Below are positions 1 through 64,000 of a DNA stretch of 64,000 nucleotides, in pieces. This stretch comes from Thermocrinis jamiesonii (GTDB taxonomy: Bacteria > Aquificota > Aquificia > Aquificales > Aquificaceae). The translations under genes and the position numbers were made by a program. Position 1 is the stretch's first letter; each line of letters begins with the position of its first letter. The DNA is taken from NCBI RefSeq assembly GCF_000702425.1, contig NZ_JNIE01000005.1, positions 62,001 through 126,000 on the forward strand, written 5' to 3'. Below the pieces are notes generated by a model. That model saw nothing but the letters and a program-made list of their open reading frames with translations. It ran no database searches and was not told the DNA's origin.

Positions 1-832
1 AAGAGAACCGAAAATAAAATCTATTAATTTTGATTTTAAAGTAAATGAATTAACTTTGAAAGACTCTTTAGAGATTATAGATAAACTTAGTATAGATAAA
101 AGCGTGAGTTTGTCACCCTTTGTAGGTGGTTACACTCAAGCAAAAAGATTTTTGAAAGAGTTCATAGAAAATAAGCTTTTTAAATACAAAGAATATAGAT
201 CTCATCCAGAACTTGACTATCAATCAAATCTTAGCCCCTACCTACACTTTGGTCAGATTTCTCCGGTAGAAATTGTTTTAGAAATACTTTCAAACTACAA
301 ACATGTTGATGATAATATAAACAGCTTTTTCAACGAATTGATAGTTTGGAGAGAGCTTGCAAGGAACTTCTGCTACTACAATCCAAACTACAACCAGTAC
401 GAAGGTATTCCAGATTGGGCTAAAAAAACATTAGAAGAACATAAAAATGACAAAAGAGAGTATGTGTACACATTGGAAGAATTTGAAAATGCAAAAACTC
501 ACGATGAATACTGGAATGCTGCACAATTAGAGCTTTTAAAAACTGGAAAGATGCATAACTACATGAGAATGTATTGGTGTAAAAAAATCATTGAATGGAC
601 AGAAGATCCAAAACAAGCTTTTGATATAGCGTGCTATCTTAATGATAAATACGAGCTTGACGGAAGAGATCCAAATAGTTACGCTGGAATATCTTGGTGT
701 TTTGGAACCTATGACAGACCCTGGAAAGAAAGAAAAATCTTTGGGAAAATTAGATATATGAGTGCATCAGGCTTAGAATCTAAGTTTGATATAAAAAAAT
801 ATGTTGAAAAAGTAAAAAGAATAAAAATTTGA
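1..832 (+). CDS. phr: Deoxyribodipyrimidine photolyase, class II (3' part)
   Basis: Repairs UV-induced cyclobutane pyrimidine dimers with light, using reduced FAD. The reading frame is open from base 2, so the gene enters from the left edge and only the C-terminal ~276 residues are present; a TTG at 56 is internal, not the start. The visible part is the FAD/DNA-binding helical domain: WRELARNFCYY, the MHNYMRMYW motif and the DGRDPNSYAGISW segment near the C-terminus are typical of class II (CPD) photolyases. The antenna domain is missing because of the window edge. The gene is strikingly AT-rich compared with the tolC/MFP genes next to it. Family is confident; the exact substrate is inferred. 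Confidence 0.88.
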   Translation, partial: REPKIKSINFDFKVNELTLKDSLEIIDKLSIDKSVSLSPFVGGYTQAKRFLKEFIENKLFKYKEYRSHPELDYQSNLSPYLHFGQISPVEIVLEILSNYKHVDDNINSFFNELIVWRELARNFCYYNPNYNQYEGIPDWAKKTLEEHKNDKREYVYTLEEFENAKTHDEYWNAAQLELLKTGKMHNYMRMYWCKKIIEWTEDPKQAFDIACYLNDKYELDGRDPNSYAGISWCFGTYDRPWKERKIFGKIRYMSASGLESKFDIKKYVEKVKRIKI

Positions 833-904
833 GTGCTTGTAATGGTTTTGTGATGAAGAAGAGAAAGAGTAAGGTGGAATATTTTGAGCAATCACCTAAA
901 ACCT

Positions 905-2137
905 TCATTTCACAAGCCTTTCTAAAAGAGCAAGTGTGGAATTTTGTTGATAGAGTAAAAAGTAATAGGTTGCAAGCAGATTGTTATAGTTTGCTCTGGA
1001 CTCAAGCATTTCCAACTGACTTGCTATTCCTAACCTGTATCTTTCGGTGGATAACCTCAAAGCCTCCTGAGCGGTTTCCAAGGAAGCTTTTACTGCGTTT
1101 ATCTGCGATGTTATGGAATTTAGGGAAATGAGAACTTTATTCAAAGTAGCTTTTAGGTTGTATTCTAACTGCAGGTGATTTTCTCTTTGCTTTAGCAGTT
1201 CAAGCTCAGCTAAGGATACATCTGCCTTTCTTGAAAATCCGTCAAAGAGCCTGTAGTTTAGGCTTATGCCAAAAGAATATCCGCTCAACCACTCTGTGTT
1301 TCCTCTTAGATCCTTTCTGCCCGTGAATGCTTGATAGGAGGCGGAAGCGCTGAGGGTTGGGTAATACTGAGCCTTTTTCAACTCTACATTTTTCTCAGCC
1401 AACTCCACAGCCTTTCTGGAAGCTCTTAGGGTAGAGTTCTTTTCCAAAAGGGCTTGAAATAGTTTCTCTTGGTCTAATTCTACTTGCCTCATCTCCAAAA
1501 TGCCCTCTGGGTCGGAGAGCTTTTCCAACCTTAGAAGGGACTTTAGTTCTTCCAGTGCCTGTAGGTATTCTCCTTTTGCCTGTTCCAACTGAGCCTTTGC
1601 TTGCTGAAGTTGGGACAATGCCCTTAGCAACTCAACTTTTGGCACAATCCCGGCGTTAAACTTTGCCTCCACGGTTTTGTAGTTTGCCTGCCAGTATTGA
1701 AGGTTTTCCTCATACAAGCTGATAAGTGTTTTTCTATACAGCAGGGCGTAAAAAAGGTCCTTTACCTCATACTCTAAGGTTCTTTCCACATCTTCCTTTA
1801 GAAGGATCTGAAGCTCCCTTTGAATGTTGGCTGACTTTATAAGCTCAAAGATTGTCTTGTCAAAAACGGTTTGATTTATCTGAAACACCGCTGTGTGCCT
1901 GTTGTTAGGTGTAGCACCAAGAGCTAAATCCTGACCTAAGTAGTTGTAGCTATACGAAAGGCTAACCTGAGGTAAAATATTAGCCTTGGCCTTTCTTAAC
2001 TGCTCTTCAGCTTTTTTTATCTCAATTTCCGAAAGCTTTATCTGATTTGCCTGTTTTTTTGCTATCTCAACAGCTTCCTCTATGGTGATCGCAAAGGAAA
2101 GGCTAAGGTAAAAAAGAAAAAGCATTAAAAAACTCAT
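905..2137 (-). CDS. TolC-like outer membrane efflux protein
   Basis: Outer-membrane channel of a tripartite efflux system (410 aa). Residues 1-16 are a hydrophobic signal peptide ending SLSFA. The rest is the two-fold OEP repeat pattern: long amphipathic coiled helices rich in Q/K/E/A (about 18-85, 130-215, 225-270, 330-405) alternating with short beta segments (QVSLSYSYNY, TLSASASYQAF, SFGISLNYRLFDG). The start codon overlaps the stop of the upstream adaptor gene by 4 bp, so the pair is translationally coupled. No inner-membrane pump lies in the window, so the transported substrate cannot be guessed. Last gene of the nrdA-gph-MFP-tolC run. Confidence 0.85.
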   Translation of the reverse strand: MSFLMLFLFYLSLSFAITIEEAVEIAKKQANQIKLSEIEIKKAEEQLRKAKANILPQVSLSYSYNYLGQDLALGATPNNRHTAVFQINQTVFDKTIFELIKSANIQRELQILLKEDVERTLEYEVKDLFYALLYRKTLISLYEENLQYWQANYKTVEAKFNAGIVPKVELLRALSQLQQAKAQLEQAKGEYLQALEELKSLLRLEKLSDPEGILEMRQVELDQEKLFQALLEKNSTLRASRKAVELAEKNVELKKAQYYPTLSASASYQAFTGRKDLRGNTEWLSGYSFGISLNYRLFDGFSRKADVSLAELELLKQRENHLQLEYNLKATLNKVLISLNSITSQINAVKASLETAQEALRLSTERYRLGIASQLEMLESRANYNNLLATYYFLLYQQNSTLALLERLVK

Positions 2138-3186
2138 TGTTTTATCTCCACTTTTGCACCTTCTCTAAGTATGGAAGCATTTTCGAGGGCTATTCTGTCC
2201 CCATCCTGAAGGTCCCCCTTTACGTAAGCTATTGCCCTTTCTTGTCTGAGCACCTGCACTTCCACGGGAACCACGCTACCGCCTTCTTCCACCTTCCATA
2301 CTATTTTCTTTGTTCCTCTAAGGACTAATGCCCTTTCTGGCACCGCAAAGGCAGAGACTTTTTCCGTTGGCAAACTAACCACCGCAAACATACCGGGCTT
2401 TAGAAGATTTTTTGAGTTTTCCAACCTTGCCTTTAGTGTGATTAACCTGCTTTGGTCCGCCACAGGAGAGACAAAGATTATAGAACCTTTGAAAACGCCA
2501 ACACCATCCACTTCCACATCAACCAAAGTTCCAAGCTTTGCAAAAGAAACAAACTCCTGAGGTATTTGGAAAACTACTTTTATAGGGTCCAAGGTAACAA
2601 GCCTAAAAGTTTGGGTTTGGGTAGTCACATAATCGCCTAAGCTCACCAACCTTTGGGCTATGTATCCAGAAAAGGGCGCTCTCAGGGTCGCTTTTGAAAG
2701 CTGGAGTTTTATGTTTGCTATCTGAGCGTTTATGGAGTTTATTAGCTCTTTCTGAACTCTCAGCTGGACCAAGGCGTTTTCGTACTCCTCTTTGGCTATT
2801 AGGTCTCTCTCAAAGAGCATTTTTCTTCTTTCCACCAAAGCCTTTTGATTTTCATAGTTTGCTTTTGCCTGAGCCAGTTGAGCTTCCAGCTGTCTTAAGG
2901 TATTCTCGTATTCGGAGGAGTCTATCCTCAAAAGAGGCTGTCCCTGTTTGACAAAGCTTCCCTCCTCAACGTAAAGTTCTACTACTCTACCGGAAACCTC
3001 TGGTTTTAAGAAAACGTCCTTAAAAGCTTCAAAGTATCCTTTGGTCTGATAATACAGCTGTACCTCTTGGGAAGATAGGGTGTAGGTGGTTATAACCGTT
3101 TTTTCTGTTGGCTTTTGGGAATTATTTTTTGTCTCATTTTTGGCACAGGAAAAGACCAATAGAATGAAGAAAAGGAGAGCCAACAT
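2134..3186 (-). CDS. Efflux RND-type periplasmic adaptor (membrane fusion) lipoprotein
   Basis: HlyD/AcrA-type adaptor (350 aa) bridging an inner-membrane pump and the TolC-like protein encoded directly downstream. The N-terminus has a lipobox, LVFSC, with Cys14 as the predicted lipidated residue. A first lipoyl half-motif (VSGRVVELYVEEGSFVKQGQ) is followed by a coiled-coil hairpin at about 80-160 and the second half-motif (LRAPFSGYIAQRLVSLGDYV), then beta-barrel and membrane-proximal domains. It follows gph by about 20 bp. The usual RND or ABC pump partner is absent on both sides; it must be encoded elsewhere or be shared. Confidence 0.86.
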   Translation of the reverse strand: MLALLFFILLVFSCAKNETKNNSQKPTEKTVITTYTLSSQEVQLYYQTKGYFEAFKDVFLKPEVSGRVVELYVEEGSFVKQGQPLLRIDSSEYENTLRQLEAQLAQAKANYENQKALVERRKMLFERDLIAKEEYENALVQLRVQKELINSINAQIANIKLQLSKATLRAPFSGYIAQRLVSLGDYVTTQTQTFRLVTLDPIKVVFQIPQEFVSFAKLGTLVDVEVDGVGVFKGSIIFVSPVADQSRLITLKARLENSKNLLKPGMFAVVSLPTEKVSAFAVPERALVLRGTKKIVWKVEEGGSVVPVEVQVLRQERAIAYVKGDLQDGDRIALENASILREGAKVEIKQ

Positions 3187-3206
3187 TTATGAAAGATTAT
3201 AACATG

Positions 3207-3833
3207 TTAGATTAGCTCCAAAAGCTGATAAGGATGGGTTAGTGTATAGTCGGGGGTAATTTCTGGCGGTTTGTATCCCCAGCTGACATGGGCTGTTTTC
3301 ATACCAGCCCTTATACCTGCCTCAATATCAGTTTTTGAATCTCCCACCATAAGTGCTTTTGCAGGCTCTACTTTCAACCTTTTTGCTATCTCCAAAAGGG
3401 GCATAGGGGAAGGCTTCTTCTCTGGCAGAACATCTGCTCCTATCACTTCGTGGAAGAAATCAAGCATATTTAACTTTTCAAGCACCTTTAGGGTTATGTC
3501 ATGAGGCTTGTTTGTAGCGACCGCAAGAAAAACGCCCCTCTCTAAAAGTCCTTTAAGCGTTTCCATTATACCTTCGTAAGGCTTGGAATATACCACAGGT
3601 TCTGCCCTGTAATTGGACAGGAACATTTCCAAAGCCTGCTCTAACTCCTCGGGCTTGAAGAAATTCATCAGAAGGTTTCTTGCACCGTCTCCTATATTGC
3701 TTTTGATTTCTTCCAGAGGAACCGCTTTACCTTTTAGCTCCAATAAAAGTTTATTAACGTGTAAGGCTATATCCTGTGCAGAATCTACCAAAGTGCCATC
3801 AAGGTCAAAAATAACAAGCTCTATCAATCTCAT
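3207..3833 (-). CDS. gph: HAD-family phosphatase, phosphoglycolate phosphatase-like
   Basis: HAD-superfamily hydrolase of the Gph type (about 208 aa), expected to dephosphorylate 2-phosphoglycolate or a similar small phosphate ester. HAD motif I is DLDGTLVD near the N-terminus (first Asp the nucleophile), motif II lies in AVATNKPH, and motif IV is [11 protein letters not shown]; the helical cap lies between. I chose the ATG at 3833 because it overlaps the nrdA TGA (ATGA), giving translational coupling; the longer frame would begin with a TTG inside nrdA. The substrate is inferred from family resemblance only, since many HAD enzymes share these motifs. Confidence 0.8.
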
Positions 3834-6130
3834 GTTGCACAACTTTCACACTCTTCTATATCAGTTAAGCTTTTGCTTCTGCAATAATAAACCGTCTTCA
3901 GACCAAGTTCCCAAGCAAGTTCATAAAGTCTTGAAAGAGTTGGGCCATCTATGTTTTCTGGATCTATAAACAAGTTTAAACTTTGAGCTTGGTCTATCCA
4001 TTTTTGTCTTTCAGCGGCCGCTTTTATAGACCACTCTTGGTTTATGTTGTAGGCAGATTTATAGTGCCAAAAGTATTTGTCTATTTCTGGTGGAACTTGT
4101 GGAAGTATGCCTGACATGTTTTCTTCTTTGTAAAACTTTGCAAAAATTGGATCAATTGAAGGAGTTGCACCAATAATAAGCGATGTAGAACCTGTAGGCA
4201 TTAACGCAAGTAAGTAAGCATTTCTCATTCCATACTTTTTAACTTCTTCTGCCAAATTTATCCAATCAAGATAGTTTTTATTTTCTTCAGATAGTTTTTG
4301 ATTTTCTTGGGCAGTTCTTCCAAAGAATATACCTTTGCTCCAATCTGAACCTTCAAACAATGGATATTTACCTCTTTCTTTTGCAAGTTGATTAGAGCCT
4401 TTTATAGCATAATAGGCTATTCTTTCAAAAAGTGCGTTAGCAAATTTTAAGTGTTCTTCACTTTCCCACTGAATACCATTTTTTACAAGACAATAATGAT
4501 AGTTGCTTACTCCTATACCTATAGCTCTGTAGCGTTTGTTTGTATATTCTGCTTCTTTTATCGCATAAAAGTTCATTTCAATAACATTGTCAAGCATACG
4601 CACAAGCAATGGTACAACCTTTTCTAAGTCTTCTTTTTTCCAAACTTTACCAAGATTTATAGAACCAAGATTACACACTACTACATCGCCAGATTTTTTC
4701 GTATGAGTTATAGTTCCATCTTCAGAAAGTGTTTCTGATATATGTTTAGTTATACTTTGATTTTGCACTATTTCATGGCAAAGATTAGACGAATAAATCA
4801 TTCCACAGTGTTTATTTGGATTTAGTTTGTTTGCAGTATCTCTAAAGAATATATATGGTTCTCCTGTTTCAAAAATAACTGTTAATAATCTTTTCCAAAG
4901 TTCAAAGGCAGGAATAGTTTTCTTTGCATAATCTGGCAGTTCTTTTTCAAGTTTTAAGTAAAGCTCTTCAAATTCCTCTCCATAAAAATCTTCAAGATTT
5001 TTACCATCTTTAACATTTTTACAGTAGTATGGATCAAAAAGTGTCCAATTTTCACGATTTTTAAGCCTTTTCATAAAAAGATCAGGTATAGCTATCGCAG
5101 GATGTATATCGTGAGCTTTCTTTCTTTCATCTCCTACATTAGTTTTTACTTCTAAAAAGTCAAGAACATCTTTGTGCCATATATCAAGAGTTATTGACGC
5201 AGAACCTTTTCTCATACCAAGTTGATCTACATAAACCATCACATCATTAAGAATTCTCACTATTGGAATAACTCCTGAACTTGCTCCTTTAAATTTCCTA
5301 ATTGGTGCTCCTGTAGCTCTTATTTTACCAAGATATACACCAAGACCTCCTGCAAACTTTGATATTTGACTTGCTTTTTGAACATTATCAAAAATATCAT
5401 ACAAATCATCATCCACAGTTAAAACAAAACAAGAACTAAGTTGAGTGTGCGGTCTTCTTGCATTCATTAAAGTAGGCGTTGCGAGAGATACTTCGTGCTT
5501 AGAAAGTAAATCGTAAAATTGTTTTGCATACACTAATCTTTCTTCTTTCTTTTCAGGAATAGCAAGCGTCATCGCAATAAGCATATACATTTCTTGTGGC
5601 AACTCTATAACTCTCCCTTCTTCATCTCTAACCAAATATCTATCAAAAAGCACTTTTATACCTGTGTAATTAAAAAGCAGATCTCTGTCAGGTTTTATGT
5701 ATTTTGCAAGCTCATCTATTTCTTCTTTTGAATAGTTGTTGAGCAAATATTCTCCGTATATACCTTTTTCTGTGTAGGTTTTTATAAGTTGATAAAAACT
5801 TTCAGGATTGTATGGTTTGTATTTTCCGTTTATTTTGTCTTTTACTTTGTAGTTTCTTAGATGCCCTACATCTTTGTATAAGTCATACAAAAGCAATCTT
5901 GCTGCAACAAAAGTCCAATCAGGGTTTTCGGGAGAAACTTTTTCAGCGGCAGTTCTTATTAAAAGCTGTTGAATTTCTTTTGTTGTTATGCCATCTCTAA
6001 ACTGAATTTGTGCATCCAGCTCAAGCTCCATCGGATCCACTCTCAAACCTTTACATGCAAAATCTATTACTACACGAATTTTTGATATATCAAGTTTTTC
6101 AGCCGAACCAGATCTTTTGATAACCTTCAT
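3830..6130 (-). CDS. nrdA: Ribonucleoside-diphosphate reductase alpha subunit, class I
   Basis: Catalytic large subunit (766 aa) reducing ribonucleotides to deoxyribonucleotides. An ATP-cone lies at about residues 1-90 ([17 protein letters not shown]). Active-site features are visible: SSCFVLTV with the first redox Cys, SNLCHEI with the Asn/Cys/Glu triad, CNLGSINLG with the second redox Cys, and a C-terminal CESCAT pair that re-reduces the active site. A strong AAGGAGGTGGC ribosome site precedes the ATG. The radical-generating nrdB partner is not in the window. The gene is noticeably AT-richer than gph/MFP/tolC downstream, which could reflect acquisition from a lower-GC relative. No intein is seen. 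Confidence 0.93.
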
Positions 6131-6180
6131 GTGCCACCTCCTTGGAATCCATTTTTTTATGAAGTGTTTTTTAGTTTAAC

Positions 6181-6210
6181 CTTATAACTTCTTTGAGAGG
6201 GCATTTTCAA
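6181..6210 (-). promoter_or_regulatory. Candidate nrdA promoter
   Basis: Reading the minus strand, TTGAAA (6210-6205) and TATAAG (6186-6181) are separated by 18 bp, a good vegetative -35/-10 pair about 50 bp upstream of the nrdA start. A dyad, CTTTGA...TCAAAG, overlaps the spacer and -35 and could be an operator. I do not recognise a clear NrdR box. Confidence 0.45.
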
Positions 6211-6276
6211 AGAGGCTAATCACATAGGTAACAAAGCTCACACTCTACATTTTGGTTTTCCCGTGATTTTTGTACT

Positions 6277-6715
6277 GAGGTTGTTCGAAAAAATCCCCTC
6301 ATTGGGACGTCCCCCCAACCTCTAAGGGAACTAACCTTCTCCTCATCCTGTCCCACAGGGCTTCCACAAGCACAAGCGGAAGAGGAGAAAGGTCCCTTGG
6401 TAGAACCTTTCTAAGAACAGGGAAGAGGAGGGCGGACTTCAGAACTTGCCAAGCATTTTGTAGATAGCAGAGTCTATGTATCTGGTAGGTAGGTCAGGAA
6501 AAAGTTGTCTTAGCTTTTGGTATATTTGGTTATGGGAGTTTTTGGTTTTTAGCAGTTTATAAGCTGATCTTATGACAGATGATCGCTTATGCATTAATTC
6601 CAAAAGCTTTTTTCTGTCAGGACTATTCAATTGAAGTTTAAACTGCACGCTTACATACATCAGGCTTTTATTATAACTACTCAGCACTGCCTGAAGGATT
6701 TTTTCGAACAGCCTC
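6277..6715 (-). mobile_element. Short TnpB-derived element with terminal inverted repeats (MITE-like)
   Basis: A 439-bp segment bounded by 20-bp inverted repeats matching at 19 of 20 positions: left end 6277-6296, right end 6696-6715, core TTCGAAAAAATCC. Immediately outside both ends the same 10 bases, tttttgtact, occur (6267-6276 and 6716-6725), looking like a target-site duplication. Inside, on the minus strand, are the N-terminus of a TnpB-like protein (6439-6687) and, in another frame, the C-terminus of what looks like the same protein (about 6299-6445, ending EVGGTSQ and stopping 2 bp before the left repeat). This is best read as an internally deleted, non-autonomous copy. Canonical IS200/IS605 elements lack such repeats and make no duplication, so the mobilising enzyme is uncertain. 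Confidence 0.55.
6439..6687 (-). pseudogene. TnpB (IS605 OrfB-like) N-terminal fragment
   Basis: An 82-codon frame whose start region (KFKL-type QFKLQLNSPDRKKLLEL, then SAYKLL and YIDSAIYKMLG) resembles the N-terminal domain of TnpB/OrfB proteins of thermophiles, which normally run about 350-420 aa. It stops after YKMLGKF. The alternative frame entering at about 6445 continues with a TnpB-like C-terminus (ALWDRMRRRLVPLEVGGTSQ), so most of the nuclease core (RuvC and zinc ribbon) has been deleted at about 6440. The likelier original start is the internal Met at 6660. Not expected to be functional. Confidence 0.6.
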
Positions 6716-6800
6716 TTTTTGTACTATACTTAATTTTTATGCCTTTATTTCCAGCTTTCATAGACATCACAGGCAAAACAGTAATCGGAGAAAATGAAAG

Positions 6801-7739
6801 ATGGTATATAAGGTAAGCCTGAAGGCATGGGAAGTGGAAGATATAGAATCTATTGAATACGAAGAGTCTGAACAATTTGCTGGCTTGGCTGAAGAAGAGC
6901 GCCCCTATAAAGGTTATCTGCCGGAGGAAGGTTTTACCATAGCCTTTGTGGATGGAGTTAGGCGTATAGACTACATGGCTTACGTATGGGACGATAGGGC
7001 TAAAACTTCCTACAGAGGTGTCTTTGCTACCCTTGGAGCTGGGGCAATCCTTCTAAAAACGAACAGTTTAAACCTTTTGAAAGATGCACTTTGTGAAACA
7101 ACGGTCAAGAAGATCTTTGCTATAAACGGTCCAATAGAGGAAAAGGCTTTTGAAAACTTAGACTATGAGATAAAAATTATCATGGACACTGAATTATCTT
7201 TGGGTCTTTTGGGTTTGCTCAGGGAAGAGGAGGCGAAGGTGGCAAAAAGCTTGTGGGATAAGAAAAAGCCAGACTTAATAGTATGCGATGGCACGCTAAG
7301 GTATAAAATAAAAGGTGCTAACTGCATAGGAATTATAAAGACTATGAAAAAACTTTTTGTAAGCAGGGAATATGCTTATTTACTCCAAGAACTAAAGAAA
7401 GGGGAGAGGACACCCATTATAAAGGTCCATCACCAAGAAAAGATTGAGGAAAAACAGGAGTGGGAGAAGTATACTTGGTATGTAAAGCTTAACGATAGTG
7501 AAGGGATGGGTGGTTTGGTAAGAATAGAGATGTTCAGGGAACAAGACTTTGAAAAGGTAAAAAAGATCGCAGATTGGACCGCAGGATTACTACCTTTGTA
7601 TGCAAGCAGTCCCTTTCAGGATACAAGATCTCCTCAAAATCTGTTGCCCATAAAGTATTTGGAAGATGCCCTAAGAAAACATCTTGGTTTGCCATACATG
7701 GCAAAGAGAAAACTACAAGAAGCTTTTCCAAATGCTTGA
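6801..7739 (+). CDS. NurA-domain nuclease-like protein
   Basis: 312-aa protein resembling NurA, the 5'-3' nuclease that works with the HerA helicase in end resection. FVDGVRRID near residue 50 matches the first metal-binding Asp block, PDLIVCDGTL near 160-170 the second, and the C-terminal SPQNLLPIKYLEDALRKHLG is the conserved NurA-type tail. Start is the ATG at 6801, preceded by a GGAG about 10 bp upstream. No HerA ATPase lies nearby, so the partner, if any, is distant. The 3' end overlaps the transporter start by 8 bp. The family call rests on motif resemblance and I hold it with moderate confidence. Confidence 0.6.
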   Translation: MVYKVSLKAWEVEDIESIEYEESEQFAGLAEEERPYKGYLPEEGFTIAFVDGVRRIDYMAYVWDDRAKTSYRGVFATLGAGAILLKTNSLNLLKDALCETTVKKIFAINGPIEEKAFENLDYEIKIIMDTELSLGLLGLLREEEAKVAKSLWDKKKPDLIVCDGTLRYKIKGANCIGIIKTMKKLFVSREYAYLLQELKKGERTPIIKVHHQEKIEEKQEWEKYTWYVKLNDSEGMGGLVRIEMFREQDFEKVKKIADWTAGLLPLYASSPFQDTRSPQNLLPIKYLEDALRKHLGLPYMAKRKLQEAFPNA

Positions 7740-8601
7740 AATAATCATTCCCGTGTTTGGCGCAAGCCTTTTAAAACATATTGGAGTATTCAAAAAAGGA
7801 CAAGAAAGGGTGCTTATAGACTATGTCCTTTTCTTTTCTTTGCCCATTCTATCCTTCAAAGCGGGATACGATATAAAGATGAACGCAGATATCCTAAAGG
7901 TTTCTTCTGTTGCTTGGATCTCAATACTGGCTTGTATGTTCTTTGCTTTTACCATCGCAAAGCTACTAAGACTAAGCAGTAAAGATACAAAAACTTTTCT
8001 TTTAGTGTCCTCCTTTGGCAATACCGCCTTTCTCGGCTATCCTTACGCTTACACCTACTTTGGACAAGAAGGGTTGCAGATTGCCATAATCTACGACAAC
8101 ATCGGCTCCTTTTTGTTAGTATCCAGCTTGGGTATTATGATTGCCAGCGGTAAGCCTAACCTGAAGGAAGTTCTCCTATTTCCACCCTTCTTAGGATTGG
8201 TTCTCGGTTTAATAAAGATTTTTGAAATACCCCCCACCTTAGCTGAAGCTTTGGATTTTGTAGCGTTATCCACACTACCTGTAGTACTCTTTGCCTTAGG
8301 TTTAAGCGTTGATTTAATGGGAATAAAAAAGAATCTTAAGCTTTCTTTCTTGGCAGTATTTGTAAAAATCTTTGTAAGCTTTTTTGTTTCGCTCGCTGTG
8401 GTAAAGCTTTTTAAGTTGCCAGAAGTTGCTGCAAAAGTTTCTGTATTGGAATCTGCAATGCCACCTATGATGTTTTCTGCAGTGCTTGCACTTAGGTATA
8501 ACCTAAACCCAAACTTTGCCTTTTCTGCTGTAAGCTTTGGGATGATGCTTAGCTTTGTGTATGTGCAATTTGTAGTGGAAATTATGAATCACTTCCTTTA
8601 A
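7732..8601 (+). CDS. AEC-family (auxin efflux carrier-like) permease
   Basis: Polytopic inner-membrane transporter of about 289 aa with some ten hydrophobic segments in the five-plus-five arrangement of the AEC family (MLEIIIPVFGASLLKHIGVF at the start, SFGNTAFLGYPYAYTYFG in the middle, AMPPMMFSAVLA near the end). Bacterial members move malate, other carboxylates or amino acids; the substrate cannot be read from sequence. The longer frame opens with a TTG at 7684 inside the NurA-like gene; the ATG at 7732, overlapping that gene by 8 bp, gives the natural hydrophobic N-terminus. Confidence 0.82.
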   Translation: MLEIIIPVFGASLLKHIGVFKKGQERVLIDYVLFFSLPILSFKAGYDIKMNADILKVSSVAWISILACMFFAFTIAKLLRLSSKDTKTFLLVSSFGNTAFLGYPYAYTYFGQEGLQIAIIYDNIGSFLLVSSLGIMIASGKPNLKEVLLFPPFLGLVLGLIKIFEIPPTLAEALDFVALSTLPVVLFALGLSVDLMGIKKNLKLSFLAVFVKIFVSFFVSLAVVKLFKLPEVAAKVSVLESAMPPMMFSAVLALRYNLNPNFAFSAVSFGMMLSFVYVQFVVEIMNHFL

Positions 8602-8603
8602 TA

Positions 8604-8677
<74 letters not shown>

Positions 8678-8695
8678 TATAGAAATTATTATATC

Positions 8696-9778
8696 TTAAA
8701 TCTCCACAAGGTCAAGGGAGATCTCCGAAAGCACATTTCCTACTCCACCTTTGACAACCACCATGTTCTCAAGCCTTACTCCAAACCTTCCAGGTAAGTA
8801 TATACCGGGCTCTATAGTAAAAACCATACCCTCTTCTATGGGAACAGATGCATCCTTTCCTTTGGAATAAACCCTTGGAAATTCGTGTATCTCTATACCC
8901 ACACCGTGCCCAGTGCTGTGGGTAAAATACTTTCCGTATCCCTTTCTCTTTATGTAATCCCTTGCGGCTTTATCCACCTCACCTATTGGCGTTCCAACCT
9001 TTACCTTCTCTAAGGCGTAAAGATGGGCATCTCTGACTATTTGATATACTTTCTTGAATTCATCGTCCGCCTTCCCTATGAAAATAGTTCTTGTAAAATC
9101 TGTGCAGTAGTGATTGTAAAGAATGCCCATGTCTATCAAAAGGGGACCTTTTCCCTCTATTCTTCTGTTGGATGTTTCCCAGTGAGGCACCGCAGAACTT
9201 TCCTTAAAAGCTACGATGGCAGGGAAACTCTCGCCAAAGGCTCCTAAGCTCAGCGCTCTACTCACTATAAAGGATCTTACCTCCAATTCGCTCATACCCT
9301 GCTTTATGAAACTCAAAAGCTCTCTGTATATTTCGTCAGATTTTCTCACACCTTCCCTCATTACGTTTATTTCCTCTTCCCCTTTGACAGCTCTAAGCTT
9401 GCCTATGAAGTTAGAAAAGCCTCTCCAGATTATTCCCTTGGACCTAAGAGACTCCCTGAGGGCACAGCTTACCCTATCCTTCTCAAAACCTACAACCTTT
9501 AACCCCTGATTTTTTATAGTTTGCTTTATGGTCCTTAGAGGTTTTGACTCTAAAAGCACAAGCTCCCAACTTTCCTTAAGCTTCTGCTTTGCCCTCTCAT
9601 AGTATCTTGCGTCTGTAAAAAAGTAGAATTTTTCAGCAGTAGCAAGAACATAGGCATTTGAGGATCTAAATCCTGAAATGTAGAGCACATTTGCCTGAGA
9701 GCTAAAGAGAAAACCGTCCAACCTGTGCTCTACAAGAAGTTTTTTTATCCTCTCTCTAACATCCTTCTGTATTTGCAT
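8696..9778 (-). CDS. pepP: Xaa-Pro aminopeptidase, M24B family
   Basis: Metallopeptidase (360 aa) removing N-terminal residues that precede proline. An N-terminal creatinase-like domain (about 1-125) precedes a pita-bread domain with the five metal ligands visible in order: two Asp in LLIDMGILYNHYCTDFTRT, His in HSTGHGVGIEIHEFP, Glu in FTIEPGIY and Glu in RLENMVVV. The start overlaps the rpoN 3' end by 34 bp; AAGGAGG lies just upstream of the ATG, inside rpoN, which supports this start. It could equally be named pepQ-like; the family is certain, the specificity inferred. Confidence 0.88.
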   Translation of the reverse strand: MQIQKDVRERIKKLLVEHRLDGFLFSSQANVLYISGFRSSNAYVLATAEKFYFFTDARYYERAKQKLKESWELVLLESKPLRTIKQTIKNQGLKVVGFEKDRVSCALRESLRSKGIIWRGFSNFIGKLRAVKGEEEINVMREGVRKSDEIYRELLSFIKQGMSELEVRSFIVSRALSLGAFGESFPAIVAFKESSAVPHWETSNRRIEGKGPLLIDMGILYNHYCTDFTRTIFIGKADDEFKKVYQIVRDAHLYALEKVKVGTPIGEVDKAARDYIKRKGYGKYFTHSTGHGVGIEIHEFPRVYSKGKDASVPIEEGMVFTIEPGIYLPGRFGVRLENMVVVKGGVGNVLSEISLDLVEI

Positions 9779-10881
9779 ACCGTCCTCCTTGCAATGTTTA
9801 TCCCTCTTTCTCTTAAAAACTCACAGATTTTGGCATCACTCAAGCTTTTCCCCTCCGCTAAAATCTCCTTCATAGCATGAAGTATTTCCTCTTTGCTAAG
9901 CCCATCCTTTGTCCTCCTTTGGAAGAAGAACCTTAAAGGATAAACGCCCACCGGAGTTTTAACATACTTGTTGGACACCACCCTGCTTACTGTTGAAAGA
10001 CTTACGTTAAGTTCTTGAGCCAGCTCTCCAAGATTCAATGCCCTTAAAGGCCCCTTTCCAAGCAAGAACTCCTTTTGCCTTTCAACTAAAAGCTCTGCAG
10101 ACTTTCTAAGGATCCTTCTTCTCATCTGTAAAATTTCCCTTATCCTTAGTGCTCTGTTTCTCTTTTCTTTTTCCTCTTCTGTGTTCGGCGCTCTGTCATC
10201 TACAGAAAACTCCACAAAATCATCTGCCAAAAATATAAGCCAATCCTCCTGATCCCTCTCGATGACTATATCCACACTTCCTCCGCTGTATATTACATCC
10301 ACATAGTCAAAGGGTATAAGCCTAAGATTTTGCAGAAATTTTTTTAAATCTTCATACATCTTACCAGTTTTAAAGTATTCAACGATCCTTTCCAAAAGTT
10401 CAGGCCTTTCCGGGTACATCTCCTTTATCTGAACTAAGATGAATTCTTGATAGTCTTTTGATGCAATGCCAACGGGCTCCAGTTCGGTCATAATAAACTC
10501 TCTAATATCTTCTACCACATCCCTGTGGACATTAAAACGTTTTGCAATCTCCTCCTCACTTCCCACAAAAAAGCCCCTATCGTCCAAGTTCTCAAGAATA
10601 GCCTGAGCTATTTCAAACTCAAACTCATCCAGCTCTACTCTTAGTTGGTTTAAGATACTTTCCCAAAGTTGTTGCCGTGCTGGAGGTTCTGCCAAGGGTA
10701 ACTTTTCGTAGAAAAAACTTCTGAGTCTTTTACCGGAAAAATGAATTACGTAGCTGTTTTCCTTTTCTTCCTTCTCCAATTCTTCAAGGAGGGCACCAAT
10801 ACTTTTGCTCAAAAGTTTTAGTTGGGGTCCGAGCAATACCGCCAGGTTAGTTTTCGTCTTGAGGACCTGTTTGAGCTGCAT
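9745..10881 (-). CDS. rpoN: RNA polymerase sigma-54 factor
   Basis: Alternative sigma factor recognising -24/-12 promoters and needing enhancer-binding ATPases. At 378 aa it is shorter than the usual 450-500 aa. The N-terminal region I is clear (LKQVLKTKTNLAVLLGPQLKLLSKS, about 1-26) but the acidic region II linker is short. The core-binding part (about 60-200) and helix-turn-helix (LNVSLSTVSRVVSNKYV) follow, and the RpoN box ARRTVCKYRRM sits at the extreme C-terminus, with Cys where Ala is usual. It starts about 10 bp after cdaA ends. A matching promoter occurs in this window upstream of glnB. Confidence 0.93.
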   Translation of the reverse strand: MQLKQVLKTKTNLAVLLGPQLKLLSKSIGALLEELEKEEKENSYVIHFSGKRLRSFFYEKLPLAEPPARQQLWESILNQLRVELDEFEFEIAQAILENLDDRGFFVGSEEEIAKRFNVHRDVVEDIREFIMTELEPVGIASKDYQEFILVQIKEMYPERPELLERIVEYFKTGKMYEDLKKFLQNLRLIPFDYVDVIYSGGSVDIVIERDQEDWLIFLADDFVEFSVDDRAPNTEEEKEKRNRALRIREILQMRRRILRKSAELLVERQKEFLLGKGPLRALNLGELAQELNVSLSTVSRVVSNKYVKTPVGVYPLRFFFQRRTKDGLSKEEILHAMKEILAEGKSLSDAKICEFLRERGINIARRTVCKYRRMLERG

Positions 10882-10891
10882 AAATTTAAAT

Positions 10892-11644
10892 TTATTTATT
10901 AACTCCCAACTCTTTAAAGAGCAATAACTTTAGCCCTTCTGGGTCTAAGTTCCTGTGAAGTTTGCCACCAACCGCTACGGATATCTCTCCAGTTTCTTCA
11001 GAAACTATTATAGATACTGCATCCGATTCTTCCGATATACCTAAACCAGCCCGGTGTCTTGTGCCGTATTTTTTTGGTATGTCTTGGGACTTAGAGAGAG
11101 GAAGGACACAGGACGCATAAGCTATACGATCTCCCTTGATGACCACCGCACCGTCGTGCAAAGGAGTCAAAGGGTCAAAAAGTGTTATAATTAGCTCTAT
11201 TGAGACAATCGCATCAAGCTTGACACATCCCTCCAACAGTGGCTCTAAATCCTGATTTCTCTCTATCACTATCAAAGCTCCTATTTGTCTTTCGGACATA
11301 AAAGAACATGCACGAACTATTCTTTCAATGACCCTTTCTTCTACAGAACTTGAAGGAGAAAACTTTGTAGCTTGCCCAAGCCTGGTAAGAGCTTTTCTGA
11401 TCTCCGGCTGAAAGATTACGATAAGGGAAAACAATCCCACAGTCCAAAACTTTTCAAAGATGGTGGAAACCGCCTTCAGGTCTAAAAAGAACGCTATGGC
11501 CCAAACTATGGCAATCAAGATCAATCCCTTAAGTATTTGCATCCCTTTGGTTATCCTGAGAAAGTAAAGGACTGTATAGACGATTACAGAAACACCGAGT
11601 ATGTCTAAGATATCTTTGTAAGAGAAGAATTTAAAAATCTCCAT
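10892..11644 (-). CDS. cdaA: Diadenylate cyclase, CdaA type
   Basis: Membrane-bound enzyme making cyclic di-AMP from two ATP. Three N-terminal membrane helices (about 10-70: ILGVSVIVYTVLYFL, ILKGLILIAIVWAIAFF and the next) are followed by the DAC domain with both catalytic motifs, LHDGAVVI and GTRHRAG. I chose the ATG at 11644, which overlaps folP by 14 bp, over the TTG nine codons upstream inside folP. CdaA is usually near glmM/cdaR in Firmicutes; here it sits between rpoN and folP with no visible regulator. Confidence 0.92.
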   Translation of the reverse strand: MEIFKFFSYKDILDILGVSVIVYTVLYFLRITKGMQILKGLILIAIVWAIAFFLDLKAVSTIFEKFWTVGLFSLIVIFQPEIRKALTRLGQATKFSPSSSVEERVIERIVRACSFMSERQIGALIVIERNQDLEPLLEGCVKLDAIVSIELIITLFDPLTPLHDGAVVIKGDRIAYASCVLPLSKSQDIPKKYGTRHRAGLGISEESDAVSIIVSEETGEISVAVGGKLHRNLDPEGLKLLLFKELGVNK

Positions 11645-12815
11645 AGGTTCTAACCGTGTCCAATAGGGCAAGAAATTCTCTTGTTTGTGCTATGTCATGC
11701 ACTCTTACTATGTGCGCTCCTTTTATAACTGCAAGGGCAAGGGCTCCCAAGCTTCCGTATAACCTTTCCTTTGGCTCTGTCTTCTTTTTCAAAAGCCCCT
11801 CCAAAATCAAACCTATGAAGGACTTCCTTGAGACCCCTATCATAAGCGGTGCCCCAAAGATCCTGTATTCGTTAAACCTTTTGATTATCTCCACGTTGTG
11901 CTCTGGTAGTTTCCCAAAACCTATGCCCGGGTCCAAGATAAAACTTCCTCTGTAGCCTTTAGCCTTTAAGTTCTCTATCCTTTCCCAAAACCATTGAATG
12001 GATTCATAAACCACATCGTCATAAACTATAGGCATTTTCTTCCAGTCTTCTGGCCTTCCTTTTATGTGGTTTATGACGTAAGGACAGTTGTATTTAGATA
12101 CCACATCATACATCCTTTCATCAAAAGTTCCACCGCTTATGTCGTTTATCATGTCCGCCCCTTCTTCTAAGCACACTTTGGCTACGCTTGCTTTGTAGGT
12201 GTCTATGGATATCCAAACCTTTGGTAGTTCTTTTCTTACTTCCCTCAAAACGGGCAAAATTCTTCTTAGCTCTTCCTCTTCATCTATTCTTTCCGATCCG
12301 GGCCTTGTGGATTCTCCCCCTATATCTATTATGTCTGCTCCTTCCTCCACCATCTGCACCGCCCTTTTTACTGCGGTGTTTTTATCGTAATACAGCCCAC
12401 CGTCAGAAAAAGAGTCCGGTGTAACGTTTAGCACGCCCATGATGGCAGTCTTTATGCCTAAGGGTAAGATTTTGTAGTTATACTGAAGCTTAAAGGACTT
12501 TTTTCTGTATCTTATGAGCGCCTCCAAAATTTGAACGGAGAGATCCTTGTAGTATGCAGAAAGACAACCACAAAACTGTCTTATCTGCGCTTCTGTCCCA
12601 GAAAGGGCAAACTTTTTCTCGTTAAAAAAGGCATGGACTCCCGCCTGCCGAGCGCATTCAAAGACCTTTGAAGGATCCAAGTCTTTTTCCAAATAGACAA
12701 CCCTATGAATACCTTCAAAACTTCTCTGTTCGGCCTCTTTAAAAAAAACACCAACCCTTTCCTTCAGAAACCTATAAAAATTGTCTTTATCGTCAAACTC
12801 TTTGATCAAAAGCAT
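11631..12815 (-). CDS. folP: Dihydropteroate synthase with N-terminal extension
   Basis: Condenses p-aminobenzoate with 6-hydroxymethyl-dihydropterin pyrophosphate in folate synthesis. The TIM-barrel catalytic domain starts near residue 125 with the signature IMGVLNVTPDSFSDGG, followed by GADIIDIGGESTRPG, DMINDISGG, FILDPGIGFGK and GVSRKSF. At 394 aa it is about 120 residues longer than the E. coli enzyme: residues 1-120 form an extra domain with no motif I recognise. Start overlaps the secF stop by one base. pabB, making the pABA substrate, is also in this window (30822-31847). Confidence 0.92.
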   Translation of the reverse strand: MLLIKEFDDKDNFYRFLKERVGVFFKEAEQRSFEGIHRVVYLEKDLDPSKVFECARQAGVHAFFNEKKFALSGTEAQIRQFCGCLSAYYKDLSVQILEALIRYRKKSFKLQYNYKILPLGIKTAIMGVLNVTPDSFSDGGLYYDKNTAVKRAVQMVEEGADIIDIGGESTRPGSERIDEEEELRRILPVLREVRKELPKVWISIDTYKASVAKVCLEEGADMINDISGGTFDERMYDVVSKYNCPYVINHIKGRPEDWKKMPIVYDDVVYESIQWFWERIENLKAKGYRGSFILDPGIGFGKLPEHNVEIIKRFNEYRIFGAPLMIGVSRKSFIGLILEGLLKKKTEPKERLYGSLGALALAVIKGAHIVRVHDIAQTREFLALLDTVRTYGDF

Positions 12816-13669
12816 CAGGTCACTTCTTCTTTTACCACCAGTCTTTTTATATCCAACACAAAAGCACTTGCTACAAATATAGAAGATAGCGTTCCTACCA
12901 CCACACCCACCACAAAGGCAAATATCACCTTAGAGAGTGCAGGACCTCCAATGGCAAAAAGCACTGCTGAAACAACAAAGGTGGTTACAGAGGTCATTAT
13001 TGTCCTCGAAAGAGTCTGATTTATAGACAGGTCAATGACCTCTTTTAGCTTTAAACCTTTCCTGATCCTCAGATTTTCCCTAATTCTGTCAAAAACAACC
13101 ACCGTATCGGTTACCGAATACCCAGCAACTATCAGCACAGAAGCTATAACATCCAAACTAACCTCAAGTTGAGTTAAAGAGTAGGCTCCTACTACGATAA
13201 CAACGTCATGGGCTAAGGCAAGAATGGCACCTAAACCCCAAATTGGTTCAAACCTATAGGCAAGATACACAAGAATCCCAAGAAGGGCTGTTATTATGGC
13301 CCACAGAGCTTTGCTTCTTAGCTCTTTACTTATGACCCCTCCTATGCTTTCTACTCTAAGCACTTGATGTTCTCCAAAGCCCTTGAGGGAAGAAATAGCC
13401 TTATCCTTTGGCTCATCAAGCCTTAGCCTTATTATAACTGTGCCCTGAGCAGTATCTTGAACTTGAAAGGCTTTAATACCAACTTCCTCCAATCTCTTCC
13501 TTATTTCCCCCAAGCTAACCTGTTTTTCAAACTTTACCTCAATAAGGGTTCCCCCAGTAAAATCCAAACCTAAGTTTAGACCTTTCCAAAAGATCAAAAA
13601 AACAGACAACAGCACAAGTGTTAAGGAAACCGCATAGGCATAATTTCTGTATCTCATGAACTCTATCAT
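12815..13669 (-). CDS. secF: Protein translocase subunit SecF
   Basis: Inner-membrane component (284 aa) that with SecD uses the proton gradient to complete SecYEG export. Six transmembrane segments are visible (one near 12-30, five from about 120 on), with the first periplasmic domain opening with the hallmark [14 protein letters not shown]. Other family motifs are [16 protein letters not shown] and the [11 protein letters not shown] segment. SecD is not adjacent; the upstream neighbour is the divergent mobB, 30 bp away. No Shine-Dalgarno is obvious before the ATG, suggesting a leaderless or very short leader. Confidence 0.93.
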
Positions 13670-13699
13670 TAAGAAATTAGTTTAACATTAATAACCGCT

Positions 13700-14116
13700 A
13701 TGCCCAATCTTATCTTCTTCGTTGGCCATCACAACAGTGGGAAAACTACGCTAATAGAGAAAGTGTCCAAAAAACTAAAGGAAATGGGATATAAAGTAGC
13801 ATACATAAAACACGATCCTAAGGGTCACGCACTTACAGACAAAGAAGGTAGCGACACTCACAGACTCTTTAGCATTCTACCCAAAGTAGCTATTCTGTCT
13901 CAAAACAAACTAACAGTTTATGAAAGGACGGAAGAGGATATAGAGGATATAGCAAAAAGGCTTTTTCCAGATTTTGACTTCGTGCTTTTGGAAGGTTGGA
14001 AGTCAAAGAAGGGTTTTAAGAGGATAAGCCTAAGCCAAGAGCTGGAGGGCTTTCCTGCTTACGAAAAAAACTTTGAAGAAATTATGCACTACATTTTCTC
14101 TGAAGAAGAACCTTAA
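13700..14116 (+). CDS. mobB: Molybdopterin-guanine dinucleotide biosynthesis adaptor MobB
   Basis: Small P-loop GTP-binding protein (138 aa) that assists MobA in attaching GMP to molybdopterin. Walker A is GHHNSGKTTLIEKV (about 9-22), followed by YIKHDPKGH and KEGSDTHRLF, all characteristic of MobB, and DFVLLEGWK as the Walker B-like region. There is no Shine-Dalgarno in the 30-bp divergent space to secF, so the mRNA may be leaderless. The 3' end overlaps the convergent methyltransferase gene by 35 bp. Confidence 0.9.
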   Translation: MPNLIFFVGHHNSGKTTLIEKVSKKLKEMGYKVAYIKHDPKGHALTDKEGSDTHRLFSILPKVAILSQNKLTVYERTEEDIEDIAKRLFPDFDFVLLEGWKSKKGFKRISLSQELEGFPAYEKNFEEIMHYIFSEEEP

Positions 14117-15029
14117 ACCTTTCTCCCATGCTTATAAGCATTGTCTTTATCCTTGAAAGTCTTTCTATGCTTTCTGGATCTTGTCTTTCGGTCAAACGTT
14201 CCAACTCCCTTTTGAAAACCTCAGAAAAAAGAAGAAAGTCCCTCTGATTTTTAAAGAAGACCACCTCAAGGCCAAAGTCCTTTCCATACTCCATCAAAGC
14301 TCTGAAATTTACACCTGCGGTTATGTCAAAAACCTCTTCTGAATACAAGTTTTTTACGAGCCTATGTCCTTTGTATCCCATCACTGTACCCAAAGCAGGC
14401 GGTTCAAGGTATCCATAATCTATGGTAAGTATGAAGCCCTTTTTTAAGCTCTTTGAGAGTCTCTCTAAAAAATCCACACAATCCAAACAGATCTCATAAA
14501 CCACACCGGGATTTCTTAGGTTCAACCTCGTCATGTACTGTTTAACCCTTTCGTCACTTAAAGGCAACCAAACCTCTTTTCCGTCTTCTAAGTAAAGCTC
14601 AGTTTCATCTTTTACCAACTTTACTGGAAAACAGTCAAAAAATTCGTTGGACAACACCAAGCCAGAGAAGGATGGAAGCTCATCTACCCAGCCAACTTTA
14701 TCCTCAAAAACCTTTAAAACTTGCCTCTGTCTTTCTCTGAGCTTTGGACTAAAGTCGTATATAAGATACCTTATCCTTTCAAAAAAACTGGGATGGTTAG
14801 TTTTTAAAAAACTCAGTATATCGTAGGCAAGAGTTCCCCTGCCAGCCCCAAGCTCAAGTATGGTGGGATTTTTGTAGTCTCCAATAAGCTTAAAGATCAG
14901 TTCTCCGATAGCGTGCCCAAATATACTGTCAAGCTCAGGAGAGGTAAAAAAGTCTTTCCCTATATCTTCGCACTCTGTATAATATCTAAGGGATTTTTCT
15001 TTCATAAACTGATAGAAGCTCTTTCTCAT
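14082..15029 (-). CDS. MidA/NDUFAF7-type SAM-dependent methyltransferase
   Basis: DUF185 family protein (315 aa). LELGAGRGTLAYDIL near residue 55-70 is the SAM-binding motif I, and GKDFFTSPELDSIFGHAIGELI is the family signature just before it; LVLSNEFFDCFPVKLV follows. Mitochondrial relatives dimethylate an arginine of complex I; the role in bacteria is not established. It overlaps mobB convergently and starts 92 bp from tusA, divergently. TATTATAAG just upstream on its strand is a plausible -10. Confidence 0.82.
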   Translation of the reverse strand: MRKSFYQFMKEKSLRYYTECEDIGKDFFTSPELDSIFGHAIGELIFKLIGDYKNPTILELGAGRGTLAYDILSFLKTNHPSFFERIRYLIYDFSPKLRERQRQVLKVFEDKVGWVDELPSFSGLVLSNEFFDCFPVKLVKDETELYLEDGKEVWLPLSDERVKQYMTRLNLRNPGVVYEICLDCVDFLERLSKSLKKGFILTIDYGYLEPPALGTVMGYKGHRLVKNLYSEEVFDITAGVNFRALMEYGKDFGLEVVFFKNQRDFLLFSEVFKRELERLTERQDPESIERLSRIKTMLISMGERFKVLLQRKCSA

Positions 15030-15062
15030 AAGCTTAACTTATAATAGCATAAAGAATTTCTA

Positions 15063-15092
15063 TTAGAATACAAGCTTTGCAGGATTTATAAT
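15063..15092 (+). promoter_or_regulatory. Candidate promoter of tusA-dsrE2-dsrE3
   Basis: TTAGAA (15063-15068) and TATAAT (15087-15092) are 18 bp apart, 30 bp upstream of tusA, and an AAGGAGG lies just before the ATG. The -10 is perfect, the -35 only partial. Confidence 0.45.
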
Positions 15093-15121
15093 AGTTTATT
15101 AAACCTTAAGGAGGTATTAAG

Positions 15122-15358
15122 ATGGCTACAGTTACACCTGACAAAACCTTAGATGCATCTGGTCTAAATTGCCCTCTTCCAGTATTAAAGACAAAAAAGG
15201 CTTTGGAAGAGCTTCAATCTGGTCAAGTGCTGGAGATAATAACCACAGATCCAGGAGCTAAGGCGGACATACCCGCTTTCTGCAACAGGACGGGACATCA
15301 GTTATTAGAAGTTGTAGAAGAAGGCGGTAAGATAATCTTCTACGTAAGGAAGAAATAG
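15122..15358 (+). CDS. tusA: TusA-family sulfur carrier protein
   Basis: 78-aa sulfurtransferase that carries sulfane sulfur as a persulfide on Cys17 in the CPLP motif (LDASGLNCPLPVLKTKKAL). Typical TusA length and fold pattern, ending in IIFYVRKK. A strong AAGGAGG ribosome site precedes the ATG. It heads the row tusA-dsrE2-dsrE3 and, with the shdr genes just downstream, is expected to channel sulfur to the sHdr complex in the cytoplasm, as known for sHdr-containing sulfur oxidisers. Confidence 0.95.
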   Translation: MATVTPDKTLDASGLNCPLPVLKTKKALEELQSGQVLEIITTDPGAKADIPAFCNRTGHQLLEVVEEGGKIIFYVRKK

Positions 15359-15370
15359 GGAGGGATAGAT

Positions 15371-15901
15371 ATGCCAGAAAAACTGGCTATAATAGCTACA
15401 AAGGGAACACTCGATATGGCTTATCCGCCGTTAATACTGGCTTCTACAGCCGCATCCCTTGGTGTGGAAACCGCTATATTCTTCACCTTCTACGGGCTAA
15501 ACATCATCCACAAGCAAAAGATGCACCAGCTAAAGATTGCCCCCATAGGCAATCCAGCAATGCCTATGGCTTTTCCACCTTCCATGCAAAACCCAATTAC
15601 CAACGCTATATCTTCCATATTTCCAGGTCCTCCACAGATAATGGGTATCATTCCGGGTATGACGGACCTTATGACTTATATGATGAAAAAAACCATAAAA
15701 GAGCATGGCGTAGCCAGTATTCCAGAACTTTTGGAAGCTTGTAAAGAAGCGGACGTAAAGTTAATACCTTGCCAAATGACTATGGAGCTTTTCGGCTACA
15801 AATATGAGGACCTTATAGATGGTCTTGAACCTCCTGCAGGTGCGGCAACATTTTTTAATTACGTCTTAGATTCCGAAAAACCGATGATAATCTTTGTGTA
15901 A
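15371..15901 (+). CDS. dsrE2: DsrE2-like sulfurtransferase
   Basis: 176-aa DsrE/DsrF superfamily protein of the DsrE2 branch. Two Cys are present, Cys124 (LLEACKEADVK) and Cys134 in LIPCQMTMELFG, the second being the usual active-site position. Hydrophobic stretches near 15-45 and a Met/Pro-rich region (60-105) fit the membrane-associated character reported for DsrE2. An AGGGAGG-type site precedes the ATG 13 bp after tusA. Expected to exchange sulfane sulfur with TusA. Confidence 0.9.
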   Translation: MPEKLAIIATKGTLDMAYPPLILASTAASLGVETAIFFTFYGLNIIHKQKMHQLKIAPIGNPAMPMAFPPSMQNPITNAISSIFPGPPQIMGIIPGMTDLMTYMMKKTIKEHGVASIPELLEACKEADVKLIPCQMTMELFGYKYEDLIDGLEPPAGAATFFNYVLDSEKPMIIFV

Positions 15902-15912
15902 GGAGGAGACAT

Positions 15913-16329
15913 ATGGCTTACGAAAAGCTGCTTTTTTACATCCTCACTGTGCCTTTTTTTGAAAGGGCAGAGCCAACCACTGGTGAGCTTATCAACCCAC
16001 AGGCAGGTGCGCCATTCTTCTTGGCAACTGCCGCCACCACTATGGATTACGAAGTGGAGATGGTCATAACGTCTGAGGCTGGATTTCTGCTTATGAGGGA
16101 TAATGCCAAAAAGGTTAAGGTAAGACCTGGTGTGGAGCAAACAGTTTATGATTTTATAAAGATGGCTAAGGAAGCAGGCGTGAAGATCTACCTTTGCGTG
16201 CCTTCTTTGGACCTAACAGATATCTATAAGAAAGAAGACGTAAACCCTGAACTGTGCGACGGTATAATAGGTGGTGCGGCCTTCTTGGACAAGCTTATGA
16301 GTGGCGAGTATGCGGTTATTACCCTATAA
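15913..16329 (+). CDS. dsrE3: DsrE3-like sulfurtransferase
   Basis: 138-aa soluble DsrE-superfamily protein with a single candidate active-site Cys95 in KIYLCVPSLDLT. The fold pattern runs FYILTVPFFERAEPTTGEL, VEMVITSEAGFLLM, then VKIYLC. A GGAGGAG site sits before the ATG, 11 bp after dsrE2. The trio tusA-dsrE2-dsrE3 recurs next to shdr genes in sulfur oxidisers, and it probably relays sulfur between TusA and sHdr. The assignment to branch 3 is by context and Cys position. Confidence 0.87.
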   Translation: MAYEKLLFYILTVPFFERAEPTTGELINPQAGAPFFLATAATTMDYEVEMVITSEAGFLLMRDNAKKVKVRPGVEQTVYDFIKMAKEAGVKIYLCVPSLDLTDIYKKEDVNPELCDGIIGGAAFLDKLMSGEYAVITL

Positions 16330-16340
16330 TTTTTTTGGCG

Positions 16341-16376
16341 TATTTATAAGCAAATCTTTATATATTTATAAGCAAA
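16341..16376. repeat. Tandem 14-bp direct repeats upstream of shdrC1
   Basis: tatttataagcaaa occurs exactly twice, at 16341-16354 and 16363-16376, start to start 22 bp apart, i.e. about two helical turns. A looser third copy (gtttataaagcg) begins near 16409. The repeats lie upstream of the likely -10 of shdrC1, which suggests an operator for a dimeric regulator rather than chance. Confidence 0.5.
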
Positions 16377-16387
16377 ACTTAATTGAT

Positions 16388-16416
16388 TTTTTCGAAGTTT
16401 TTCATAAGTTTATAAA
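16388..16416 (+). promoter_or_regulatory. Candidate promoter of the shdr operon
   Basis: TATAAA (16411-16416) lies 17 bp after a weak -35-like TTTTTC (16388-16393). The AGGAGG ribosome site at 16421 and the ATG at 16434 follow. The direct repeats just upstream would place a bound regulator next to polymerase. Assignment is tentative because the -35 is poor. Confidence 0.35.
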
Positions 16417-16433
16417 GCGTAGGAGGTTATGCT

Positions 16434-17162
16434 ATGGATGGCCACAACTATGGATACAACCTACCCATTTCTGAAAAAACCAAAATGGTTCCTTGGGAGG
16501 AAAAGGTTAGGATCATAGAAGAGGTAAAATCAGATTTTAGGTTTAAGGAGTACATCTTTGGCTGTCTCAACTGTGGCGTATGCACCGCATCCTGTCCTTC
16601 CAATAGATTCTTTGATTATTCTCCAAGGGAAATAGTTCAGAGGTTTTTGGAAGACGACGTGGAAGTGCTATATGATATGATGCACGAATACATATGGGCA
16701 TGCTCTCAGTGTTTTACCTGTTGGATTAGGTGTCCCTTTGTGAATAATCCAGGTGGATTAGTTGCCATAATGAGAGAGGTTGCTGTGCGGAATGCCTTTG
16801 AGGCTACAAAGGACCTTCTAAAACCTTACGGAAGGGTTCTTCTGAAGGTCATGACAACAGGAAACCAGCTCTCTGCGGACATGCTTCAGCCAGACTTCTT
16901 CCCGGACTGGGGTCCAAAGATGGCAGACAACATGGAAAACCTAAGAGCCAAAAGGCTTGCTATACCCTTTGACGTAGGAAAATCCGTCAAAACCGCATGG
17001 GAAGTTTCTCTGGAGACTGCCATAGAAATGTACACCATCTGGAGAGAAACTGGTATTTTTGAAATGCTTGAAAAACTTGACCCAAATCTGTACAACGTCA
17101 TTATGGACATCGTAGAAGAAAACGAAGAAAGGTACGAAGAGCTCTATGGAGAAGAAGAGTAA
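16434..17162 (+). CDS. shdrC1: sHdr complex subunit HdrC1 (iron-sulfur)
   Basis: Electron-transfer subunit (242 aa) of the sulfur-oxidising heterodisulfide-reductase-like complex. Two [4Fe-4S] motifs are visible: Cys44-47-50-54 (GCLNCGVCTASCP) and Cys90-93-96-100 (CSQCFTCWIRCP). The C-terminal half is helical without Cys and is typical of the sHdr version rather than methanogen HdrC. First gene of the C1-B1-A-hyp-C2-B2 block; AGGAGG precedes the ATG. Known role of the complex: oxidation of protein-bound sulfane sulfur in the cytoplasm. Confidence 0.93.
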   Translation: MDGHNYGYNLPISEKTKMVPWEEKVRIIEEVKSDFRFKEYIFGCLNCGVCTASCPSNRFFDYSPREIVQRFLEDDVEVLYDMMHEYIWACSQCFTCWIRCPFVNNPGGLVAIMREVAVRNAFEATKDLLKPYGRVLLKVMTTGNQLSADMLQPDFFPDWGPKMADNMENLRAKRLAIPFDVGKSVKTAWEVSLETAIEMYTIWRETGIFEMLEKLDPNLYNVIMDIVEENEERYEELYGEEE

Positions 17163-17209
17163 GCTTACAAAAGGGTTTAAAGCCCAAAAAACTTAAGGAG
17201 GTGTTTATC

Positions 17210-18574
17210 ATGGCACATGCCAAGTTAGAGTCTAAATGGGGTTACGTTAGCCGTGGGGGTATTCTCAGATACCCCGAAGAGCCACCCTTTCCCGTAAAGG
17301 AACACGACGCCCATTACGACCACATCTTTGAAATGATGGAAGAGCTGGAAGCAAAAGGAGAAATTCTCATACACAGGATCACAGAAGAACACAAGCCTAT
17401 AGCGGTTTATACAAGGACTGGAAGGATAAAGCTTATTCCCACCAACAAACTTTGGCATCATAAGTCCTGTGGGCAATGTGGAAACATTCCCGGATATCCA
17501 GCGTCAATTTTCTGGTTTATGAACAAGTTTGGACTTGACTATCTAAACGAGCCACACCAAACCTCCTGCACCGCTTGGAACTATCACGGTTCTGGCACTT
17601 CTAACCCGGTAGCCCTTGCAGCAGTTTGGCTCAGAAACATGCACCAAGCTTGGAAAACAGGATACTATCCGCTCATTCACTGTGGAACTTCCTTTGGTTC
17701 TTACAAAGAAACTAGAGAACAGCTCATAATGAACAAAGAACTCAGAGATGCGGTAAAGCCTATTCTAAAGAAACTGGGAAGGCTCACTGAAGATGGAAGA
17801 ATAGTCATTCCTCAGGAAATAGTTCATTACTCCGAGTGGGTCCATGCAATGCGTTACCACATAAAAGAGCTGTACGAAAAAGAAGGAAAGGCAAAAGGAA
17901 TAGATGTTTCAAACGTGAGGGTTGCCATACACAACGCATGCCATACCTACAAAATGATCGCAGATGACTATCCTTATGATCCAGAGGTTTATAACGGTCA
18001 AAGACCTGCTGCATCTACCGCTGTGGTGAAAGCCTTAGGAGCACAAGTGGTGGATTACTCTACCTGGTATGACTGTTGTGGTTTTGGTTTCAGGCACATT
18101 CTAACAGAAAGAGAATTTACCAGGTCTATGGCTATTCAAAGAAAACTCAAAGTAATCGCAGAAGAGGTTAAGGCGGACCTGATAGTAACCCACGATACAG
18201 GATGCACCACTACCTTTGAAAAGAACCAATGGATAGGAAAAGCTCACGGGATGTATTACCCGGTAGCGGTTATGTCTGATGTTATGTTTGCAGCGTTGGC
18301 TTGTGGAGCACATCCGTTTAAAGTGGTCCAACTTTACTGGAACTGCTCTAATTATGAACCACTCCTTGAAAAGATGGGTATAACCAACTGGAGAGAGCTA
18401 AAGAAAGAGTGGGAAGACACGGTCAAGTACATAAGCGAGCTTGAAAAGGCTGGCAAATACGACGAGCTTATGGAATTCTTCAAGGAGTATGACCTTTACG
18501 AGCCTTACAGCAGAACTTCCACCGGAAAGCCGAAAGCTTCTGCCACTGCCAACATACCGCTGTTTAAGTCCTAA
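17210..18574 (+). CDS. shdrB1: sHdr complex subunit HdrB1
   Basis: 454-aa HdrB-like subunit carrying Cys-rich cluster motifs: SCGQCG (Cys87/90) with Cys120, then CHTYK...YDCCGFGF and DTGCTTTF. In methanogen HdrB such CCG motifs hold noncubane [4Fe-4S] clusters at the disulfide-reducing site; here they are partly modified, as usual for sHdrB1. The ATG at 17210 follows AAGGAGG; the longest frame would start three codons earlier at a GTG within that site. A GC-rich hairpin lies directly after the stop. Confidence 0.92.
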   Translation: MAHAKLESKWGYVSRGGILRYPEEPPFPVKEHDAHYDHIFEMMEELEAKGEILIHRITEEHKPIAVYTRTGRIKLIPTNKLWHHKSCGQCGNIPGYPASIFWFMNKFGLDYLNEPHQTSCTAWNYHGSGTSNPVALAAVWLRNMHQAWKTGYYPLIHCGTSFGSYKETREQLIMNKELRDAVKPILKKLGRLTEDGRIVIPQEIVHYSEWVHAMRYHIKELYEKEGKAKGIDVSNVRVAIHNACHTYKMIADDYPYDPEVYNGQRPAASTAVVKALGAQVVDYSTWYDCCGFGFRHILTEREFTRSMAIQRKLKVIAEEVKADLIVTHDTGCTTTFEKNQWIGKAHGMYYPVAVMSDVMFAALACGAHPFKVVQLYWNCSNYEPLLEKMGITNWRELKKEWEDTVKYISELEKAGKYDELMEFFKEYDLYEPYSRTSTGKPKASATANIPLFKS

Positions 18575-18582
18575 GCTTTTTT

Positions 18583-18597
18583 GGGGGCTATGCCCCC
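18583..18597 (+). terminator. Hairpin between shdrB1 and shdrA
   Basis: GGGGGC, loop TAT, GCCCCC: a six-pair all-GC stem nine bases after the shdrB1 stop, followed only by ATTTTATAAA rather than a T run. It could attenuate transcription or stabilise the upstream mRNA 3' end and so set the ratio of C1B1 to A-hyp-C2B2. Full termination seems unlikely because the downstream genes belong to the same complex. Confidence 0.45.
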
Positions 18598-18627
18598 ATT
18601 TTATAAACAACTTTTGGAGGTTTTGTT

Positions 18628-19686
18628 ATGGCAAAGAGTGTATTGGTTATAGGTGGCGGTCCTGCAGGTTTGGGTGCAGCGAGGATTCTCGGAAGGCTTG
18701 GCATCCAAACCATCCTATTGGAAAAGGAAGACAGGCTGGGTGGTAACCCTGTGCTCAATCACTACCACACGCTAATACCCAGAAAGCTAAAGCCGGAGCA
18801 AGTGCTGGGTCCCTACATAAGGGAAGTGGAGAGCAATCCAAACGTGCAGGTGAAGTTAAGAACCGAACTAGAAGCCTGCGAAGGAGAACCCGGAAGCTAC
18901 AGAGTCAAACTTTCCAACGGTGAAACTCACGAAGTGGGTGCAATAGTAGTTGCAACTGGTTTTGAACACTTTGACCCCAGAAGAAAGGGAGAGCTGGGAT
19001 ACGGACTTTATCCAGACGTGATAACCAACTTAGAGCTTGAGCAAATGTTCTCCAAAGAAGGAAGGCTTTACAGACCTTCCAACGGTCAGCTTCCAAAGAG
19101 GGTAGCCTTTGTGTTCTGCGTAGGTTCCAGGGATAGACAGCTTGGGGTAACGAACGTGCACTGCTGTAGATACGGTTGCGCTCTGTCTGGACTTCAGGCA
19201 ATGGAGATAAGACAGCACTATCCAGATGTAGATGTTTTCTGCTATTACATGGATGTGAGGACCTACGGCACTTGGGAGTATCCTTTCTATTGGGCACCTC
19301 AAGAACAATACGGTGTTAGGTATGTCAGAGGTAGGATTGCAGAAATCACCTACAGCCCTGCGGACGGAAGGTTAAGGGTAAAGCATGAGGACACCATAGT
19401 TCAAAGACCCTCCGAGGTTCCCATGGACCTTGTGGTTCTCGTGCTTGGAATGGAACCTTCTGCAGGCACAAAGAAGGTTGCCAAGATCCTTGGACTCGCC
19501 CAGGACCCAGACAGCAAGTTCTTAATTCCTTCTGAAGAATCAGGCTCTAACATAATATCCAACAAGCCTGGTATATTTATAGCTGGAGCCTGTAAAGGTC
19601 CCATAGATATAGAATCTTCTCTCTCTGAGGGTGAAGCTGCAGGAGCAGAGGCTGCTGCGTTTCTTAATGCAAAGGTGACTGTATGA
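18628..19686 (+). CDS. shdrA: sHdr complex subunit HdrA (flavoprotein)
   Basis: 352-aa FAD-binding subunit. The dinucleotide fold GGGPAGLGAARILGRLG is at the N-terminus (about 9-25), ATGFEHFDP marks the second nucleotide region, and a Cys cluster FCVGSRD...HCCRYGC (about 167-187) corresponds to the HdrA [4Fe-4S] site. The C-terminus FIAGACKGPIDIESSLSEG is the conserved FAD-binding tail. It is much shorter than methanogen HdrA, lacking ferredoxin and thioredoxin-reductase insertions, as is usual for sHdrA. A TTTGGAGG site precedes the ATG; the end overlaps the next gene by 4 bp. Confidence 0.93.
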   Translation: MAKSVLVIGGGPAGLGAARILGRLGIQTILLEKEDRLGGNPVLNHYHTLIPRKLKPEQVLGPYIREVESNPNVQVKLRTELEACEGEPGSYRVKLSNGETHEVGAIVVATGFEHFDPRRKGELGYGLYPDVITNLELEQMFSKEGRLYRPSNGQLPKRVAFVFCVGSRDRQLGVTNVHCCRYGCALSGLQAMEIRQHYPDVDVFCYYMDVRTYGTWEYPFYWAPQEQYGVRYVRGRIAEITYSPADGRLRVKHEDTIVQRPSEVPMDLVVLVLGMEPSAGTKKVAKILGLAQDPDSKFLIPSEESGSNIISNKPGIFIAGACKGPIDIESSLSEGEAAGAEAAAFLNAKVTV

Positions 19687-20420
19687 GAAAGGTTACTACC
19701 TTAGACGATTTTTTGGTAAGGGACTATTTGATAAAGATCTTAGGAGAAGGTGAGGAGTTTGTCCAAGAGTTTTACAAGGACCTCCTTGCCAAGTCCCTGT
19801 TTTTTCAAAAGACCCTCAGCAAGGAAAGGCTTGCTTCTTTGAGCAAGGAAGATCTGGACCAACTCTTAGAAAAGGTTTTTTCCGTAAGAAGGAAAAGGCA
19901 AAGGTTGATAGAGGAGACGGGTGTGGAGAATCTGAAGAGGGCAATAAGCGACCTGCTTTATGGAAAGGCAAACAGCTGGGAAGAAAGGGTGGAAAACTTT
20001 GTAAAGTCCATAAGGGGTGTGGATAGAAAAGCAGCCAAAGACCTGGCCTCTGAACTTTTGCACTTTACCTTCCCAGAAGATTACGTTCTTTGGACCAGTT
20101 GGATATGGGATCCAGAAAGCGAAAGTGGTGCGGTGGTCTTCTTAAAAGAGGAACCACCCAAAAGGCACATGTACGGAGAAACTTACGAGGAGTTTGAGCA
20201 GATCTACAAGCAAATTCAAGAAAAGCTCTTAGACTTTGGTATAAAAGTTAAAGGCTATCTGTTCGTAGATATCTTCCTTGCCATGATATACGCCACTTAC
20301 GTTGATTACATGACTTTATCTACCATGCACAGTGCCAAGGGATTTTTCCCTCCCGCTGGCGTTATGGCAAGGAGGCTCCTGGGGGTCCAAAGACCAGAAA
20401 ACATTAAGTTGGAGGTTTAA
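19683..20420 (+). CDS. sHdr-cluster conserved hypothetical protein (Hyp)
   Basis: 245-aa protein found between shdrA and shdrC2 in sHdr loci; biochemical role unknown to me. Mostly helical, charged, with no Cys and no recognisable cofactor motif; conserved-looking patches are FPEDYVLWTSWIWDPE (about 138-153) and STMHSAKGFFPPAGVMARRLLG near the C-terminus. It starts inside the shdrA stop (4-bp overlap) and ends 2 bp before shdrC2, so it is translated with the complex and is probably a structural or assembly partner. Confidence 0.85.
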   Translation: MRKVTTLDDFLVRDYLIKILGEGEEFVQEFYKDLLAKSLFFQKTLSKERLASLSKEDLDQLLEKVFSVRRKRQRLIEETGVENLKRAISDLLYGKANSWEERVENFVKSIRGVDRKAAKDLASELLHFTFPEDYVLWTSWIWDPESESGAVVFLKEEPPKRHMYGETYEEFEQIYKQIQEKLLDFGIKVKGYLFVDIFLAMIYATYVDYMTLSTMHSAKGFFPPAGVMARRLLGVQRPENIKLEV

Positions 20421-20422
20421 AC

Positions 20423-21181
20423 ATGGCTATACACGAAAGAAGCTTGGTAGAGCCAGAAAGAATTGTAAGGAAAGAAAGACTTGTTATTGACGGGGTGGAT
20501 GTGTCAGGAGACTGGAACCTGATCATCCTCCCAAGAGTGATAAACGACTACGACCTTGACTTTGCAAAGGAGATAATGGAGTCTCCCGACGGAAAGACTA
20601 TAGTTCAGTGTTATCAGTGTTCTTACTGCACCGCATCTTGCCCTGTGCACAACTATTGGGACGAAAGATACAACCCAAGACACTTTATATACTTGGCAAG
20701 GCTTGGGTTGATAGATGAGCTTCAAAAAAGGGCGGATGTAATGTGGAGATGTGTGTCCTGTCATAAGTGCACCCACAGGTGTCCAAAGGGTGTGCTTGTG
20801 GAAGAGGTGCTAAAGGTTATCCTAAGGGTTATGGCAAAGAAAGGACTCATTGACGAATATCCCTCCAAAAAGTTTGACAAGTTCTTCACAGAAAGCGTGC
20901 TTGAATATGGAAGGATAGAAGACGGAGAACTACTTTTTGGATGGATAGAAAAGCAAGGTTACAAAGTGGTTAAAGACCCAATCCTCAAAAAACCCATACC
21001 TTTTATGGGTGAAACTCCAGAGTGGTTAAAGCAATTGGTGTTAAAGCCCATAAAGTCTATGAATGTGGATTTTCTTATACTGAACGCAAAGCACATGCTC
21101 TTCCATCCAAGGACCAAAAACTGGAACAAATTCAAACAAGTTCTAAGAAAGGTTATGAAAGAAGAAGGAGTATTAACTTGA
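20423..21181 (+). CDS. shdrC2: sHdr complex subunit HdrC2 (iron-sulfur)
   Basis: 252-aa paralogue of HdrC1 with two [4Fe-4S] motifs, Cys63-66-69-73 (CYQCSYCTASCP) and Cys110-113-116-120 (CVSCHKCTHRCP), the canonical HdrC arrangement. An N-terminal extension of about 55 residues precedes the first cluster. Tightly packed between hyp (2 bp) and shdrB2 (13 bp). Thought to pass electrons between HdrB2 and the flavin of HdrA. Confidence 0.93.
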   Translation: MAIHERSLVEPERIVRKERLVIDGVDVSGDWNLIILPRVINDYDLDFAKEIMESPDGKTIVQCYQCSYCTASCPVHNYWDERYNPRHFIYLARLGLIDELQKRADVMWRCVSCHKCTHRCPKGVLVEEVLKVILRVMAKKGLIDEYPSKKFDKFFTESVLEYGRIEDGELLFGWIEKQGYKVVKDPILKKPIPFMGETPEWLKQLVLKPIKSMNVDFLILNAKHMLFHPRTKNWNKFKQVLRKVMKEEGVLT

Positions 21182-21194
21182 AGGAGGTTTAAAA

Positions 21195-22154
21195 ATGGGT
21201 GTTATAGGAAAAAAAGTGGCGTATTATCCTGGCTGTTCCTTAGAAGGTGCAGCAAGGGCTTACGATGTTTCTACAAGAATAGTAGCAAAAGAGCTTGGTT
21301 TGGAACTGGATTATTTAGAGGATTACAACTGCTGTGGTGCTATGGAGTCAAAAAACGTAACCTTTATGGGAACCTTGCTCTTGAATGCCCGAAACATGTC
21401 TTTGGCAAGAAAGCAAGGGCATGATGTGATAGTGGCACCTTGCAATGGCTGTTCCTTCTCACTGCAAAGAACGGAATACTTCTTAGAAACTGACAGCAAA
21501 GTGTTTGAAAAGGTAAATGCTTTGCTGAAAGAAGGTGGAGTGGATCCATTGGACAAAATACCGCAAACCTATCACATTCTTGAGTGGTTCTACCACGAGG
21601 CAGGTCCCCAAAAGGTTAAGGAAAAAACCAAAAAACCACTCAGAGGTCTAAAGGTTGCTAACTATTACGGTTGTCTTTATACAAGACCGCACTTTTACGC
21701 AAGAACCTACGCCCACGCAGGAGGACAGGAAGAGGAAGCAAGACCCAGAAGGAGAGAAACTGCGGACGATGACGAACATCCATACTACATGAACGCCTTA
21801 TTGGAAGCGGCAGGAGCTACCAGCGTACCCTTTGAGCCTATGCATACTCAGTGCTGTGGAGGACCTCACTCTCTGTCTGATGAGCAAGTTTCTGAAAAGT
21901 TTGTGATGATGATCCTTCAAACTGCTAAAAGGAATGGAGCGGATATAATAGCTACAGAATGTCCTCTGTGCCATGCTTCCTTGGAGATGTATAGACACAG
22001 GCTTATGATGAAGGGAGTGCCAGATGTGGATGTACCTGCGGCGTACTTTACTCAGCTTCTTGGCTTAGCTTTTGGATACAGCGCAAGTGACGTAAAGCTC
22101 AAAGACAACCTTTCTGATCCTCTTCCCGTGCTGAGAAGGTTAGGTTTGGCCTGA
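21195..22154 (+). CDS. shdrB2: sHdr complex subunit HdrB2
   Basis: 319-aa HdrB-type subunit with two complete CCG domains: YYPGCSLEG...YNCCGAMES with PCNGCSFSL, and NYYGCLYTRP...TQCCGGPHS with ECPLCHASL. These are the ligands for the paired noncubane clusters of HdrB, so this is the likely catalytic sulfur site of the complex. An acidic/basic insert (about 175-193: GGQEEEARPRRRETADDD) separates the halves. AAGGAGG precedes the ATG. The block C1-B1-A-hyp-C2-B2 ends here. Confidence 0.94.
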   Translation: MGVIGKKVAYYPGCSLEGAARAYDVSTRIVAKELGLELDYLEDYNCCGAMESKNVTFMGTLLLNARNMSLARKQGHDVIVAPCNGCSFSLQRTEYFLETDSKVFEKVNALLKEGGVDPLDKIPQTYHILEWFYHEAGPQKVKEKTKKPLRGLKVANYYGCLYTRPHFYARTYAHAGGQEEEARPRRRETADDDEHPYYMNALLEAAGATSVPFEPMHTQCCGGPHSLSDEQVSEKFVMMILQTAKRNGADIIATECPLCHASLEMYRHRLMMKGVPDVDVPAAYFTQLLGLAFGYSASDVKLKDNLSDPLPVLRRLGLA

Positions 22155-22163
22155 GGCTAAGAT

Positions 22164-22619
22164 ATGGAGAAGGAGTGGGAATACAACGGATGTATTATTC
22201 CACTTGATCTTTATTACGAGATAGAAACCCAAACTTGGTTAAGGGTAAACGAAGACGGAACGGTTACTATGGGCTTGACGGATGTGGGGCAAGTGCGCGC
22301 TGGGCGCTTGCTTCATGCCCGTATAAAGGACATAGGTAAGTTTATAAAAAAAGGCAAACCAGTTGCTTCCCTTGAAAGTGGCAAATGGGCTGGACCTATA
22401 AATGCCTTAGTGGAAGGGGAAGTGGTGGATAGGAACGAAAAGGTTTTGGAACAACCTGATATAATAAACTACGATCCATATGGCGAAGGTTGGATAGTTA
22501 GAATGAAGCCTGTGGATTTGGGAAGGGATTTAAAAGATTTGCTTTATGGACCTCAGGCAATAGAAAAGATGAAAGAATACATAGATGAATGGGATATAAT
22601 CTGTATGAGGTGTACATAG
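22164..22619 (+). CDS. lbpA: Lipoate-binding protein LbpA, first copy (GcvH-like)
   Basis: 151-aa GcvH-like protein with the lipoylation motif ESGKW (Lys74). Proteins of this kind next to shdr genes (LbpA) are the lipoyl partner of the sHdr complex in sulfur oxidation, distinct from glycine cleavage H proteins; no gcvT or gcvP lies near. It follows shdrB2 by 9 bp and its TAG directly abuts the ATG of the thioredoxin-like gene. A second copy lies at 23288-23734. Confidence 0.92.
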   Translation: MEKEWEYNGCIIPLDLYYEIETQTWLRVNEDGTVTMGLTDVGQVRAGRLLHARIKDIGKFIKKGKPVASLESGKWAGPINALVEGEVVDRNEKVLEQPDIINYDPYGEGWIVRMKPVDLGRDLKDLLYGPQAIEKMKEYIDEWDIICMRCT

Positions 22620-22877
22620 ATGGCAGCGAAGGACAAGCACGTCATACTTTTGGTATCCCAGTGGTGTGCTACTTGTCCGGATGCGGATGCTCTTTGGCAG
22701 AAGCTTCAAAAGGAGTACGGTTTTAAGTATGAGGTTTTGGATGTAGCCCAGCCTGAAGGTAGGATGTGGGCAAAGAAGCTTATGGTGCGCGCTGTGCCTT
22801 CCACAATAATAGACGGAAAGCTAACCTTTGTGGGTGTTCCTTCAGAAGAAGAAGCAAGGAGGGCAATAGAATCGTGA
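22620..22877 (+). CDS. Thioredoxin-like small protein
   Basis: 85-aa thioredoxin/glutaredoxin-fold protein with a CATC active site (Cys16/Cys19, SQWCATCPDAD) and the cis-Pro in RAVPSTIIDGK. It is shorter than classical thioredoxin, closer to the mini-glutaredoxin/MJ0307 size class. Placed between lbpA1 and a DsrE-like gene, it is well suited to reduce or exchange persulfides or the lipoyl disulfide of LbpA, but that is inference from context. Confidence 0.8.
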   Translation: MAAKDKHVILLVSQWCATCPDADALWQKLQKEYGFKYEVLDVAQPEGRMWAKKLMVRAVPSTIIDGKLTFVGVPSEEEARRAIES

Positions 22878-23263
22878 AGGTGATTATTCTAATGACCAGC
22901 GGACCAAAAACTCCCTGGAGATGTGCCTCCCCCTTTTACATAGCAGCTTTAATGGCTTCTAACGATGCGGATGTAGAGATGTTTTTTAACATGGATGGAA
23001 CCAGGCTTTTAAAAAAAGGTGTGGCAGAGAAAATACTCCCTGCGGAACCAAATTGTCTTAGTCCCAACGGGAAAAAATTAAAAACTGTCTATGACTTTAT
23101 GAAGGATGCTAAACAGGCAGGTGTTAAGTTTTATTCTTGCAAGCAAGCAATAGACTCTTTGGGATACAAACCCGAAGAGCTTATTCCAGAGCTGGACGGT
23201 ATTGTGCCAGCCAGTGAGTTTGCCCTTAGGGCAATGGAGGCAGATAAAGTGCTAACATTTTAA
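22874..23263 (+). CDS. DsrE-like sulfurtransferase (third copy)
   Basis: About 129-aa DsrE-superfamily protein. I place the start at the GTG at 22874, which overlaps the preceding stop as GTGA; the longer frame begins inside the thioredoxin-like gene with an unrelated Arg-rich segment. Cys are at about 17 (TPWRCASPF), 61 and 89 (KFYSCKQAID), the last matching the active-site position of DsrE3 (KIYLC). The pattern MKVIILMTSG...ALMASNDADVEMFF is the usual DsrE beta-alpha start. Probably a sulfur carrier specific for the LbpA part of the locus. Confidence 0.83.
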   Translation: MKVIILMTSGPKTPWRCASPFYIAALMASNDADVEMFFNMDGTRLLKKGVAEKILPAEPNCLSPNGKKLKTVYDFMKDAKQAGVKFYSCKQAIDSLGYKPEELIPELDGIVPASEFALRAMEADKVLTF

Positions 23264-23287
23264 AATCTTATAAAAGGAGGGTGTAGT

Positions 23288-23734
23288 ATGGCAGTAGTTA
23301 ATGGATGCAACATTCCAGAAGATTTGCTCTATGATGTAGACCCAGAGGCTAATGCCTTCACCTGGGCAAAGGACAACGGTGATGGCACCTATACCATAGG
23401 ACTAACATCCATAGCCGCAGCAATGGCTGGAAGGTTGGTCGCTTACACACCCAAAAAGGTGGGTAAGGTCATAGAAAGACGCAAAAGCGTAGCGACCATA
23501 GAGAGCGGTAAATGGGTAGGGCCGGTTCCCACACCCTTAACTGGAGAGATCGTGGAAATCAACGAAGCTTTAAAAACAAACCCTGCTTTGGTAAACGATG
23601 ACCCATACGGTCAAGGATGGATCGTTAAGATAAAGCCAACAAACCCGGATGAGATAAACAACCTTTTGACGGGACAAGCAGCGGTGGATGCTTTAACGAA
23701 GGTAGCCAACGAAAAGGGTATAAAGTGTGGATAA
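23288..23734 (+). CDS. lbpA2: Lipoate-binding protein LbpA, second copy (GcvH-like)
   Basis: 148-aa GcvH-like protein with lipoyl site IESGKW (Lys75), about as long as the first copy but clearly diverged from it (for example VGPVPTPLTGEIV versus AGPINALVEGEVV). AAGGAGG precedes the ATG. Two LbpA copies in one sHdr locus suggest separate partners or separate lipoyl states. Its 3' end overlaps the radical SAM gene by 10 bp if the GTG start of the latter is used. Confidence 0.9.
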   Translation: MAVVNGCNIPEDLLYDVDPEANAFTWAKDNGDGTYTIGLTSIAAAMAGRLVAYTPKKVGKVIERRKSVATIESGKWVGPVPTPLTGEIVEINEALKTNPALVNDDPYGQGWIVKIKPTNPDEINNLLTGQAAVDALTKVANEKGIKCG

Positions 23735-24747
23735 AACAGATGCAGGAGGGGATTGTTCCCCTCCTTGAAGACACAGGGTTAGATTACAACCTCTTGGAGC
23801 GTTTGCTTGAAGGTTTCAGAATAAGGGAAGAAAACTTTGGAAAGAAGATCCACTTTTACAGCCCAGGATTTAAACACTATCAGGTGGACGACTTTTACAT
23901 AGAAACCACTCCTAAGTTTGTGGATGTTTCCATAACTGGAAGGAACTGTGAGTTAATGTGTGATCACTGCGCATCCAAAATTCTCTGGCACATGATACCC
24001 GCCACCACACCCGAAGAGTTAAAAAGAGTGGGAGAGGAGCTAAAGGCTAAAGGAGTAGATGGGATCCTCATATCCGGTGGTTCCAATAAAGACGGTGTTG
24101 TAGAACTTTATCCCTTCTTTAAGGCTATAGAATATCTAAAGAAAGAACTAAAACTTTTGACCACATGCCACGTTGGGTTGGTAGACAAAGCCTTGGCTGA
24201 AGGGCTAAAGGAAGCAGGGGTGGATGCGGTACTCATAGATATCATCGGAGACGACCGAACTATAAGAGAGGTTTATAAACTGCCCCACAAATCCACAAAG
24301 GACTACGAAGAGTCTTTGAGGCTTCTCAAAGAATACGGACACAGAATAGTCCCACACGTGATAATAGGATTGCATTACGGAAAGATATTGGGAGAGCAAA
24401 AGGCAATAGACATAATATCCCAATTTGACCCGGACGGTTTGGTTTTGGTGGTAGTTATGCCCTACTACGGAAAGGCAAAGTTTCAGCTTTTGCCCCCACC
24501 AAAGGCCGAAGAATGTGCAGACGTCATACTTTATGCGAGGAAAAAACTGCCCAAAACTCCCGTTGTGATAGGGTGTGCAAGACCTGCAGGACCTGAAAGG
24601 ACAAAGCTTGATCTTTACTCCCTTTATGCTGGTGTAAACGGTATAACCTTCCCAGCGGAAGGCATTCTAACACACGCAAAACAGATTGGTTTAGAGCCTG
24701 TAATATCTCCAAACTGTTGCTCAACCGTAATATTTCCCATAAATTAA
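23725..24747 (+). CDS. Radical SAM protein, candidate LipS-type lipoyl synthase
   Basis: 340-aa radical SAM enzyme with the CxxxCxxC cluster at Cys75-79-82 (RNCELMCDHC) and a GG-type SAM motif (ILISGGSNKDG). A C-terminal NCCS pair and GCARP supply extra Cys that could bind an auxiliary cluster. It is not a standard LipA. In sHdr loci, radical SAM enzymes named LipS1/LipS2 build lipoate on LbpA, and the position directly after lbpA2 makes that the best guess. Only one of the expected pair, and no ligase, is in the window. Start GTG 23725 has AAAAGGG upstream; ATG 23740 is the alternative. Confidence 0.72.
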   Translation: MWIKQMQEGIVPLLEDTGLDYNLLERLLEGFRIREENFGKKIHFYSPGFKHYQVDDFYIETTPKFVDVSITGRNCELMCDHCASKILWHMIPATTPEELKRVGEELKAKGVDGILISGGSNKDGVVELYPFFKAIEYLKKELKLLTTCHVGLVDKALAEGLKEAGVDAVLIDIIGDDRTIREVYKLPHKSTKDYEESLRLLKEYGHRIVPHVIIGLHYGKILGEQKAIDIISQFDPDGLVLVVVMPYYGKAKFQLLPPPKAEECADVILYARKKLPKTPVVIGCARPAGPERTKLDLYSLYAGVNGITFPAEGILTHAKQIGLEPVISPNCCSTVIFPIN

Positions 24748-24752
24748 TTTCA

Positions 24753-25148
24753 ATGCGGATGAAGGTTTTTGATTTGGACACCGCAAGAGAAACCCTCGTT
24801 TTAATAAAGCCTATAGTAGAAGAGATAAACCTAAAAAGAATGGAGTTGGCCGAGACCTACGAAAGATTTCAAGAAGAGGAAGACGAGCTTGAAAAGATGT
24901 ATCTTGAGTCCCACATAAAAGAGTTGAACAAGCTGATAGATTCTCTTTTTAGGAAGATAGAAGCTTTGGGAGGAGTAATAAAGGGTGTGGATCCAATATT
25001 GGTTGATTTTCTCAGCTATCACAAAAACAGATACATATGGCTATGTTGGAAGGAAGACGAGGAGACTATAATGTACTGGCATGAGCTAAATGAAGGATTT
25101 GCAGGAAGAAAACCTATAAGCCTCTTAGAGGAAGAAAATCTGTGGTAA
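24753..25148 (+). CDS. DUF2203-like protein
   Basis: About 131-aa helical protein (FDLDTARETLVLIKPIVEEIN, then a charged coiled stretch, then FLSYHKNRYIWLCWKEDEE and YWHELNEGFAGRKPI), which matches my recollection of the DUF2203 pattern ending in a W-H-x-L-x-x-G-F-x-G-R motif. Function unknown. It begins 5 bp after the radical SAM gene, so it is co-transcribed with the sulfur/lipoate genes. Start at ATG 24753; a second ATG two codons on is possible. Confidence 0.65.
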   Translation: MRMKVFDLDTARETLVLIKPIVEEINLKRMELAETYERFQEEEDELEKMYLESHIKELNKLIDSLFRKIEALGGVIKGVDPILVDFLSYHKNRYIWLCWKEDEETIMYWHELNEGFAGRKPISLLEEENLW

Positions 25149-25156
25149 AATTTACC

Positions 25157-25182
25157 TACCTCCAAGCGGGGGTAAGGAGGTA
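25157..25182 (+). promoter_or_regulatory. Hairpin masking the ribosome binding site of the secreted Lys-rich protein
   Basis: TACCTCC (25157-25163) is perfectly complementary to GGAGGTA (25176-25182), which is the Shine-Dalgarno site for the ATG at 25188; the loop is 12 nt. This would sequester the site in the mRNA and could act as a thermosensor or be opened by a translating upstream ribosome or a protein. Confidence 0.4.
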
Positions 25183-25187
25183 TTGAT

Positions 25188-25436
25188 ATGAGAAAGATTT
25201 TAAGCTTTTTATTGATGCTTTTAGTTATTTCCCCTGTGGTTCCTTTTGCAAAAGAATCTAAAAATAACTCAAAGATATTACAGGAGAAAACACATAAGCA
25301 TAAGGTTTCAAAGAAAAGTAAAAAAAAGAAGTTGGCTAAAAGGCAAAAGGTTAGGACAGCGCAGAACATAAACAAACCCAAGGAAGGCGAAATATTAAAG
25401 ATAGAGGCTATGGTAAAGGACATAAATGAACAATAA
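25188..25436 (+). CDS. Small secreted Lys-rich protein, unknown function
   Basis: 82 aa. Residues 1-20 form a clear signal peptide (RKILSFLLMLLVISPVVPFA followed by KES). The mature part is strongly basic, with Lys runs at about 38-50, and ends KIEAMVKDINEQ. No domain recognised. It overlaps the start of the LOG gene by 11 bp. A good ribosome site is present but buried in a hairpin. It may bind nucleic acid, cell wall or acidic surfaces, but nothing in the sequence decides this. Confidence 0.65.
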   Translation: MRKILSFLLMLLVISPVVPFAKESKNNSKILQEKTHKHKVSKKSKKKKLAKRQKVRTAQNINKPKEGEILKIEAMVKDINEQ

Positions 25437-26163
25437 GCAGTTAAAACTTATAGAAGAGCTAAAGTTAAAGCAAGGTGATACTTGGAGAGTCCTAAAGATA
25501 ATGAGTGAATTTGTGGAGGGGTTTGATGCACTTTCAAAAGTTGGTCCTGCAATAACCTTTTTCGGAAGCTCACGCCTAACTCCAGACAGCCAGTATTACA
25601 AACATGCTTATAGAACCGCCTTTCTCTTAGGAAAATTAGGCTTTCACATAATAACAGGAGGTGGTCCTGGAATAATGGAGGCGGCAAACAGAGGAGCTTA
25701 CGATGCAGGCACGCTATCTGTAGGACTGAACATCCAAATACCTACAGAGCAAAAACCTAACAAATATCAAAACCTTTCTTTAAAATTTGAATACTTCTTT
25801 GTGCGCAAGGTGATGCTACTTAAGTATTCCATGGCATATCTTATCTTTCCCGGTGGTTTTGGCACCTTTGACGAGCTCTTTGAGGCATTAACGCTAATAC
25901 AAACAGGTAAAGTTTATAGGTTCCCCATAATCCTGTATGGAAGCCTTTTCTGGGATCCGCTCATAGATTATATGCAAAAAACTATGGTAAGCTTTGGTGT
26001 GATAGATAGGTCGGATATTGACCTTATATCCTTTGCAAACACACCGGAAGAAGCGGTTGAAATAATCAAAAGGGAAGCAGAAAAAAAGTTAAACCTTTTG
26101 AAAGAAGAAGACCCTTTGAACCCAATGGTGGAAAAACTTCATGCGATCTTAAAAAATGCGTAA
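25426..26163 (+). CDS. LOG family (TIGR00730-like) protein
   Basis: 245-aa Rossmann-type protein of the LOG/lysine-decarboxylase-like family, whose characterised members hydrolyse nucleoside 5'-monophosphates to release ribose 5-phosphate. Both hallmark motifs are present: GGGPGIMEAANRGA (about 80-93) and PGGFGTFDELFE (about 141-152). An N-terminal 45-residue helical extension precedes the core, as in the longer bacterial type. Overlaps genes on both sides, so co-translated with sbcD. Confidence 0.85.
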   Translation: MNNKQLKLIEELKLKQGDTWRVLKIMSEFVEGFDALSKVGPAITFFGSSRLTPDSQYYKHAYRTAFLLGKLGFHIITGGGPGIMEAANRGAYDAGTLSVGLNIQIPTEQKPNKYQNLSLKFEYFFVRKVMLLKYSMAYLIFPGGFGTFDELFEALTLIQTGKVYRFPIILYGSLFWDPLIDYMQKTMVSFGVIDRSDIDLISFANTPEEAVEIIKREAEKKLNLLKEEDPLNPMVEKLHAILKNA

Positions 26164-27310
26164 GATATTACACATTTCAGACCTTCATGCAGGAAAGAGC
26201 TTAAACAAAATATCAAGAAACCCAGACCTAATATACGCTTTGAATCAGGTTTCCCAAATATGCAAAGAAGAAAAAGTAGAACTTTTGCTAATTTCCGGAG
26301 ATATTTTTGACAAACCCATTCCAGATTACGATTCTGAATTTATAATCCTTGAATATTTGACGGAATGGAGCAGGAGCAATATTCAGGTTGTTTTAATATC
26401 TGGCAATCATGACAGTTATGATAAGTTAAAGGCATACAAAAACTTAGAAAAACTTGCAAAGGTGCGCATATTTGATAGACCAAATCCAAATGTATCCGAA
26501 TCTGTATTTGTCTACGACAACATAGCAATAGCCTGTTTGCCATACCCAAGCGAAAGAATACTAACTAAGGGTTCGGAGGATACATACAGAAGCTATACCC
26601 AAAAAGTAGCTCAGTATCTAAGAGCGCTGGCAAAAGCTGTAGAAAACTACCAGTATAGAATCCTTTTATCTCATATTATGGTAGAAAAGGCAATAATAGC
26701 TGGCTCGGAAAGAGAAGCAAGCGTTAGTGAATTTTACGCCATAAGACCAGACCAAATACCAGAGGTGTTCGATTATGTAGCCCTTGGACATTTGCACATT
26801 CACCAAAGGATAAAGCAAGCAGTTCCCAAAACCTACTATGCTGGGAGTTTATACCAAATAGACTTTTCTGAAAAGGATAGGGAAAAGTTTGTAAATCTTG
26901 TCATCATAGAAGATAAGGATATAAAAGTTAAACCTATAAAGCTATCTTTGTATAGAGAACTTAAAGAGATAAAAATAGAAAAGTCTCAAAGCGTAGATCG
27001 GGCTTTGGAAGAATTAAAAAATAGAAACGCCATTTTCAAGGTAATCTTGGAAAGCGAACTAAATGATCCGATGTTAAACATAAAAGTCCAGCAAATTCAT
27101 CAAATCTTGGGGGATAAACTGGCGTTTTTAAAGTTAGATTTTCCGGAGTATTTTCAGACAAACATCACAAAAGATACAGAAAGTTTAAATATACTGGACC
27201 TTTATAAAGCTTACTACAGGCATGCATACAAAACTGATATGCCAGAGAATTTAGAGAAAGAGTTGTTGAGTATTTTACAAAGGGTCCAGCATGAGGCCGA
27301 TCAAGCTTGA
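26156..27310 (+). CDS. sbcD: Exonuclease SbcD/Mre11-type subunit
   Basis: 384-aa calcineurin-like phosphoesterase that with SbcC cuts DNA hairpins and blocked ends. The metal-binding motifs appear in order: SDLHAGK (Asp9, His11), SGDIFDKP, SGNHDSYD, LLSHIMV and ALGHLHIHQ. The C-terminal part is the capping domain. Start overlaps the LOG stop by 8 bp and the end overlaps sbcC by 20 bp, a coupled pair. This stretch through sbcC is AT-richer than the sulfur locus. Confidence 0.92.
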   Translation: MRKILHISDLHAGKSLNKISRNPDLIYALNQVSQICKEEKVELLLISGDIFDKPIPDYDSEFIILEYLTEWSRSNIQVVLISGNHDSYDKLKAYKNLEKLAKVRIFDRPNPNVSESVFVYDNIAIACLPYPSERILTKGSEDTYRSYTQKVAQYLRALAKAVENYQYRILLSHIMVEKAIIAGSEREASVSEFYAIRPDQIPEVFDYVALGHLHIHQRIKQAVPKTYYAGSLYQIDFSEKDREKFVNLVIIEDKDIKVKPIKLSLYRELKEIKIEKSQSVDRALEELKNRNAIFKVILESELNDPMLNIKVQQIHQILGDKLAFLKLDFPEYFQTNITKDTESLNILDLYKAYYRHAYKTDMPENLEKELLSILQRVQHEADQA

Positions 27311-30158
27311 GCTTGAAAACTTTACCGTATTTAAAGGGAAAAATACCATAGATTTTTCCGGTTTGAGGTTCTTCATCATTCAGGGAAGAACTGGCGCTGG
27401 GAAGACAAGCATAATAGACGCAATGTGCTATGCGCTTTACGGTAGAGTGCCAAGACACAGCAGAGAAAACATTCACGAAAACGTAATGTCAAAAGGAACA
27501 AACAGACTTAGAGTGTTTTTTGAGTTTTCTGTAAGAGGTAAAAATTACGCGGTGGAAAGGTTCGTAATAGGAGGAAGGCCAGGGGTAAGATTTTATGAAG
27601 GCGGAAAACAAAGAGATATAAGAATGAACGATATTCCACAAATCATAAAAAGAATATTAGGTGTAGATTATGATACCTTTACGAAGGTTATACTCTTACC
27701 ACAAGGGCAATTTGACAGATTTTTAAAACCCGAAAGACCACAACAAAGAAGAGAAATACTAAACAAGCTTTTGGGGATGGATACACTGTTGCAAAAGCTA
27801 AGCGAAATAATAAGAGATACTAAGAGGCATATTGAGAACGAGCTGGCTCAAGTGGAAACAAGCTTAAACGAGCTAAGATATGCAACGGAGGGGGAGCTTG
27901 AGAGGATAGAAAAAGAAATAAAGCTCGTGGAAGATAAGCTAATGTTTCTGAACTCAAATAAGAAAGAACTGCAAGAAAGACTAAAGTTAGCCATACAGAG
28001 GGATGCTATAAAAAGAGAACTCTTTGAGTGTGAAAGGGAACTGGAAGTGCTACTTGAAAAAAAGCACGAAATTGAAAAGTTAAAGGAAGTGATCCAAGTT
28101 ATGGAGGAGGCTTCTTTTTACGCTCCTTACGTGCAAAACTTCAAAAGGCTATCTGTAAGAGAGGAAGAGGAAAAAAGGAGACTAAAAGATTTAGAAATAA
28201 AGATGATTAGGCTAAGTCAAGAAAAAGAATTAAAGCAGAAAGAAAAAGAAATTTACGAAAAGGAGTGGAAAAACATAGACAAATACGATGCTCAGATAGA
28301 AAGTCTTGGAAAACAGATAGAAAACGTTAAGTCCGCACTTGAAAGAATAGAAGAGAAGAAAAGAAAAGAAAAGGAGTTAGAACAAATCTTGGAGAGATTA
28401 ACAAAGATAAATCAGGAAATACTAACTCTGCAAGAAAGAATTAAAAAAGGTGAGCAGATTGTAAGGGAAAAGGAAGAGCACATTCAGACGTTGGAAGAAC
28501 AACAGAAATTGTTTTTAGAATACGCACCTATAAAGTCAAAGCTTGATGATGTAAAAAAAGAAAGACAGATATTTGAAAAGGTCCTTAAAGAAAACGAAAA
28601 CTTAGAACAAAACCTTGAGCAAGTAAGAATACAAATAAAACAGAAGGAAGAGGAGATTTTGGCGTTTAATGTTTATCAGATAAGACTTCATCTAAAAGAG
28701 GGAGATGTATGCCCTGTGTGTGGCAATGTGGTAGGAAAACTACCTATAGAGGAGGTTCAGGGGGATTATGAAAAGATCAAAAAGGAGTTGGAAAAACTTA
28801 AAGAACGTGAAATAGAATTGCTTGAGAAAAAGGCTAAACTTGAAAATCTACGCAATAACTTAAAGCGCAAGGAAGAGGAATTAGCCAATCTACTAATGGG
28901 AAAACAGGAGCAAGAGTTTGAAACGGAATATGAAAGGCTAAAAGGTGTTAGCGAGGAGTTAGAAAAGGAGAAAAGAATCTTAAAGCTTGCCAAAGAAAAA
29001 CTTGAAAAGTTGAAAGAAGAGTTAAATGAAAAACTAAAAGAATACTCTTCTGAAGAGGCAAAGAAGGAAAGATTAAAGCTTGACATTTTAGAATTGGAAA
29101 AATACCTAAGGGACTCTGGCTCAGAACACTTAACGGTGCAACACTTGGAAGCCTTAGAATACAAACTTAAAAACCTAAGACAAAAAAGGGACGAAATAAG
29201 AAGGAAATACACAGAAATATCGGAAAAATTAAGGGAGATTGAACTAAAAGAACAGGAGTATATAACTATGCAATCTCAAATAGAGAGAAACATAGGAAGT
29301 ATAAGGGAAGAGAAAGCAAAACTTTCTAAGGATCTTGAGCCTGCAATAAGGAAATTTAATAGCATACAAGAATTAGAAAAGTATATAAAGCCTAAGGAAG
29401 AAATAGAAGCACAAAAAAAGAAAGTGGAAGATTACGAAAATAAAGTTAGCTTACTTATGCAGAGATCAGCGGAACTCAAAGAAGAATTGAAAAATTACGA
29501 AAACATAGAGGATACAGAAAACATCAAATCAAAGCTTCAAGAAATTGAGAATGAACAAAATAGATACAACGTAGAGCTTGGGCATTTAAGAGAACAAAAG
29601 TTGAGGGTAGAAGAGGGAATAAAGAGAAAACAAGAACTAAGCAAACGCAAGGAAGAACTTGCGGTCAAAGAGCGTATTTATAGCATACTTGAGAGGGATT
29701 TTAGAGCAGACAGACTGCAGGAATTCATCAGTCAGATAATGCTTCAAAACATCGTAGGAAGGGCGAACTACTATATGCAAAAATTCACTTCAGGCGCTTA
29801 TGAGTATGATATAGAAAATTCAGACATTGTGGTTATAGATAGGGTGTCTGGACACAAAAGAAGCGTAAGCACCTTAAGTGGGGGAGAAACCTTTTTGGCA
29901 AGTCTTTCCTTGGCTTTTGGCATAAGCGACGTGCTATCCCACAACGCACCCATAGAAAGTCTGTTTATTGATGAAGGTTTTGGAAGCTTAGACAAAGAAA
30001 CCAGGGAAGAGCTTTCCCAGTTTTTTGAACTCATAAAGCTAAACACGGATAGGGTGGTAGGGATAATAAGTCATTTGGAAGATTTAGCTGAAAAGTTTGA
30101 ACAAAGAATAGAGGTGATAAAGAGGGGGGACAGGTCTTTTATCAATGTGATAACATAA
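27291..30158 (+). CDS. sbcC: ATPase SbcC/Rad50-type subunit
   Basis: 955-aa SMC-like ATPase partner of SbcD. Walker A GRTGAGKTS is at about 34-42, the coiled-coil arms fill about 175-830, with a zinc hook CPVCG near 476-480 (GDVCPVCGNVVG), and the C-terminal lobe has signature STLSGGETFLASL and Walker B SLFIDEGFGSLD. Q-loop LPQGQFDRFL follows the first lobe. Length is within the usual 850-1050 aa. A long AT-rich non-coding stretch follows the stop. Confidence 0.94.
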   Translation: MRPIKLELENFTVFKGKNTIDFSGLRFFIIQGRTGAGKTSIIDAMCYALYGRVPRHSRENIHENVMSKGTNRLRVFFEFSVRGKNYAVERFVIGGRPGVRFYEGGKQRDIRMNDIPQIIKRILGVDYDTFTKVILLPQGQFDRFLKPERPQQRREILNKLLGMDTLLQKLSEIIRDTKRHIENELAQVETSLNELRYATEGELERIEKEIKLVEDKLMFLNSNKKELQERLKLAIQRDAIKRELFECERELEVLLEKKHEIEKLKEVIQVMEEASFYAPYVQNFKRLSVREEEEKRRLKDLEIKMIRLSQEKELKQKEKEIYEKEWKNIDKYDAQIESLGKQIENVKSALERIEEKKRKEKELEQILERLTKINQEILTLQERIKKGEQIVREKEEHIQTLEEQQKLFLEYAPIKSKLDDVKKERQIFEKVLKENENLEQNLEQVRIQIKQKEEEILAFNVYQIRLHLKEGDVCPVCGNVVGKLPIEEVQGDYEKIKKELEKLKEREIELLEKKAKLENLRNNLKRKEEELANLLMGKQEQEFETEYERLKGVSEELEKEKRILKLAKEKLEKLKEELNEKLKEYSSEEAKKERLKLDILELEKYLRDSGSEHLTVQHLEALEYKLKNLRQKRDEIRRKYTEISEKLREIELKEQEYITMQSQIERNIGSIREEKAKLSKDLEPAIRKFNSIQELEKYIKPKEEIEAQKKKVEDYENKVSLLMQRSAELKEELKNYENIEDTENIKSKLQEIENEQNRYNVELGHLREQKLRVEEGIKRKQELSKRKEELAVKERIYSILERDFRADRLQEFISQIMLQNIVGRANYYMQKFTSGAYEYDIENSDIVVIDRVSGHKRSVSTLSGGETFLASLSLAFGISDVLSHNAPIESLFIDEGFGSLDKETREELSQFFELIKLNTDRVVGIISHLEDLAEKFEQRIEVIKRGDRSFINVIT

Positions 30159-30821
30159 AATCTCTCAAATTTCACATACATTACACAATATTTGATTATC
30201 AATAGTTTAAAAGTATGACAAATATCATACTACTTAAGGCTTTAGACAGGCAAAAGCTTATCAATCAAAGAAAATTTAATTTTTCACTGTTAATATAATC
30301 TCCCTCTTTAAAAGTCTTGTTAATCTAGGCTCAAGTTGATTTTTCACACCCTATTTGTAAGTCTTAGAAAATCCATCACTTTTTTTGCCAAAATTTCACA
30401 CCCTTTTTTCACAATTTCACACCTTCTGCAGTGACTAAAAGCGCCCCTTTGTAAGTTCTGTAATTTCCGACATTTTTTGAACAACTTTTTCACATCAACA
30501 AAAACAAGTATTGGTGCGGTTTTGAAAGAATTTTCACATTTCTGTTTGTAAGTATGGCTATTTCCGTAACTTTTTTCTTAAAAAATGTTTAGGCTTTTTC
30601 CTAACTTACAGCCAGACCTGTGAGATTGTGAAAATTGTTCCTAAGTGCTGGAATTTTCTAAACATTTTTCAGATCAGTAAAGCTTAGAAAATCAACAACC
30701 TTAGGTATGGGGTGTGAAATTCTTTTTCGGAAAGCCAAGAAAATCAAGCACTTGAGAATCTCTGGCTTTTTAAAAGGCGGGTTTTTAATATTATTAAAAG
30801 ATTAAAAGAAAAAAAATCAGT
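30159..30821. repeat. AT-rich intergenic region with degenerate repeats
   Basis: A 663-bp stretch without a credible gene, the longest in the window and clearly AT-richer than its flanks. TTTCAC occurs eight times on the plus strand between 30170 and 30540, often as TTTCACACC (30342, 30394, 30415), and as its reverse complement near 30628 and 30714. TTTGTAAGT is repeated at 30354, 30448 and 30545, with a looser copy (TTCCTAAGT) at 30638: spacings of 94, 97 and 93 bp. Each is followed by an AT block and ...CACTTTTTT or similar. Dyads occur at 30192-30202 and 30212-30231. It is not a CRISPR array. It might be a replication or partition site, or a decayed repeat element. Confidence 0.55.
30731..30770 (+). 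terminator. Hairpin with T run (plus strand orientation)
   Basis: AAAGCCA (30731-30737) pairs with TGGCTTT (30763-30769), enclosing a second dyad CAAG-CA-CTTG, and is followed by TTT. In plus orientation this looks like a weak intrinsic terminator about 570 bp beyond sbcC; no plus-strand gene ends just before it. On the minus strand it lies downstream of pabB but lacks a T run. Confidence 0.3.
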
Positions 30822-31847
30822 TTAATAAGAAGAAAAAGAATAGAAGGCTTGGATCTTAGAGAGTGTTTCCTTCCACTCCTCCTCTTCCTGTGAATCATAC
30901 ACTATTCCAGAACCGGCAAAATAGAATAGTTTTTCCTTTGTGCCAAAGGCTGTTCTTATCAGCACACTTAGGGTAAAGTCATCTTCCAGTCTAAAGCCTG
31001 CGCATCCGCAGTAGTAATCCCTAGGGTGGGGCTCCAAAAGGTCTATAATCTCCACCGCCTTTTTCTTTGGGGCACCTGTTACAGATGCTGGCGGAAAAGT
31101 ATTCAGCAAAATTTCCTCAAACTTTGCATTAGTTTTAGCGCTCACTGTAGAGTGCATCTGGAACAAGGTAGAGTATTCTTCTATCTTGAAAAGCTCCTTT
31201 ACCTCTACAGTGCCTACCATTGCGATCTTTGAAAGATCATTCCTCATCATATCCAAAATCATCAGATTCTCCGCTTTATCTTTTAGGTTTTCTTCAAGTA
31301 TTTTCCTATTTTTGGCAGTTCCTTTTATTGGCTTGCTTACTATGGTATCACCCCTTTTTTGAAGGAAAAGCTCCATAGAACCGCTGATTATAAAAAAATC
31401 CTTCAGATCTAAGAAGAAGGCATAAGGCGTTTTTTGTGTTTGAAAGAACTTTAAAAACAAATCTAAGGGCTGACCTTCTAAGAAAAAGTCTATCTTCGTT
31501 GAAAGGTTAATCTGATACACAACACCCTTTTCTATTTCTCTTTTTATCTCCTTTACTCTTTGAAGGTATGCCTCTTTGTTTAAAGAAAAGCTCACAAACT
31601 CCAAAATTACAGGCTCATAAGTTTTGTTAAATTCTTTGACTTCTCCTATTTTTACAAAGATTATTTTAGGAAGGTCAGAGCTTTTGACTTTTACTCCTAT
31701 GGTTTCTGCAGAAAGGCTGTAAGAAAAAACAAAAAAACCGTTTTCCTTTGGAATATCTTTTAAGGAACTGTAGAATTCTATACCCTTTATCTGAAACTGG
31801 TAAAGTTTCCAAGGCTTGTCAAAAAAGCCACCACAGACAACAAGCAT
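30822..31847 (-). CDS. pabB: Aminodeoxychorismate synthase component I
   Basis: Chorismate-utilising enzyme (341 aa) making 4-amino-4-deoxychorismate for pABA and folate. The key motif PIKGT, with the catalytic Lys typical of PabB rather than the PIAGT of anthranilate synthase, lies near 175-180. Others are YQINLSTKIDF, MILDMMRNDLSKI, TFPPASVTGAPKKKAVEII and FYFAGSGIVYDS. It is shorter than E. coli PabB at the N-terminus. It directly follows the macrodomain gene with no gap. The glutaminase partner and lyase are not in the window. Confidence 0.9.
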   Translation of the reverse strand: MLVVCGGFFDKPWKLYQFQIKGIEFYSSLKDIPKENGFFVFSYSLSAETIGVKVKSSDLPKIIFVKIGEVKEFNKTYEPVILEFVSFSLNKEAYLQRVKEIKREIEKGVVYQINLSTKIDFFLEGQPLDLFLKFFQTQKTPYAFFLDLKDFFIISGSMELFLQKRGDTIVSKPIKGTAKNRKILEENLKDKAENLMILDMMRNDLSKIAMVGTVEVKELFKIEEYSTLFQMHSTVSAKTNAKFEEILLNTFPPASVTGAPKKKAVEIIDLLEPHPRDYYCGCAGFRLEDDFTLSVLIRTAFGTKEKLFYFAGSGIVYDSQEEEEWKETLSKIQAFYSFSSY

Positions 31848-32336
31848 TCATAGATTTTCTTTCCAAGCACGAACCATATCTTCATCCACATCCACTAGTA
31901 TTACTTTTTTTAAACTGTTTGGCTTAAAAGCCTTTATCTCTTCTATCATAGCCTTTGCGGATACTTCTTTGGGCAATCTTCCCACTCCTGTGCCCATACC
32001 TGGCATTGCTAAGCTTTCAAATCCAAGCTCATCTGCCAACTTAAGTGCTGCTCTAACCGCCTTCCTTACCTTTTCCTCCGTTGTAACCATGGCAGGCTCT
32101 TCCATGGTGGGAGCGTGTATAACACCCTTGAATTTCAAGGCACCTGCAGAGGTCAGTATGGCACGTCCTACTTCAATTGGAGCCTTTTTAACCGCTTCCT
32201 CTTCTATCTCCTTACCTCCAAACCTTTTTATCAAACCCGCAACTCCACCACCCATCAACCCAAGAGAATTGGCAGGATTAACTATAACATCCGCATCAAC
32301 TTCAAGCAGGCTACCTTTTACGACCTCTATATCCAC
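31848..32336 (-). CDS. Macrodomain protein (ADP-ribose binding/deacetylase-like)
   Basis: 162-aa single macrodomain. The ADP-ribose pocket motifs are clear: [25 protein letters not shown] near the N-terminus and [13 protein letters not shown] near 100. Relatives remove acetyl or ADP-ribosyl groups from O-acetyl-ADP-ribose or proteins. Start is a GTG only 21 bp from the divergent flhA ATG, without a Shine-Dalgarno site, suggesting leaderless mRNA. It is followed without gap by pabB. Confidence 0.9.
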
Positions 32337-32357
32337 AGATTAAAATTCTATCATATC
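32337..32357. promoter_or_regulatory. Compact divergent promoter, macrodomain gene / flhA
   Basis: The 21 bp between two start codons contain TATCAT (32349-32354) for flhA and TAGAAT (complement of 32345-32350) for the macrodomain gene, each 3-8 bp from its start codon. Neither start has a Shine-Dalgarno site, so both messages would be leaderless, with -35 contacts inside the opposite gene. Confidence 0.35.
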
Positions 32358-34394
32358 ATGACTTTAACTCAAGGTTGGATAGTATTAGCCTTTGTGGTTA
32401 TATTGAGCGCAATAGTTCTTCCCATACCTGCCCTACTGCTTGATATACTTTTAACACTTAGTATAACCTTTGCCTTAACTGTTTTAATCCTTACGACCTT
32501 TATAAAAGAACCTTTGGAACTTTCAGCCTTTCCCTCTATCTTACTTTTGGGAACTTTACTAAGATTATCCTTAAACATAGCTGCCGCAAGGCGCATACTT
32601 TTACACGGACACGAAGGCACATCCTCTGCGGGACATGTAATAGAGGGTTTTGGTAAGTTTGTGGTAGGTGGGGATGTGGTGGTTGGTTTGGTGGTTTTCC
32701 TTATCTTTATAGTCATAAACTTTATCGTTATAACAAGGGGTGCGGAAAGGGTTTCTGAAGTTGCGGCAAGATTTACCCTCGATGCAATGCCAGGTAAGCA
32801 GATGAGCATAGATGCGGACCTCAACGCTGGGCTTATTACAGAAGAAGAGGCACGTAGAAGAAGGGAACAGTTAGAGCAAGAGGCATCCTTCTATGGTTCC
32901 ATGGACGGTGCAAGCAAGTTTATAAGAGGAGATGCCATCGCAGCTTTGATAATACTCTTTCTAAGCTTGGTGGGTGGTCTAATAATAGGCATAGTAATAA
33001 AGGGACTATCCTTTTCCGAAGCAATAGCCACATATACCCTACTAACTGTTGGAGAAGGATTGGCAAGCCAAATACCAGCTCTTATGCTTTCTACCGCCGC
33101 AGGTATAGTGGTCACAAAGTCATCCTCTAAGGATCAACTCGGCCAAGTTTTTCTTGAAGAGTTCTCCAAAGAACCAAGGGTGTTCTTGTTTTCTTCAGCC
33201 ATTTTAGCATTTATAGGTCTAATTCCAGGCTTTCCCAAAGTGCCCTTCTTTTTTATGGCTGGTGTGCTTGGAGGTTTGTATTATCTTCTAAGGAAAAGTC
33301 TTAAGGAACAGGAGCTGAAAGAGTTAGAAAAGCTCTTTGTGGAACAAAAAAAGCCTGTGGAAAGAACAGAGGAGGAGCTAATAACACAGCCGGAAGCTAT
33401 AGCCTTTGAAATAGGCTATGGATTGGTGCCTTTGGTAGATGAGGCTCAAGGTGGAGACATACCGGAAAGGATCAAATCAATGAGAAGACAAATAGCCCAA
33501 GAGTTTGGAGTAATAGTACCATTGGTGCATATAAGGGACAACCTAAGGTTAAAGCCTTATCAGTATAGGATACTTATAAGGGGTATGGAGGTTAGCAGTT
33601 ATGAGATAGTGCCAAACAGATATTTGGCAATAGATTTGGGTAGCACTAAGGGTCCGATAGAAGGTATTGAAACCAAAGATCCTGCCTTTAACTTAAAAGC
33701 TTACTGGATAACGGAAGATCAAAAGGATAAGGCTCAGAGGTTGGGTTATATGGTGGTAGATGTAAGCACCGCTATAATAACCCACCTTTCTGAAGTAATA
33801 AAGAAAAACCTACATGAGGTATTAGGCAGAGGGGAAGTGATGGATTTAGTGGAAAATCTGACAAAAAAATATCCGAAGGCTATGCAAGGACTAATACCTG
33901 ATGTGATACCAATATCCATACTGCACAGAGTATTGCAAAATCTTCTAAAGGAAGGAATACCTATAAACGACCTGCTTACTATAGTAGAAACCTTAGCAGA
34001 TTATGTAGAGCAAACAAGGGATGTGGAAATATTAACGGAGTATGTAAGGCAAAGACTTTCTAAGAGGATAACCAGACTATACCTTACAGATAAAATTCTG
34101 TATGCTTTAATAATCGCTCCAAGGTTGGAAGCCAAGTTAAGCGCCTATTTGCAAGAAGGTAAAGAAGAAGAATTCCTTGACGTTCTTATAAACAAAGTAT
34201 ACCCAAAAATCAGCTCTGAAATTTCAAAGTTTGTTCAGTATCAAGCTAAACCAGTTCTTATAACCGCTTCAAACTTGAGGAGGCATATAAAGAAAGTTCT
34301 TGAAGCCTATCTTCCTCAGTTAGCTGTCCTATCGTATAATGAACTTGATAGACAGGTAAACTTAAAGGTTTTAGGAGTCATAGATGAAGATTAA
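32358..34394 (+). CDS. flhA: Flagellar biosynthesis protein FlhA
   Basis: 678-aa export-gate protein of the flagellar type III secretion system. Eight hydrophobic segments fill the N-terminal ~310 residues, with the FHIPEP-family signature region [14 protein letters not shown] and the cytoplasmic FHIPEP loop [23 protein letters not shown]. The cytoplasmic C-terminal domain (about 330-678) binds export chaperones. The longest frame begins at 32115 on the antisense of the macrodomain gene; the ATG at 32358 gives the natural hydrophobic N-terminus. Overlaps flhF by 11 bp. Confidence 0.95.
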
Positions 34395-35496
34395 AAAATT
34401 ACTATTTGGGTCCCTTCAGGAGGCTGTGGAGGAAGTGAGAAACCTGTATGGACCAGACGCAACCATACTCTCCACAAGGATCGTAAAAAAAAGATTAATA
34501 CCCTTTTTACCTTATCCTTATCGTTCCCAACTGGAAGTTACCATAGGCATACCGGATAAAGAGGATTTCCCTTCACACTTGAGGGAACAGGGACATGTTT
34601 ATGAAGAGATAGCAAAGCTTAAAGAAAGCTTAAGGGAAGTTGTAGAACTGGTAAAAAGACAGAAAACGGATGCAAGCGAAGATATAAAACCTATGGAAAG
34701 CGAATATTCCCTCAGAGCCCTTAACCTTATGAACAAGCTTATAAACAAGGGTATGAGTAAGGAGGTAGCTAAGGCTATAGTTGATGCGTCTTGCGGTTAT
34801 GATTACGAGCTAAAAAAGCTTGACCTTAAAGGAGAAACCTTTGAGTCTTTAAAAATGGGGCTTGAGAGCACGATACCCACACTAAAGAATTTTAGGGAAA
34901 ATTTAGAAGATTTTAAGATCATAGCTCTTGTGGGACCAACGGGTGTGGGGAAAACTACCACAATAGCAAAGCTAGCCTATGTCATAAAAGAATTCGGTAA
35001 AAAAGTTGGTGTTGTAACCATAGACAGTTATAGAGTTGGTGCAGTTCAACAGCTAATGACCTTTACAAGCATAATGGAACTGCCCTTTAGAACTGCAGAC
35101 ACACCGCAAAGATTTAGAGAGTGCATAGGTGAGTTGTCCTCTTTGGACGTTATCCTTGTGGATACAGGTGGAAGGAGCCATTACGATGAAACAAGGGTAA
35201 AGGAGCTTGTTCCTTTCTTTAATAAGTTACCTGCTTTAGAGGTCTATTTTACAGTAAGCGCTAACATAGAAGAAAGGGTTATGGTAGAAGCTCTTGAGAG
35301 GTTTAGTGTTTTACCCATAAACGGTTTAATCTTTACAAAGATGGACGAAACATTATACTACGGATACGTTTTAAATCTTGTTTACCGTACCAAACTTCCC
35401 ATACTCTGTTTTACAACTGGGCAAAGGGTTCCCAATGACATAGTTATGGCGGATTACAATTACTTAGCGGGATTATTTTTAAGAATGGAGGAATGA
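34384..35496 (+). CDS. flhF: Flagellar SRP-like GTPase FlhF
   Basis: 370-aa GTPase controlling flagellar placement and number. The N-terminal segment [31 protein letters not shown] is the FlhF signature, a basic linker follows, and the C-terminal NG domain has G1 [15 protein letters not shown] (about 180-194), [13 protein letters not shown], the DTGGR motif and [11 protein letters not shown]. Overlaps flhA and flhG, so the three are translated together. With FlhG it suggests polar flagellation. Confidence 0.94.
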
Positions 35497-36323
35497 TGGA
35501 GAGGCAGGCGCTTCCACTGAAGATATTAGAAGGTAAAGAAAGGTCTACGGGCTATATATCTGTGGCAAGTGGGAAAGGAGGTGTTGGAAAGACACTAATT
35601 ACCATAAACATGGGTAGGATAATGTATTCCAGAGGTAAGAGAGTGCTTCTTATAGATGGAGACCTTGGTCTGAGCAATATTCACCTAATGTTGGGAATAA
35701 CTCCACCCAAAAACTTATACCATTTTTTTTCTGGAGATGCTGCCATTGAGGATATAGTAGTACCAATAGAAGAAGGTTTTGACTTTATATCAAGTGGTAG
35801 TGGTATAAGGGAATTGGTAAGCATGCCCTTTAGCAAACTAAAGACACTTCTGTTAAGGCTTCAAGAATTTGCGGAAGGCAGATACGATTGGGTGATCTTT
35901 GATACCCCACCTGGTATCCATTCGGATACACTCGCCATAGTGTCTTCTTCCCAAATACCTATAGTTATAACAACACCAGAACCTACCGCTATAGCAGATG
36001 CTTATGGATTAGTTAAAGTTATGAACTCAGGCGAAGGTCTTAAGGAGTTCTTTCTTATAGTAAACAAAGTCTCAAACGAATACGAGGGGAAAAAGGTTTA
36101 CGAAAGTATAAGGGTTGTGTGTGAAAAATACACAACTGCGGAGCCTAAGTATGCAGGTAGTATAAGATATTACCCCAATTTGATAAAAAGAATAATCAAC
36201 CAAAATCCTTTTGATAACAACTTGATAAGAGAACTCAGCCAAATTTTAGGCAGATTGTCCTTAGTTCAGAACGTTTCTAAGGGAAGTTTTTGGGAGAGGC
36301 TTTTAGCAAAGTTAAGAAGGTGA
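35493..36323 (+). CDS. flhG: Flagellar number regulator FlhG (MinD-like ATPase)
   Basis: 276-aa ParA/MinD-family ATPase that limits flagellar number together with FlhF. The deviant Walker A SGKGGVGKT is at about 26-34; LLIDGDLGLSNIHLMLG and FDTPPGIHSDTL provide switch I and II. The short N-terminal Gln/Leu segment preceding it (ERQALPLKILEG) resembles the FlhF-activating stretch of FlhG. The 4-bp ATGA overlap couples it to flhF. A short basic C-terminal helix may bind membrane. Confidence 0.92.
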   Translation: MMERQALPLKILEGKERSTGYISVASGKGGVGKTLITINMGRIMYSRGKRVLLIDGDLGLSNIHLMLGITPPKNLYHFFSGDAAIEDIVVPIEEGFDFISSGSGIRELVSMPFSKLKTLLLRLQEFAEGRYDWVIFDTPPGIHSDTLAIVSSSQIPIVITTPEPTAIADAYGLVKVMNSGEGLKEFFLIVNKVSNEYEGKKVYESIRVVCEKYTTAEPKYAGSIRYYPNLIKRIINQNPFDNNLIRELSQILGRLSLVQNVSKGSFWERLLAKLRR

Positions 36324-36338
36324 TTAAAATAATCTAAG

Positions 36339-36911
36339 ATGCTGAACGATAATGTGTTTATTGCCTTACTGCACTTCCCGGCTATGGACAGAGATGGAAA
36401 AACCATAATAACCTCTTTTACTACCATGGATCTACACGATATAGCCAGACCTGCCAGAGCTTATGAGATAAATACCTACTACATAGTCCAGCCTGTGGAT
36501 GCCCAAAGGGCGGTGATAAAAAAACAGATAGAATACTGGTCTTCGGAAGAAGGTTTAAAGACAAATCCCACAAGAGCAGAAACGGTAAAATTGGTAAAAC
36601 TTGTTTATACCTTTGAGGAGGTTCTAGAAGACATTCAAAGTCTTCGTGGAAGAAAACCCATAGTAGTTGGCACAGACGCAAGAAACTATTCAAACACTGT
36701 GAGCTATGATTTTTTGAGAAAGGAAATAGAAAAGAGGGAAAGGGATTTTCTTATAGTCTTTGGGACAGGTTATGGCATACCGCCAGACCTTATGCGAACC
36801 TTTGACTACATTCTTGAGCCTGTATATGGTGCGGGGGACTGGAACCATCTGTCTGTAAGAAACGCTTGCGCCATTATATTAGACAGACTTTTAAGCAGAA
36901 ACAGGTGCTGA
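36339..36911 (+). CDS. SPOUT-like RNA methyltransferase (COG4752/TM1570 type)
   Basis: 190-aa protein resembling the TrmD C-terminal-like SPOUT family of unknown RNA substrate. Visible pieces are the N-terminal [34 protein letters not shown], which I associate with COG4752, and the knot region [28 protein letters not shown]...[18 protein letters not shown] near the C-terminus, where the SAM site of SPOUT enzymes lies. It sits between flhG and mraY with 1 bp to mraY. The target base is not predictable. Confidence 0.72.
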
Positions 36912-36912
36912 A

Positions 36913-37992
36913 ATGCTCTATCATCTGTCTTTTTACCTCAAAGATCTTTTCTTTGGCTTTAATGTATTCAAATACATAACCTTCAGATCCTTCCTTGCTG
37001 TTATGCTTGCCTTCTTTATAACACTACTTTTATCTCCTGTTTTTTTAAAGAAGATGAGAGCAATTCAAAGGCTGTTTAAGGGCTACATCAGAGAATATAC
37101 GCCAAAGGGACACGTAACAAAAAGGTTAGTTCCCACAATGGGAGGGTTGGTGATTATTCTTTCTGTTCTACTTTCTTCTTTTTTGCTTATGAGGTGGGAC
37201 TTAAACTATTTTTGGATCATTTCTTTCTGCATCGTCGGATTTGGTCTTATAGGACTGTGGGATGATTACACAAAGCTAAGGAACAAAAAGGGCATATCTG
37301 CAAAAGCCAAGTTTTTAGCTCAGTTTTTTTTCGCAACAATCACCGCATTAGCCATATATTACTTTACAGATGTAGGCACAAAGATATATTTTCCCCTTTT
37401 TAAGAACCTTCAGATAGACCTTGGCCTTTTCTACATACCTTTTGCGGTATTGGTGATAGTAGCAACATCTAATGCGGTGAATCTAACGGATGGTTTGGAT
37501 GGTTTGGCAGTAGGTCCAGTGATGACAACCGCTGCATCTCTTGGCATAATAGCTTACGCAGTTGGACATTTGAGTATAGCCAAGTATCTGAACATACCCT
37601 ATGTGCCCTATGCTGGAGACTTGACTGTTCTGTGCTTTGCTATAATCGGGGCCTGTCTTGGTTTTCTTTGGTTTAATGCCTATCCAGCTCAGATGTTTAT
37701 GGGAGACGTAGGTTCCTTGTCCCTTGGTGCTGCATTGGCTGTAATTGCGCTGATAGCAAAGGCTGAACTTGTGCTTCCTATAGCGGGGGGTGTGTTTGTC
37801 TTTGAAACTTTGAGCGTTATACTTCAGGTTGCTTACTTCAAACTTACAAAAGGAAAGAGGCTTTTTAAGATGGCTCCCTTCCATCATCATATGGAACTAT
37901 CTGGCATTCCAGAACCTAAGATAGTGGTTAGAATGTGGATAGTGTCTATCCTTTTGGCGGTTTTGGCGGTTGCTACGCTAAAGCTTAGATAA
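36913..37992 (+). CDS. mraY: Phospho-N-acetylmuramoyl-pentapeptide transferase
   Basis: 359-aa membrane enzyme linking UDP-MurNAc-pentapeptide to undecaprenyl phosphate (lipid I formation). Ten hydrophobic segments; catalytic motifs [13 protein letters not shown] (about 116-128), [13 protein letters not shown] (about 191-203) and the histidine motif [10 protein letters not shown] (about 316-325) are all present. Isolated from other mur genes, unlike most bacteria. Its end overlaps aroK convergently by 8 bp. Confidence 0.95.
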
Positions 37993-38482
37993 GCTTCTGC
38001 AATATTTGGTCTATCAAGTCTTTACAACTTTTTCTGCCGTCCAATCTCAAGTCTGCCAAACTGTAAATCTCCTTTCTTCTTTCCATAAGTTCTTTGACGT
38101 AATCCAAGCCCTTCTTTAACAGAGGCCTTCCTTCTGAGTTTGAGCACCTTTTTAAAAAGGTTTCAAAGTCTATGTCTAACCACACAACAAAGCCTGCGGA
38201 CTTCATCTTAAGCAATGCGTCTTTGTTTGCTCCAAGCCCTCCTCCAGTGCTTATCACCACCTTTTCTTTGTTTAGAAACACCTCCAAGGCATTCATTTCA
38301 GCCTTTCTGAAATACTCTTCGCCGTAGTTTGAAAATATTTCTTCTATACTCTTTTTTTCTTTGGTTTCTATATACTCGTCTAAATCTACAAAAGAATAAG
38401 AAAGCTTTTGTGCCAAAAGCTTTCCCACCGTGCTTTTACCACTGCACATAAAACCTATAAGAAATATCCTGCTTGGTATCAT
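37985..38482 (-). CDS. aroK: Shikimate kinase
   Basis: About 165-aa kinase phosphorylating shikimate on the chorismate pathway. Walker [12 protein letters not shown] is at about 9-19, the shikimate-binding FVDLDEYIE follows, then [14 protein letters not shown] and the lid NSEGRPLL. I use the ATG at 38482, which overlaps the stop of the upstream prenyl synthase gene (ATGA), instead of the longer frame that starts 13 codons earlier. Feeds PabB in this window. Confidence 0.9.
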
Positions 38483-39270
38483 AGAAAGGACCTTAGGATA
38501 TACTCCATCTCTTCTGTCCACAGGTTTAGGGACTTGAGCTTTGATATAACTTCTTCTTTCTTTACGTTTATCTCATCCTTTAGTTTTTCTCCGAGCAAAG
38601 AGTAAAAGCCGTCTTTGTCTTTGTAGTCGTCGCACATCTGAAAAAGCATTCCAAAGGACAGTCCTACATCCTCAAGCTCTGAAAGCATGTCTTCTTTTTT
38701 CGCTATAACACCGCCCGCTAAAAAGCAAGCTGAAAACAATTGGGCTGTTTTTTTGAGACTTATCTCTTTTAGATCTCCCAATCTCCTTATGTCCATCACC
38801 TGCCCACCCACCATTCCCTTTGCACCTGCCTTTTTACTTATGATGTTTATGATCAACAGCAATCTTTCCGAATCTAAGGTTTGGAAGTTTTTTACGTCTG
38901 AAAGTATTTCAAAGGCTAAGGTCAAAAGGGCATCTCCAGCCAAAAGGGCAACATCCTCTCCATACACTACATGACACGTAGGTTTTCCTCTTCTGTAGTA
39001 GTCGTTGTCCATAGAAGGAAGATCGTCATGAACCAAGGAGTAGTTGTGAATGAGCTCAATGGCACATCCAACCACGATCGCATCTTGAACGTCCCCACCG
39101 TAGGCTGAAGAGACCGCACACACCAGCAAGGGTCTAATTCTTTTTCCTTCTTGCAGTGGATAGTAAGATATAGCTTCCTGAAGTATTTTAGGCTCAAAGG
39201 AATTTAGAAAAGTTACAAGCCTTTTTTCTAATTCCTTCTTCCACTGAAATATCTTTTTTTCTTCCACCAA
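38479..39270 (-). CDS. ispA: Polyprenyl synthetase (farnesyl/geranylgeranyl diphosphate synthase type)
   Basis: 263-aa trans-prenyltransferase condensing isopentenyl diphosphate onto an allylic primer. First Asp-rich motif VHDDLPSMDNDYYRRGKPT and second motif FQMCDDYKD are intact; GEDVALLAGDALLTLAFEIL lies between. Size and the amino acids before the first motif fit a short-chain (C15/C20) synthase, but product length cannot be fixed by eye. The start is TTG at 39270 or GTG at 39267, without Shine-Dalgarno, 17 bp from the divergent smc. Confidence 0.87.
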   Translation of the reverse strand: MVEEKKIFQWKKELEKRLVTFLNSFEPKILQEAISYYPLQEGKRIRPLLVCAVSSAYGGDVQDAIVVGCAIELIHNYSLVHDDLPSMDNDYYRRGKPTCHVVYGEDVALLAGDALLTLAFEILSDVKNFQTLDSERLLLIINIISKKAGAKGMVGGQVMDIRRLGDLKEISLKKTAQLFSACFLAGGVIAKKEDMLSELEDVGLSFGMLFQMCDDYKDKDGFYSLLGEKLKDEINVKKEEVISKLKSLNLWTEEMEYILRSFL

Positions 39271-39287
39271 GTCTATAATTATAATTC
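39271..39287. promoter_or_regulatory. Shared 17-bp divergent promoter, ispA / smc
   Basis: The 17 bp between the TTG start of the prenyl synthase and the GTG start of smc are almost entirely two overlapping -10 boxes: TATAAT at 39274-39279 and 39280-39285, with ATTATA giving a -10 in the other direction too. Starts lie within a few bases of the expected transcription start on both sides, so both messages should be leaderless. Confidence 0.45.
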
Positions 39288-42200
39288 GTGAAAGGATACA
39301 TAGAAAAAATAGTCATAGAAGGGTTTAAATCTTACGGAAAAGAAAGGGTGGAGATTCCTTTTGGAGAGGGGTTTATTGCAATAGTTGGTCCCAACGGCTC
39401 AGGGAAATCAAACATAGGAGACGCCATATCCTTTGCTTTGGGTATAGCAACTTCAAAGGCTTTAAGGGCTAAAAACCTGTCCTATTTGATATTCAGCAAA
39501 GACGGAGATAAAGCGGATTATGCCTATGTGGAAATACACTTTAAAAACCTCGGAGCCTTTCCTGTCCCAGAAGAGAACATAATCATATCAAGGAAAGTTT
39601 ATCAGGATGGAAGGAGTGTTTTTAGATTAAACGGTCAGGTCGTGAGAGAAAGGGAGCTGAATGATTTTCTTTCTAAGGCTGGTATATACGAAAATGGTTA
39701 CAACGTGGTCCTTCAGGGAGATATAGTTAGGTTTCTTAAGATGACGCCTGTTGAGAGGAGAAAGCTTATTGAAGAAATAGCCGGGATAGGAGAGTATGAA
39801 GAAAAGAAGCAAAAGGCTCTTGCTCAGTTGGGAGAGGTGGAGCTAAAGCACAGGGAACTAAGGCTGTTAATAGACGAAATGGAAGTTCAGATGGAAAGGT
39901 TAAAGGCAGAAGTTGAAAAGATAAAACTCCACAGGGAACTCTCCGAAAGGAAAAGGGTTTTGGAGCTAAAGCTTTATTCTAAGGATCTTTTAAAGACCAT
40001 TGATGAGAAGAACAGACTACAGCAAAGCTTACTTTTACTTGAAGAAGAGTTAAAGGGCTTAAAAGAATCTAAAGAAGAACTAGAAAATCAGGCACAGTCT
40101 TTGGAAAGAGAGCTTTCTCAGTTGAAGGAGACCCTTTTGCCTTTCAGAGAGAAGACAGGAAGGCTGAGTGAAAGGTTAGAGTTGATAGAAAAGGAAACAA
40201 AAAATCGGTATAAGGATCTTGACAGACTTTACAATGAAAAGCAGAACTTAGAAAAAAGGATTATACACTTGGAGAGGGATGTGGAAAGTTTGATTGTAGA
40301 AGAAAGGCAGTTGGAGGATTTGCTTAAAGAAAAGGAAGAGGAAGTTAAGAAACTACAGGTGGAGTTTGAACAGGTAAGTGAAAGGTTGAAGGAAAAGGAA
40401 AGGGAGATGAAGGCATCCTTTGAAGAAATCCAACAAACTGAGGAAAAGCTCAATGTCCTTTTGAAGTCCATTCAAGAAAGGAAAAGCCAAATATCAAGCT
40501 TAGAGCTAAAACTGAAAGAATTGGAGCTAAAGGAAGAAAGGGTAAGAGAAGAGGTAAAGAACTTGGAAAGTGAGCTAAGCAGTCTAAGAAGTGCTTTGGG
40601 GGAAGAAGCTCTGAAAAAAGAAAATTATCAGAAAATGTTAAAGGAAGAAGAGATAGCCCAAAGAAGGCTTAGGGCAAAGATGCTGGAATTGGAAGAAAGG
40701 CTTAAAAAGATAAGGATGGAGAGGGAGGAGATCCTTCAGGAGTTGGCGGTTCTTAGGTCAAAGCTCAGAGAAGCGGATAGCTCCCTTCTTCCCTTTGAAG
40801 GTATAGAAGGGGTCTACGGTAGAGTGGCAGACCTTATAAAGGTAAAAGATTATGAGTATTTAAAGGCGGTGGAAGTGGCGGGAGGCCAAAGACTTTCTTA
40901 TGTTGTGGTAGAAAACGATGAGGTTGCAAAAAGGTGCGTTCAAAGGCTCAAGGAAATAAAGGGTGGTAGGATGAGTTTTATACCACTTAGCCATGTGAGA
41001 GATATTCCTCTTCCATCCTATCCACGGGTAAAGGGATACATCGATTTTGTAGTTAATCTTGTTGAGTATGATAGGAAGTTTGAAAAGGTTGTTCGTTTTG
41101 TTTTTGGAGATACACTGGTTGTAGAAGACTTTGAAAAGGCAAGGATTTTAGGCATAGGCAATTATAGGATGGTGAGCTTGGATGGTGAGCTTTTTGAAAA
41201 AAGTGGGGTTATAAGCGGGGGATACTGGGAATCAAAAGGGGCACTCAGCAAAAGTTTTTACGAGGAAAAAATAGCTGAGTTAGAGGGTATTTTGGATAGA
41301 CTGAAGCAAGAAGAAAGCGAAAAGGAAAGAGAATACAAATCTTTCAGAGATGAACTAATGGAAAAGGAAGGGATAATAAAAATCTTAGAAAGAAGGATAA
41401 AGGAGGTAGAACAAAAGGATAGGGAAAGCTTTGAAAGGATAAAAAAATTAGAAGAACGAATAAGAAATGGGGAGGGGTATCTAAGGGTTTTAGCTCAGCA
41501 AAGGGAAGAAATCTTGGTGGAGAAAGAAAAGTTAGAGGAGGAACTCTCTTATCAAGAGGAAAAGCTTGAGAATTTGAGGTTTAGATACTCATACCTTCTG
41601 GGGATAGCTAAGGAGTCTGGTTTGGAAGAACTAAGAGAAAAAGCTGAGAAATATAGAAAATTTTTAGATAGGAAAAAGGAAGAAGTCTTTAACCTTAGGC
41701 TAAAGCTTCAGGAAACCCAGCAAAACAAGCAAAAGGTTCTTCAGGAGATAAAGCAAAAAAGGGCACAGGTAGAGGACATTCAACAGACTATAGAGGAGAT
41801 TAACCAAAAGATCGAGCAGCTAAATCGGGAAAAAGGAAGAGTAGAAGAAGAGTTAAAGAGTATAAACCTTCAGGCTTATGAACTTTACAGAAAAGTAGAT
41901 TCTTTAGATGAGGAGCTCAGAAATATTACCGCTTTGTTGGGACAAAAAAGATTGCTTATTGAAGTTAAGATGGAGGAGAGGATAGAGATAGAAAAAGAGT
42001 TGGCAAAGCTAAGGGATAAAGAGGAGTTTCTATTGGGAAAAATCAGAGAATTGGGGGAAGAAAAACCTATGGCGGAGGTGCAGGAAAGTTATGCACGCTT
42101 GAAGGATGAGCTTTCAAAAGTTGAGAAGGAGATAAGCATGCTTGGAAACATTAACTTTAAAGCTATGGAAGACTACGAAGAATTTAGCCAAAGACACAGG

Positions 42201-42746
42201 GATTATGTAGAAAGGGACAAAAAGCTTTTGGAAGAAAGAAAAGCAATAAAAGAAATGATAGAAGAAATAGAAGCAAAAAAGTTGAACGCATTTATCAAGG
42301 CATACGAGCAGATAAACGCAAGTTTTAGAAAGATCTTTGCAAGACTTTCTCCCGGGGGTAAGGCTCGGATGGAGCTTGAAAAGCCAGAAAATCCTTTTGA
42401 AGGCGGTATAAATTTGGTGGTAAAACCAAGGGGAAAGGAAGTGCAGTATTTGGAAGCCATCTCCGGTGGAGAAAAGACCCTGGCGGCGCTCTCTTTAATA
42501 TTTGCTTTGCAGGAATACAAACCATCAATTTTTTATTACTTTGACGAAGTGGATGCCCACCTTGATGAGACAAATGCTAAGATCGTGGGGGAACTAATAA
42601 AAGAAAAATCAAAAACCGCTCAGTTCATAGTGGTAACGCTTAGGGAAGTTTTAGCATCCTATGCGGAGAAACTCATAGGTGTTAGTAGCAGGGGGGGAAT
42701 ATCAAAGGTATTCCCCCTGAGGAATCTTACTCACTCCCTTGACTAA
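39288..42746 (+). CDS. smc: Chromosome segregation protein SMC
   Basis: 1152-aa condensin ATPase. Walker [19 protein letters not shown] at about 33-50, coiled-coil arms at about 170-500 and 660-1000, hinge (about 505-645, [16 protein letters not shown] to [11 protein letters not shown]), C-terminal signature [18 protein letters not shown] and Walker [18 protein letters not shown] start with no Shine-Dalgarno, directly after a double TATAAT. The last 20 bp overlap clpC convergently, and a strong hairpin lies inside the end of the gene. Confidence 0.95.
42693..42717. terminator. Strong hairpin inside the smc 3' end, downstream of clpC
   Basis: GGGGGAATA (42693-42701), loop TCAAAGG, TATTCCCCC (42709-42717): a perfect 9-bp stem, coding for part of [11 protein letters not shown] of SMC. 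It lies 10 bp beyond the clpC stop on the minus strand and 30 bp before the smc stop on the plus strand. There is no T run on either side, so it may be a folding 3' end or roadblock rather than a classical terminator. Confidence 0.35.
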
Positions 42747-45171
42747 AAACAGCTTCCAGCTTTTCCTTCTTCTTGATGGGTTTTATATATGGTTTGTCGT
42801 CTTTCACTTTTATTTCTACCGTATCCACGTCTCGGAAGGTGCCCTTTAAAAGCTCTTCTGCCAGTAAGTCCTCCACGTGCTTTTGAAGAGCTCTCTTTAT
42901 GCTCCTTGCTCCGTATTCAGGCTTGTATTCCTTTTCTACCAGCCATTCAGCGAAGCTTCTGTGTAGCTTTACCTTAATATTCCAATCCGCAAGATTCTTG
43001 TTTATTTCTTCAATCTGCAGGTTGATTATCTTAATTACATCTTCCTTTTCTAGTGCTCTGTAGACTATTATCTCATCCAAGCGATTCAGAAACTCTGGAC
43101 TAAAGGATTTTTTAACTTGCTCCATTACGTTCTTCTTCATTTGCTCAAAGTCTATCATACCAAATTTCTGTTCAAAGCCCATCTTTCCACCGTGAACTAT
43201 AAGCCTTGCTCCAAGGTTGGAGGTCATGATTATGATGGTGTTGGAAAAATCTACTGTCCTACCCATGGCATCCGTTAGCCTTCCATCGTCAAATATCTGA
43301 AGGAATATGTTGAACACATCCGGATGGGCTTTTTCTATTTCATCAAAGAGTAAAACGCAATATGGCCTTCTTCTTACCTTTTCTGTAAGCTGTCCGCCCT
43401 CTTCGTATCCTACGTATCCTGGTGGTGCTCCCACAAGTCTAGAGACGGTGTGCTTTTCCATATACTCGGACATATCAAACCTGATGAGTGCCTCTTCTGT
43501 GCCAAAAAGGTATTCAGCCAAAGCCTTTGCAGTTTCCGTTTTACCTACGCCAGTTGGTCCCAAGAAGAGGAAAACGCCTATGGGTCTGTGCCTGCCCTTT
43601 AGTCCAACCCTTGACCTTCTTATGGCTCTTGCAATAGCCTTTATGGCTTCGTCTTGCCCTATTACCCTTTTCTTTAGCTCATCCTCTATATGCAAAAGCT
43701 TTTGGGTGTCGCTTTCTTGCACTCTTTTAACTGGAATGCCTGTCCATCTTGCAACCACTTCAGCGACATCCTCTTCTGTAACTTTTGGTCTATTCTTCAT
43801 GATTTCTTGCTTCCACTTCATCTTCATGTTCTCAAACTTTGCCCTTAGCCTTAGTTCTTCGTCTCTGAGCTTTGCAGCTTTTTCGTAATCCTGTTCGGCT
43901 ACTGCGGAATCTTTCATAGCCTCTATTTCCTTTATTTTTTCTTCCAGTTCCTTTAGTTCTGGAGATAACTGATACACCCTCAACTTTACCAAAGCTCCAG
44001 CTTCATCCAAAACGTCTATAGCTTTATCTGGTAGATGTCTGTCTGTTATGTATCTTTCGGACAACTGCACAGCCTTTTCTATAGCTTCTGGTGTATATTC
44101 CACGTTGTGGAATTCCTCAAACTTGCTCTTAATACCGTATAGTATCCTTATGGTATCTTCTTGGGTAGGTTCTTCTACTAAAACTGGTTGGAATCTTCTT
44201 TCCAAAGCTCCGTCTTTTTCTATGTATTTTCTGTACTCGTCTAAGGTTGTGGCACCTATAACCTGTATTTCACCTCTTGCCAACGCAGGCTTTAGCATGT
44301 TGGATGCGTCTATGGAACCTTCGGCAGAACCGGCACCAACTATGGTGTGGATTTCGTCTATGAAGAGTATTACGTTTGGTGCCTTTTCAAGCTCTTTGAG
44401 AATATTTTTTAAGCGCTCTTCAAACTGTCCTCTGTATTTTGTGCCTGCGACAAGCGCTGCCAAATCTAAAGCGACAACTCTCTTATTGAGCAGAGGTTCT
44501 GGTACCTCTTTGTTTGCTATCCTCTGAGCCAAACCTTCCACTATAGCGGTTTTTCCAACTCCAGGGTCTCCAAGGAGAACTGGATTGTTTTTGCGCCTTC
44601 TGACAAGTATTTGAATTACCCTTTCTATCTCCCTTTCCCTTCCTATCACTGGATCCAGCTTACCTTCCCTTGCCATTTGGGTTAGGTCCCTTGAAAACCT
44701 ATCCAAGTTTGGAGTAGGTGCATACTTTGTGGTTTCCTGAGGTGGTAGCTCTCCTAAAAACTGAAGCACCTCCCTTCTTACAGAATATTCGTCCAACCCA
44801 AAGCCCCTCAAAATCCTTCCACCAAGACCTGTCTTTTCCCTAACAACCCCTATAAGTAAATGCTCAGGACCCACAAACTGGTGGTGGAGTATGCGCGCTT
44901 CTTCTACCGCAAACTCCAAAACCCTTTTTGCATCTGGGGCAAAAAGGATCTCCCCTGAATGGCTACCCTTTGTTATTTGACCAAGCAAGGCACGGCGTAC
45001 CTTTTCAGCAGTCAGACCAAACTTAGCAAGTATTAGAGTTGGCAGATCTTCCTCCTTTATAAGAGCTAAAAGTATGTGCTCGCTACCTAAGTATGTATGA
45101 CCTAATTCTAATGCTTCTTCTCTTGCCTGAAGAATAACTTGCCTTGCCTTTTCCGTAAACTTTTCAAACAT
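42727..45171 (-). CDS. clpC: ATP-dependent Clp protease ATPase subunit ClpC
   Basis: 814-aa AAA+ unfoldase feeding ClpP. Two N-terminal Clp repeats (about 1-145), first AAA domain with [13 protein letters not shown], a UVR-like middle region ([19 protein letters not shown], near 425) that distinguishes ClpC from ClpA/ClpB, second AAA domain with [20 protein letters not shown], and a KMGFEQ loop in the position of the ClpP-docking tripeptide. No mcsA/mcsB/ctsR neighbours. A GAGGTG site precedes the ATG. clpP is not in the window. Confidence 0.93.
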
Positions 45172-45201
45172 GGCTTACACCTCTTGAATATTAAAGATAA
45201 T

Positions 45202-45744
45202 TTAATGTTCTTCAAATTTCAATGTGTCTTTGTCATACAAGAAAAGCTTTTCAAATAGCCTATCAAATGTTCTTACTGCTTTATGTCTTTCCTTTGGCAC
45301 TTCCTCCAGCTCAACAAAGTATAGACAGTTGGTAACACATTTGGAAACGCAGGAAGGAAGAAGACCCTTATCTACCCTTTTGTAGCAGTAATCACACTTT
45401 TCAACTTTCATGGTGTTAGGATTAAAACTTATAGCTCCGTAAGGGCAGGCTATTATGCATGCCTTACAGCCTATGCATCTTAGCTCCTCAACATAGACTA
45501 TGCCATCCTGTCTTTTTCTCATAGCGGATGTAGGACAAGCAAATACGCAGGGAGCAGGCTCACAGTGAAAGCAGTTCATAGGTAAAAAGTAAGCTGAAGG
45601 TTCTTCGGCTACACCCTCTACTCTAAAGACCTTCATAGGTCTTATGTCAAAGGTTTCCAAACCTTTTTCCTGAACGCACGCCACTTCGCAAGAAAGACAT
45701 CCTATGCACCTATCCACGTCTATGAGCATAATCGGTCTTTTCAT
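45202..45744 (-). CDS. 4Fe-4S ferredoxin-type electron-transfer subunit (DmsB/HybA-like)
   Basis: About 180-aa protein with 16 Cys-type positions for four [4Fe-4S] clusters: CIGCLSCEVAC, CFHCEPAPCVFACP, CIGCKACIIACP and CDYC...CVSKCVTNC. This arrangement is that of the electron-transfer subunits of molybdopterin oxidoreductases and related enzymes. No catalytic or membrane-anchor subunit is beside it, so its partner is unknown. Start at ATG 45744 with AGAGG upstream; the longer frame begins with TTG. mobB elsewhere in the window shows a Mo-cofactor pathway exists. Confidence 0.85.
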   Translation of the reverse strand: MKRPIMLIDVDRCIGCLSCEVACVQEKGLETFDIRPMKVFRVEGVAEEPSAYFLPMNCFHCEPAPCVFACPTSAMRKRQDGIVYVEELRCIGCKACIIACPYGAISFNPNTMKVEKCDYCYKRVDKGLLPSCVSKCVTNCLYFVELEEVPKERHKAVRTFDRLFEKLFLYDKDTLKFEEH

Positions 45745-45874
45745 GGTAGCCTCTTCCAACTGTTATAATAACACAGAAAAACCGTATTAAAAAATTTCCA
45801 AAAAATTGATCGTTGTCGCTGACAGGCTTTTTAAGTCGCATAAGTTCCCCGTAAACCTAAAGGCAGAAAAAGAT

Positions 45875-46366
45875 TTAAACCTTCGATGCCCAACGAAAGA
45901 AGCTAATAGTCCTTGCACCTATAAGGGATACGATTCCCAAAGACCAAAAGAACACCTCCATTCCAGACAGTTTTCCCTCAAAGAGATGTAGCATAAATTC
46001 CCTTATAACAAATGCTACTAAGACTTCTAAGAGTATGTCCATTCTAATTCTTTCGTGCTCAAAAAATTCTATAAAAGCCCTTATAAGTTCAAGCACTATA
46101 ATCAAAGAAAGCACGTTGGTAACCAACTCTTTAAAACCTAACCTAACTGTAGCTTCAGTGACGGTAAGACCAAGTTCTGAAATGGTTCTGAATATTCCTA
46201 CAAAAAGGCCAATTATTAGAACTATTATGGTTACATTAAAAGCCAACCTAACGAACTGCTTGTATAGTTTGGACACAAACTCTTGAACCATCTTCAAGGG
46301 TTTATATTTTAATATCCTAAGTGGAGATGCAAAAAACCTTAGAGGTTGGCATATTTTTTTGAGCAA
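45875..46366 (-). CDS. PsiE-like integral membrane protein
   Basis: Up to 163 aa with four hydrophobic helices (about 43-63, 83-100, 110-128, 138-155) and the pattern LELIRAFIEFFEHERIRMDILLEVLVAFVIREFML typical of the PsiE (phosphate-starvation-inducible E) family, whose function is unknown. The TTG start at 46366 has AAAGGAGGAG about 13 bp upstream; Met26 (46291) is an alternative with no clear ribosome site. It lies downstream of glnA, after a hairpin. Confidence 0.7.
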   Translation of the reverse strand: MLKKICQPLRFFASPLRILKYKPLKMVQEFVSKLYKQFVRLAFNVTIIVLIIGLFVGIFRTISELGLTVTEATVRLGFKELVTNVLSLIIVLELIRAFIEFFEHERIRMDILLEVLVAFVIREFMLHLFEGKLSGMEVFFWSLGIVSLIGARTISFFRWASKV

Positions 46367-46389
46367 AGGCTAGTTTTTGCTCCTCCTTT

Positions 46390-46417
46390 GCCCAGCCAAA
46401 AGGCTGGGCGGTTTTTT
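46390..46417 (+). terminator. GC-rich hairpin with T run between glnA and the PsiE-like gene
   Basis: GCCCAGCC, loop AAAA, GGCTGGGC, then GGTTTTTT: an 8-bp stem with a T tract on the plus strand. It lies 10 bp past the glnA stop, but the T run is on the plus strand, pointing the wrong way for glnA; read on the minus strand the hairpin is followed by AAAGGAGG. No plus-strand gene is known to end here. Confidence 0.6.
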
Positions 46418-46419
46418 AG

Positions 46420-47829
46420 TTAAATGTCAAAGTAAAGTTCAAACTCCTTTGGATGGGGGATAAACCTCATTTCGTCTATCTCTTTACGCTTGGCTTCTAT
46501 CCAAGTTTGCAGTAGGTCCTCTGTAAATACCCCACCTTTCAGAAGAAACTCATAATCGTTCTCCAGAGCTCTAAGGGATTCCTCCAAAGAGCCGGGCAGT
46601 TGAGGAATGTCCTTTAGCTCTTCCGGTGGTAAAGAGTATATATCTTTGTCAAGGGGCTCTCCTGGATGGATGCGGTTTTCTATACCGTCTATAGCTGCCA
46701 TGAGTATGGCAGAGAAAGCTAAGTAGGGGTTGCAAGTGGGATCTGGAAATCTGATCTCTATCCTCTTTGCCTTTGGAGATTGGGAATACATAGGGATCCT
46801 TATGGCTGCAGAGCGGTTTCTTGCGGAGTAGGCAAGCCTCACAGGTGCCTCAAAGCCCGGCACAAGCCTGTGGTAAGAGTTGATGGTGGGGTTAGTAAAG
46901 GCTGTTAATGCTGGTCCATGCTTGAGAATGCCCCCTATGGCATAAAGGCAAAGCTCAGAAACTCCTGCATACTCAGACCCTGCAAAGAGGTTTTGACCTT
47001 CTTTCCATATGGAAAAGTGGGTGTGCATACCTGAGCCGTTATCGTTTGGAAGGACTTTGGGCATAAAGGTTGCAAACTTTCCGTGTTTGTGGGCAACCAT
47101 CTTAACCACGTACTTGTATATAAAAAGCTTATCTGCTTGGTTTACGAGTGAATCATACCTTATATCTATTTCTCCCTGTCCTGCAGTGGCAACCTCGTGA
47201 TGGTGGAGTTCTACAACAATTCCAAGCTGGGACATTATGGACACCATTTCACTCCTAAGGTCGTGAGTTTTATCCAAAGGTGGCACTGGGAAGTAACCCC
47301 TCTTGTGTGGGATCTTGTGTCCAGATGAGCCTATTTCTCTGTTCCACCATCCTTCCTCCGAATCTACCCTCCAAAAGGCATAGTTGGAAGATGTACCAAA
47401 TTCAACGGAGTCAAATATAAAAAACTCGGCTTCTGGTCCATAATAGGCGGTATCACCAATGCCAGTTTGTTTTAGATACTGCTCCGCCTTTTGGGCTATA
47501 TAGCGTGTGTCTCTTCCGTAGCGTTCCCTTGTTATCGGATCGTATATATCGCATATCATTACCAAAGTCTTAGGTTCCATAAATGGGTCTATGAAGGCTG
47601 TAGCCGGGTCAGGAACGGCAAGCATGTCAGATTCATGTATAGATTGCCAGCCTCTTATGGAAGATCCATCAAAACCCCTTCCGTTTTCAAAGGTATCCAA
47701 GGAAAGCTCATAGGCTGGTATGGTCAGATGTTGCCATTGACCAAAAAGGTCAGAAAACCTCAGGTCCACATATTGGACCCCTTCCTGCTCGATGAGATTT
47801 AGCACCTCTTCTGGCGAATACTTGGGCAT
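46420..47829 (-). CDS. glnA: Glutamine synthetase, type I
   Basis: 469-aa ATP-dependent ammonia-assimilating enzyme. N-terminal [18 protein letters not shown], the Latch region [13 protein letters not shown]/metal motifs [11 protein letters not shown] and [12 protein letters not shown], and the adenylylation loop [22 protein letters not shown] containing the Tyr that is modified in GSI-beta enzymes. Size is standard for bacteria. It follows glnB by 21 bp, so is co-transcribed and PII-linked. AGGAGG precedes the ATG. Confidence 0.96.
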
Positions 47830-47850
47830 GTTTAACCTCCTTTATAGATT

Positions 47851-48231
<381 letters not shown>

Positions 48232-48274
48232 TTAACACATCTTGTATATTCCTATTTTAAAGTCCTTTTACCGA

Positions 48275-49015
48275 TTAGAAAAATACAATTTCCAAGGTGT
48301 CAAGAAAGAGCATAACAAGCATGCCAAAGAGAAAACTTAAAGTAGTGTAAAAACCGCTACCCTCTGAATATGCCTCTGGAAAGACTTCCTTCACAGTTAC
48401 ATAAAGCATAGCACCACCACCAAAGCCTAAGCCTACCGCAAGTATTTCCGCAAAGCTCTTCATAAATAAAAAACCTGCAAGGGAAAACAGTCCTTCAACT
48501 AAGCCACTGAAAAATCCCAACATTATAGCTATGCTTACCGAACCTGTCAGGGCGTAGATAGGAAGGCTAACCACTAAACCTTCTGGAATATCCTGAATAG
48601 ATATGGCAAGTGCTGTTGTAAATCCTTCTTTGTTTGAATAAACGGTAGATATACCTACGCTCAAGCCCTCCGGTATGTTGTGGATCGTTATTCCGATAAC
48701 TAAAAGTGTAAGCCTTTTCACTCTTAGTTTCAAAAGCCCTTCCCTACCCATAGAGACGTGCTCATGAGGAAATAACCTTTCTATAAAGCCCATCAAGGCA
48801 AAGCCAAGGACTATACCTAAGGCAGTCTTAAAAAAGCCACCTGTTTCAATACCCGGTAGTATAAGACTGGTAAAGCTGGCGGTTAGCATAACTCCCCCAG
48901 CAAAAGCCAAACTCACATTAAGGTAAGAAAAGGGCTTTCTTTTGATAAGGATCAGCAGGCTACCTACAGTGGTTCCAACAATCAGCAAAAAAGAGTTTAT
49001 AAGTATATCCATCAT
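48275..49015 (-). CDS. ZIP family metal transporter
   Basis: 246-aa membrane protein with eight hydrophobic helices. The metal-site signatures of ZIP helices 4 and 5 are present: HNIPEGLSVGIS and ISIQDIPEGLVVSLP, the latter with Gln where His is often seen. Likely imports zinc or iron. Its start overlaps the pyrE stop by 4 bp. Confidence 0.88.
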   Translation of the reverse strand: MMDILINSFLLIVGTTVGSLLILIKRKPFSYLNVSLAFAGGVMLTASFTSLILPGIETGGFFKTALGIVLGFALMGFIERLFPHEHVSMGREGLLKLRVKRLTLLVIGITIHNIPEGLSVGISTVYSNKEGFTTALAISIQDIPEGLVVSLPIYALTGSVSIAIMLGFFSGLVEGLFSLAGFLFMKSFAEILAVGLGFGGGAMLYVTVKEVFPEAYSEGSGFYTTLSFLFGMLVMLFLDTLEIVFF

Positions 49016-49554
49016 AAAAGCTGGGAGAGTTTAAAAAGAGAATAAAGCTTCATGCCTTCTTTGTTTATGTTTTCCTCTCCCCCTTCTTGCCTATCAACTA
49101 CTGCAAATACACCTATCACCTCTAACCCTTCCCTTCTACAGGCTTCCACCGCCTTCAAAGAAGAACCTCCTGTAGTTATCACATCCTCTACCACTGCCAC
49201 CCTATCACCTTTTTTTAAAAGCCCTTCCACTTGCCTGCCCATGCCATGTCCCTTTGGCTCTTTTCTGACCACGAAAGGTTTTATCGGATTGCCATCCATA
49301 TAAGAAACAAAGGACACCGCATATGCTATTGGGTCCGCGCCAAGGGTTAAACCACCTACGCCATCCGGTCTAAATTCTCTGATAAGCTCATACATAAGCT
49401 TGCCGATTAGGTATGCTCCCTCTGGGTCAAAGGTCAATTGCTTTAGGTCTATGTAATACCTGCTCAGCTTTCCTGAAGACAGCTTGAAAATAGGTTCATC
49501 GGCAACCTTAATACATCGCTCAATTATCAGATTTTTTAACCTGTCAGCCAGCAT
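49012..49554 (-). CDS. pyrE: Orotate phosphoribosyltransferase
   Basis: 180-aa enzyme transferring the phosphoribosyl group from PRPP to orotate in pyrimidine synthesis. The PRPP motif VAVVEDVITTGGSSLKAVEA is at about 116-135; FVVRKEPKGHGMGRQVEG and SSGKLSRYYIDLKQL-type substrate segments precede it. Size is at the short end of the family. Overlaps leuD by 11 bp upstream. Confidence 0.92.
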   Translation of the reverse strand: MLADRLKNLIIERCIKVADEPIFKLSSGKLSRYYIDLKQLTFDPEGAYLIGKLMYELIREFRPDGVGGLTLGADPIAYAVSFVSYMDGNPIKPFVVRKEPKGHGMGRQVEGLLKKGDRVAVVEDVITTGGSSLKAVEACRREGLEVIGVFAVVDRQEGGEENINKEGMKLYSLFKLSQLL

Positions 49555-50050
49555 TACCAGTTAGCTTTTTCTTTGCATATTCCATCAGACCACCTGCCTT
49601 CAGTATAGCCTGCAAGTCTTCTGGAAACTTGGTAGCCTTGTACTCTTTGCCTGTTGTAAGGTTCTTTATTGTTCCGCTTTCCAAATCCACTTCTATCTCG
49701 TCTCCATGGTTGATCTCATCTACCGCTTCGGGTGCCTCTGCTATAGGAAGCCCGATGTTTATGGCATTTCTAAAAAAGATCCTCGCAAAGGATTTGGCAA
49801 CAACCACCGGCACTCCAGCATACTTTATAGCTATTGGTGCGTGTTCCCTTGAAGAGCCAGAACCAAAGTTTCTGCCTGCTACTATTATGTCTCCAGGCTT
49901 GTGTTCCTTTGCAAAGTTTGGATGTTCTGAGTCTTCCATCACGTGTTGAGCCAGTTCGTAAGGGTCCGAAGTATTCAAGTATCTGGCAGGTATTATTTGG
50001 TCTGTATCTACGTTATCTGAAAATTTCCAAACCCTACCTCTAAAACGCAT
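49544..50050 (-). CDS. leuD: 3-isopropylmalate dehydratase small subunit
   Basis: 168-aa swivel-domain subunit of the leucine-pathway isomerase. Signature NVDTDQIIPARYL (about 13-25), GRNFGSGSSREHAPIAIKYAG (about 58-78), and SFARIFFRNAINIGLPIAE follow. This short form is the archaeal/thermophile LeuD type, which may also serve homoaconitase-like substrates. LeuC is not in the window. It starts 10 bp after tsaE. Confidence 0.92.
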   Translation of the reverse strand: MRFRGRVWKFSDNVDTDQIIPARYLNTSDPYELAQHVMEDSEHPNFAKEHKPGDIIVAGRNFGSGSSREHAPIAIKYAGVPVVVAKSFARIFFRNAINIGLPIAEAPEAVDEINHGDEIEVDLESGTIKNLTTGKEYKATKFPEDLQAILKAGGLMEYAKKKLTGNAG

Positions 50051-50060
50051 GATGCTTATT

Positions 50061-50456
50061 TTAACACTTCTTCAAAACAATCCTTCTTCCGTTTTTCTCA
50101 AAGTAAAATTCCAAAACATAATCGCACAAGCTTAAATCCCTTGGCCATTCCACCACTATCAACCCCTCTCCCAAGAAAGACTCTAAATCAAAGTTATCCA
50201 CTCTGTAAAAATCTACATGTATGAGCTTACCTTTTTTAGTAGGATACTCATTAACTATCGTAAAGGTGGGACTTCTGACCTGATAACCTTCCTCTATGCC
50301 CAAGCCTTGAGCTAGACCCTTCACAAATGTAGTTTTACCTGCCCCTAAGTCTCCAATGAGACATATAACTTCTGTGCCTTTGAGCTTCTTGGCAAAGCTC
50401 CTCCCAAGCTCTATTGTATCCTCTTCCTTTTCACAAAAAAATTCTTGAAAGTCCAT
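50061..50456 (-). CDS. tsaE: tRNA threonylcarbamoyladenosine synthesis ATPase TsaE
   Basis: 131-aa P-loop ATPase needed for t6A modification of tRNA. Walker A GDLGAGKTTFVKGLAQGLG (about 37-55), then SPTFTIVNEY and HVDFYRVDNF, all standard TsaE motifs, and VVEWPRD near 105. It follows the CDF transporter gene directly (stop and start adjacent). Confidence 0.93.
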   Translation of the reverse strand: MDFQEFFCEKEEDTIELGRSFAKKLKGTEVICLIGDLGAGKTTFVKGLAQGLGIEEGYQVRSPTFTIVNEYPTKKGKLIHVDFYRVDNFDLESFLGEGLIVVEWPRDLSLCDYVLEFYFEKNGRRIVLKKC

Positions 50457-51605
50457 CTAAGATTTCCCTAAACCAATTGATATTTGCGAGAGCACTTTGT
50501 ATGGATTTTTCTCCTCCGTTTCCCAGACAAATATTCCAGCTTTGCTTAGTATTAGCTTGGCTTCCTGTCCTTCCGGATGGTGTCCGCTAACCAGTATGTT
50601 TATACTATGCTTTACCACTTCTTTGGAAATTTCCAACTCATCCTCCGGAAGGCTTTCTATAAACCTACTACCACCGTTGCAAAATATCAGAAGATGCCGT
50701 GTTTCACCAAATTTAGAAGCAACTTCCTTTTCCGAGTTTAAAAGGATTCCGATCTTTGGTGTGCAACCTTCCGCCGGCTCGTAGTGTATAAAAACCATCT
50801 CAAGCTCATTAATTTCTTCTTTTAGCGTCTTTTCTAATTCATCAACCAAAGAATGCATCCTTTCAAAATTCATACCCGAAAGAGTTATAGTTATGTCCGC
50901 AAACAGCTTTCCCCCAGAAGATCTAACAAAGAGATTTTTTATTTCAACCACATCCTCAAAACTGAGTATTATTTCCCTTATTCTCCGAAGAGTTTCTTCG
51001 TCTGCAGATACATCAAGGAGAACGTTCATTTCCTTTTTAAGTATCCCAACCGCAGTCCAAACTATAAGCAGACCAACTGCCAAAGCAAAGTATCTGTCTA
51101 ACTGATATCCTACATAAGCGCTAAGAAAGCTCATGAGCACCAAAGAAGAGCCAAAGGCATCGGTAAGGGTATGGTAAGAATCCGCAAGAAGAGTGGGTGA
51201 ATTATACTTTTTTGCAGCTCTCCTTTCAAGAAAAGAAAGAATCAAAGAGCTGAAAAGAGAAAACACAACCACACCAACACCAAAAAACCAACCTTCTTCC
51301 TTTATGCTTATCTTTTCAGTAAGCGCTCTTTTTATTATCTCATAAGCTGCCAAGAGCAAGAAAATACCTATGATAAAAGAGCCTATGTTTTCAAGCTTGT
51401 AAAGCCCGTAAGGGAAACGGGCAGTTTTCTTGCTTGAGAACTTAAGGGTTAAATAAGCAACAACAGAGGCAAAGGAGTCAGAAAGGGAATGTATAGCCTC
51501 TCCTATAAGAGACAGACTGCCGGACAATATACCCCCTATAAGTTTCAGAAAGGTTTGAAGTAGATTTACAGAAAGTGAAAGCAAAGCCCAATGTTCCTTT
51601 TTCAT
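50457..51605 (-). CDS. CDF cation efflux transporter with C-terminal NifX/NifB-like domain
   Basis: 382-aa protein. Residues 1-190 are a six-helix cation-diffusion-facilitator core with the metal sites GEAIHSLSDSFASV and DSYHTLTDAFGSSL; about 195-275 is the usual cytoplasmic CDF domain (MERMHSLVDELE pattern). An extra ~105 residues follow (GCTPKIGILLNSEKEVASKFGETRHLLIF onward), resembling the dinitrogenase iron-molybdenum cofactor domain. CDF proteins export Zn, Fe, Mn or similar ions; the added domain may sense metal or cluster status. Overlaps the radical SAM gene by 4 bp. Confidence 0.83.
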   Translation of the reverse strand: MKKEHWALLSLSVNLLQTFLKLIGGILSGSLSLIGEAIHSLSDSFASVVAYLTLKFSSKKTARFPYGLYKLENIGSFIIGIFLLLAAYEIIKRALTEKISIKEEGWFFGVGVVVFSLFSSLILSFLERRAAKKYNSPTLLADSYHTLTDAFGSSLVLMSFLSAYVGYQLDRYFALAVGLLIVWTAVGILKKEMNVLLDVSADEETLRRIREIILSFEDVVEIKNLFVRSSGGKLFADITITLSGMNFERMHSLVDELEKTLKEEINELEMVFIHYEPAEGCTPKIGILLNSEKEVASKFGETRHLLIFCNGGSRFIESLPEDELEISKEVVKHSINILVSGHHPEGQEAKLILSKAGIFVWETEEKNPYKVLSQISIGLGKS

Positions 51606-52540
51606 CTTACAAACGCACTTTTACAACCTTGGTAGCTACCTCTTTTTTCTAAGACTTCATTTATGGCTTTAATAACCTCTAATTTCTTTTTGTAGGTGCA
51701 ATAATCCGGCGCAATCAACCTATCCTCCTCCACTTCTCCAGTAAGCCTGTGTATTACTACGTTTGGAGGGAGTATTTCTATTATATCTGCTGCTCTTTCT
51801 GCATACTCTTCCAAAGTTAAGACCTCAAACTCTCCGTTTAAATACTGCTGTGCCATCTTAGTTCCCTTTATTATGTGCAAAGGATGAATTTTAACCCCGT
51901 CTATTGGCAAAGCGCTCAAGAGTTTTCCAGTTTCCAGCATGTCTTCTTTGTCTTCAAAGGGAAGCCCAAGAATTATGTGGGCGCACACCTTTAGGTTTCT
52001 TCTCTTAGTTCTTAAAACCGCATCCACAAAGTCAGAAACTCCGTGAGCCCTGTTTATGAACCTAAGAGTTTTAAAATTGGCAGATTGAAGCCCATACTCT
52101 ACCCAAACCTCCAAGCCCTTTTCTGTATAGCTTTCCAAAAGGTCAAGGACCCATTCAGGAGCACAGTCAGGTCTTGTGCCCACATCTATTCCCACAACTT
52201 CGTCAAATTCCAAAGCGGTATCATAGATAGACTTTAGATAATCCTTTTCTCCGTAAGTGTTTGAGTAGGACTGATAATAGACAAAGAAAAGAATATTTTT
52301 ACCGTATTTTTCTTTTGCTCTACGTATGCCTTCTTCTATCTGAGTTTTTAAGGGCACGGAAGGGTTCAGATGAGCTGGTCTGGTGCCAGAAAAACAGTAA
52401 GTACATCCCCCATAAGCTTTTGTCCCATCTATGTTAGGACAGGTAAAGGGCAAAGACACGGTTATCTTTTGGACCCTTTTGCCATACTTTTCCTTTAAAT
52501 AGTCTTTTAAAGAGTAATAGGCAAATTTCTCCTTGATCAT
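51602..52540 (-). CDS. Radical SAM protein, TIGR01212 (YtqA-like) family
   Basis: 312-aa radical SAM enzyme. The start KDYLKEKYGKRVQKITVSLPFTCPNIDGTKAYGGCTYC contains the cluster Cys, and FVYYQSYSNTYG, GVDVGTRPDC-type (VGIDVGTRPDCAPEWVLDLL) and HIILGLPFEDKEDM are characteristic of the TIGR01212 family; function not established to my knowledge. Downstream of it on the same strand is the CDF transporter with 4-bp overlap. Confidence 0.87.
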   Translation of the reverse strand: MIKEKFAYYSLKDYLKEKYGKRVQKITVSLPFTCPNIDGTKAYGGCTYCFSGTRPAHLNPSVPLKTQIEEGIRRAKEKYGKNILFFVYYQSYSNTYGEKDYLKSIYDTALEFDEVVGIDVGTRPDCAPEWVLDLLESYTEKGLEVWVEYGLQSANFKTLRFINRAHGVSDFVDAVLRTKRRNLKVCAHIILGLPFEDKEDMLETGKLLSALPIDGVKIHPLHIIKGTKMAQQYLNGEFEVLTLEEYAERAADIIEILPPNVVIHRLTGEVEEDRLIAPDYCTYKKKLEVIKAINEVLEKRGSYQGCKSAFVR

Positions 52541-52628
52541 ATAGATAAATTTAAAAAATCCGGTTTTACTTATGACCTTTTACTGGTTATGAGGCTCCAT
52601 ATGAGAAAAGCCACCGGCTCTGGAACTA

Positions 52629-52937
52629 TTACGGTTTTTTGTTTGCAGTTTTACTCAAAATATCATAAAGCTCTGTCCTTACAACTGCATCCCCGGTTAA
52701 TTCAAAAAGAACATCTATCGCATCTTCAAGTGAGCTTAACATATCCCTTGCGTCTCTGTAGTAGGCTATTCCATTCTCTTTTGCTTTTTTTACACTCTCT
52801 AAATCCTCCCTCGGTTCTGCAACCGCTATGATCTTTACGTTGTCAGTATTAACACTTAGTAAAGCGTCCAAAAATTGGCTTCCTACTTTGCCAAGACCTG
52901 CAATGGCAACGTTTATGCGTCTTATTATTTCCTCCAA
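52629..52937 (-). CDS. Short Rossmann-fold NAD(P)-binding protein
   Basis: 102 aa. The N-terminus VAIAGLGKVGSQFLDALLS is a dinucleotide-binding motif, followed by VKIIAVAEPREDLESVKKAKENGI and DVLFELTGDAVVRTELYDIL, which resembles the N-terminal domain of homoserine-dehydrogenase or glucose-fructose-oxidoreductase-like enzymes without the catalytic half. It could be a genuine small protein or a truncated remnant; no homologous continuation is seen downstream. It begins 9 bp after tRNA-Phe on the same strand. Confidence 0.6.
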   Translation of the reverse strand: MEEIIRRINVAIAGLGKVGSQFLDALLSVNTDNVKIIAVAEPREDLESVKKAKENGIAYYRDARDMLSSLEDAIDVLFELTGDAVVRTELYDILSKTANKKP

Positions 52938-52946
52938 GTTTTAAAA

Positions 52947-53019
52947 TGGCCCAGGGCGGACTCGAACCGCCGACACCCCGGTTTTCAGCCGGGTGCTCTA
53001 CCAACTGAGCTACCGGGCC
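52947..53019 (-). tRNA. tRNA-Phe (GAA)
   Basis: A complete cloverleaf on the minus strand: acceptor stem GGCCCGG with CTGGGCC, D-loop GTAGCTCAGTTGGTAGAGC, anticodon loop CTGAAAA with GAA, T-arm GGTTCGAGTCC. CCA not encoded. A TATAAT lies about 11 bp upstream, overlapping the promoter of the divergent fumarase gene. Confidence 0.96.
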
Positions 53020-53040
53020 TTTCAGTTAAAATTATAACAC

Positions 53041-53595
53041 ATGATAAGAATTAGCACTCCTTTGACGGATGAGATAGTAGAAAGCTTAAGGGCCGGGGAT
53101 AAGGTTTTGATAAACGGCGTGATATACACAGCCAGGGATGCGGCGCACAAAAGGATGGTAGAGGGGCTGGAAAAAGGAGAGTCACCACCTTTTGACCTTA
53201 AAGGCCAAATAATCTACTACGTTGGACCAACTCCGCCAAAACCCGGACAGGTAATAGGTTCTGCAGGACCCACCACAGCCATAAGGATGGACAAATACGT
53301 AGAGCCACTTCTAAAACTTGGACTAAAGGGCATGATAGGAAAAGGATACAGAAGTCCTCAGGTTAGAGAGCTTTTGATTAAATATAAAGCAGTATACTTT
53401 GCGGCAGTAGGAGGAGTGGCCACACTTCTTGCAAAGACTATAAAATCCTCAGAGGTTATAGCCTACGAGGACCTTGGCACAGAAGCTATAAGAAAGCTTG
53501 TGGTGGAAGACTTCCCCGCAATAGTAGCCAACGACATCTACGGTGGAGATATATTTGAGGAAGGAAGAAAGAGATTTGCAAGGATAGACCTATGA
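53041..53595 (+). CDS. fumB: Fumarate hydratase class I, beta subunit
   Basis: 184-aa C-terminal-type subunit of the iron-sulfur fumarase (fumarate/malate interconversion), the two-subunit form used in the reductive TCA cycle of Aquificota. Characteristic stretches are KVLINGVIYTARDAAHKRM, YYVGPTPPKPGQVIGSAGPTT, MIGKGYR and the terminal AYEDLGTEAIRKL. The alpha subunit is elsewhere. The ATG lies only 2 bp after TATAAC, so a leaderless start is likely. Confidence 0.9.
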   Translation: MIRISTPLTDEIVESLRAGDKVLINGVIYTARDAAHKRMVEGLEKGESPPFDLKGQIIYYVGPTPPKPGQVIGSAGPTTAIRMDKYVEPLLKLGLKGMIGKGYRSPQVRELLIKYKAVYFAAVGGVATLLAKTIKSSEVIAYEDLGTEAIRKLVVEDFPAIVANDIYGGDIFEEGRKRFARIDL

Positions 53596-54521
53596 AACAG
53601 CTTATCATCATTGGCGGAGGACCAGCGGGTATCTCAGCTTCTATATACGCCGCCAGGAAAAAGATGGATTTTCTATTAATTACAAAAGATGTGGGCGGAC
53701 AGGTAATAAAAGCCGGCAACATTGAAAACTACCTTGGTTATGCAATGGTAGATGGGATCACCTTTGTGGAAAAAATGATGGAGCATATGAGGAAAATGGA
53801 GGTAGAACCCATAATAGATGAGGTGGTAGATATAAAAAAGATTGATGGAGGCTTTGAGGTTATAACTGCCTCCGGGCAGGCCTATTCTACAAAAACCATA
53901 CTCTTTTGCACTGGGGCGGAACACAGGCGCTTAAACATACCCGGAGAAAGGGAATACACCGGAAGGGGTGTTTCTTACTGTTATACCTGTGATGCACCTT
54001 TCTTTAAAAACAAAAGTGTGGCTGTAGTGGGTGGTGGAAACTCTGGATTTGAAGCAGTGGAACAGCTCCTAAGCTACGCAAAGAATATTTACCTTTTGGA
54101 AATATCAGACAACTTTAGAGCTGACGAAATTCTGAGGGAAAAGGTTCTCAAAAGTGAAAAGGTTATCCCTCTACTCAAACACAGGGTTTTAGAAGCAAAG
54201 GGCGACGGCCTTTTCTTAAAATCTATCGTAGTAGAAAACTTGGAAACAAAACAAAAATACGAGTTGGAAGTGGAGGGTCTTTTTGTGGAAATTGGACTTG
54301 AGCCAAACACAAAGCTTGCAGAAAAGCTTGGAGTTTTGCTAACAAGCAGGGGTGAGATAATCATAGATTGCAACAATAGGACTTCTGAAAGGGGCATATA
54401 CGCTGCGGGCGACTGCACAAACATCTTTGCAAAGCAGATAATTACCGCAGCTGGTGAAGGTGCAAAGGCTCTGCTTTCCATATACCACGACCTAACCTAT
54501 GGCATAAGCTCATGGATATAG
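53592..54521 (+). CDS. trxB: Thioredoxin reductase
   Basis: 309-aa flavoprotein passing electrons from NAD(P)H to thioredoxin. FAD motif GGGPAGISASIYAARKK at about 8-24, redox pair Cys130-Cys133 in SYCYTCDAPFFKNK (CYTC instead of the common CATC), NAD(P) motif VVGGGNSGFEAVEQL (about 147-161) and the C-terminal FAD site GIYAAGDCTN. The second site lacks an obvious NADPH-specific HRRD, so cofactor choice is open. Overlaps fumB by 4 bp and deoC by 10 bp. Confidence 0.92.
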   Translation: MKQLIIIGGGPAGISASIYAARKKMDFLLITKDVGGQVIKAGNIENYLGYAMVDGITFVEKMMEHMRKMEVEPIIDEVVDIKKIDGGFEVITASGQAYSTKTILFCTGAEHRRLNIPGEREYTGRGVSYCYTCDAPFFKNKSVAVVGGGNSGFEAVEQLLSYAKNIYLLEISDNFRADEILREKVLKSEKVIPLLKHRVLEAKGDGLFLKSIVVENLETKQKYELEVEGLFVEIGLEPNTKLAEKLGVLLTSRGEIIIDCNNRTSERGIYAAGDCTNIFAKQIITAAGEGAKALLSIYHDLTYGISSWI

Positions 54522-55147
54522 CAAGGTTTATAGATCATTCCATACTAAAACCGGAGATTACAGAAAAAGAGTTGGAAGAGCAAATAGCCAAGTGCGTAGA
54601 GCTAAAGGTTTACGCTGTGTGCGTTCATCCATATTGGGTAAAAAGGGTTGTCCAGCTTGCAGGCAAAGAACTAAGGGTATGCGCAGTTATCAGCTTTCCC
54701 TTTGGAATGGATACAAAAGAGCAGAAAATTTACCAATGCTTAGAATGTGTGGAAAAAGGTGCGGAGGAGTTGGATATAGTGATGAATTTTTCAGCTCTCA
54801 GAAGCGGACAAGTAGATTACGTAAGAGAAGAACTATTAGCGTTGGCAAGAAATACGGAAGGCTTAGTAAGGAAGGTAATAATAGAAACCGCATACCTAAG
54901 CAAGGAACAAAAAGTCCTTTCGGTTGAGCTAATAGCAGAAAGTGGTATGGAATTTGTAAAAACATCCACAGGCTTTTTTGCTATGGGAGCTACTGTTGAA
55001 GATGTTAGATTGCTTTTGGATGTTTCAAAGGGGAGGTTGAAAGTTAAAGCCTCTGGTGGGATAAAGACCAAGGAACAGGCTATTCAGTTCCTGTCCCTTG
55101 GAGCTCAGCGCATTGGAACTAGTAATACCTTTAAAATTCTATCTTAA
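54512..55147 (+). CDS. deoC: Deoxyribose-phosphate aldolase
   Basis: 211-aa class I aldolase cleaving 2-deoxyribose 5-phosphate to acetaldehyde and glyceraldehyde 3-phosphate. Catalytic residues are visible: Asp88 in ELDIVMNF, the Schiff-base Lys150 in FVKTSTGF and Lys179 in VKASGGIKT. The start FIDHSILKPEIT is typical. Overlaps trxB by 10 bp and ends 4 bp into the convergent gene. Confidence 0.94.
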   Translation: MDIARFIDHSILKPEITEKELEEQIAKCVELKVYAVCVHPYWVKRVVQLAGKELRVCAVISFPFGMDTKEQKIYQCLECVEKGAEELDIVMNFSALRSGQVDYVREELLALARNTEGLVRKVIIETAYLSKEQKVLSVELIAESGMEFVKTSTGFFAMGATVEDVRLLLDVSKGRLKVKASGGIKTKEQAIQFLSLGAQRIGTSNTFKILS

Positions 55148-55629
55148 GGACATTTGCTTGCATCATATTCAGGTTTGCCTATGGCTGTTAGGAATGCCTC
55201 AAAAGGACCCATGTTCTTCATTGCCACACCCTTTGGCCCTTCAAACTTCAACCTGCCAAACATCATTGCCCTCATAGGCCCATACTTACCCTTTCCCATT
55301 TCTTCCCATCTTTTTGTTTCAGCATACATCAAAAAGTCATCCTTTCCCCTTTTATCTTTAGCCGGCCCACCATAAACACATATGGCTTTGCCATTCTCGT
55401 TCTTTATAGTTAGCTGTATTTGCTTTTCTGCGGAGCAATCTTCTCTGTAGATAAAGATCTTTCTTTCTGGGACTGCAGTCCAGCTTTCACTCTTACCCAA
55501 CTCTTCGGTTAATCTTGGAGTGTTGTTCCAAACATCGCATAGTTCTTTTGCATATTCTGGACCCATAAAAACATTTGCAGCAAAGTTACTACCGACAAGT
55601 GCTAAGGATAAAAAAATTGCCTTCTTCAT
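55144..55629 (-). CDS. Secreted SCP2-like (putative sterol/lipid carrier) protein
   Basis: 161 aa. Signal peptide MKKAIFLSLALVGSNFA, cleavage about after residue 17. The mature protein has a region (LTIKNENGKAICVYGGPA ... MFGRLKFEGPKGVAMKNMGPFEAFLTAIG) that follows the SCP2 sterol-carrier pattern, with small hydrophobic insertions and four Cys that may form disulfides. Periplasmic lipid binding is plausible but unproven. Start at ATG 55629 with GGGAGGT upstream; the longer frame would begin with TTG. Confidence 0.6.
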   Translation of the reverse strand: MKKAIFLSLALVGSNFAANVFMGPEYAKELCDVWNNTPRLTEELGKSESWTAVPERKIFIYREDCSAEKQIQLTIKNENGKAICVYGGPAKDKRGKDDFLMYAETKRWEEMGKGKYGPMRAMMFGRLKFEGPKGVAMKNMGPFEAFLTAIGKPEYDASKCP

Positions 55630-55729
55630 TTGAAGACCTCCCAAAAATAATTTTTCTTATAGAATTAAACTATAGACTTGCGACTTGGCAACTAAAAACT
55701 TCTTATATTTCCATAAGAGATACAAATAT

Positions 55730-56826
55730 TCATATACTTTGATAGCGTCCCTTTAATTTTTTTATCCTCCACAGAGCTCTACTGTCTTCTGGTGTTACAA
55801 GGCTGTAAGCCTTGCCATAATTACCAATTCTCCCCGTCCTTCCTATACGATGTATATAAACCTTCGGATCTTCTGGTATATGATAGTTTATAACCACACC
55901 CACACCCCTTATGTCTAAACCACGGGATGCCACGTCAGTAGCCACCACAATTTTTACCTTTCCCTCCTTAAACAACCTTAAGGCATTTTCTCTTTGTCTT
56001 TGCGTCATATCCCCATGAAGAGACACTACGCTAAACTTCTTACTTAGCAATCTTTCTGATAGTTCCTTGGCGTCCTTGCGTGTTCTAACGAATATGATAA
56101 TCCTTTCCAATATATGGTCTCTTAATATCTTCTCCAACTCAGAAAGTTTCTGTCCTGGAGAATTTAGCTTTATCAACCTCTTTTCTATTTTGGGTTTAAG
56201 TTCTGCATTTATGACTCTTACAAACTTATAGTTCTCCCTAAGGTGCTTTTTGGCAAGTTCTTCTACCTGTTTTGGAATGGTTGCAGAAAACATAAAACTC
56301 TGCCTTTGCAAAGGCATGCAATTTAGTATGTATTCTACATCTTCAATAAACCCCATATCAAGCATGAGATCCGCTTCATCAAGCACAAAGTATGAAACCT
56401 TGCTAAGATCTAAAGCGGATCTGCTGATCAGATCCTTAATCCTCCCGGGCGTTCCTACCACTATGTTGAGATTATACTTTTCTAAAAACTCAACGTTTTC
56501 GCTACAGGAGTTCCACCGTAGAACACAGAAACCTTCAGCCCCTTATATTTGGCGAGGTGCTGAATTTGTTCCTTTACTTGAACTGCCAGCTCTCTTGTAG
56601 GTGTGAGTATAAGAGCCTTTAAACCATCTTCTTTTCTAATCCTTTCTATTAGGGATATTCCAAAGGCTGCAGTTTTGCCCGTTCCCGTAGCCGCTTGTCC
56701 CAGGATATCATAACCCTTGAGTGCTAAGGGTATAGCTTCTTTTTGAATAGGGGTGGGCTTTTCAAAACCTAATTCTTTTATAGCCCTCCTTAATTGCTCG
56801 CTCAACTGTGAAAAATCAAACTCCAT
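55730..56826 (-). pseudogene. DEAD-box RNA helicase, interrupted by one-base frameshift
   Basis: ATP-dependent RNA helicase of the RhlE/CshA type, about 365 aa if intact. The N-terminal part (56826-56482) has the Q motif FEKPTPIQKEAIPL, Walker A ATGTGKTAAFG and PTRELAVQ, then runs into a stop after GGTPVAKTLSF. In the next frame the protein continues from about 56505 (SENVEFLEKYNLNIVVGTPGRIKDLI), with DEAD (VLDEADLMLDMG), SAT, VATDVASRGLDIRG and HRIGRTGRIG. A single missing base near 56503-56505 explains it. There is no slippery heptamer, so a real mutation or an assembly error is likelier than programmed frameshifting. Confidence 0.85.
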
Positions 56827-56974
56827 AAAAACCTCCGCTCCTAATTATATGCCCCTATATATTAATAAAGCAAGTAATATATCAACCAAACACCAAGATG
56901 CAAGACTCGAAGCTAAATTTTGAGAAACACAAAATCTGGAATACTGGTATAAAATCATAATGAAGGGGTAAATT

Positions 56975-58072
56975 ATGATACCAGCAGAAAAAGTTCAAAC
57001 TCAGGAGCTGAGATTAGTAGAAATACTGTACAAAGCTATGCTTTTAAACGCATCTGACATACATATAACTGCTGGACATAAGCCTGCGGTCAGAGTGGAT
57101 GGTAAAATAACTCCTTTAAGCGAGTATCCCGTGTTAACTCCTGATATGACTCAACGACTTGTGTATTCAGTTATGTCGGAAAAACACAGAAAACAGTTGG
57201 AAGAAAAAGGGCAGGTAGATTTTTCCTTTGGAGTAAGGGATGTAGGAAGGTTTAGAGCAAATGTTTTCTTTCAAAGAGGTTCGGTAGCGGGAGTTCTTAG
57301 AAGACTTCCAAGCAAGATAATGAACGTAGAAGATCTGGGACTGTCTAAGAAGGTTTTGGAGCTCTGCCATAAAAGTATGGGACTTGTATTGGTAACTGGT
57401 CCTACAGGTTCAGGTAAAACCACCACATTAGCTGCGCTTATTAATTACATAAACGAAAACTTTCCTTATCACATAATAACCATAGAGGATCCTATAGAAT
57501 ATGTATTTCACCACAAAAAGAGCATAGTCAATCAAAGGGAGATAGGTGAAGACGTAAGTAGTTTTGCGGACGCTTTAAGAGCAGCGTTAAGGGAAGACCC
57601 AGATGTTATCCTTGTAGGAGAGATGAGAGACTTGGAAACTATAGAAATAGCCTTAAGGGCTGCGGAAACAGGACACTTGGTTTTTGGAACCCTGCATACA
57701 AACACTGCCATTTCCACGATCACTCGTATAATAGATGTGTTTCCACCAAGCCAACAGGAACAAATTAGAATCCAGTTATCTTTTGTGTTGCAAGGTGTTA
57801 TCTCTCAAAGGCTAATACCTAAGATTGGTGGAGGTCGTGTTTTGGCGTATGAACTGCTTATCCCAAACACAGCCATAAGAAACCTAATAAGAGAAAACAA
57901 GCTCCAACAAGTTTATTCTTTAATGCAGAGTGGGCAAGCAGAAACAGGCATGCAAACCATGAACCAATCCCTTGTTTCTCTTTACAAAAAAGGGCTAATA
58001 ACTCTGGAGGATGCATACAGATATTCTCCAGACATCAAAGAGCTTGAGCGTATGGTTGGCTTAAGAGGATAA
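56975..58072 (+). CDS. pilT: Twitching motility retraction ATPase PilT
   Basis: 365-aa hexameric ATPase that pulls type IV pili back in. Walker A GPTGSGKTTTLAAL (about 138-151), Asp box TIEDPIEYVFHH, Walker B DPDVILVGEMRDLETIEIALRAAETGHLV and the His box GTLHTNTAISTI are all present. Size and the RLVYSVMSEKHRKQLEEKG N-domain fit PilT rather than PilB. Followed 2 bp later by pilC. Upstream GGTATAAAAT is a plausible -10. Confidence 0.93.
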   Translation: MIPAEKVQTQELRLVEILYKAMLLNASDIHITAGHKPAVRVDGKITPLSEYPVLTPDMTQRLVYSVMSEKHRKQLEEKGQVDFSFGVRDVGRFRANVFFQRGSVAGVLRRLPSKIMNVEDLGLSKKVLELCHKSMGLVLVTGPTGSGKTTTLAALINYINENFPYHIITIEDPIEYVFHHKKSIVNQREIGEDVSSFADALRAALREDPDVILVGEMRDLETIEIALRAAETGHLVFGTLHTNTAISTITRIIDVFPPSQQEQIRIQLSFVLQGVISQRLIPKIGGGRVLAYELLIPNTAIRNLIRENKLQQVYSLMQSGQAETGMQTMNQSLVSLYKKGLITLEDAYRYSPDIKELERMVGLRG

Positions 58073-58074
58073 AC

Positions 58075-59310
58075 ATGCCCAGATTTAGGTATAAAGTTAT
58101 AGACGAAGCGGGGAATATAATAGAACGGGAGGGGAATTATCCTAATGAGGATGCGCTTTTGGGGGAGCTCTCTAAGGGCGGTTATTCCCCTATCAGCATA
58201 GAAAAGCTTGATAAGGAAGAAAAAAAAGTTAAAGAAAAGGAAGGCACACGTATAAGGCTATCCTTTGGTGGCGTAAGTGACAGGGACATATCCATATTCT
58301 GCAGACAGTTGGGAACTATGATTAATGCTGGGGTTAACCTAGTAGAGGCTTTAAACATAATAGCGGATCAAACGCCCAATAAAAAGCTTTCGGATGCGGC
58401 AAAAGACGTAGCAGTAAAGGTAAGCGAAGGGATGGCGGTTTCAGCTGCTATGCAAAAACATCCCAATGTTTTCCCAGAGTTTGTTATAAACCTTGTAAAA
58501 GTGGGTGAAGAAACTGGAAATTTAGATGTTTCACTAATGAAAGCTGCGGATTATTACGAAAAGATCGCTATGATCAAAAGCAAGATAAAGAGCGCCTCTT
58601 TTTATCCCATCTTTGTAGTTGTGGTAGCTACCGCTATAGTTTCGGGTATATTATACTTCTTAGTTCCTACCTTTGCTGAGATTTACTCCAGCTTAGGGGG
58701 AGAACTGCCTCTACCAACCCAAATGCTGATTGCAGCATCAAACACTTTGAGAAATAGTCTTCCGATGGTAATAATTTCTATAGTTGCTTTCTCGCTTATG
58801 TTTGGTTATCTATACCGCAATAACTACATTTTTCGGAAGAGTGTGCACAAGCTTTCCTTAAGGATACCAAAGATGAATGATTTGGTTGTAAAAAGCACGA
58901 TGGCTAAGTTTGCCAGAACTATGGCTACTCTTTTTTCCGCTGGTGTAGCTTTGGAAAGGGCCTTTGAAATAGCAGGACAGACAACGGGCAACTTAATCAT
59001 AAAAGAAGGGGTAGAACAGGCAAAAAAGGGAGTTATAGAAGGAGAACCTATGTACAGAGCCTTGGAAAAGACTGGCCTTTTCCCAAAGCTTGTAATAGCT
59101 ATGATAAAGGTTGGTGAAGATACTGGCAGACTTGACGATATGCTAGAAACTATAGCTAGGTTTTACGAAGATGAGTTTGACAAAACTGTAGATGGCATGA
59201 TCAAGCTTATAGAACCCATGCTTATAGTTTTCATAGGTGGTGTGGTAGGTCTTATACTGATCGCACTTTACATGCCTATATTCAAGATGGGTGAGCTGAT
59301 AAAAACTTAA
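58075..59310 (+). CDS. pilC: Type IV pilus inner-membrane platform protein PilC
   Basis: 411-aa GspF-family protein anchoring the pilus motor. Two repeats of the T2SSF domain (about 75-200 and 280-400), with hydrophobic segments near 175-200, 225-245 and 380-400. FCRQLGTMINAGVNLVEALNII and FARTMATLFSAGVALERAFEI are the duplicate signatures. Directly follows pilT and overlaps argJ convergently by 4 bp. pilB and pilins are not in the window. Confidence 0.92.
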   Translation: MPRFRYKVIDEAGNIIEREGNYPNEDALLGELSKGGYSPISIEKLDKEEKKVKEKEGTRIRLSFGGVSDRDISIFCRQLGTMINAGVNLVEALNIIADQTPNKKLSDAAKDVAVKVSEGMAVSAAMQKHPNVFPEFVINLVKVGEETGNLDVSLMKAADYYEKIAMIKSKIKSASFYPIFVVVVATAIVSGILYFLVPTFAEIYSSLGGELPLPTQMLIAASNTLRNSLPMVIISIVAFSLMFGYLYRNNYIFRKSVHKLSLRIPKMNDLVVKSTMAKFARTMATLFSAGVALERAFEIAGQTTGNLIIKEGVEQAKKGVIEGEPMYRALEKTGLFPKLVIAMIKVGEDTGRLDDMLETIARFYEDEFDKTVDGMIKLIEPMLIVFIGGVVGLILIALYMPIFKMGELIKT

Positions 59311-60443
59311 GTAGTGTATTCTGAATTTATTCTTATGTAATCATAGGTAAGGTCTGAGGAATAGTAAATCCAGTTTTCTTTTCCCTCTCTTAAGTCTATA
59401 ATTATTTCTATCTCCTTGTTTTCCTCTAAATACTTTTTTGCTCCTTCCGTTGCCTTTGGATGAGCCTTTCCATCATACACCAAATGATTGCCTATATAAA
59501 CCTTCATTTTAAACTGGTCTATAGGGAAAGCAGTAGAGCCTGCGGCTGCTACGATCCTTCCCCAATTTGGATCCCTTCCAAAAATAGCGGTCTTCACGAG
59601 ATTGGAAGTTGCCACCTTCTCAGCTATAACCTTAGCCTTTATGCTTAAGGATGCATTTTTTACAATGACCTTTATTATTTTCGTTGCACCCTCTCCGTCC
59701 TCCACTATCTTTTTTGCCAAGTTTAATGAAACTTCTTCCACAGCTTGTCTTATGTTTTGCATATCTTCTTTTAAAACTCCAAGGCTTATTAAGCCAAAGC
59801 TGTCGTTGGTGCTGGTGCAAGCATCTACGGTTATAGAGTTGAAAGTCCTTTCGTTTATTTCTCTGTGAAGTTCCTTAAGTGTTAAACTGTCAATGTCCGC
59901 GTTGGTAAAAACAAAGCTCAGCATAGTAGCCATGTTAGGGTGTATCATCCCTGCACCCTTTGCAAAGCCAAAAACCTCTAAGCGACCTTTTTTTACAAAG
60001 TCATACTTGGGAAATCTGTCCGTTGTAGAAATAACCTGACTTGCCCTTTTTAGGTCCAAAGGTTCAAGTATCTCACACGCAGATGCTATGCCTTTTAATA
60101 CGTTTTCAATGGGAAGGGGTTTTCCTATAACTCCCGTAGAGAATACCAAAACTTCTCTGTGGTCAATGTCCAGATACTTTGCAACTTCCCTTGCCATCAT
60201 CTCCGCATGTACAATACCTTCCTGACCTACTCCACAGTTTGCATTTCCGCTGTTTATAACCATAGCTCTTATTCTATCTGTTTCTGCAAGTACTTTTTCT
60301 GAATACAAAACGCTGGCGGACTTAAAATGGTTGCTCGTAAATAAGAAGGAAGCGTTACAGGACTGAGGAAGGAGGATAACGAGTATATCTGGCTCTCCAC
60401 CTTTCTTCAAACCCGCTTTTCCTATTCCCATAAGAACGTCCAT
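59307..60443 (-). CDS. argJ: Bifunctional glutamate N-acetyltransferase / amino-acid acetyltransferase
   Basis: 378-aa ArgJ of the arginine pathway, transferring acetyl from acetylornithine to glutamate. The self-cleavage and nucleophile motif MIHPNMATMLSFVFTNADI (cut before Thr of ATML) and the terminal EYTT are characteristic; VINSGNANCGVGQEGIVHA and STGVIGKPLP lie before it. The N-terminus is short, starting close to the first strands. A TATAAT lies 7 bp upstream without Shine-Dalgarno, suggesting a leaderless message. Confidence 0.92.
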   Translation of the reverse strand: MDVLMGIGKAGLKKGGEPDILVILLPQSCNASFLFTSNHFKSASVLYSEKVLAETDRIRAMVINSGNANCGVGQEGIVHAEMMAREVAKYLDIDHREVLVFSTGVIGKPLPIENVLKGIASACEILEPLDLKRASQVISTTDRFPKYDFVKKGRLEVFGFAKGAGMIHPNMATMLSFVFTNADIDSLTLKELHREINERTFNSITVDACTSTNDSFGLISLGVLKEDMQNIRQAVEEVSLNLAKKIVEDGEGATKIIKVIVKNASLSIKAKVIAEKVATSNLVKTAIFGRDPNWGRIVAAAGSTAFPIDQFKMKVYIGNHLVYDGKAHPKATEGAKKYLEENKEIEIIIDLREGKENWIYYSSDLTYDYIRINSEYTT

Positions 60444-60462
60444 GATGTAAATTATAACCTCA
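60444..60462. promoter_or_regulatory. Compact divergent promoter, argJ / zinc ribbon gene
   Basis: 19 bp between starts contain TATAAC (60453-60458) pointing right and TATAAT (complement of 60451-60456) pointing left, sharing most bases. Expected transcription starts fall at or next to both ATG codons. Confidence 0.4.
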
Positions 60463-60675
60463 ATGGAGACGTGTCCTAAGTGTGGAAGACTGCTGGAGAT
60501 TGTAGAATGCTGTGGAGGTGGAATCTTTTTGTGTGAAGCTTGTAAGGAATACTTTTACCCAGGGGAAATTATAAATGCTCAAACTCGCTTTGAGGAGGTC
60601 TCAGAAGAAGATGGCGGGCAACCTGTCCAGGTGGAATTCTTTCAACCACGACTTGATAAACAGCCCAAGATATAG
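60463..60675 (+). CDS. Small zinc-ribbon protein
   Basis: 70 aa. CPKCGRLLEIVECCGGGIFLCEAC gives two CxxC knuckles (Cys4/7 and Cys24/27) in a zinc-ribbon spacing, followed by a Glu-rich tail. It may be a regulatory or assembly factor; function not recognised. It overlaps the 3' end of gpsA on the other strand by 107 bp, so the tail could be less constrained. The start lies right behind a -10 element shared with argJ. Confidence 0.6.
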   Translation: METCPKCGRLLEIVECCGGGIFLCEACKEYFYPGEIINAQTRFEEVSEEDGGQPVQVEFFQPRLDKQPKI

Positions 60676-61552
60676 GAGCGTATATGTTTAGTTCTTCCGT
60701 TAGTTTTTTTACCGCCTTAACTGTTTCTTTGCCTTCCACAACCTGCCCTATGCGAGCTTCTGCCTCTTCTACATTCAATCCTTGCCCCAGCAAAAAGCCA
60801 AAGGTTCTGTTTCTGGATTTAGAAGAAGTAGAAGTTAGAACTAAGTCTCCCAAGCCAGAAAGCCCGTAAAAGGTTTCCTTTTTACCCCCAAAAGAAGATC
60901 CTATTCTAACTATCTCCGCCAAACCACGGGTTATCAAAGAAGCCCTAGCATTGTCTCCAAAACCGAGACCGTCCGATATACCACACGCAATAGCTATCAC
61001 GTTCTTTAGAGCACCACCCAACTCAACACCAACTATATCTTCAGAAAGATAAACTCTGAAAGTTTCAGAATGGAATACGTCTTTTAATTCTTTTAAAGTT
61101 TCCAAATCTTTTCCCGCAAGCACTACCGCACAGGGAAGCCCCTTTGCTACCTCTTCCGCAAAGGATGGGCCAGACAGAACAAAGGTCTTACAGTCTTTAC
61201 AAAGATCCTCTACTATTTGAGAAACCCTTTTGGAGCTTCCCACCTCCAATCCCTTAGAAGCGGACACCATAACTTTACCACTAAGGTTTGACTTCTCAAG
61301 CACATCCCTTATTACCTGCACAGGAAGAGCCAGCACTATAAGGTCGGAGTATTCTACCGCTTCGTTTAATAAGCTGGTCGCTTTTGGCTTTTTAGCAAAC
61401 TCCAATCCCCAGTATGGGTCCTTACCTTTTTTTAAACTTTCAACCACAGTTGGATTTCTGTCAAAGAACATTAGCTCAAAACCCTTTTTTGAAAGATGCA
61501 GTCCAAGAGCTGTTCCCCACCGCCCACCACCTAAGATAGTTATCCTACTCAT
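60569..61552 (-). CDS. gpsA: Glycerol-3-phosphate dehydrogenase [NAD(P)+]
   Basis: About 327-aa enzyme making sn-glycerol 3-phosphate for membrane lipids. NAD motif TILGGGRWGTALGLHL at the N-terminus, then ALPVQVIRDVL, SASKGLEV, SGPSFAEEVAKG, catalytic-region GALKNVIAIACGISDGLGFGDNARA. I use the ATG at 61552 since GpsA proteins begin 2-5 residues before ITILGGG; the next upstream ATG (61564) is possible. Overlaps recJ by 8 bp and the zinc-ribbon gene antisense. Confidence 0.92.
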   Translation of the reverse strand: MSRITILGGGRWGTALGLHLSKKGFELMFFDRNPTVVESLKKGKDPYWGLEFAKKPKATSLLNEAVEYSDLIVLALPVQVIRDVLEKSNLSGKVMVSASKGLEVGSSKRVSQIVEDLCKDCKTFVLSGPSFAEEVAKGLPCAVVLAGKDLETLKELKDVFHSETFRVYLSEDIVGVELGGALKNVIAIACGISDGLGFGDNARASLITRGLAEIVRIGSSFGGKKETFYGLSGLGDLVLTSTSSKSRNRTFGFLLGQGLNVEEAEARIGQVVEGKETVKAVKKLTEELNIYAPISWAVYQVVVERIPPGQVARHLLLRPPQSEFEHL

Positions 61553-63176
61553 ACTCTTCCACATCCAACAGTATCAACCTCCTTGGGTTCCTTAAATCTA
61601 TCTGATAGACTACTTTCCCTTCAATGAGATTCCTTTTTATGATCTTTCTGCTCAGATTCATATCCCAACACAAAAAGGTGTAGTGGTTGTCTGACCTTAA
61701 CACAAGCCTATTTTCATCGTAATAAGTGGGCAAGAGTTTAGCATCACACAAAAAGGTTGGTGCAGGAAAACCCTCTCCAAAAGGTTCAAGTCTGCGAAGG
61801 TCTTCCACAAGTTTGGGTGTTATTTCTTCTGGTTGTAAGGGCATGTCTATTTCAAGGGTAGGAAGCACACGAACGTCGGTAATAACCTCTTCTACCAGTT
61901 CCTTAAAGATAGGTATCTTTTCTTTTTCCATGCTTATTCCCACTGCGTAGGCGTGCCCTCCCCAACGGAGAAACAGATGGGAAAGTTTGCTTAACGCTTG
62001 GTATATGTTTATTCCGTTTGCACTTCTTACAGAGCCAACTCCATAGTTTCCTAACGCAAACACTGCGGTGGGTTTTTGAAAGATGGAAGAGAGCATCCCA
62101 GCTACAATGCCTGCCACGCCCCCAGCCCAACTGTCCAGAACAACCACAATAAACTTTCTATCCTCTTGCAATAAAGCTTGTTCTAAGGCAATATCGTAAG
62201 CTTTTTGAGCTATAAATTTTCTCCTCCGATTTATCTCTTCTATCTTTTTGGCAAAGGCTTCTGCTCTTTCTTTGTCTTCTGCTAAAAACAGCTTTAAGGC
62301 TATGGAGGGCCTTGATACCCTTCCAGGGGCGTTTAATCTTGGCACAATGGAGAAGGATATGTCCCTTGAAGTTATACTCCCATTTATTCCTGCGGATTCT
62401 ATCAGAGCCTTTATACCATGGGAGACTATAAGTCCCTTTTGAATATATTCAAGACATCTTATGCCGTAGGAGACTATTATCCTGTTTAACATGTTCAGGG
62501 GCATAAAGTCCGCCAGCGTCCCTATGGCGGGCAAATACAAATCCAACCTTGGGTCGTAGCTTAGGTTTAACTCTTTGGACAGAACCGCTATGAGGTAAAA
62601 AACCAAGCTCACCGAAGAAAGCTCTTTAAATTCTGTTGGTAAGTCTTCAGTTAGCTTAGGATTGACCAAGATAGTAGGCGGAATTTCTTCTCCTATATTG
62701 TGATGGTCTATGACAATAGAATCTTTTTTAAACACTTTTAGCTCTTCCACTGCGGTAGTTCCGTTGTCTATGGTTATAAGCAAGTCCGCATACTTTGAAA
62801 ACTTATCTACCAGCTTTTTGTTTAGACCATAGCCCGATTGTCTGCTGGGGAGAACGGGAATTGCGGTTGCTCCTGCAGTTTTCAAAAACTTGTAAAGCAA
62901 TGCGGTCCCCGTTATACCATCCACATCGTAATCCCCAAACAGAATAATTCTCTCTTTTTTTAAAATGGACTCCTTTATTCTCTCCACAGCTTGATTTAAG
63001 TTCGGTATGCGATATGGTGGAGATAAGTTTTTTAGCTTTAGGTCTAAAACAGATTCATCTGAACCTCTGTTTGCCAAAATTTGTGCCACTACAGGTCCAA
63101 GACTAAGAACTTTATCTTTCTCGGGCTTTATTATCTCACTTAGCAAAATCCACTTTCTACCTGATAGCCCTTTCAT
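61545..63176 (-). CDS. recJ: Single-stranded-DNA exonuclease RecJ
   Basis: 543-aa 5'-3' exonuclease of the DHH family. Motifs in order: LFGDYDVDGITGTALL (about 75-90), LLITIDNGTT, SIVIDHHNIGEE (DHH, about 147), LYLPAIGTLADFMPL, the DHHA1 domain with VVLDSWAGGVAGIVAGML and the GGHAYAVGISM motif near 400. C-terminal OB-like part follows. Start ATG overlaps murC by 20 bp. Confidence 0.93.
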   Translation of the reverse strand: MKGLSGRKWILLSEIIKPEKDKVLSLGPVVAQILANRGSDESVLDLKLKNLSPPYRIPNLNQAVERIKESILKKERIILFGDYDVDGITGTALLYKFLKTAGATAIPVLPSRQSGYGLNKKLVDKFSKYADLLITIDNGTTAVEELKVFKKDSIVIDHHNIGEEIPPTILVNPKLTEDLPTEFKELSSVSLVFYLIAVLSKELNLSYDPRLDLYLPAIGTLADFMPLNMLNRIIVSYGIRCLEYIQKGLIVSHGIKALIESAGINGSITSRDISFSIVPRLNAPGRVSRPSIALKLFLAEDKERAEAFAKKIEEINRRRKFIAQKAYDIALEQALLQEDRKFIVVVLDSWAGGVAGIVAGMLSSIFQKPTAVFALGNYGVGSVRSANGINIYQALSKLSHLFLRWGGHAYAVGISMEKEKIPIFKELVEEVITDVRVLPTLEIDMPLQPEEITPKLVEDLRRLEPFGEGFPAPTFLCDAKLLPTYYDENRLVLRSDNHYTFLCWDMNLSRKIIKRNLIEGKVVYQIDLRNPRRLILLDVEEYE

Positions 63177-64000
63177 TTAGAAATTCCTCGGACCACTTTC
63201 CTATGCTACCCGCGCCCATAAAAAGTATGACACAATCCTTGGCGTGGTTTTCCAACCAAGAAAAAATATCCTCTTTGTTTGGAAAATATAGGCACTTTGC
63301 CCTTTCTGCCAACATCTTTGAAGATACGTTGTAAATGTTCTCTTCTCCCGCTGGGTATATATCGGTGATTATACAGAGGTCTGCCAGCTTTAGAACTTCT
63401 ACAAACTCTTCAAAAAGGTAGTATGTTCTTGAGTATCTGTGAGGTTGGAAGATCAGAAGTGTTTTCTTCTCAGGGTAAAGCTCTCTGATACTGTCTAAAA
63501 CCACCTTTATTTCTGTCGGATGGTGGCCATAATCATCGTAAATTGGACATCCGTTAAACTCTCCTTTAAACTCCAACCTTCTTTCTGCGTTCTTAAAGTT
63601 TGCCAGAGCATCAAACATAACCTTTAGCGGTATGTCCATCTCTAAGCATACAGATATACACGCAAGAGCATTATAGACATTGTGTTTTCCGGGCACACCG
63701 AGGCTTACCTTTCCTAAGGGTTTGTCTTTCCAAAAAACCTCAAAAGTGTAATAGCCAAATTTTTGGCTTAGATTCTTAGCTCTTACTTGCGATTGCTGAT
63801 GTATGCTGTAAGTTATTATCCTTTTAGAGACTTTTGGGATTAACTCCATGCTGTTTGGATCATCCGCGTTCATAACACAAAAGCCATAAAAAGGCACACT
63901 GTTTGCAAACTCCAAAAAAGCTTGCTTTATCTCCTCAACATCTTTGTAATAGCCCAGATGTTCCTTATCTATGTTGGTAATTACTGATACAGTAGGTCTG
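63157..64000 (-). CDS. murC: UDP-N-acetylmuramate--L-alanine ligase (C-terminal part)
   Basis: Adds L-alanine to UDP-MurNAc in peptidoglycan synthesis. The gene continues past the right edge; codons are open to base 63999 (TVSVITNIDKEHLGYYKD before the first internal Met). Visible are the central-domain end VPGKHNVYNALACISV, IYDDYGHHPTEIKVVLDSIRELYP and PHRYSRTYYLFEEFVEVL, DIYPAGE and the end GAGSIGKWSEEFL, all MurC-specific. About 280 residues are present. The N-terminal UDP-binding domain is off the edge. Confidence 0.93.
   Translation of the reverse strand, partial: RPTVSVITNIDKEHLGYYKDVEEIKQAFLEFANSVPFYGFCVMNADDPNSMELIPKVSKRIITYSIHQQSQVRAKNLSQKFGYYTFEVFWKDKPLGKVSLGVPGKHNVYNALACISVCLEMDIPLKVMFDALANFKNAERRLEFKGEFNGCPIYDDYGHHPTEIKVVLDSIRELYPEKKTLLIFQPHRYSRTYYLFEEFVEVLKLADLCIITDIYPAGEENIYNVSSKMLAERAKCLYFPNKEDIFSWLENHAKDCVILFMGAGSIGKWSEEFLNERAIR

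What the first reader, a model, noticed from the sequence alone, without database searches (positions are those of the whole stretch)
22164..24747. Duplicated LbpA flanking a CATC thioredoxin and an extra DsrE, then a radical SAM enzyme
lbpA1-trx-dsrE-lbpA2-rSAM is a compact sub-module appended to shdr. Both LbpA copies keep the lipoyl Lys but are strongly diverged, and a small redox protein plus a sulfur carrier lie exactly between them. One reading is that one LbpA receives sulfur from the DsrE-like protein while the thioredoxin-like protein resets the lipoyl disulfide, with the radical SAM protein building lipoate in place.
Basis: partly seen in the sequence, partly recalled or inferred. 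Interest (0 to 1): 0.6.

Follow-up and report, generated by a model that had tools for sequence, protein, structure and literature searches.

The report
Thioredoxin-linked lipoate protein pair, sulfur oxidation
In heat-loving sulfur-oxidising bacteria one of two lipoate-carrying proteins has its own thioredoxin and a two-cysteine tail, while the other is paired with a sulfur carrier; this suggests why such bacteria keep two, a question left open in the literature.

Summary
In detail: downstream of shdrB2 in a Thermocrinis-like genome lie lbpA1, a CATC thioredoxin, a third DsrE gene, lbpA2 and a radical SAM gene that best fits LipS1.

Comparative genomics splits this into [lbpA1–trx] and [dsrE–lbpA2, usually with lipS1]. 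trx directly follows lbpA1 in every Aquificaceae genome where both can be read. In four genera the pair lies away from shdr. One genome has an extra copy fused into one LbpA1–Trx protein.

All trx-linked LbpA1 end in a C-terminal CxxC (CMRC). LbpA2, and nearly all copies of a third paralog without trx (LbpA3), have one C-terminal cysteine. Bacillota shdr clusters repeat the partition in another gene order: shdrB2–lbpA[CMRC]–trx versus a divergent lbpA[one Cys]–dsrE arm. An Acidithiobacillus plasmid carries lbpA[CMRC], trx and an shdrB1-like gene.

The 2018 LbpA paper reports no conserved cysteine difference between LbpA1 and LbpA2 and calls the need for two unexplained.

Best reading: LbpA2 is the sulfur-input carrier served by DsrE; LbpA1 is a redox carrier whose CMRC tail is cycled by its own thioredoxin. 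The chemistry is inferred, not shown.

The parts
15122..16329 (+). tusA (15122-15358), dsrE2 (15371-15901), dsrE3A (15913-16329): sulfur carriers at the head of the shdr cluster
   Evidence: Pfam TusA 8e-30, DrsE_2 1e-50 and 8e-10
16434..22154 (+). shdrC1 (16434), shdrB1 (17201), shdrA (18628), shdr 'hyp' (19683), shdrC2 (20423), shdrB2 (21195): type I sHdr core
   Evidence: Gene order and HdrA/HdrB family matches; same order in relatives
22164..22619 (+). lbpA1: lipoate-binding protein, GcvH fold, 151 aa
   Evidence: PF01597 4e-38; AlphaFold2 pLDDT 90.9 and GcvH structures as best fold matches
22191..22193 (+). LbpA1 Cys10, N-terminal conserved cysteine
   Evidence: Invariant in alignment A1; Arg in one genome, L014
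22383..22385 (+). LbpA1 Lys74, lipoyl attachment site (ESGKW)
   Evidence: Invariant in alignments
22602..22613 (+). LbpA1 C-terminal CxxC (Cys147-Met-Arg-Cys150)
   Evidence: Present in every complete trx-linked LbpA1; absent from LbpA2
22620..22877 (+). trx: 85-aa thioredoxin, starts directly after the lbpA1 stop
   Evidence: PF13192 4e-14; directly behind lbpA1 wherever both can be read in Aquificaceae
22665..22676 (+). Trx active site CATC (Cys16, Cys19) in WCATCP
   Evidence: WCxxCP conserved across Aquificaceae, Bacillota and plasmid partners; only the fusion copy has WCSAS
22874..23263 (+). dsrE: third DsrE-family gene, partner unit of lbpA2
   Evidence: PF02635 3e-16; next to lbpA2 in all genera where the cluster was read; PDB match 3mc3
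23138..23140 (+). DsrE Cys89 (FYSCKQ), candidate sulfur-carrying cysteine
   Evidence: Conserved in all orthologs read
23288..23734 (+). lbpA2: lipoate-binding protein, 148 aa; Lys75 at 23510-23512, Cys7 at 23306-23308, single C-terminal Cys147 at 23726-23728
   Evidence: PF01597 1e-41; single C-terminal Cys in all orthologs read
23725..24747 (+). lipS1: radical SAM protein with CX3CX2C (23947-23970), LipS1-like
   Evidence: NF053742 4e-68, 229.8 bits against a cut-off of 230

Best explanation
The module is the end of a type I sHdr sulfur-oxidation cluster with two functionally split lipoate-binding proteins. LbpA2 (one C-terminal Cys) works with the DsrE protein as the sulfur-loaded carrier that presents sulfur to sHdr. 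LbpA1 (C-terminal CMRC) works with the thioredoxin encoded directly behind it as a redox carrier: its CxxC tail is a reversible dithiol/disulfide, or sulfur-bridged pair, that exchanges electrons or sulfur with the lipoyl arm and/or the CCG cluster of sHdrB and is reset by Trx. LipS1 makes the last sulfur insertion of lipoate assembly, with a LipS2-like protein and a ligase encoded elsewhere. Shown here: the linkage, its conservation over 11 Aquificaceae genera and in a second phylum, the gene fusion, the match of the CMRC tail with trx, and the DsrE-LbpA2 versus Trx-LbpA1 partition in two phyla. Inferred: that Trx acts on the tail, the direction of electron flow (a reductive reset is favoured) and any contact with sHdrB. 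Rough odds: functional Trx-LbpA1 link 0.9; tail as the site 0.7; the division of labour as stated 0.55.
For: trx behind lbpA1 in 56 genomes' worth of hits, one family, 11 genera, adjacency read. Pair moves as a unit: away from shdr in g2, g3, g8, g11, where shdr goes straight from B2 to dsrE-lbpA2. LbpA1-Trx fusion in G009. CMRC tail in 40 of 40 complete Aquificaceae LbpA1 from named records, 39 with trx and one cut by the contig end; 37 of 38 unlinked LbpA3 have one tail cysteine. Bacillota: 12 genomes with lbpA(CMRC)-trx, ten of them directly behind shdrB2; in three clusters read in full the other, one-Cys lbpA lies with a DsrE gene on the divergent arm. Acidithiobacillus plasmid: lbpA(CMRC), trx and an shdrB1-like gene together. 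Trx-linked LbpAs of three phyla form one clade, SH-aLRT 95.
Against: No biochemistry. The trx-CxxC association gives only two independent contrasts on the tree. CxRC tails also occur in Bacillota LbpAs with no trx within 1.5 kb, and one LbpA3 without trx ends in CKSC (L171), so a CxxC does not require a linked trx. The Trx part of the fusion has lost its second active-site Cys. LbpA1 of A. aeolicus (matched by position and mass to GcvH3, aq_944) was not detected in cells grown on H2 plus thiosulfate, while LbpA2 was. The genome has a lipoamide dehydrogenase over its cut-off, so Trx is not needed to recycle the lipoyl group in principle.
Confidence: 0.55

Rival explanations
1. LbpA1-Trx is not primarily part of sulfur oxidation. 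It is a separate thiol-redox pair (stress or NO/Fe-S protection) that was captured next to shdr in some lineages.
For: Stand-alone pairs away from shdr in four Aquificaceae genera and one Bacillota genome. The plasmid copy sits among hemerythrin, globin, hcp and NnrS genes with no shdrA or shdrC annotated. LbpA1 undetected in A. aeolicus grown with thiosulfate.
Against: In Aquificota trx was found only in the family that carries shdr: 52 of 54 genomes with a clear LbpA2 have it and the two without are incomplete. It sits at the same place in shdr in seven Aquificaceae genera and behind shdrB2 in Bacillota. The plasmid copy is with an shdrB1-like gene.
Confidence: 0.15
2. Trx handles sulfur, not electrons: it takes persulfide sulfur from, or gives it to, the CMRC tail of LbpA1, so both LbpAs are sulfur carriers fed or drained by different partners.
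For: All other small proteins of the cluster are sulfur carriers. The Trx part of the G009 fusion keeps only one active-site Cys, WCSAS, which fits a single-thiol carrier better than a dithiol reductase.
Against: All stand-alone partners keep both active-site cysteines and the cis-Pro motif of dithiol thioredoxins.
Confidence: 0.13
3. One reading: one LbpA receives sulfur from DsrE and the same LbpA's lipoyl disulfide is reset by Trx, the second LbpA being redundant.
For: All four genes are neighbours in seven genera and overlap or nearly so in the window.
Against: The genes separate into lbpA1-trx and dsrE-lbpA2 in four genera and in Bacillota. Both LbpA types are retained in nearly all genomes with different tails.
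Confidence: 0.1
4. Trx serves maturation: it keeps LbpA1 thiols reduced so that the ligase and LipS1/LipS2 can lipoylate it, with no role in turnover.
For: lipS1 lies in the same run of genes.
Against: LbpA2 is the neighbour of lipS1 and has no trx; stand-alone lbpA1-trx pairs have no lip gene next to them in the loci annotated.
Confidence: 0.07

Closest known systems
sHdr-LbpA sulfur-oxidation system, type I (Cao et al. 2018 eLife, PMC6067878)
   Same: shdrC1B1A-hyp-C2B2 order, TusA and DsrE carriers, two LbpA types with N- and C-terminal cysteines, LipS1 nearby; Aquificae are included in that study's Group I.
   Different: The paper reports no cysteine difference between LbpA1 and LbpA2 and its main text has no thioredoxin. 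It says maturation genes are strictly in the same operon in this group; here the LipS2-like gene and ligases are elsewhere.
Sulfobacillus hdr gene clusters (Justice et al. 2014, PMC4378227)
   Same: Legend of the cluster figure lists thdx (thioredoxin) and gcsh among the genes drawn.
   Different: The thioredoxin is not discussed in the part of the sulfur section read; no CxxC tail, pairing rule or fusion is mentioned there.
Glycine cleavage H protein (GcvH)
   Same: Fold and lipoyl lysine of both LbpAs.
   Different: Bona fide GcvH of this genome is a separate gene beside gcvPA and lacks the N- and C-terminal cysteines.
Small archaeal-type thioredoxins (MJ0307 family)
   Same: TIGR00411 is the best family match, and PDB 1nho and 1fo5 are among the structure matches.
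   Different: Below the family cut-off (50.5 against 92.75 bits); the genes are bound to lbpA.
Two-cysteine C-terminal arms such as DsrC, and the thioredoxin-reduced tail of ribonucleotide reductase (own knowledge, analogy only)
   Same: A flexible C-terminal cysteine pair that carries sulfur or electrons and meets a CCG-domain protein or thioredoxin.
   Different: Here the tail is on a GcvH-fold lipoyl protein; no homology.

Membership tests
Type I sHdr-LbpA cluster | shdrC1-B1-A-hyp-C2-B2 gene set in order | tested here: met
Type I sHdr-LbpA cluster | lbpA gene(s) with lipoyl lysine and N- and C-terminal cysteines | tested here: met
Type I sHdr-LbpA cluster | Lipoate maturation genes in the same operon (as stated for Aquificae in PMC6067878) | tested here: not met
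   Only lipS1 is in place; LipS2-like gene on contig C4 and ligase-family genes on C2. This is a description of the group rather than a strict criterion
LipS1 lipoyl synthase | NF053742 over its cut-off and radical SAM CX3CX2C motif | tested here: inconclusive
   229.8 bits against a cut-off of 230; motif present; no other family near
DsrE-family sulfurtransferase | DsrE family match over the cut-off and a conserved cysteine | tested here: met
   60.1 bits against 22.7; Cys89 conserved
DsrE-family sulfurtransferase | Persulfide transfer activity | not testable with these tools
   Needs protein
Thioredoxin | CxxC active site and cis-Pro in a thioredoxin domain | tested here: met
   Thioredoxin_3 52.7 bits against 24.8; CATC and VPST
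Lipoylated LbpA | Lipoylation at Lys74/Lys75 | not testable with these tools
   Lysine and motif present; needs mass spectrometry

The most novel reading that the evidence does not exclude
The CMRC tail of LbpA1 is a DsrC-like two-cysteine arm on a lipoyl protein: it docks at the CCG cluster of sHdrB1, carries sulfur or electrons between that site and the lipoyl arm, and is recycled by a private thioredoxin. sHdrB1, LbpA(CMRC) and Trx would be a minimal exchangeable unit, also used outside sulfur oxidation (plasmid island with hemerythrins and NO-stress genes).
Probability: 0.25. Interest if true: 0.82.

Novelty: new variant of a known kind. Interest (0 to 1): 0.64.

Why it matters
The 2018 description of LbpA says the reason for two LbpA types is unexplained and that no cysteine difference separates them. 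Here is such a difference, coupled to a dedicated thioredoxin, conserved in Aquificaceae and Bacillota and found on an Acidithiobacillus plasmid, with a natural fusion and a paralog (LbpA3) that lacks trx and, in 37 of 38 cases, the second tail cysteine. It turns 'why two lipoate proteins?' and 'how is the lipoyl carrier recycled?' into tests with point mutants and thioredoxin traps.

Tried and rejected
Recent tandem duplication of lbpA: not favoured by the tree, though a single Aquificaceae clade is not rejected (p-AU 0.21).

CxxC tail as a single-origin trait: rejected as one clade (p-AU 0.0011), so it was ancestral and lost, or gained more than once.

Statistical independence of trx and CxxC: only two independent contrasts, no significance possible.

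Trx as a necessary replacement for lipoamide dehydrogenase: not supported, a lipoamide dehydrogenase over its cut-off is encoded.

Viral contigs: no relatives. The plasmid search gave the Acidithiobacillus island, the one useful hit outside Aquificota and Bacillota.

Read-through LbpA1-Trx chain (TAG read as Q; window plus four loci whose genes are in frame): mean pLDDT 61, Trx part under 50, so uninformative. An earlier alignment mixing single proteins was misaligned and not used. The LbpA1 model used an alignment with rows from genome-search loci.

Full report
Check of the observation. lbpA1 (22164-22619) ends in TAG and trx (22620-22877) starts on the next base; the trx stop overlaps the dsrE start (GTGA, 22874); a gap of 24 bases with a Shine-Dalgarno-like AGGAGG precedes lbpA2 (23288-23734); the radical SAM gene overlaps the lbpA2 end by ten bases (23725-24747). 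Family searches give GCV_H for both LbpAs, Thioredoxin_3, DsrE and Radical_SAM. The radical SAM protein matches LipS1 at 229.8 bits against a cut-off of 230, and no other family comes close. Both lipoyl lysines (K74, K75) are in ESGKW. Upstream lies a complete type I sHdr cluster with tusA, dsrE2 and dsrE3A, so this DsrE is the third of its kind here.

Host. The window lies in a 1.3 Mb, 10-contig genome. Its closest named relatives at this locus are Thermocrinis MAGs, 94-97% identical in LbpA1. Its family was sampled as 64 genomes in 11 genera.

The module is two units. In the phylum, trx matches at E <= 1e-8 were found in 56 genomes of 11 genera, all of this one family. Wherever both genes could be read, trx lies directly behind lbpA1 on the same strand, within 15 bp of its last codon. 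In genera g1, g4, g5, g6, g7, g9 and g10 the pair is followed by dsrE and lbpA2, with shdrB2 just upstream (in g6 the contig starts just before lbpA1). In g2, g3, g8 and g11 the pair is not next to shdr; in g2, g3 and g11, where the shdr cluster was read, it goes shdrB2-dsrE-lbpA2, usually followed by lipS1. So trx belongs to lbpA1 and dsrE to lbpA2, and the position 'exactly between' the two lbpA genes is the junction of two units. Genome G009 has, besides a separate lbpA1-trx pair, an in-frame LbpA1-Trx fusion of 255 aa (L041:8418-9185). Its LbpA part keeps a CMKC motif; its Trx part reads WCSAS, so the second active-site cysteine is gone.

A cysteine difference between the LbpAs. Trx-linked LbpA1 ends in CMRC plus one residue (CIRC in one genome). 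LbpA2 ends in KCG or similar, with one cysteine. A third paralog, LbpA3, stands elsewhere in the genome (L043:11064-11504; 57% identical to LbpA1) and usually ends in VECKG or VNCG with an extension, again one cysteine. Among the loci from named records, 40 complete LbpA1 have the CMRC or CIRC tail: 39 have trx, and in the last one the contig ends inside trx. Of 38 complete LbpA3, none has trx in its locus; my script scored all 38 as one-cysteine, but on reading the tails one (L171) ends in CKSCS, a CxxC of another kind, so the count is 37 of 38. The genome's bona fide GcvH sits beside gcvPA and lacks these cysteines. 'LbpA2' is used as in the literature: the A. aeolicus LbpA2 is aq_402, which by map position fits the shdr-embedded copy.

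The same partition in another phylum. A Bacillota genome (G136) has a stand-alone lbpA(QCMRCTE)-trx pair. A search of 151 genomes of its class gave lbpA(CMRC)-trx in eleven further genomes, ten of them directly behind shdrB2 and one on a short contig. In the three such clusters read in full, the divergent arm carries a second lbpA with one C-terminal cysteine followed by a DsrE-family gene, with a tusA match between them in two. Other Bacillota clusters have tandem LbpAs, one with a one-cysteine tail and one with a CxRC tail, but no trx within the 1.5 kb read. An Acidithiobacillus ferrooxidans plasmid carries trx (WCPVCP), a hemerythrin, lbpA (QCMRCSE), a second hemerythrin and an shdrB1-like gene 60% identical to the window's, with no shdrA or shdrC annotated.

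Phylogeny. With the tail columns removed, Aquificaceae LbpA1 and LbpA3, the Bacillota trx-linked LbpAs and the plasmid LbpA form one clade (SH-aLRT 95; 94.9 when the most distant rows are left out); Aquificaceae LbpA2 forms another (99). LbpA3 may be nested in LbpA1, but this is not resolved (p-AU 0.53 for LbpA1 as one clade). Uniting Aquificaceae LbpA1, LbpA2 and LbpA3 is not rejected (p-AU 0.21), so ancient paralogy is favoured, not proven. All CxxC LbpAs as one clade is rejected (p-AU 0.0011). The trx-CxxC association rests on two independent contrasts, so it is strong by conservation, not by many independent origins. The one-cysteine LbpAs of the Bacillota type I clusters could be placed with LbpA2 (not rejected, p-AU 0.48) but are not shown to be orthologous.

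Lipoate assembly. LipS2 acts on octanoyl substrates first and LipS1 on the 8-mercaptooctanoyl intermediate (PMC9585515). The window genome's best LipS2 match is at C4:16064-16996 (199.5 bits, under the cut-off of 270). Ligase-family matches are on C2, one in a 729-aa protein. A lipoamide dehydrogenase over its cut-off is on C2. So lipS1 in this place is one part of a dispersed pathway.

Structure. LbpA1 folds with mean pLDDT 90.9, with a C-terminal helix (130-142) followed by the cysteine tail, and its best structural matches are GcvH proteins, T. thermophilus H-protein first. No coordinates were available for measuring distances. A read-through LbpA1-Trx chain with five sequences gave mean pLDDT 61 and says nothing about docking.

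Literature. Cao et al. 2018 (PMC6067878) named LbpA1 and LbpA2, include Aquificae in the tree, state that the reason for two is unexplained, that cysteines do not differ between the types, and that no dihydrolipoamide dehydrogenase gene is apparent in the bacterial clusters. Its main text does not contain 'thioredoxin'. Justice et al. 2014 (PMC4378227) list a thioredoxin among the genes drawn in the Sulfobacillus hdr clusters without discussing it in the part of the sulfur section read. So the gene had been seen next to hdr and gcsH; the pairing rule, tail motif and fusion were not found described in the papers I could search. A proteome of A. aeolicus on H2 plus thiosulfate (PMC10052474) detected LbpA2 and GcvH2, which I match to LbpA3 by position and approximate mass, but not GcvH3, which I match to LbpA1 by position and mass (18.11 kDa). 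That is a caution against assuming LbpA1 is always in use.

Mechanism. Shown: linkage, fusion, the CMRC-trx match, and the DsrE-LbpA2 and Trx-LbpA1 partition. Inferred: LbpA2 receives sulfur through DsrE; the CMRC tail of LbpA1 is the Trx substrate; electrons probably flow from Trx to the tail and reset LbpA1 after it has been oxidised or sulfur-loaded at sHdr. The shdrB1-like gene on the plasmid suggests sHdrB1 as the other partner of the tail, by analogy with the DsrC arm and its CCG-domain partner (own knowledge). The direction, and whether the lipoyl disulfide or the tail is the main site, cannot be decided from sequence.

Verdict. A real and widely conserved feature of a known system, with a previously unreported (as far as I could search) cysteine difference that comes with its own thioredoxin: a new variant of a known kind with a specific, testable division of labour between the two LbpAs.

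Noticed in passing
L238:11659-27375 (A. ferrooxidans plasmid NZ_CP040512.1): An shdrB1-like gene, lbpA(CMRC) and trx lie among globin, two hemerythrin, DUF2249, hcp and NnrS genes with no shdrA or shdrC annotated, suggesting use of the LbpA-Trx pair outside sulfur oxidation, perhaps in nitrosative stress.
   Followed up: partly
L043:11064-11504 (G000:C3:273063-273503): A third LbpA1-like paralog (LbpA3) stands alone in nearly every Aquificaceae genome, usually with one C-terminal cysteine and never with trx; function unknown. In one genome (L060) a dihydrolipoamide-dehydrogenase-like ORF lies two genes away.
   Followed up: partly
L041:8418-9185: LbpA1-Trx fusion protein in G009 whose Trx part has lost the second active-site cysteine (WCSAS).
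   Followed up: partly
L098:7001-7453 (= L014): One Thermocrinis MAG has Arg instead of the N-terminal conserved Cys10 in LbpA1 (YNGRIIP); real or a sequencing error.
   Followed up: no
window 19683-20420: The conserved shdr 'hyp' gene between shdrA and shdrC2 matches no Pfam or NCBIfam model at E <= 0.001.
   Followed up: no
L181:1913-4102 (G000:C2): A 729-aa protein whose N-terminal part matches the lipoate/biotin ligase family followed by a long cysteine-containing C-terminal part; candidate lipoate ligase of unusual architecture.
   Followed up: no
L208-L225 (Bacillota): Bacillota shdr clusters with tandem LbpAs, one with a single-Cys tail and one with a CxRC tail plus extension, no trx nearby, tusA downstream in several.
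   Followed up: partly
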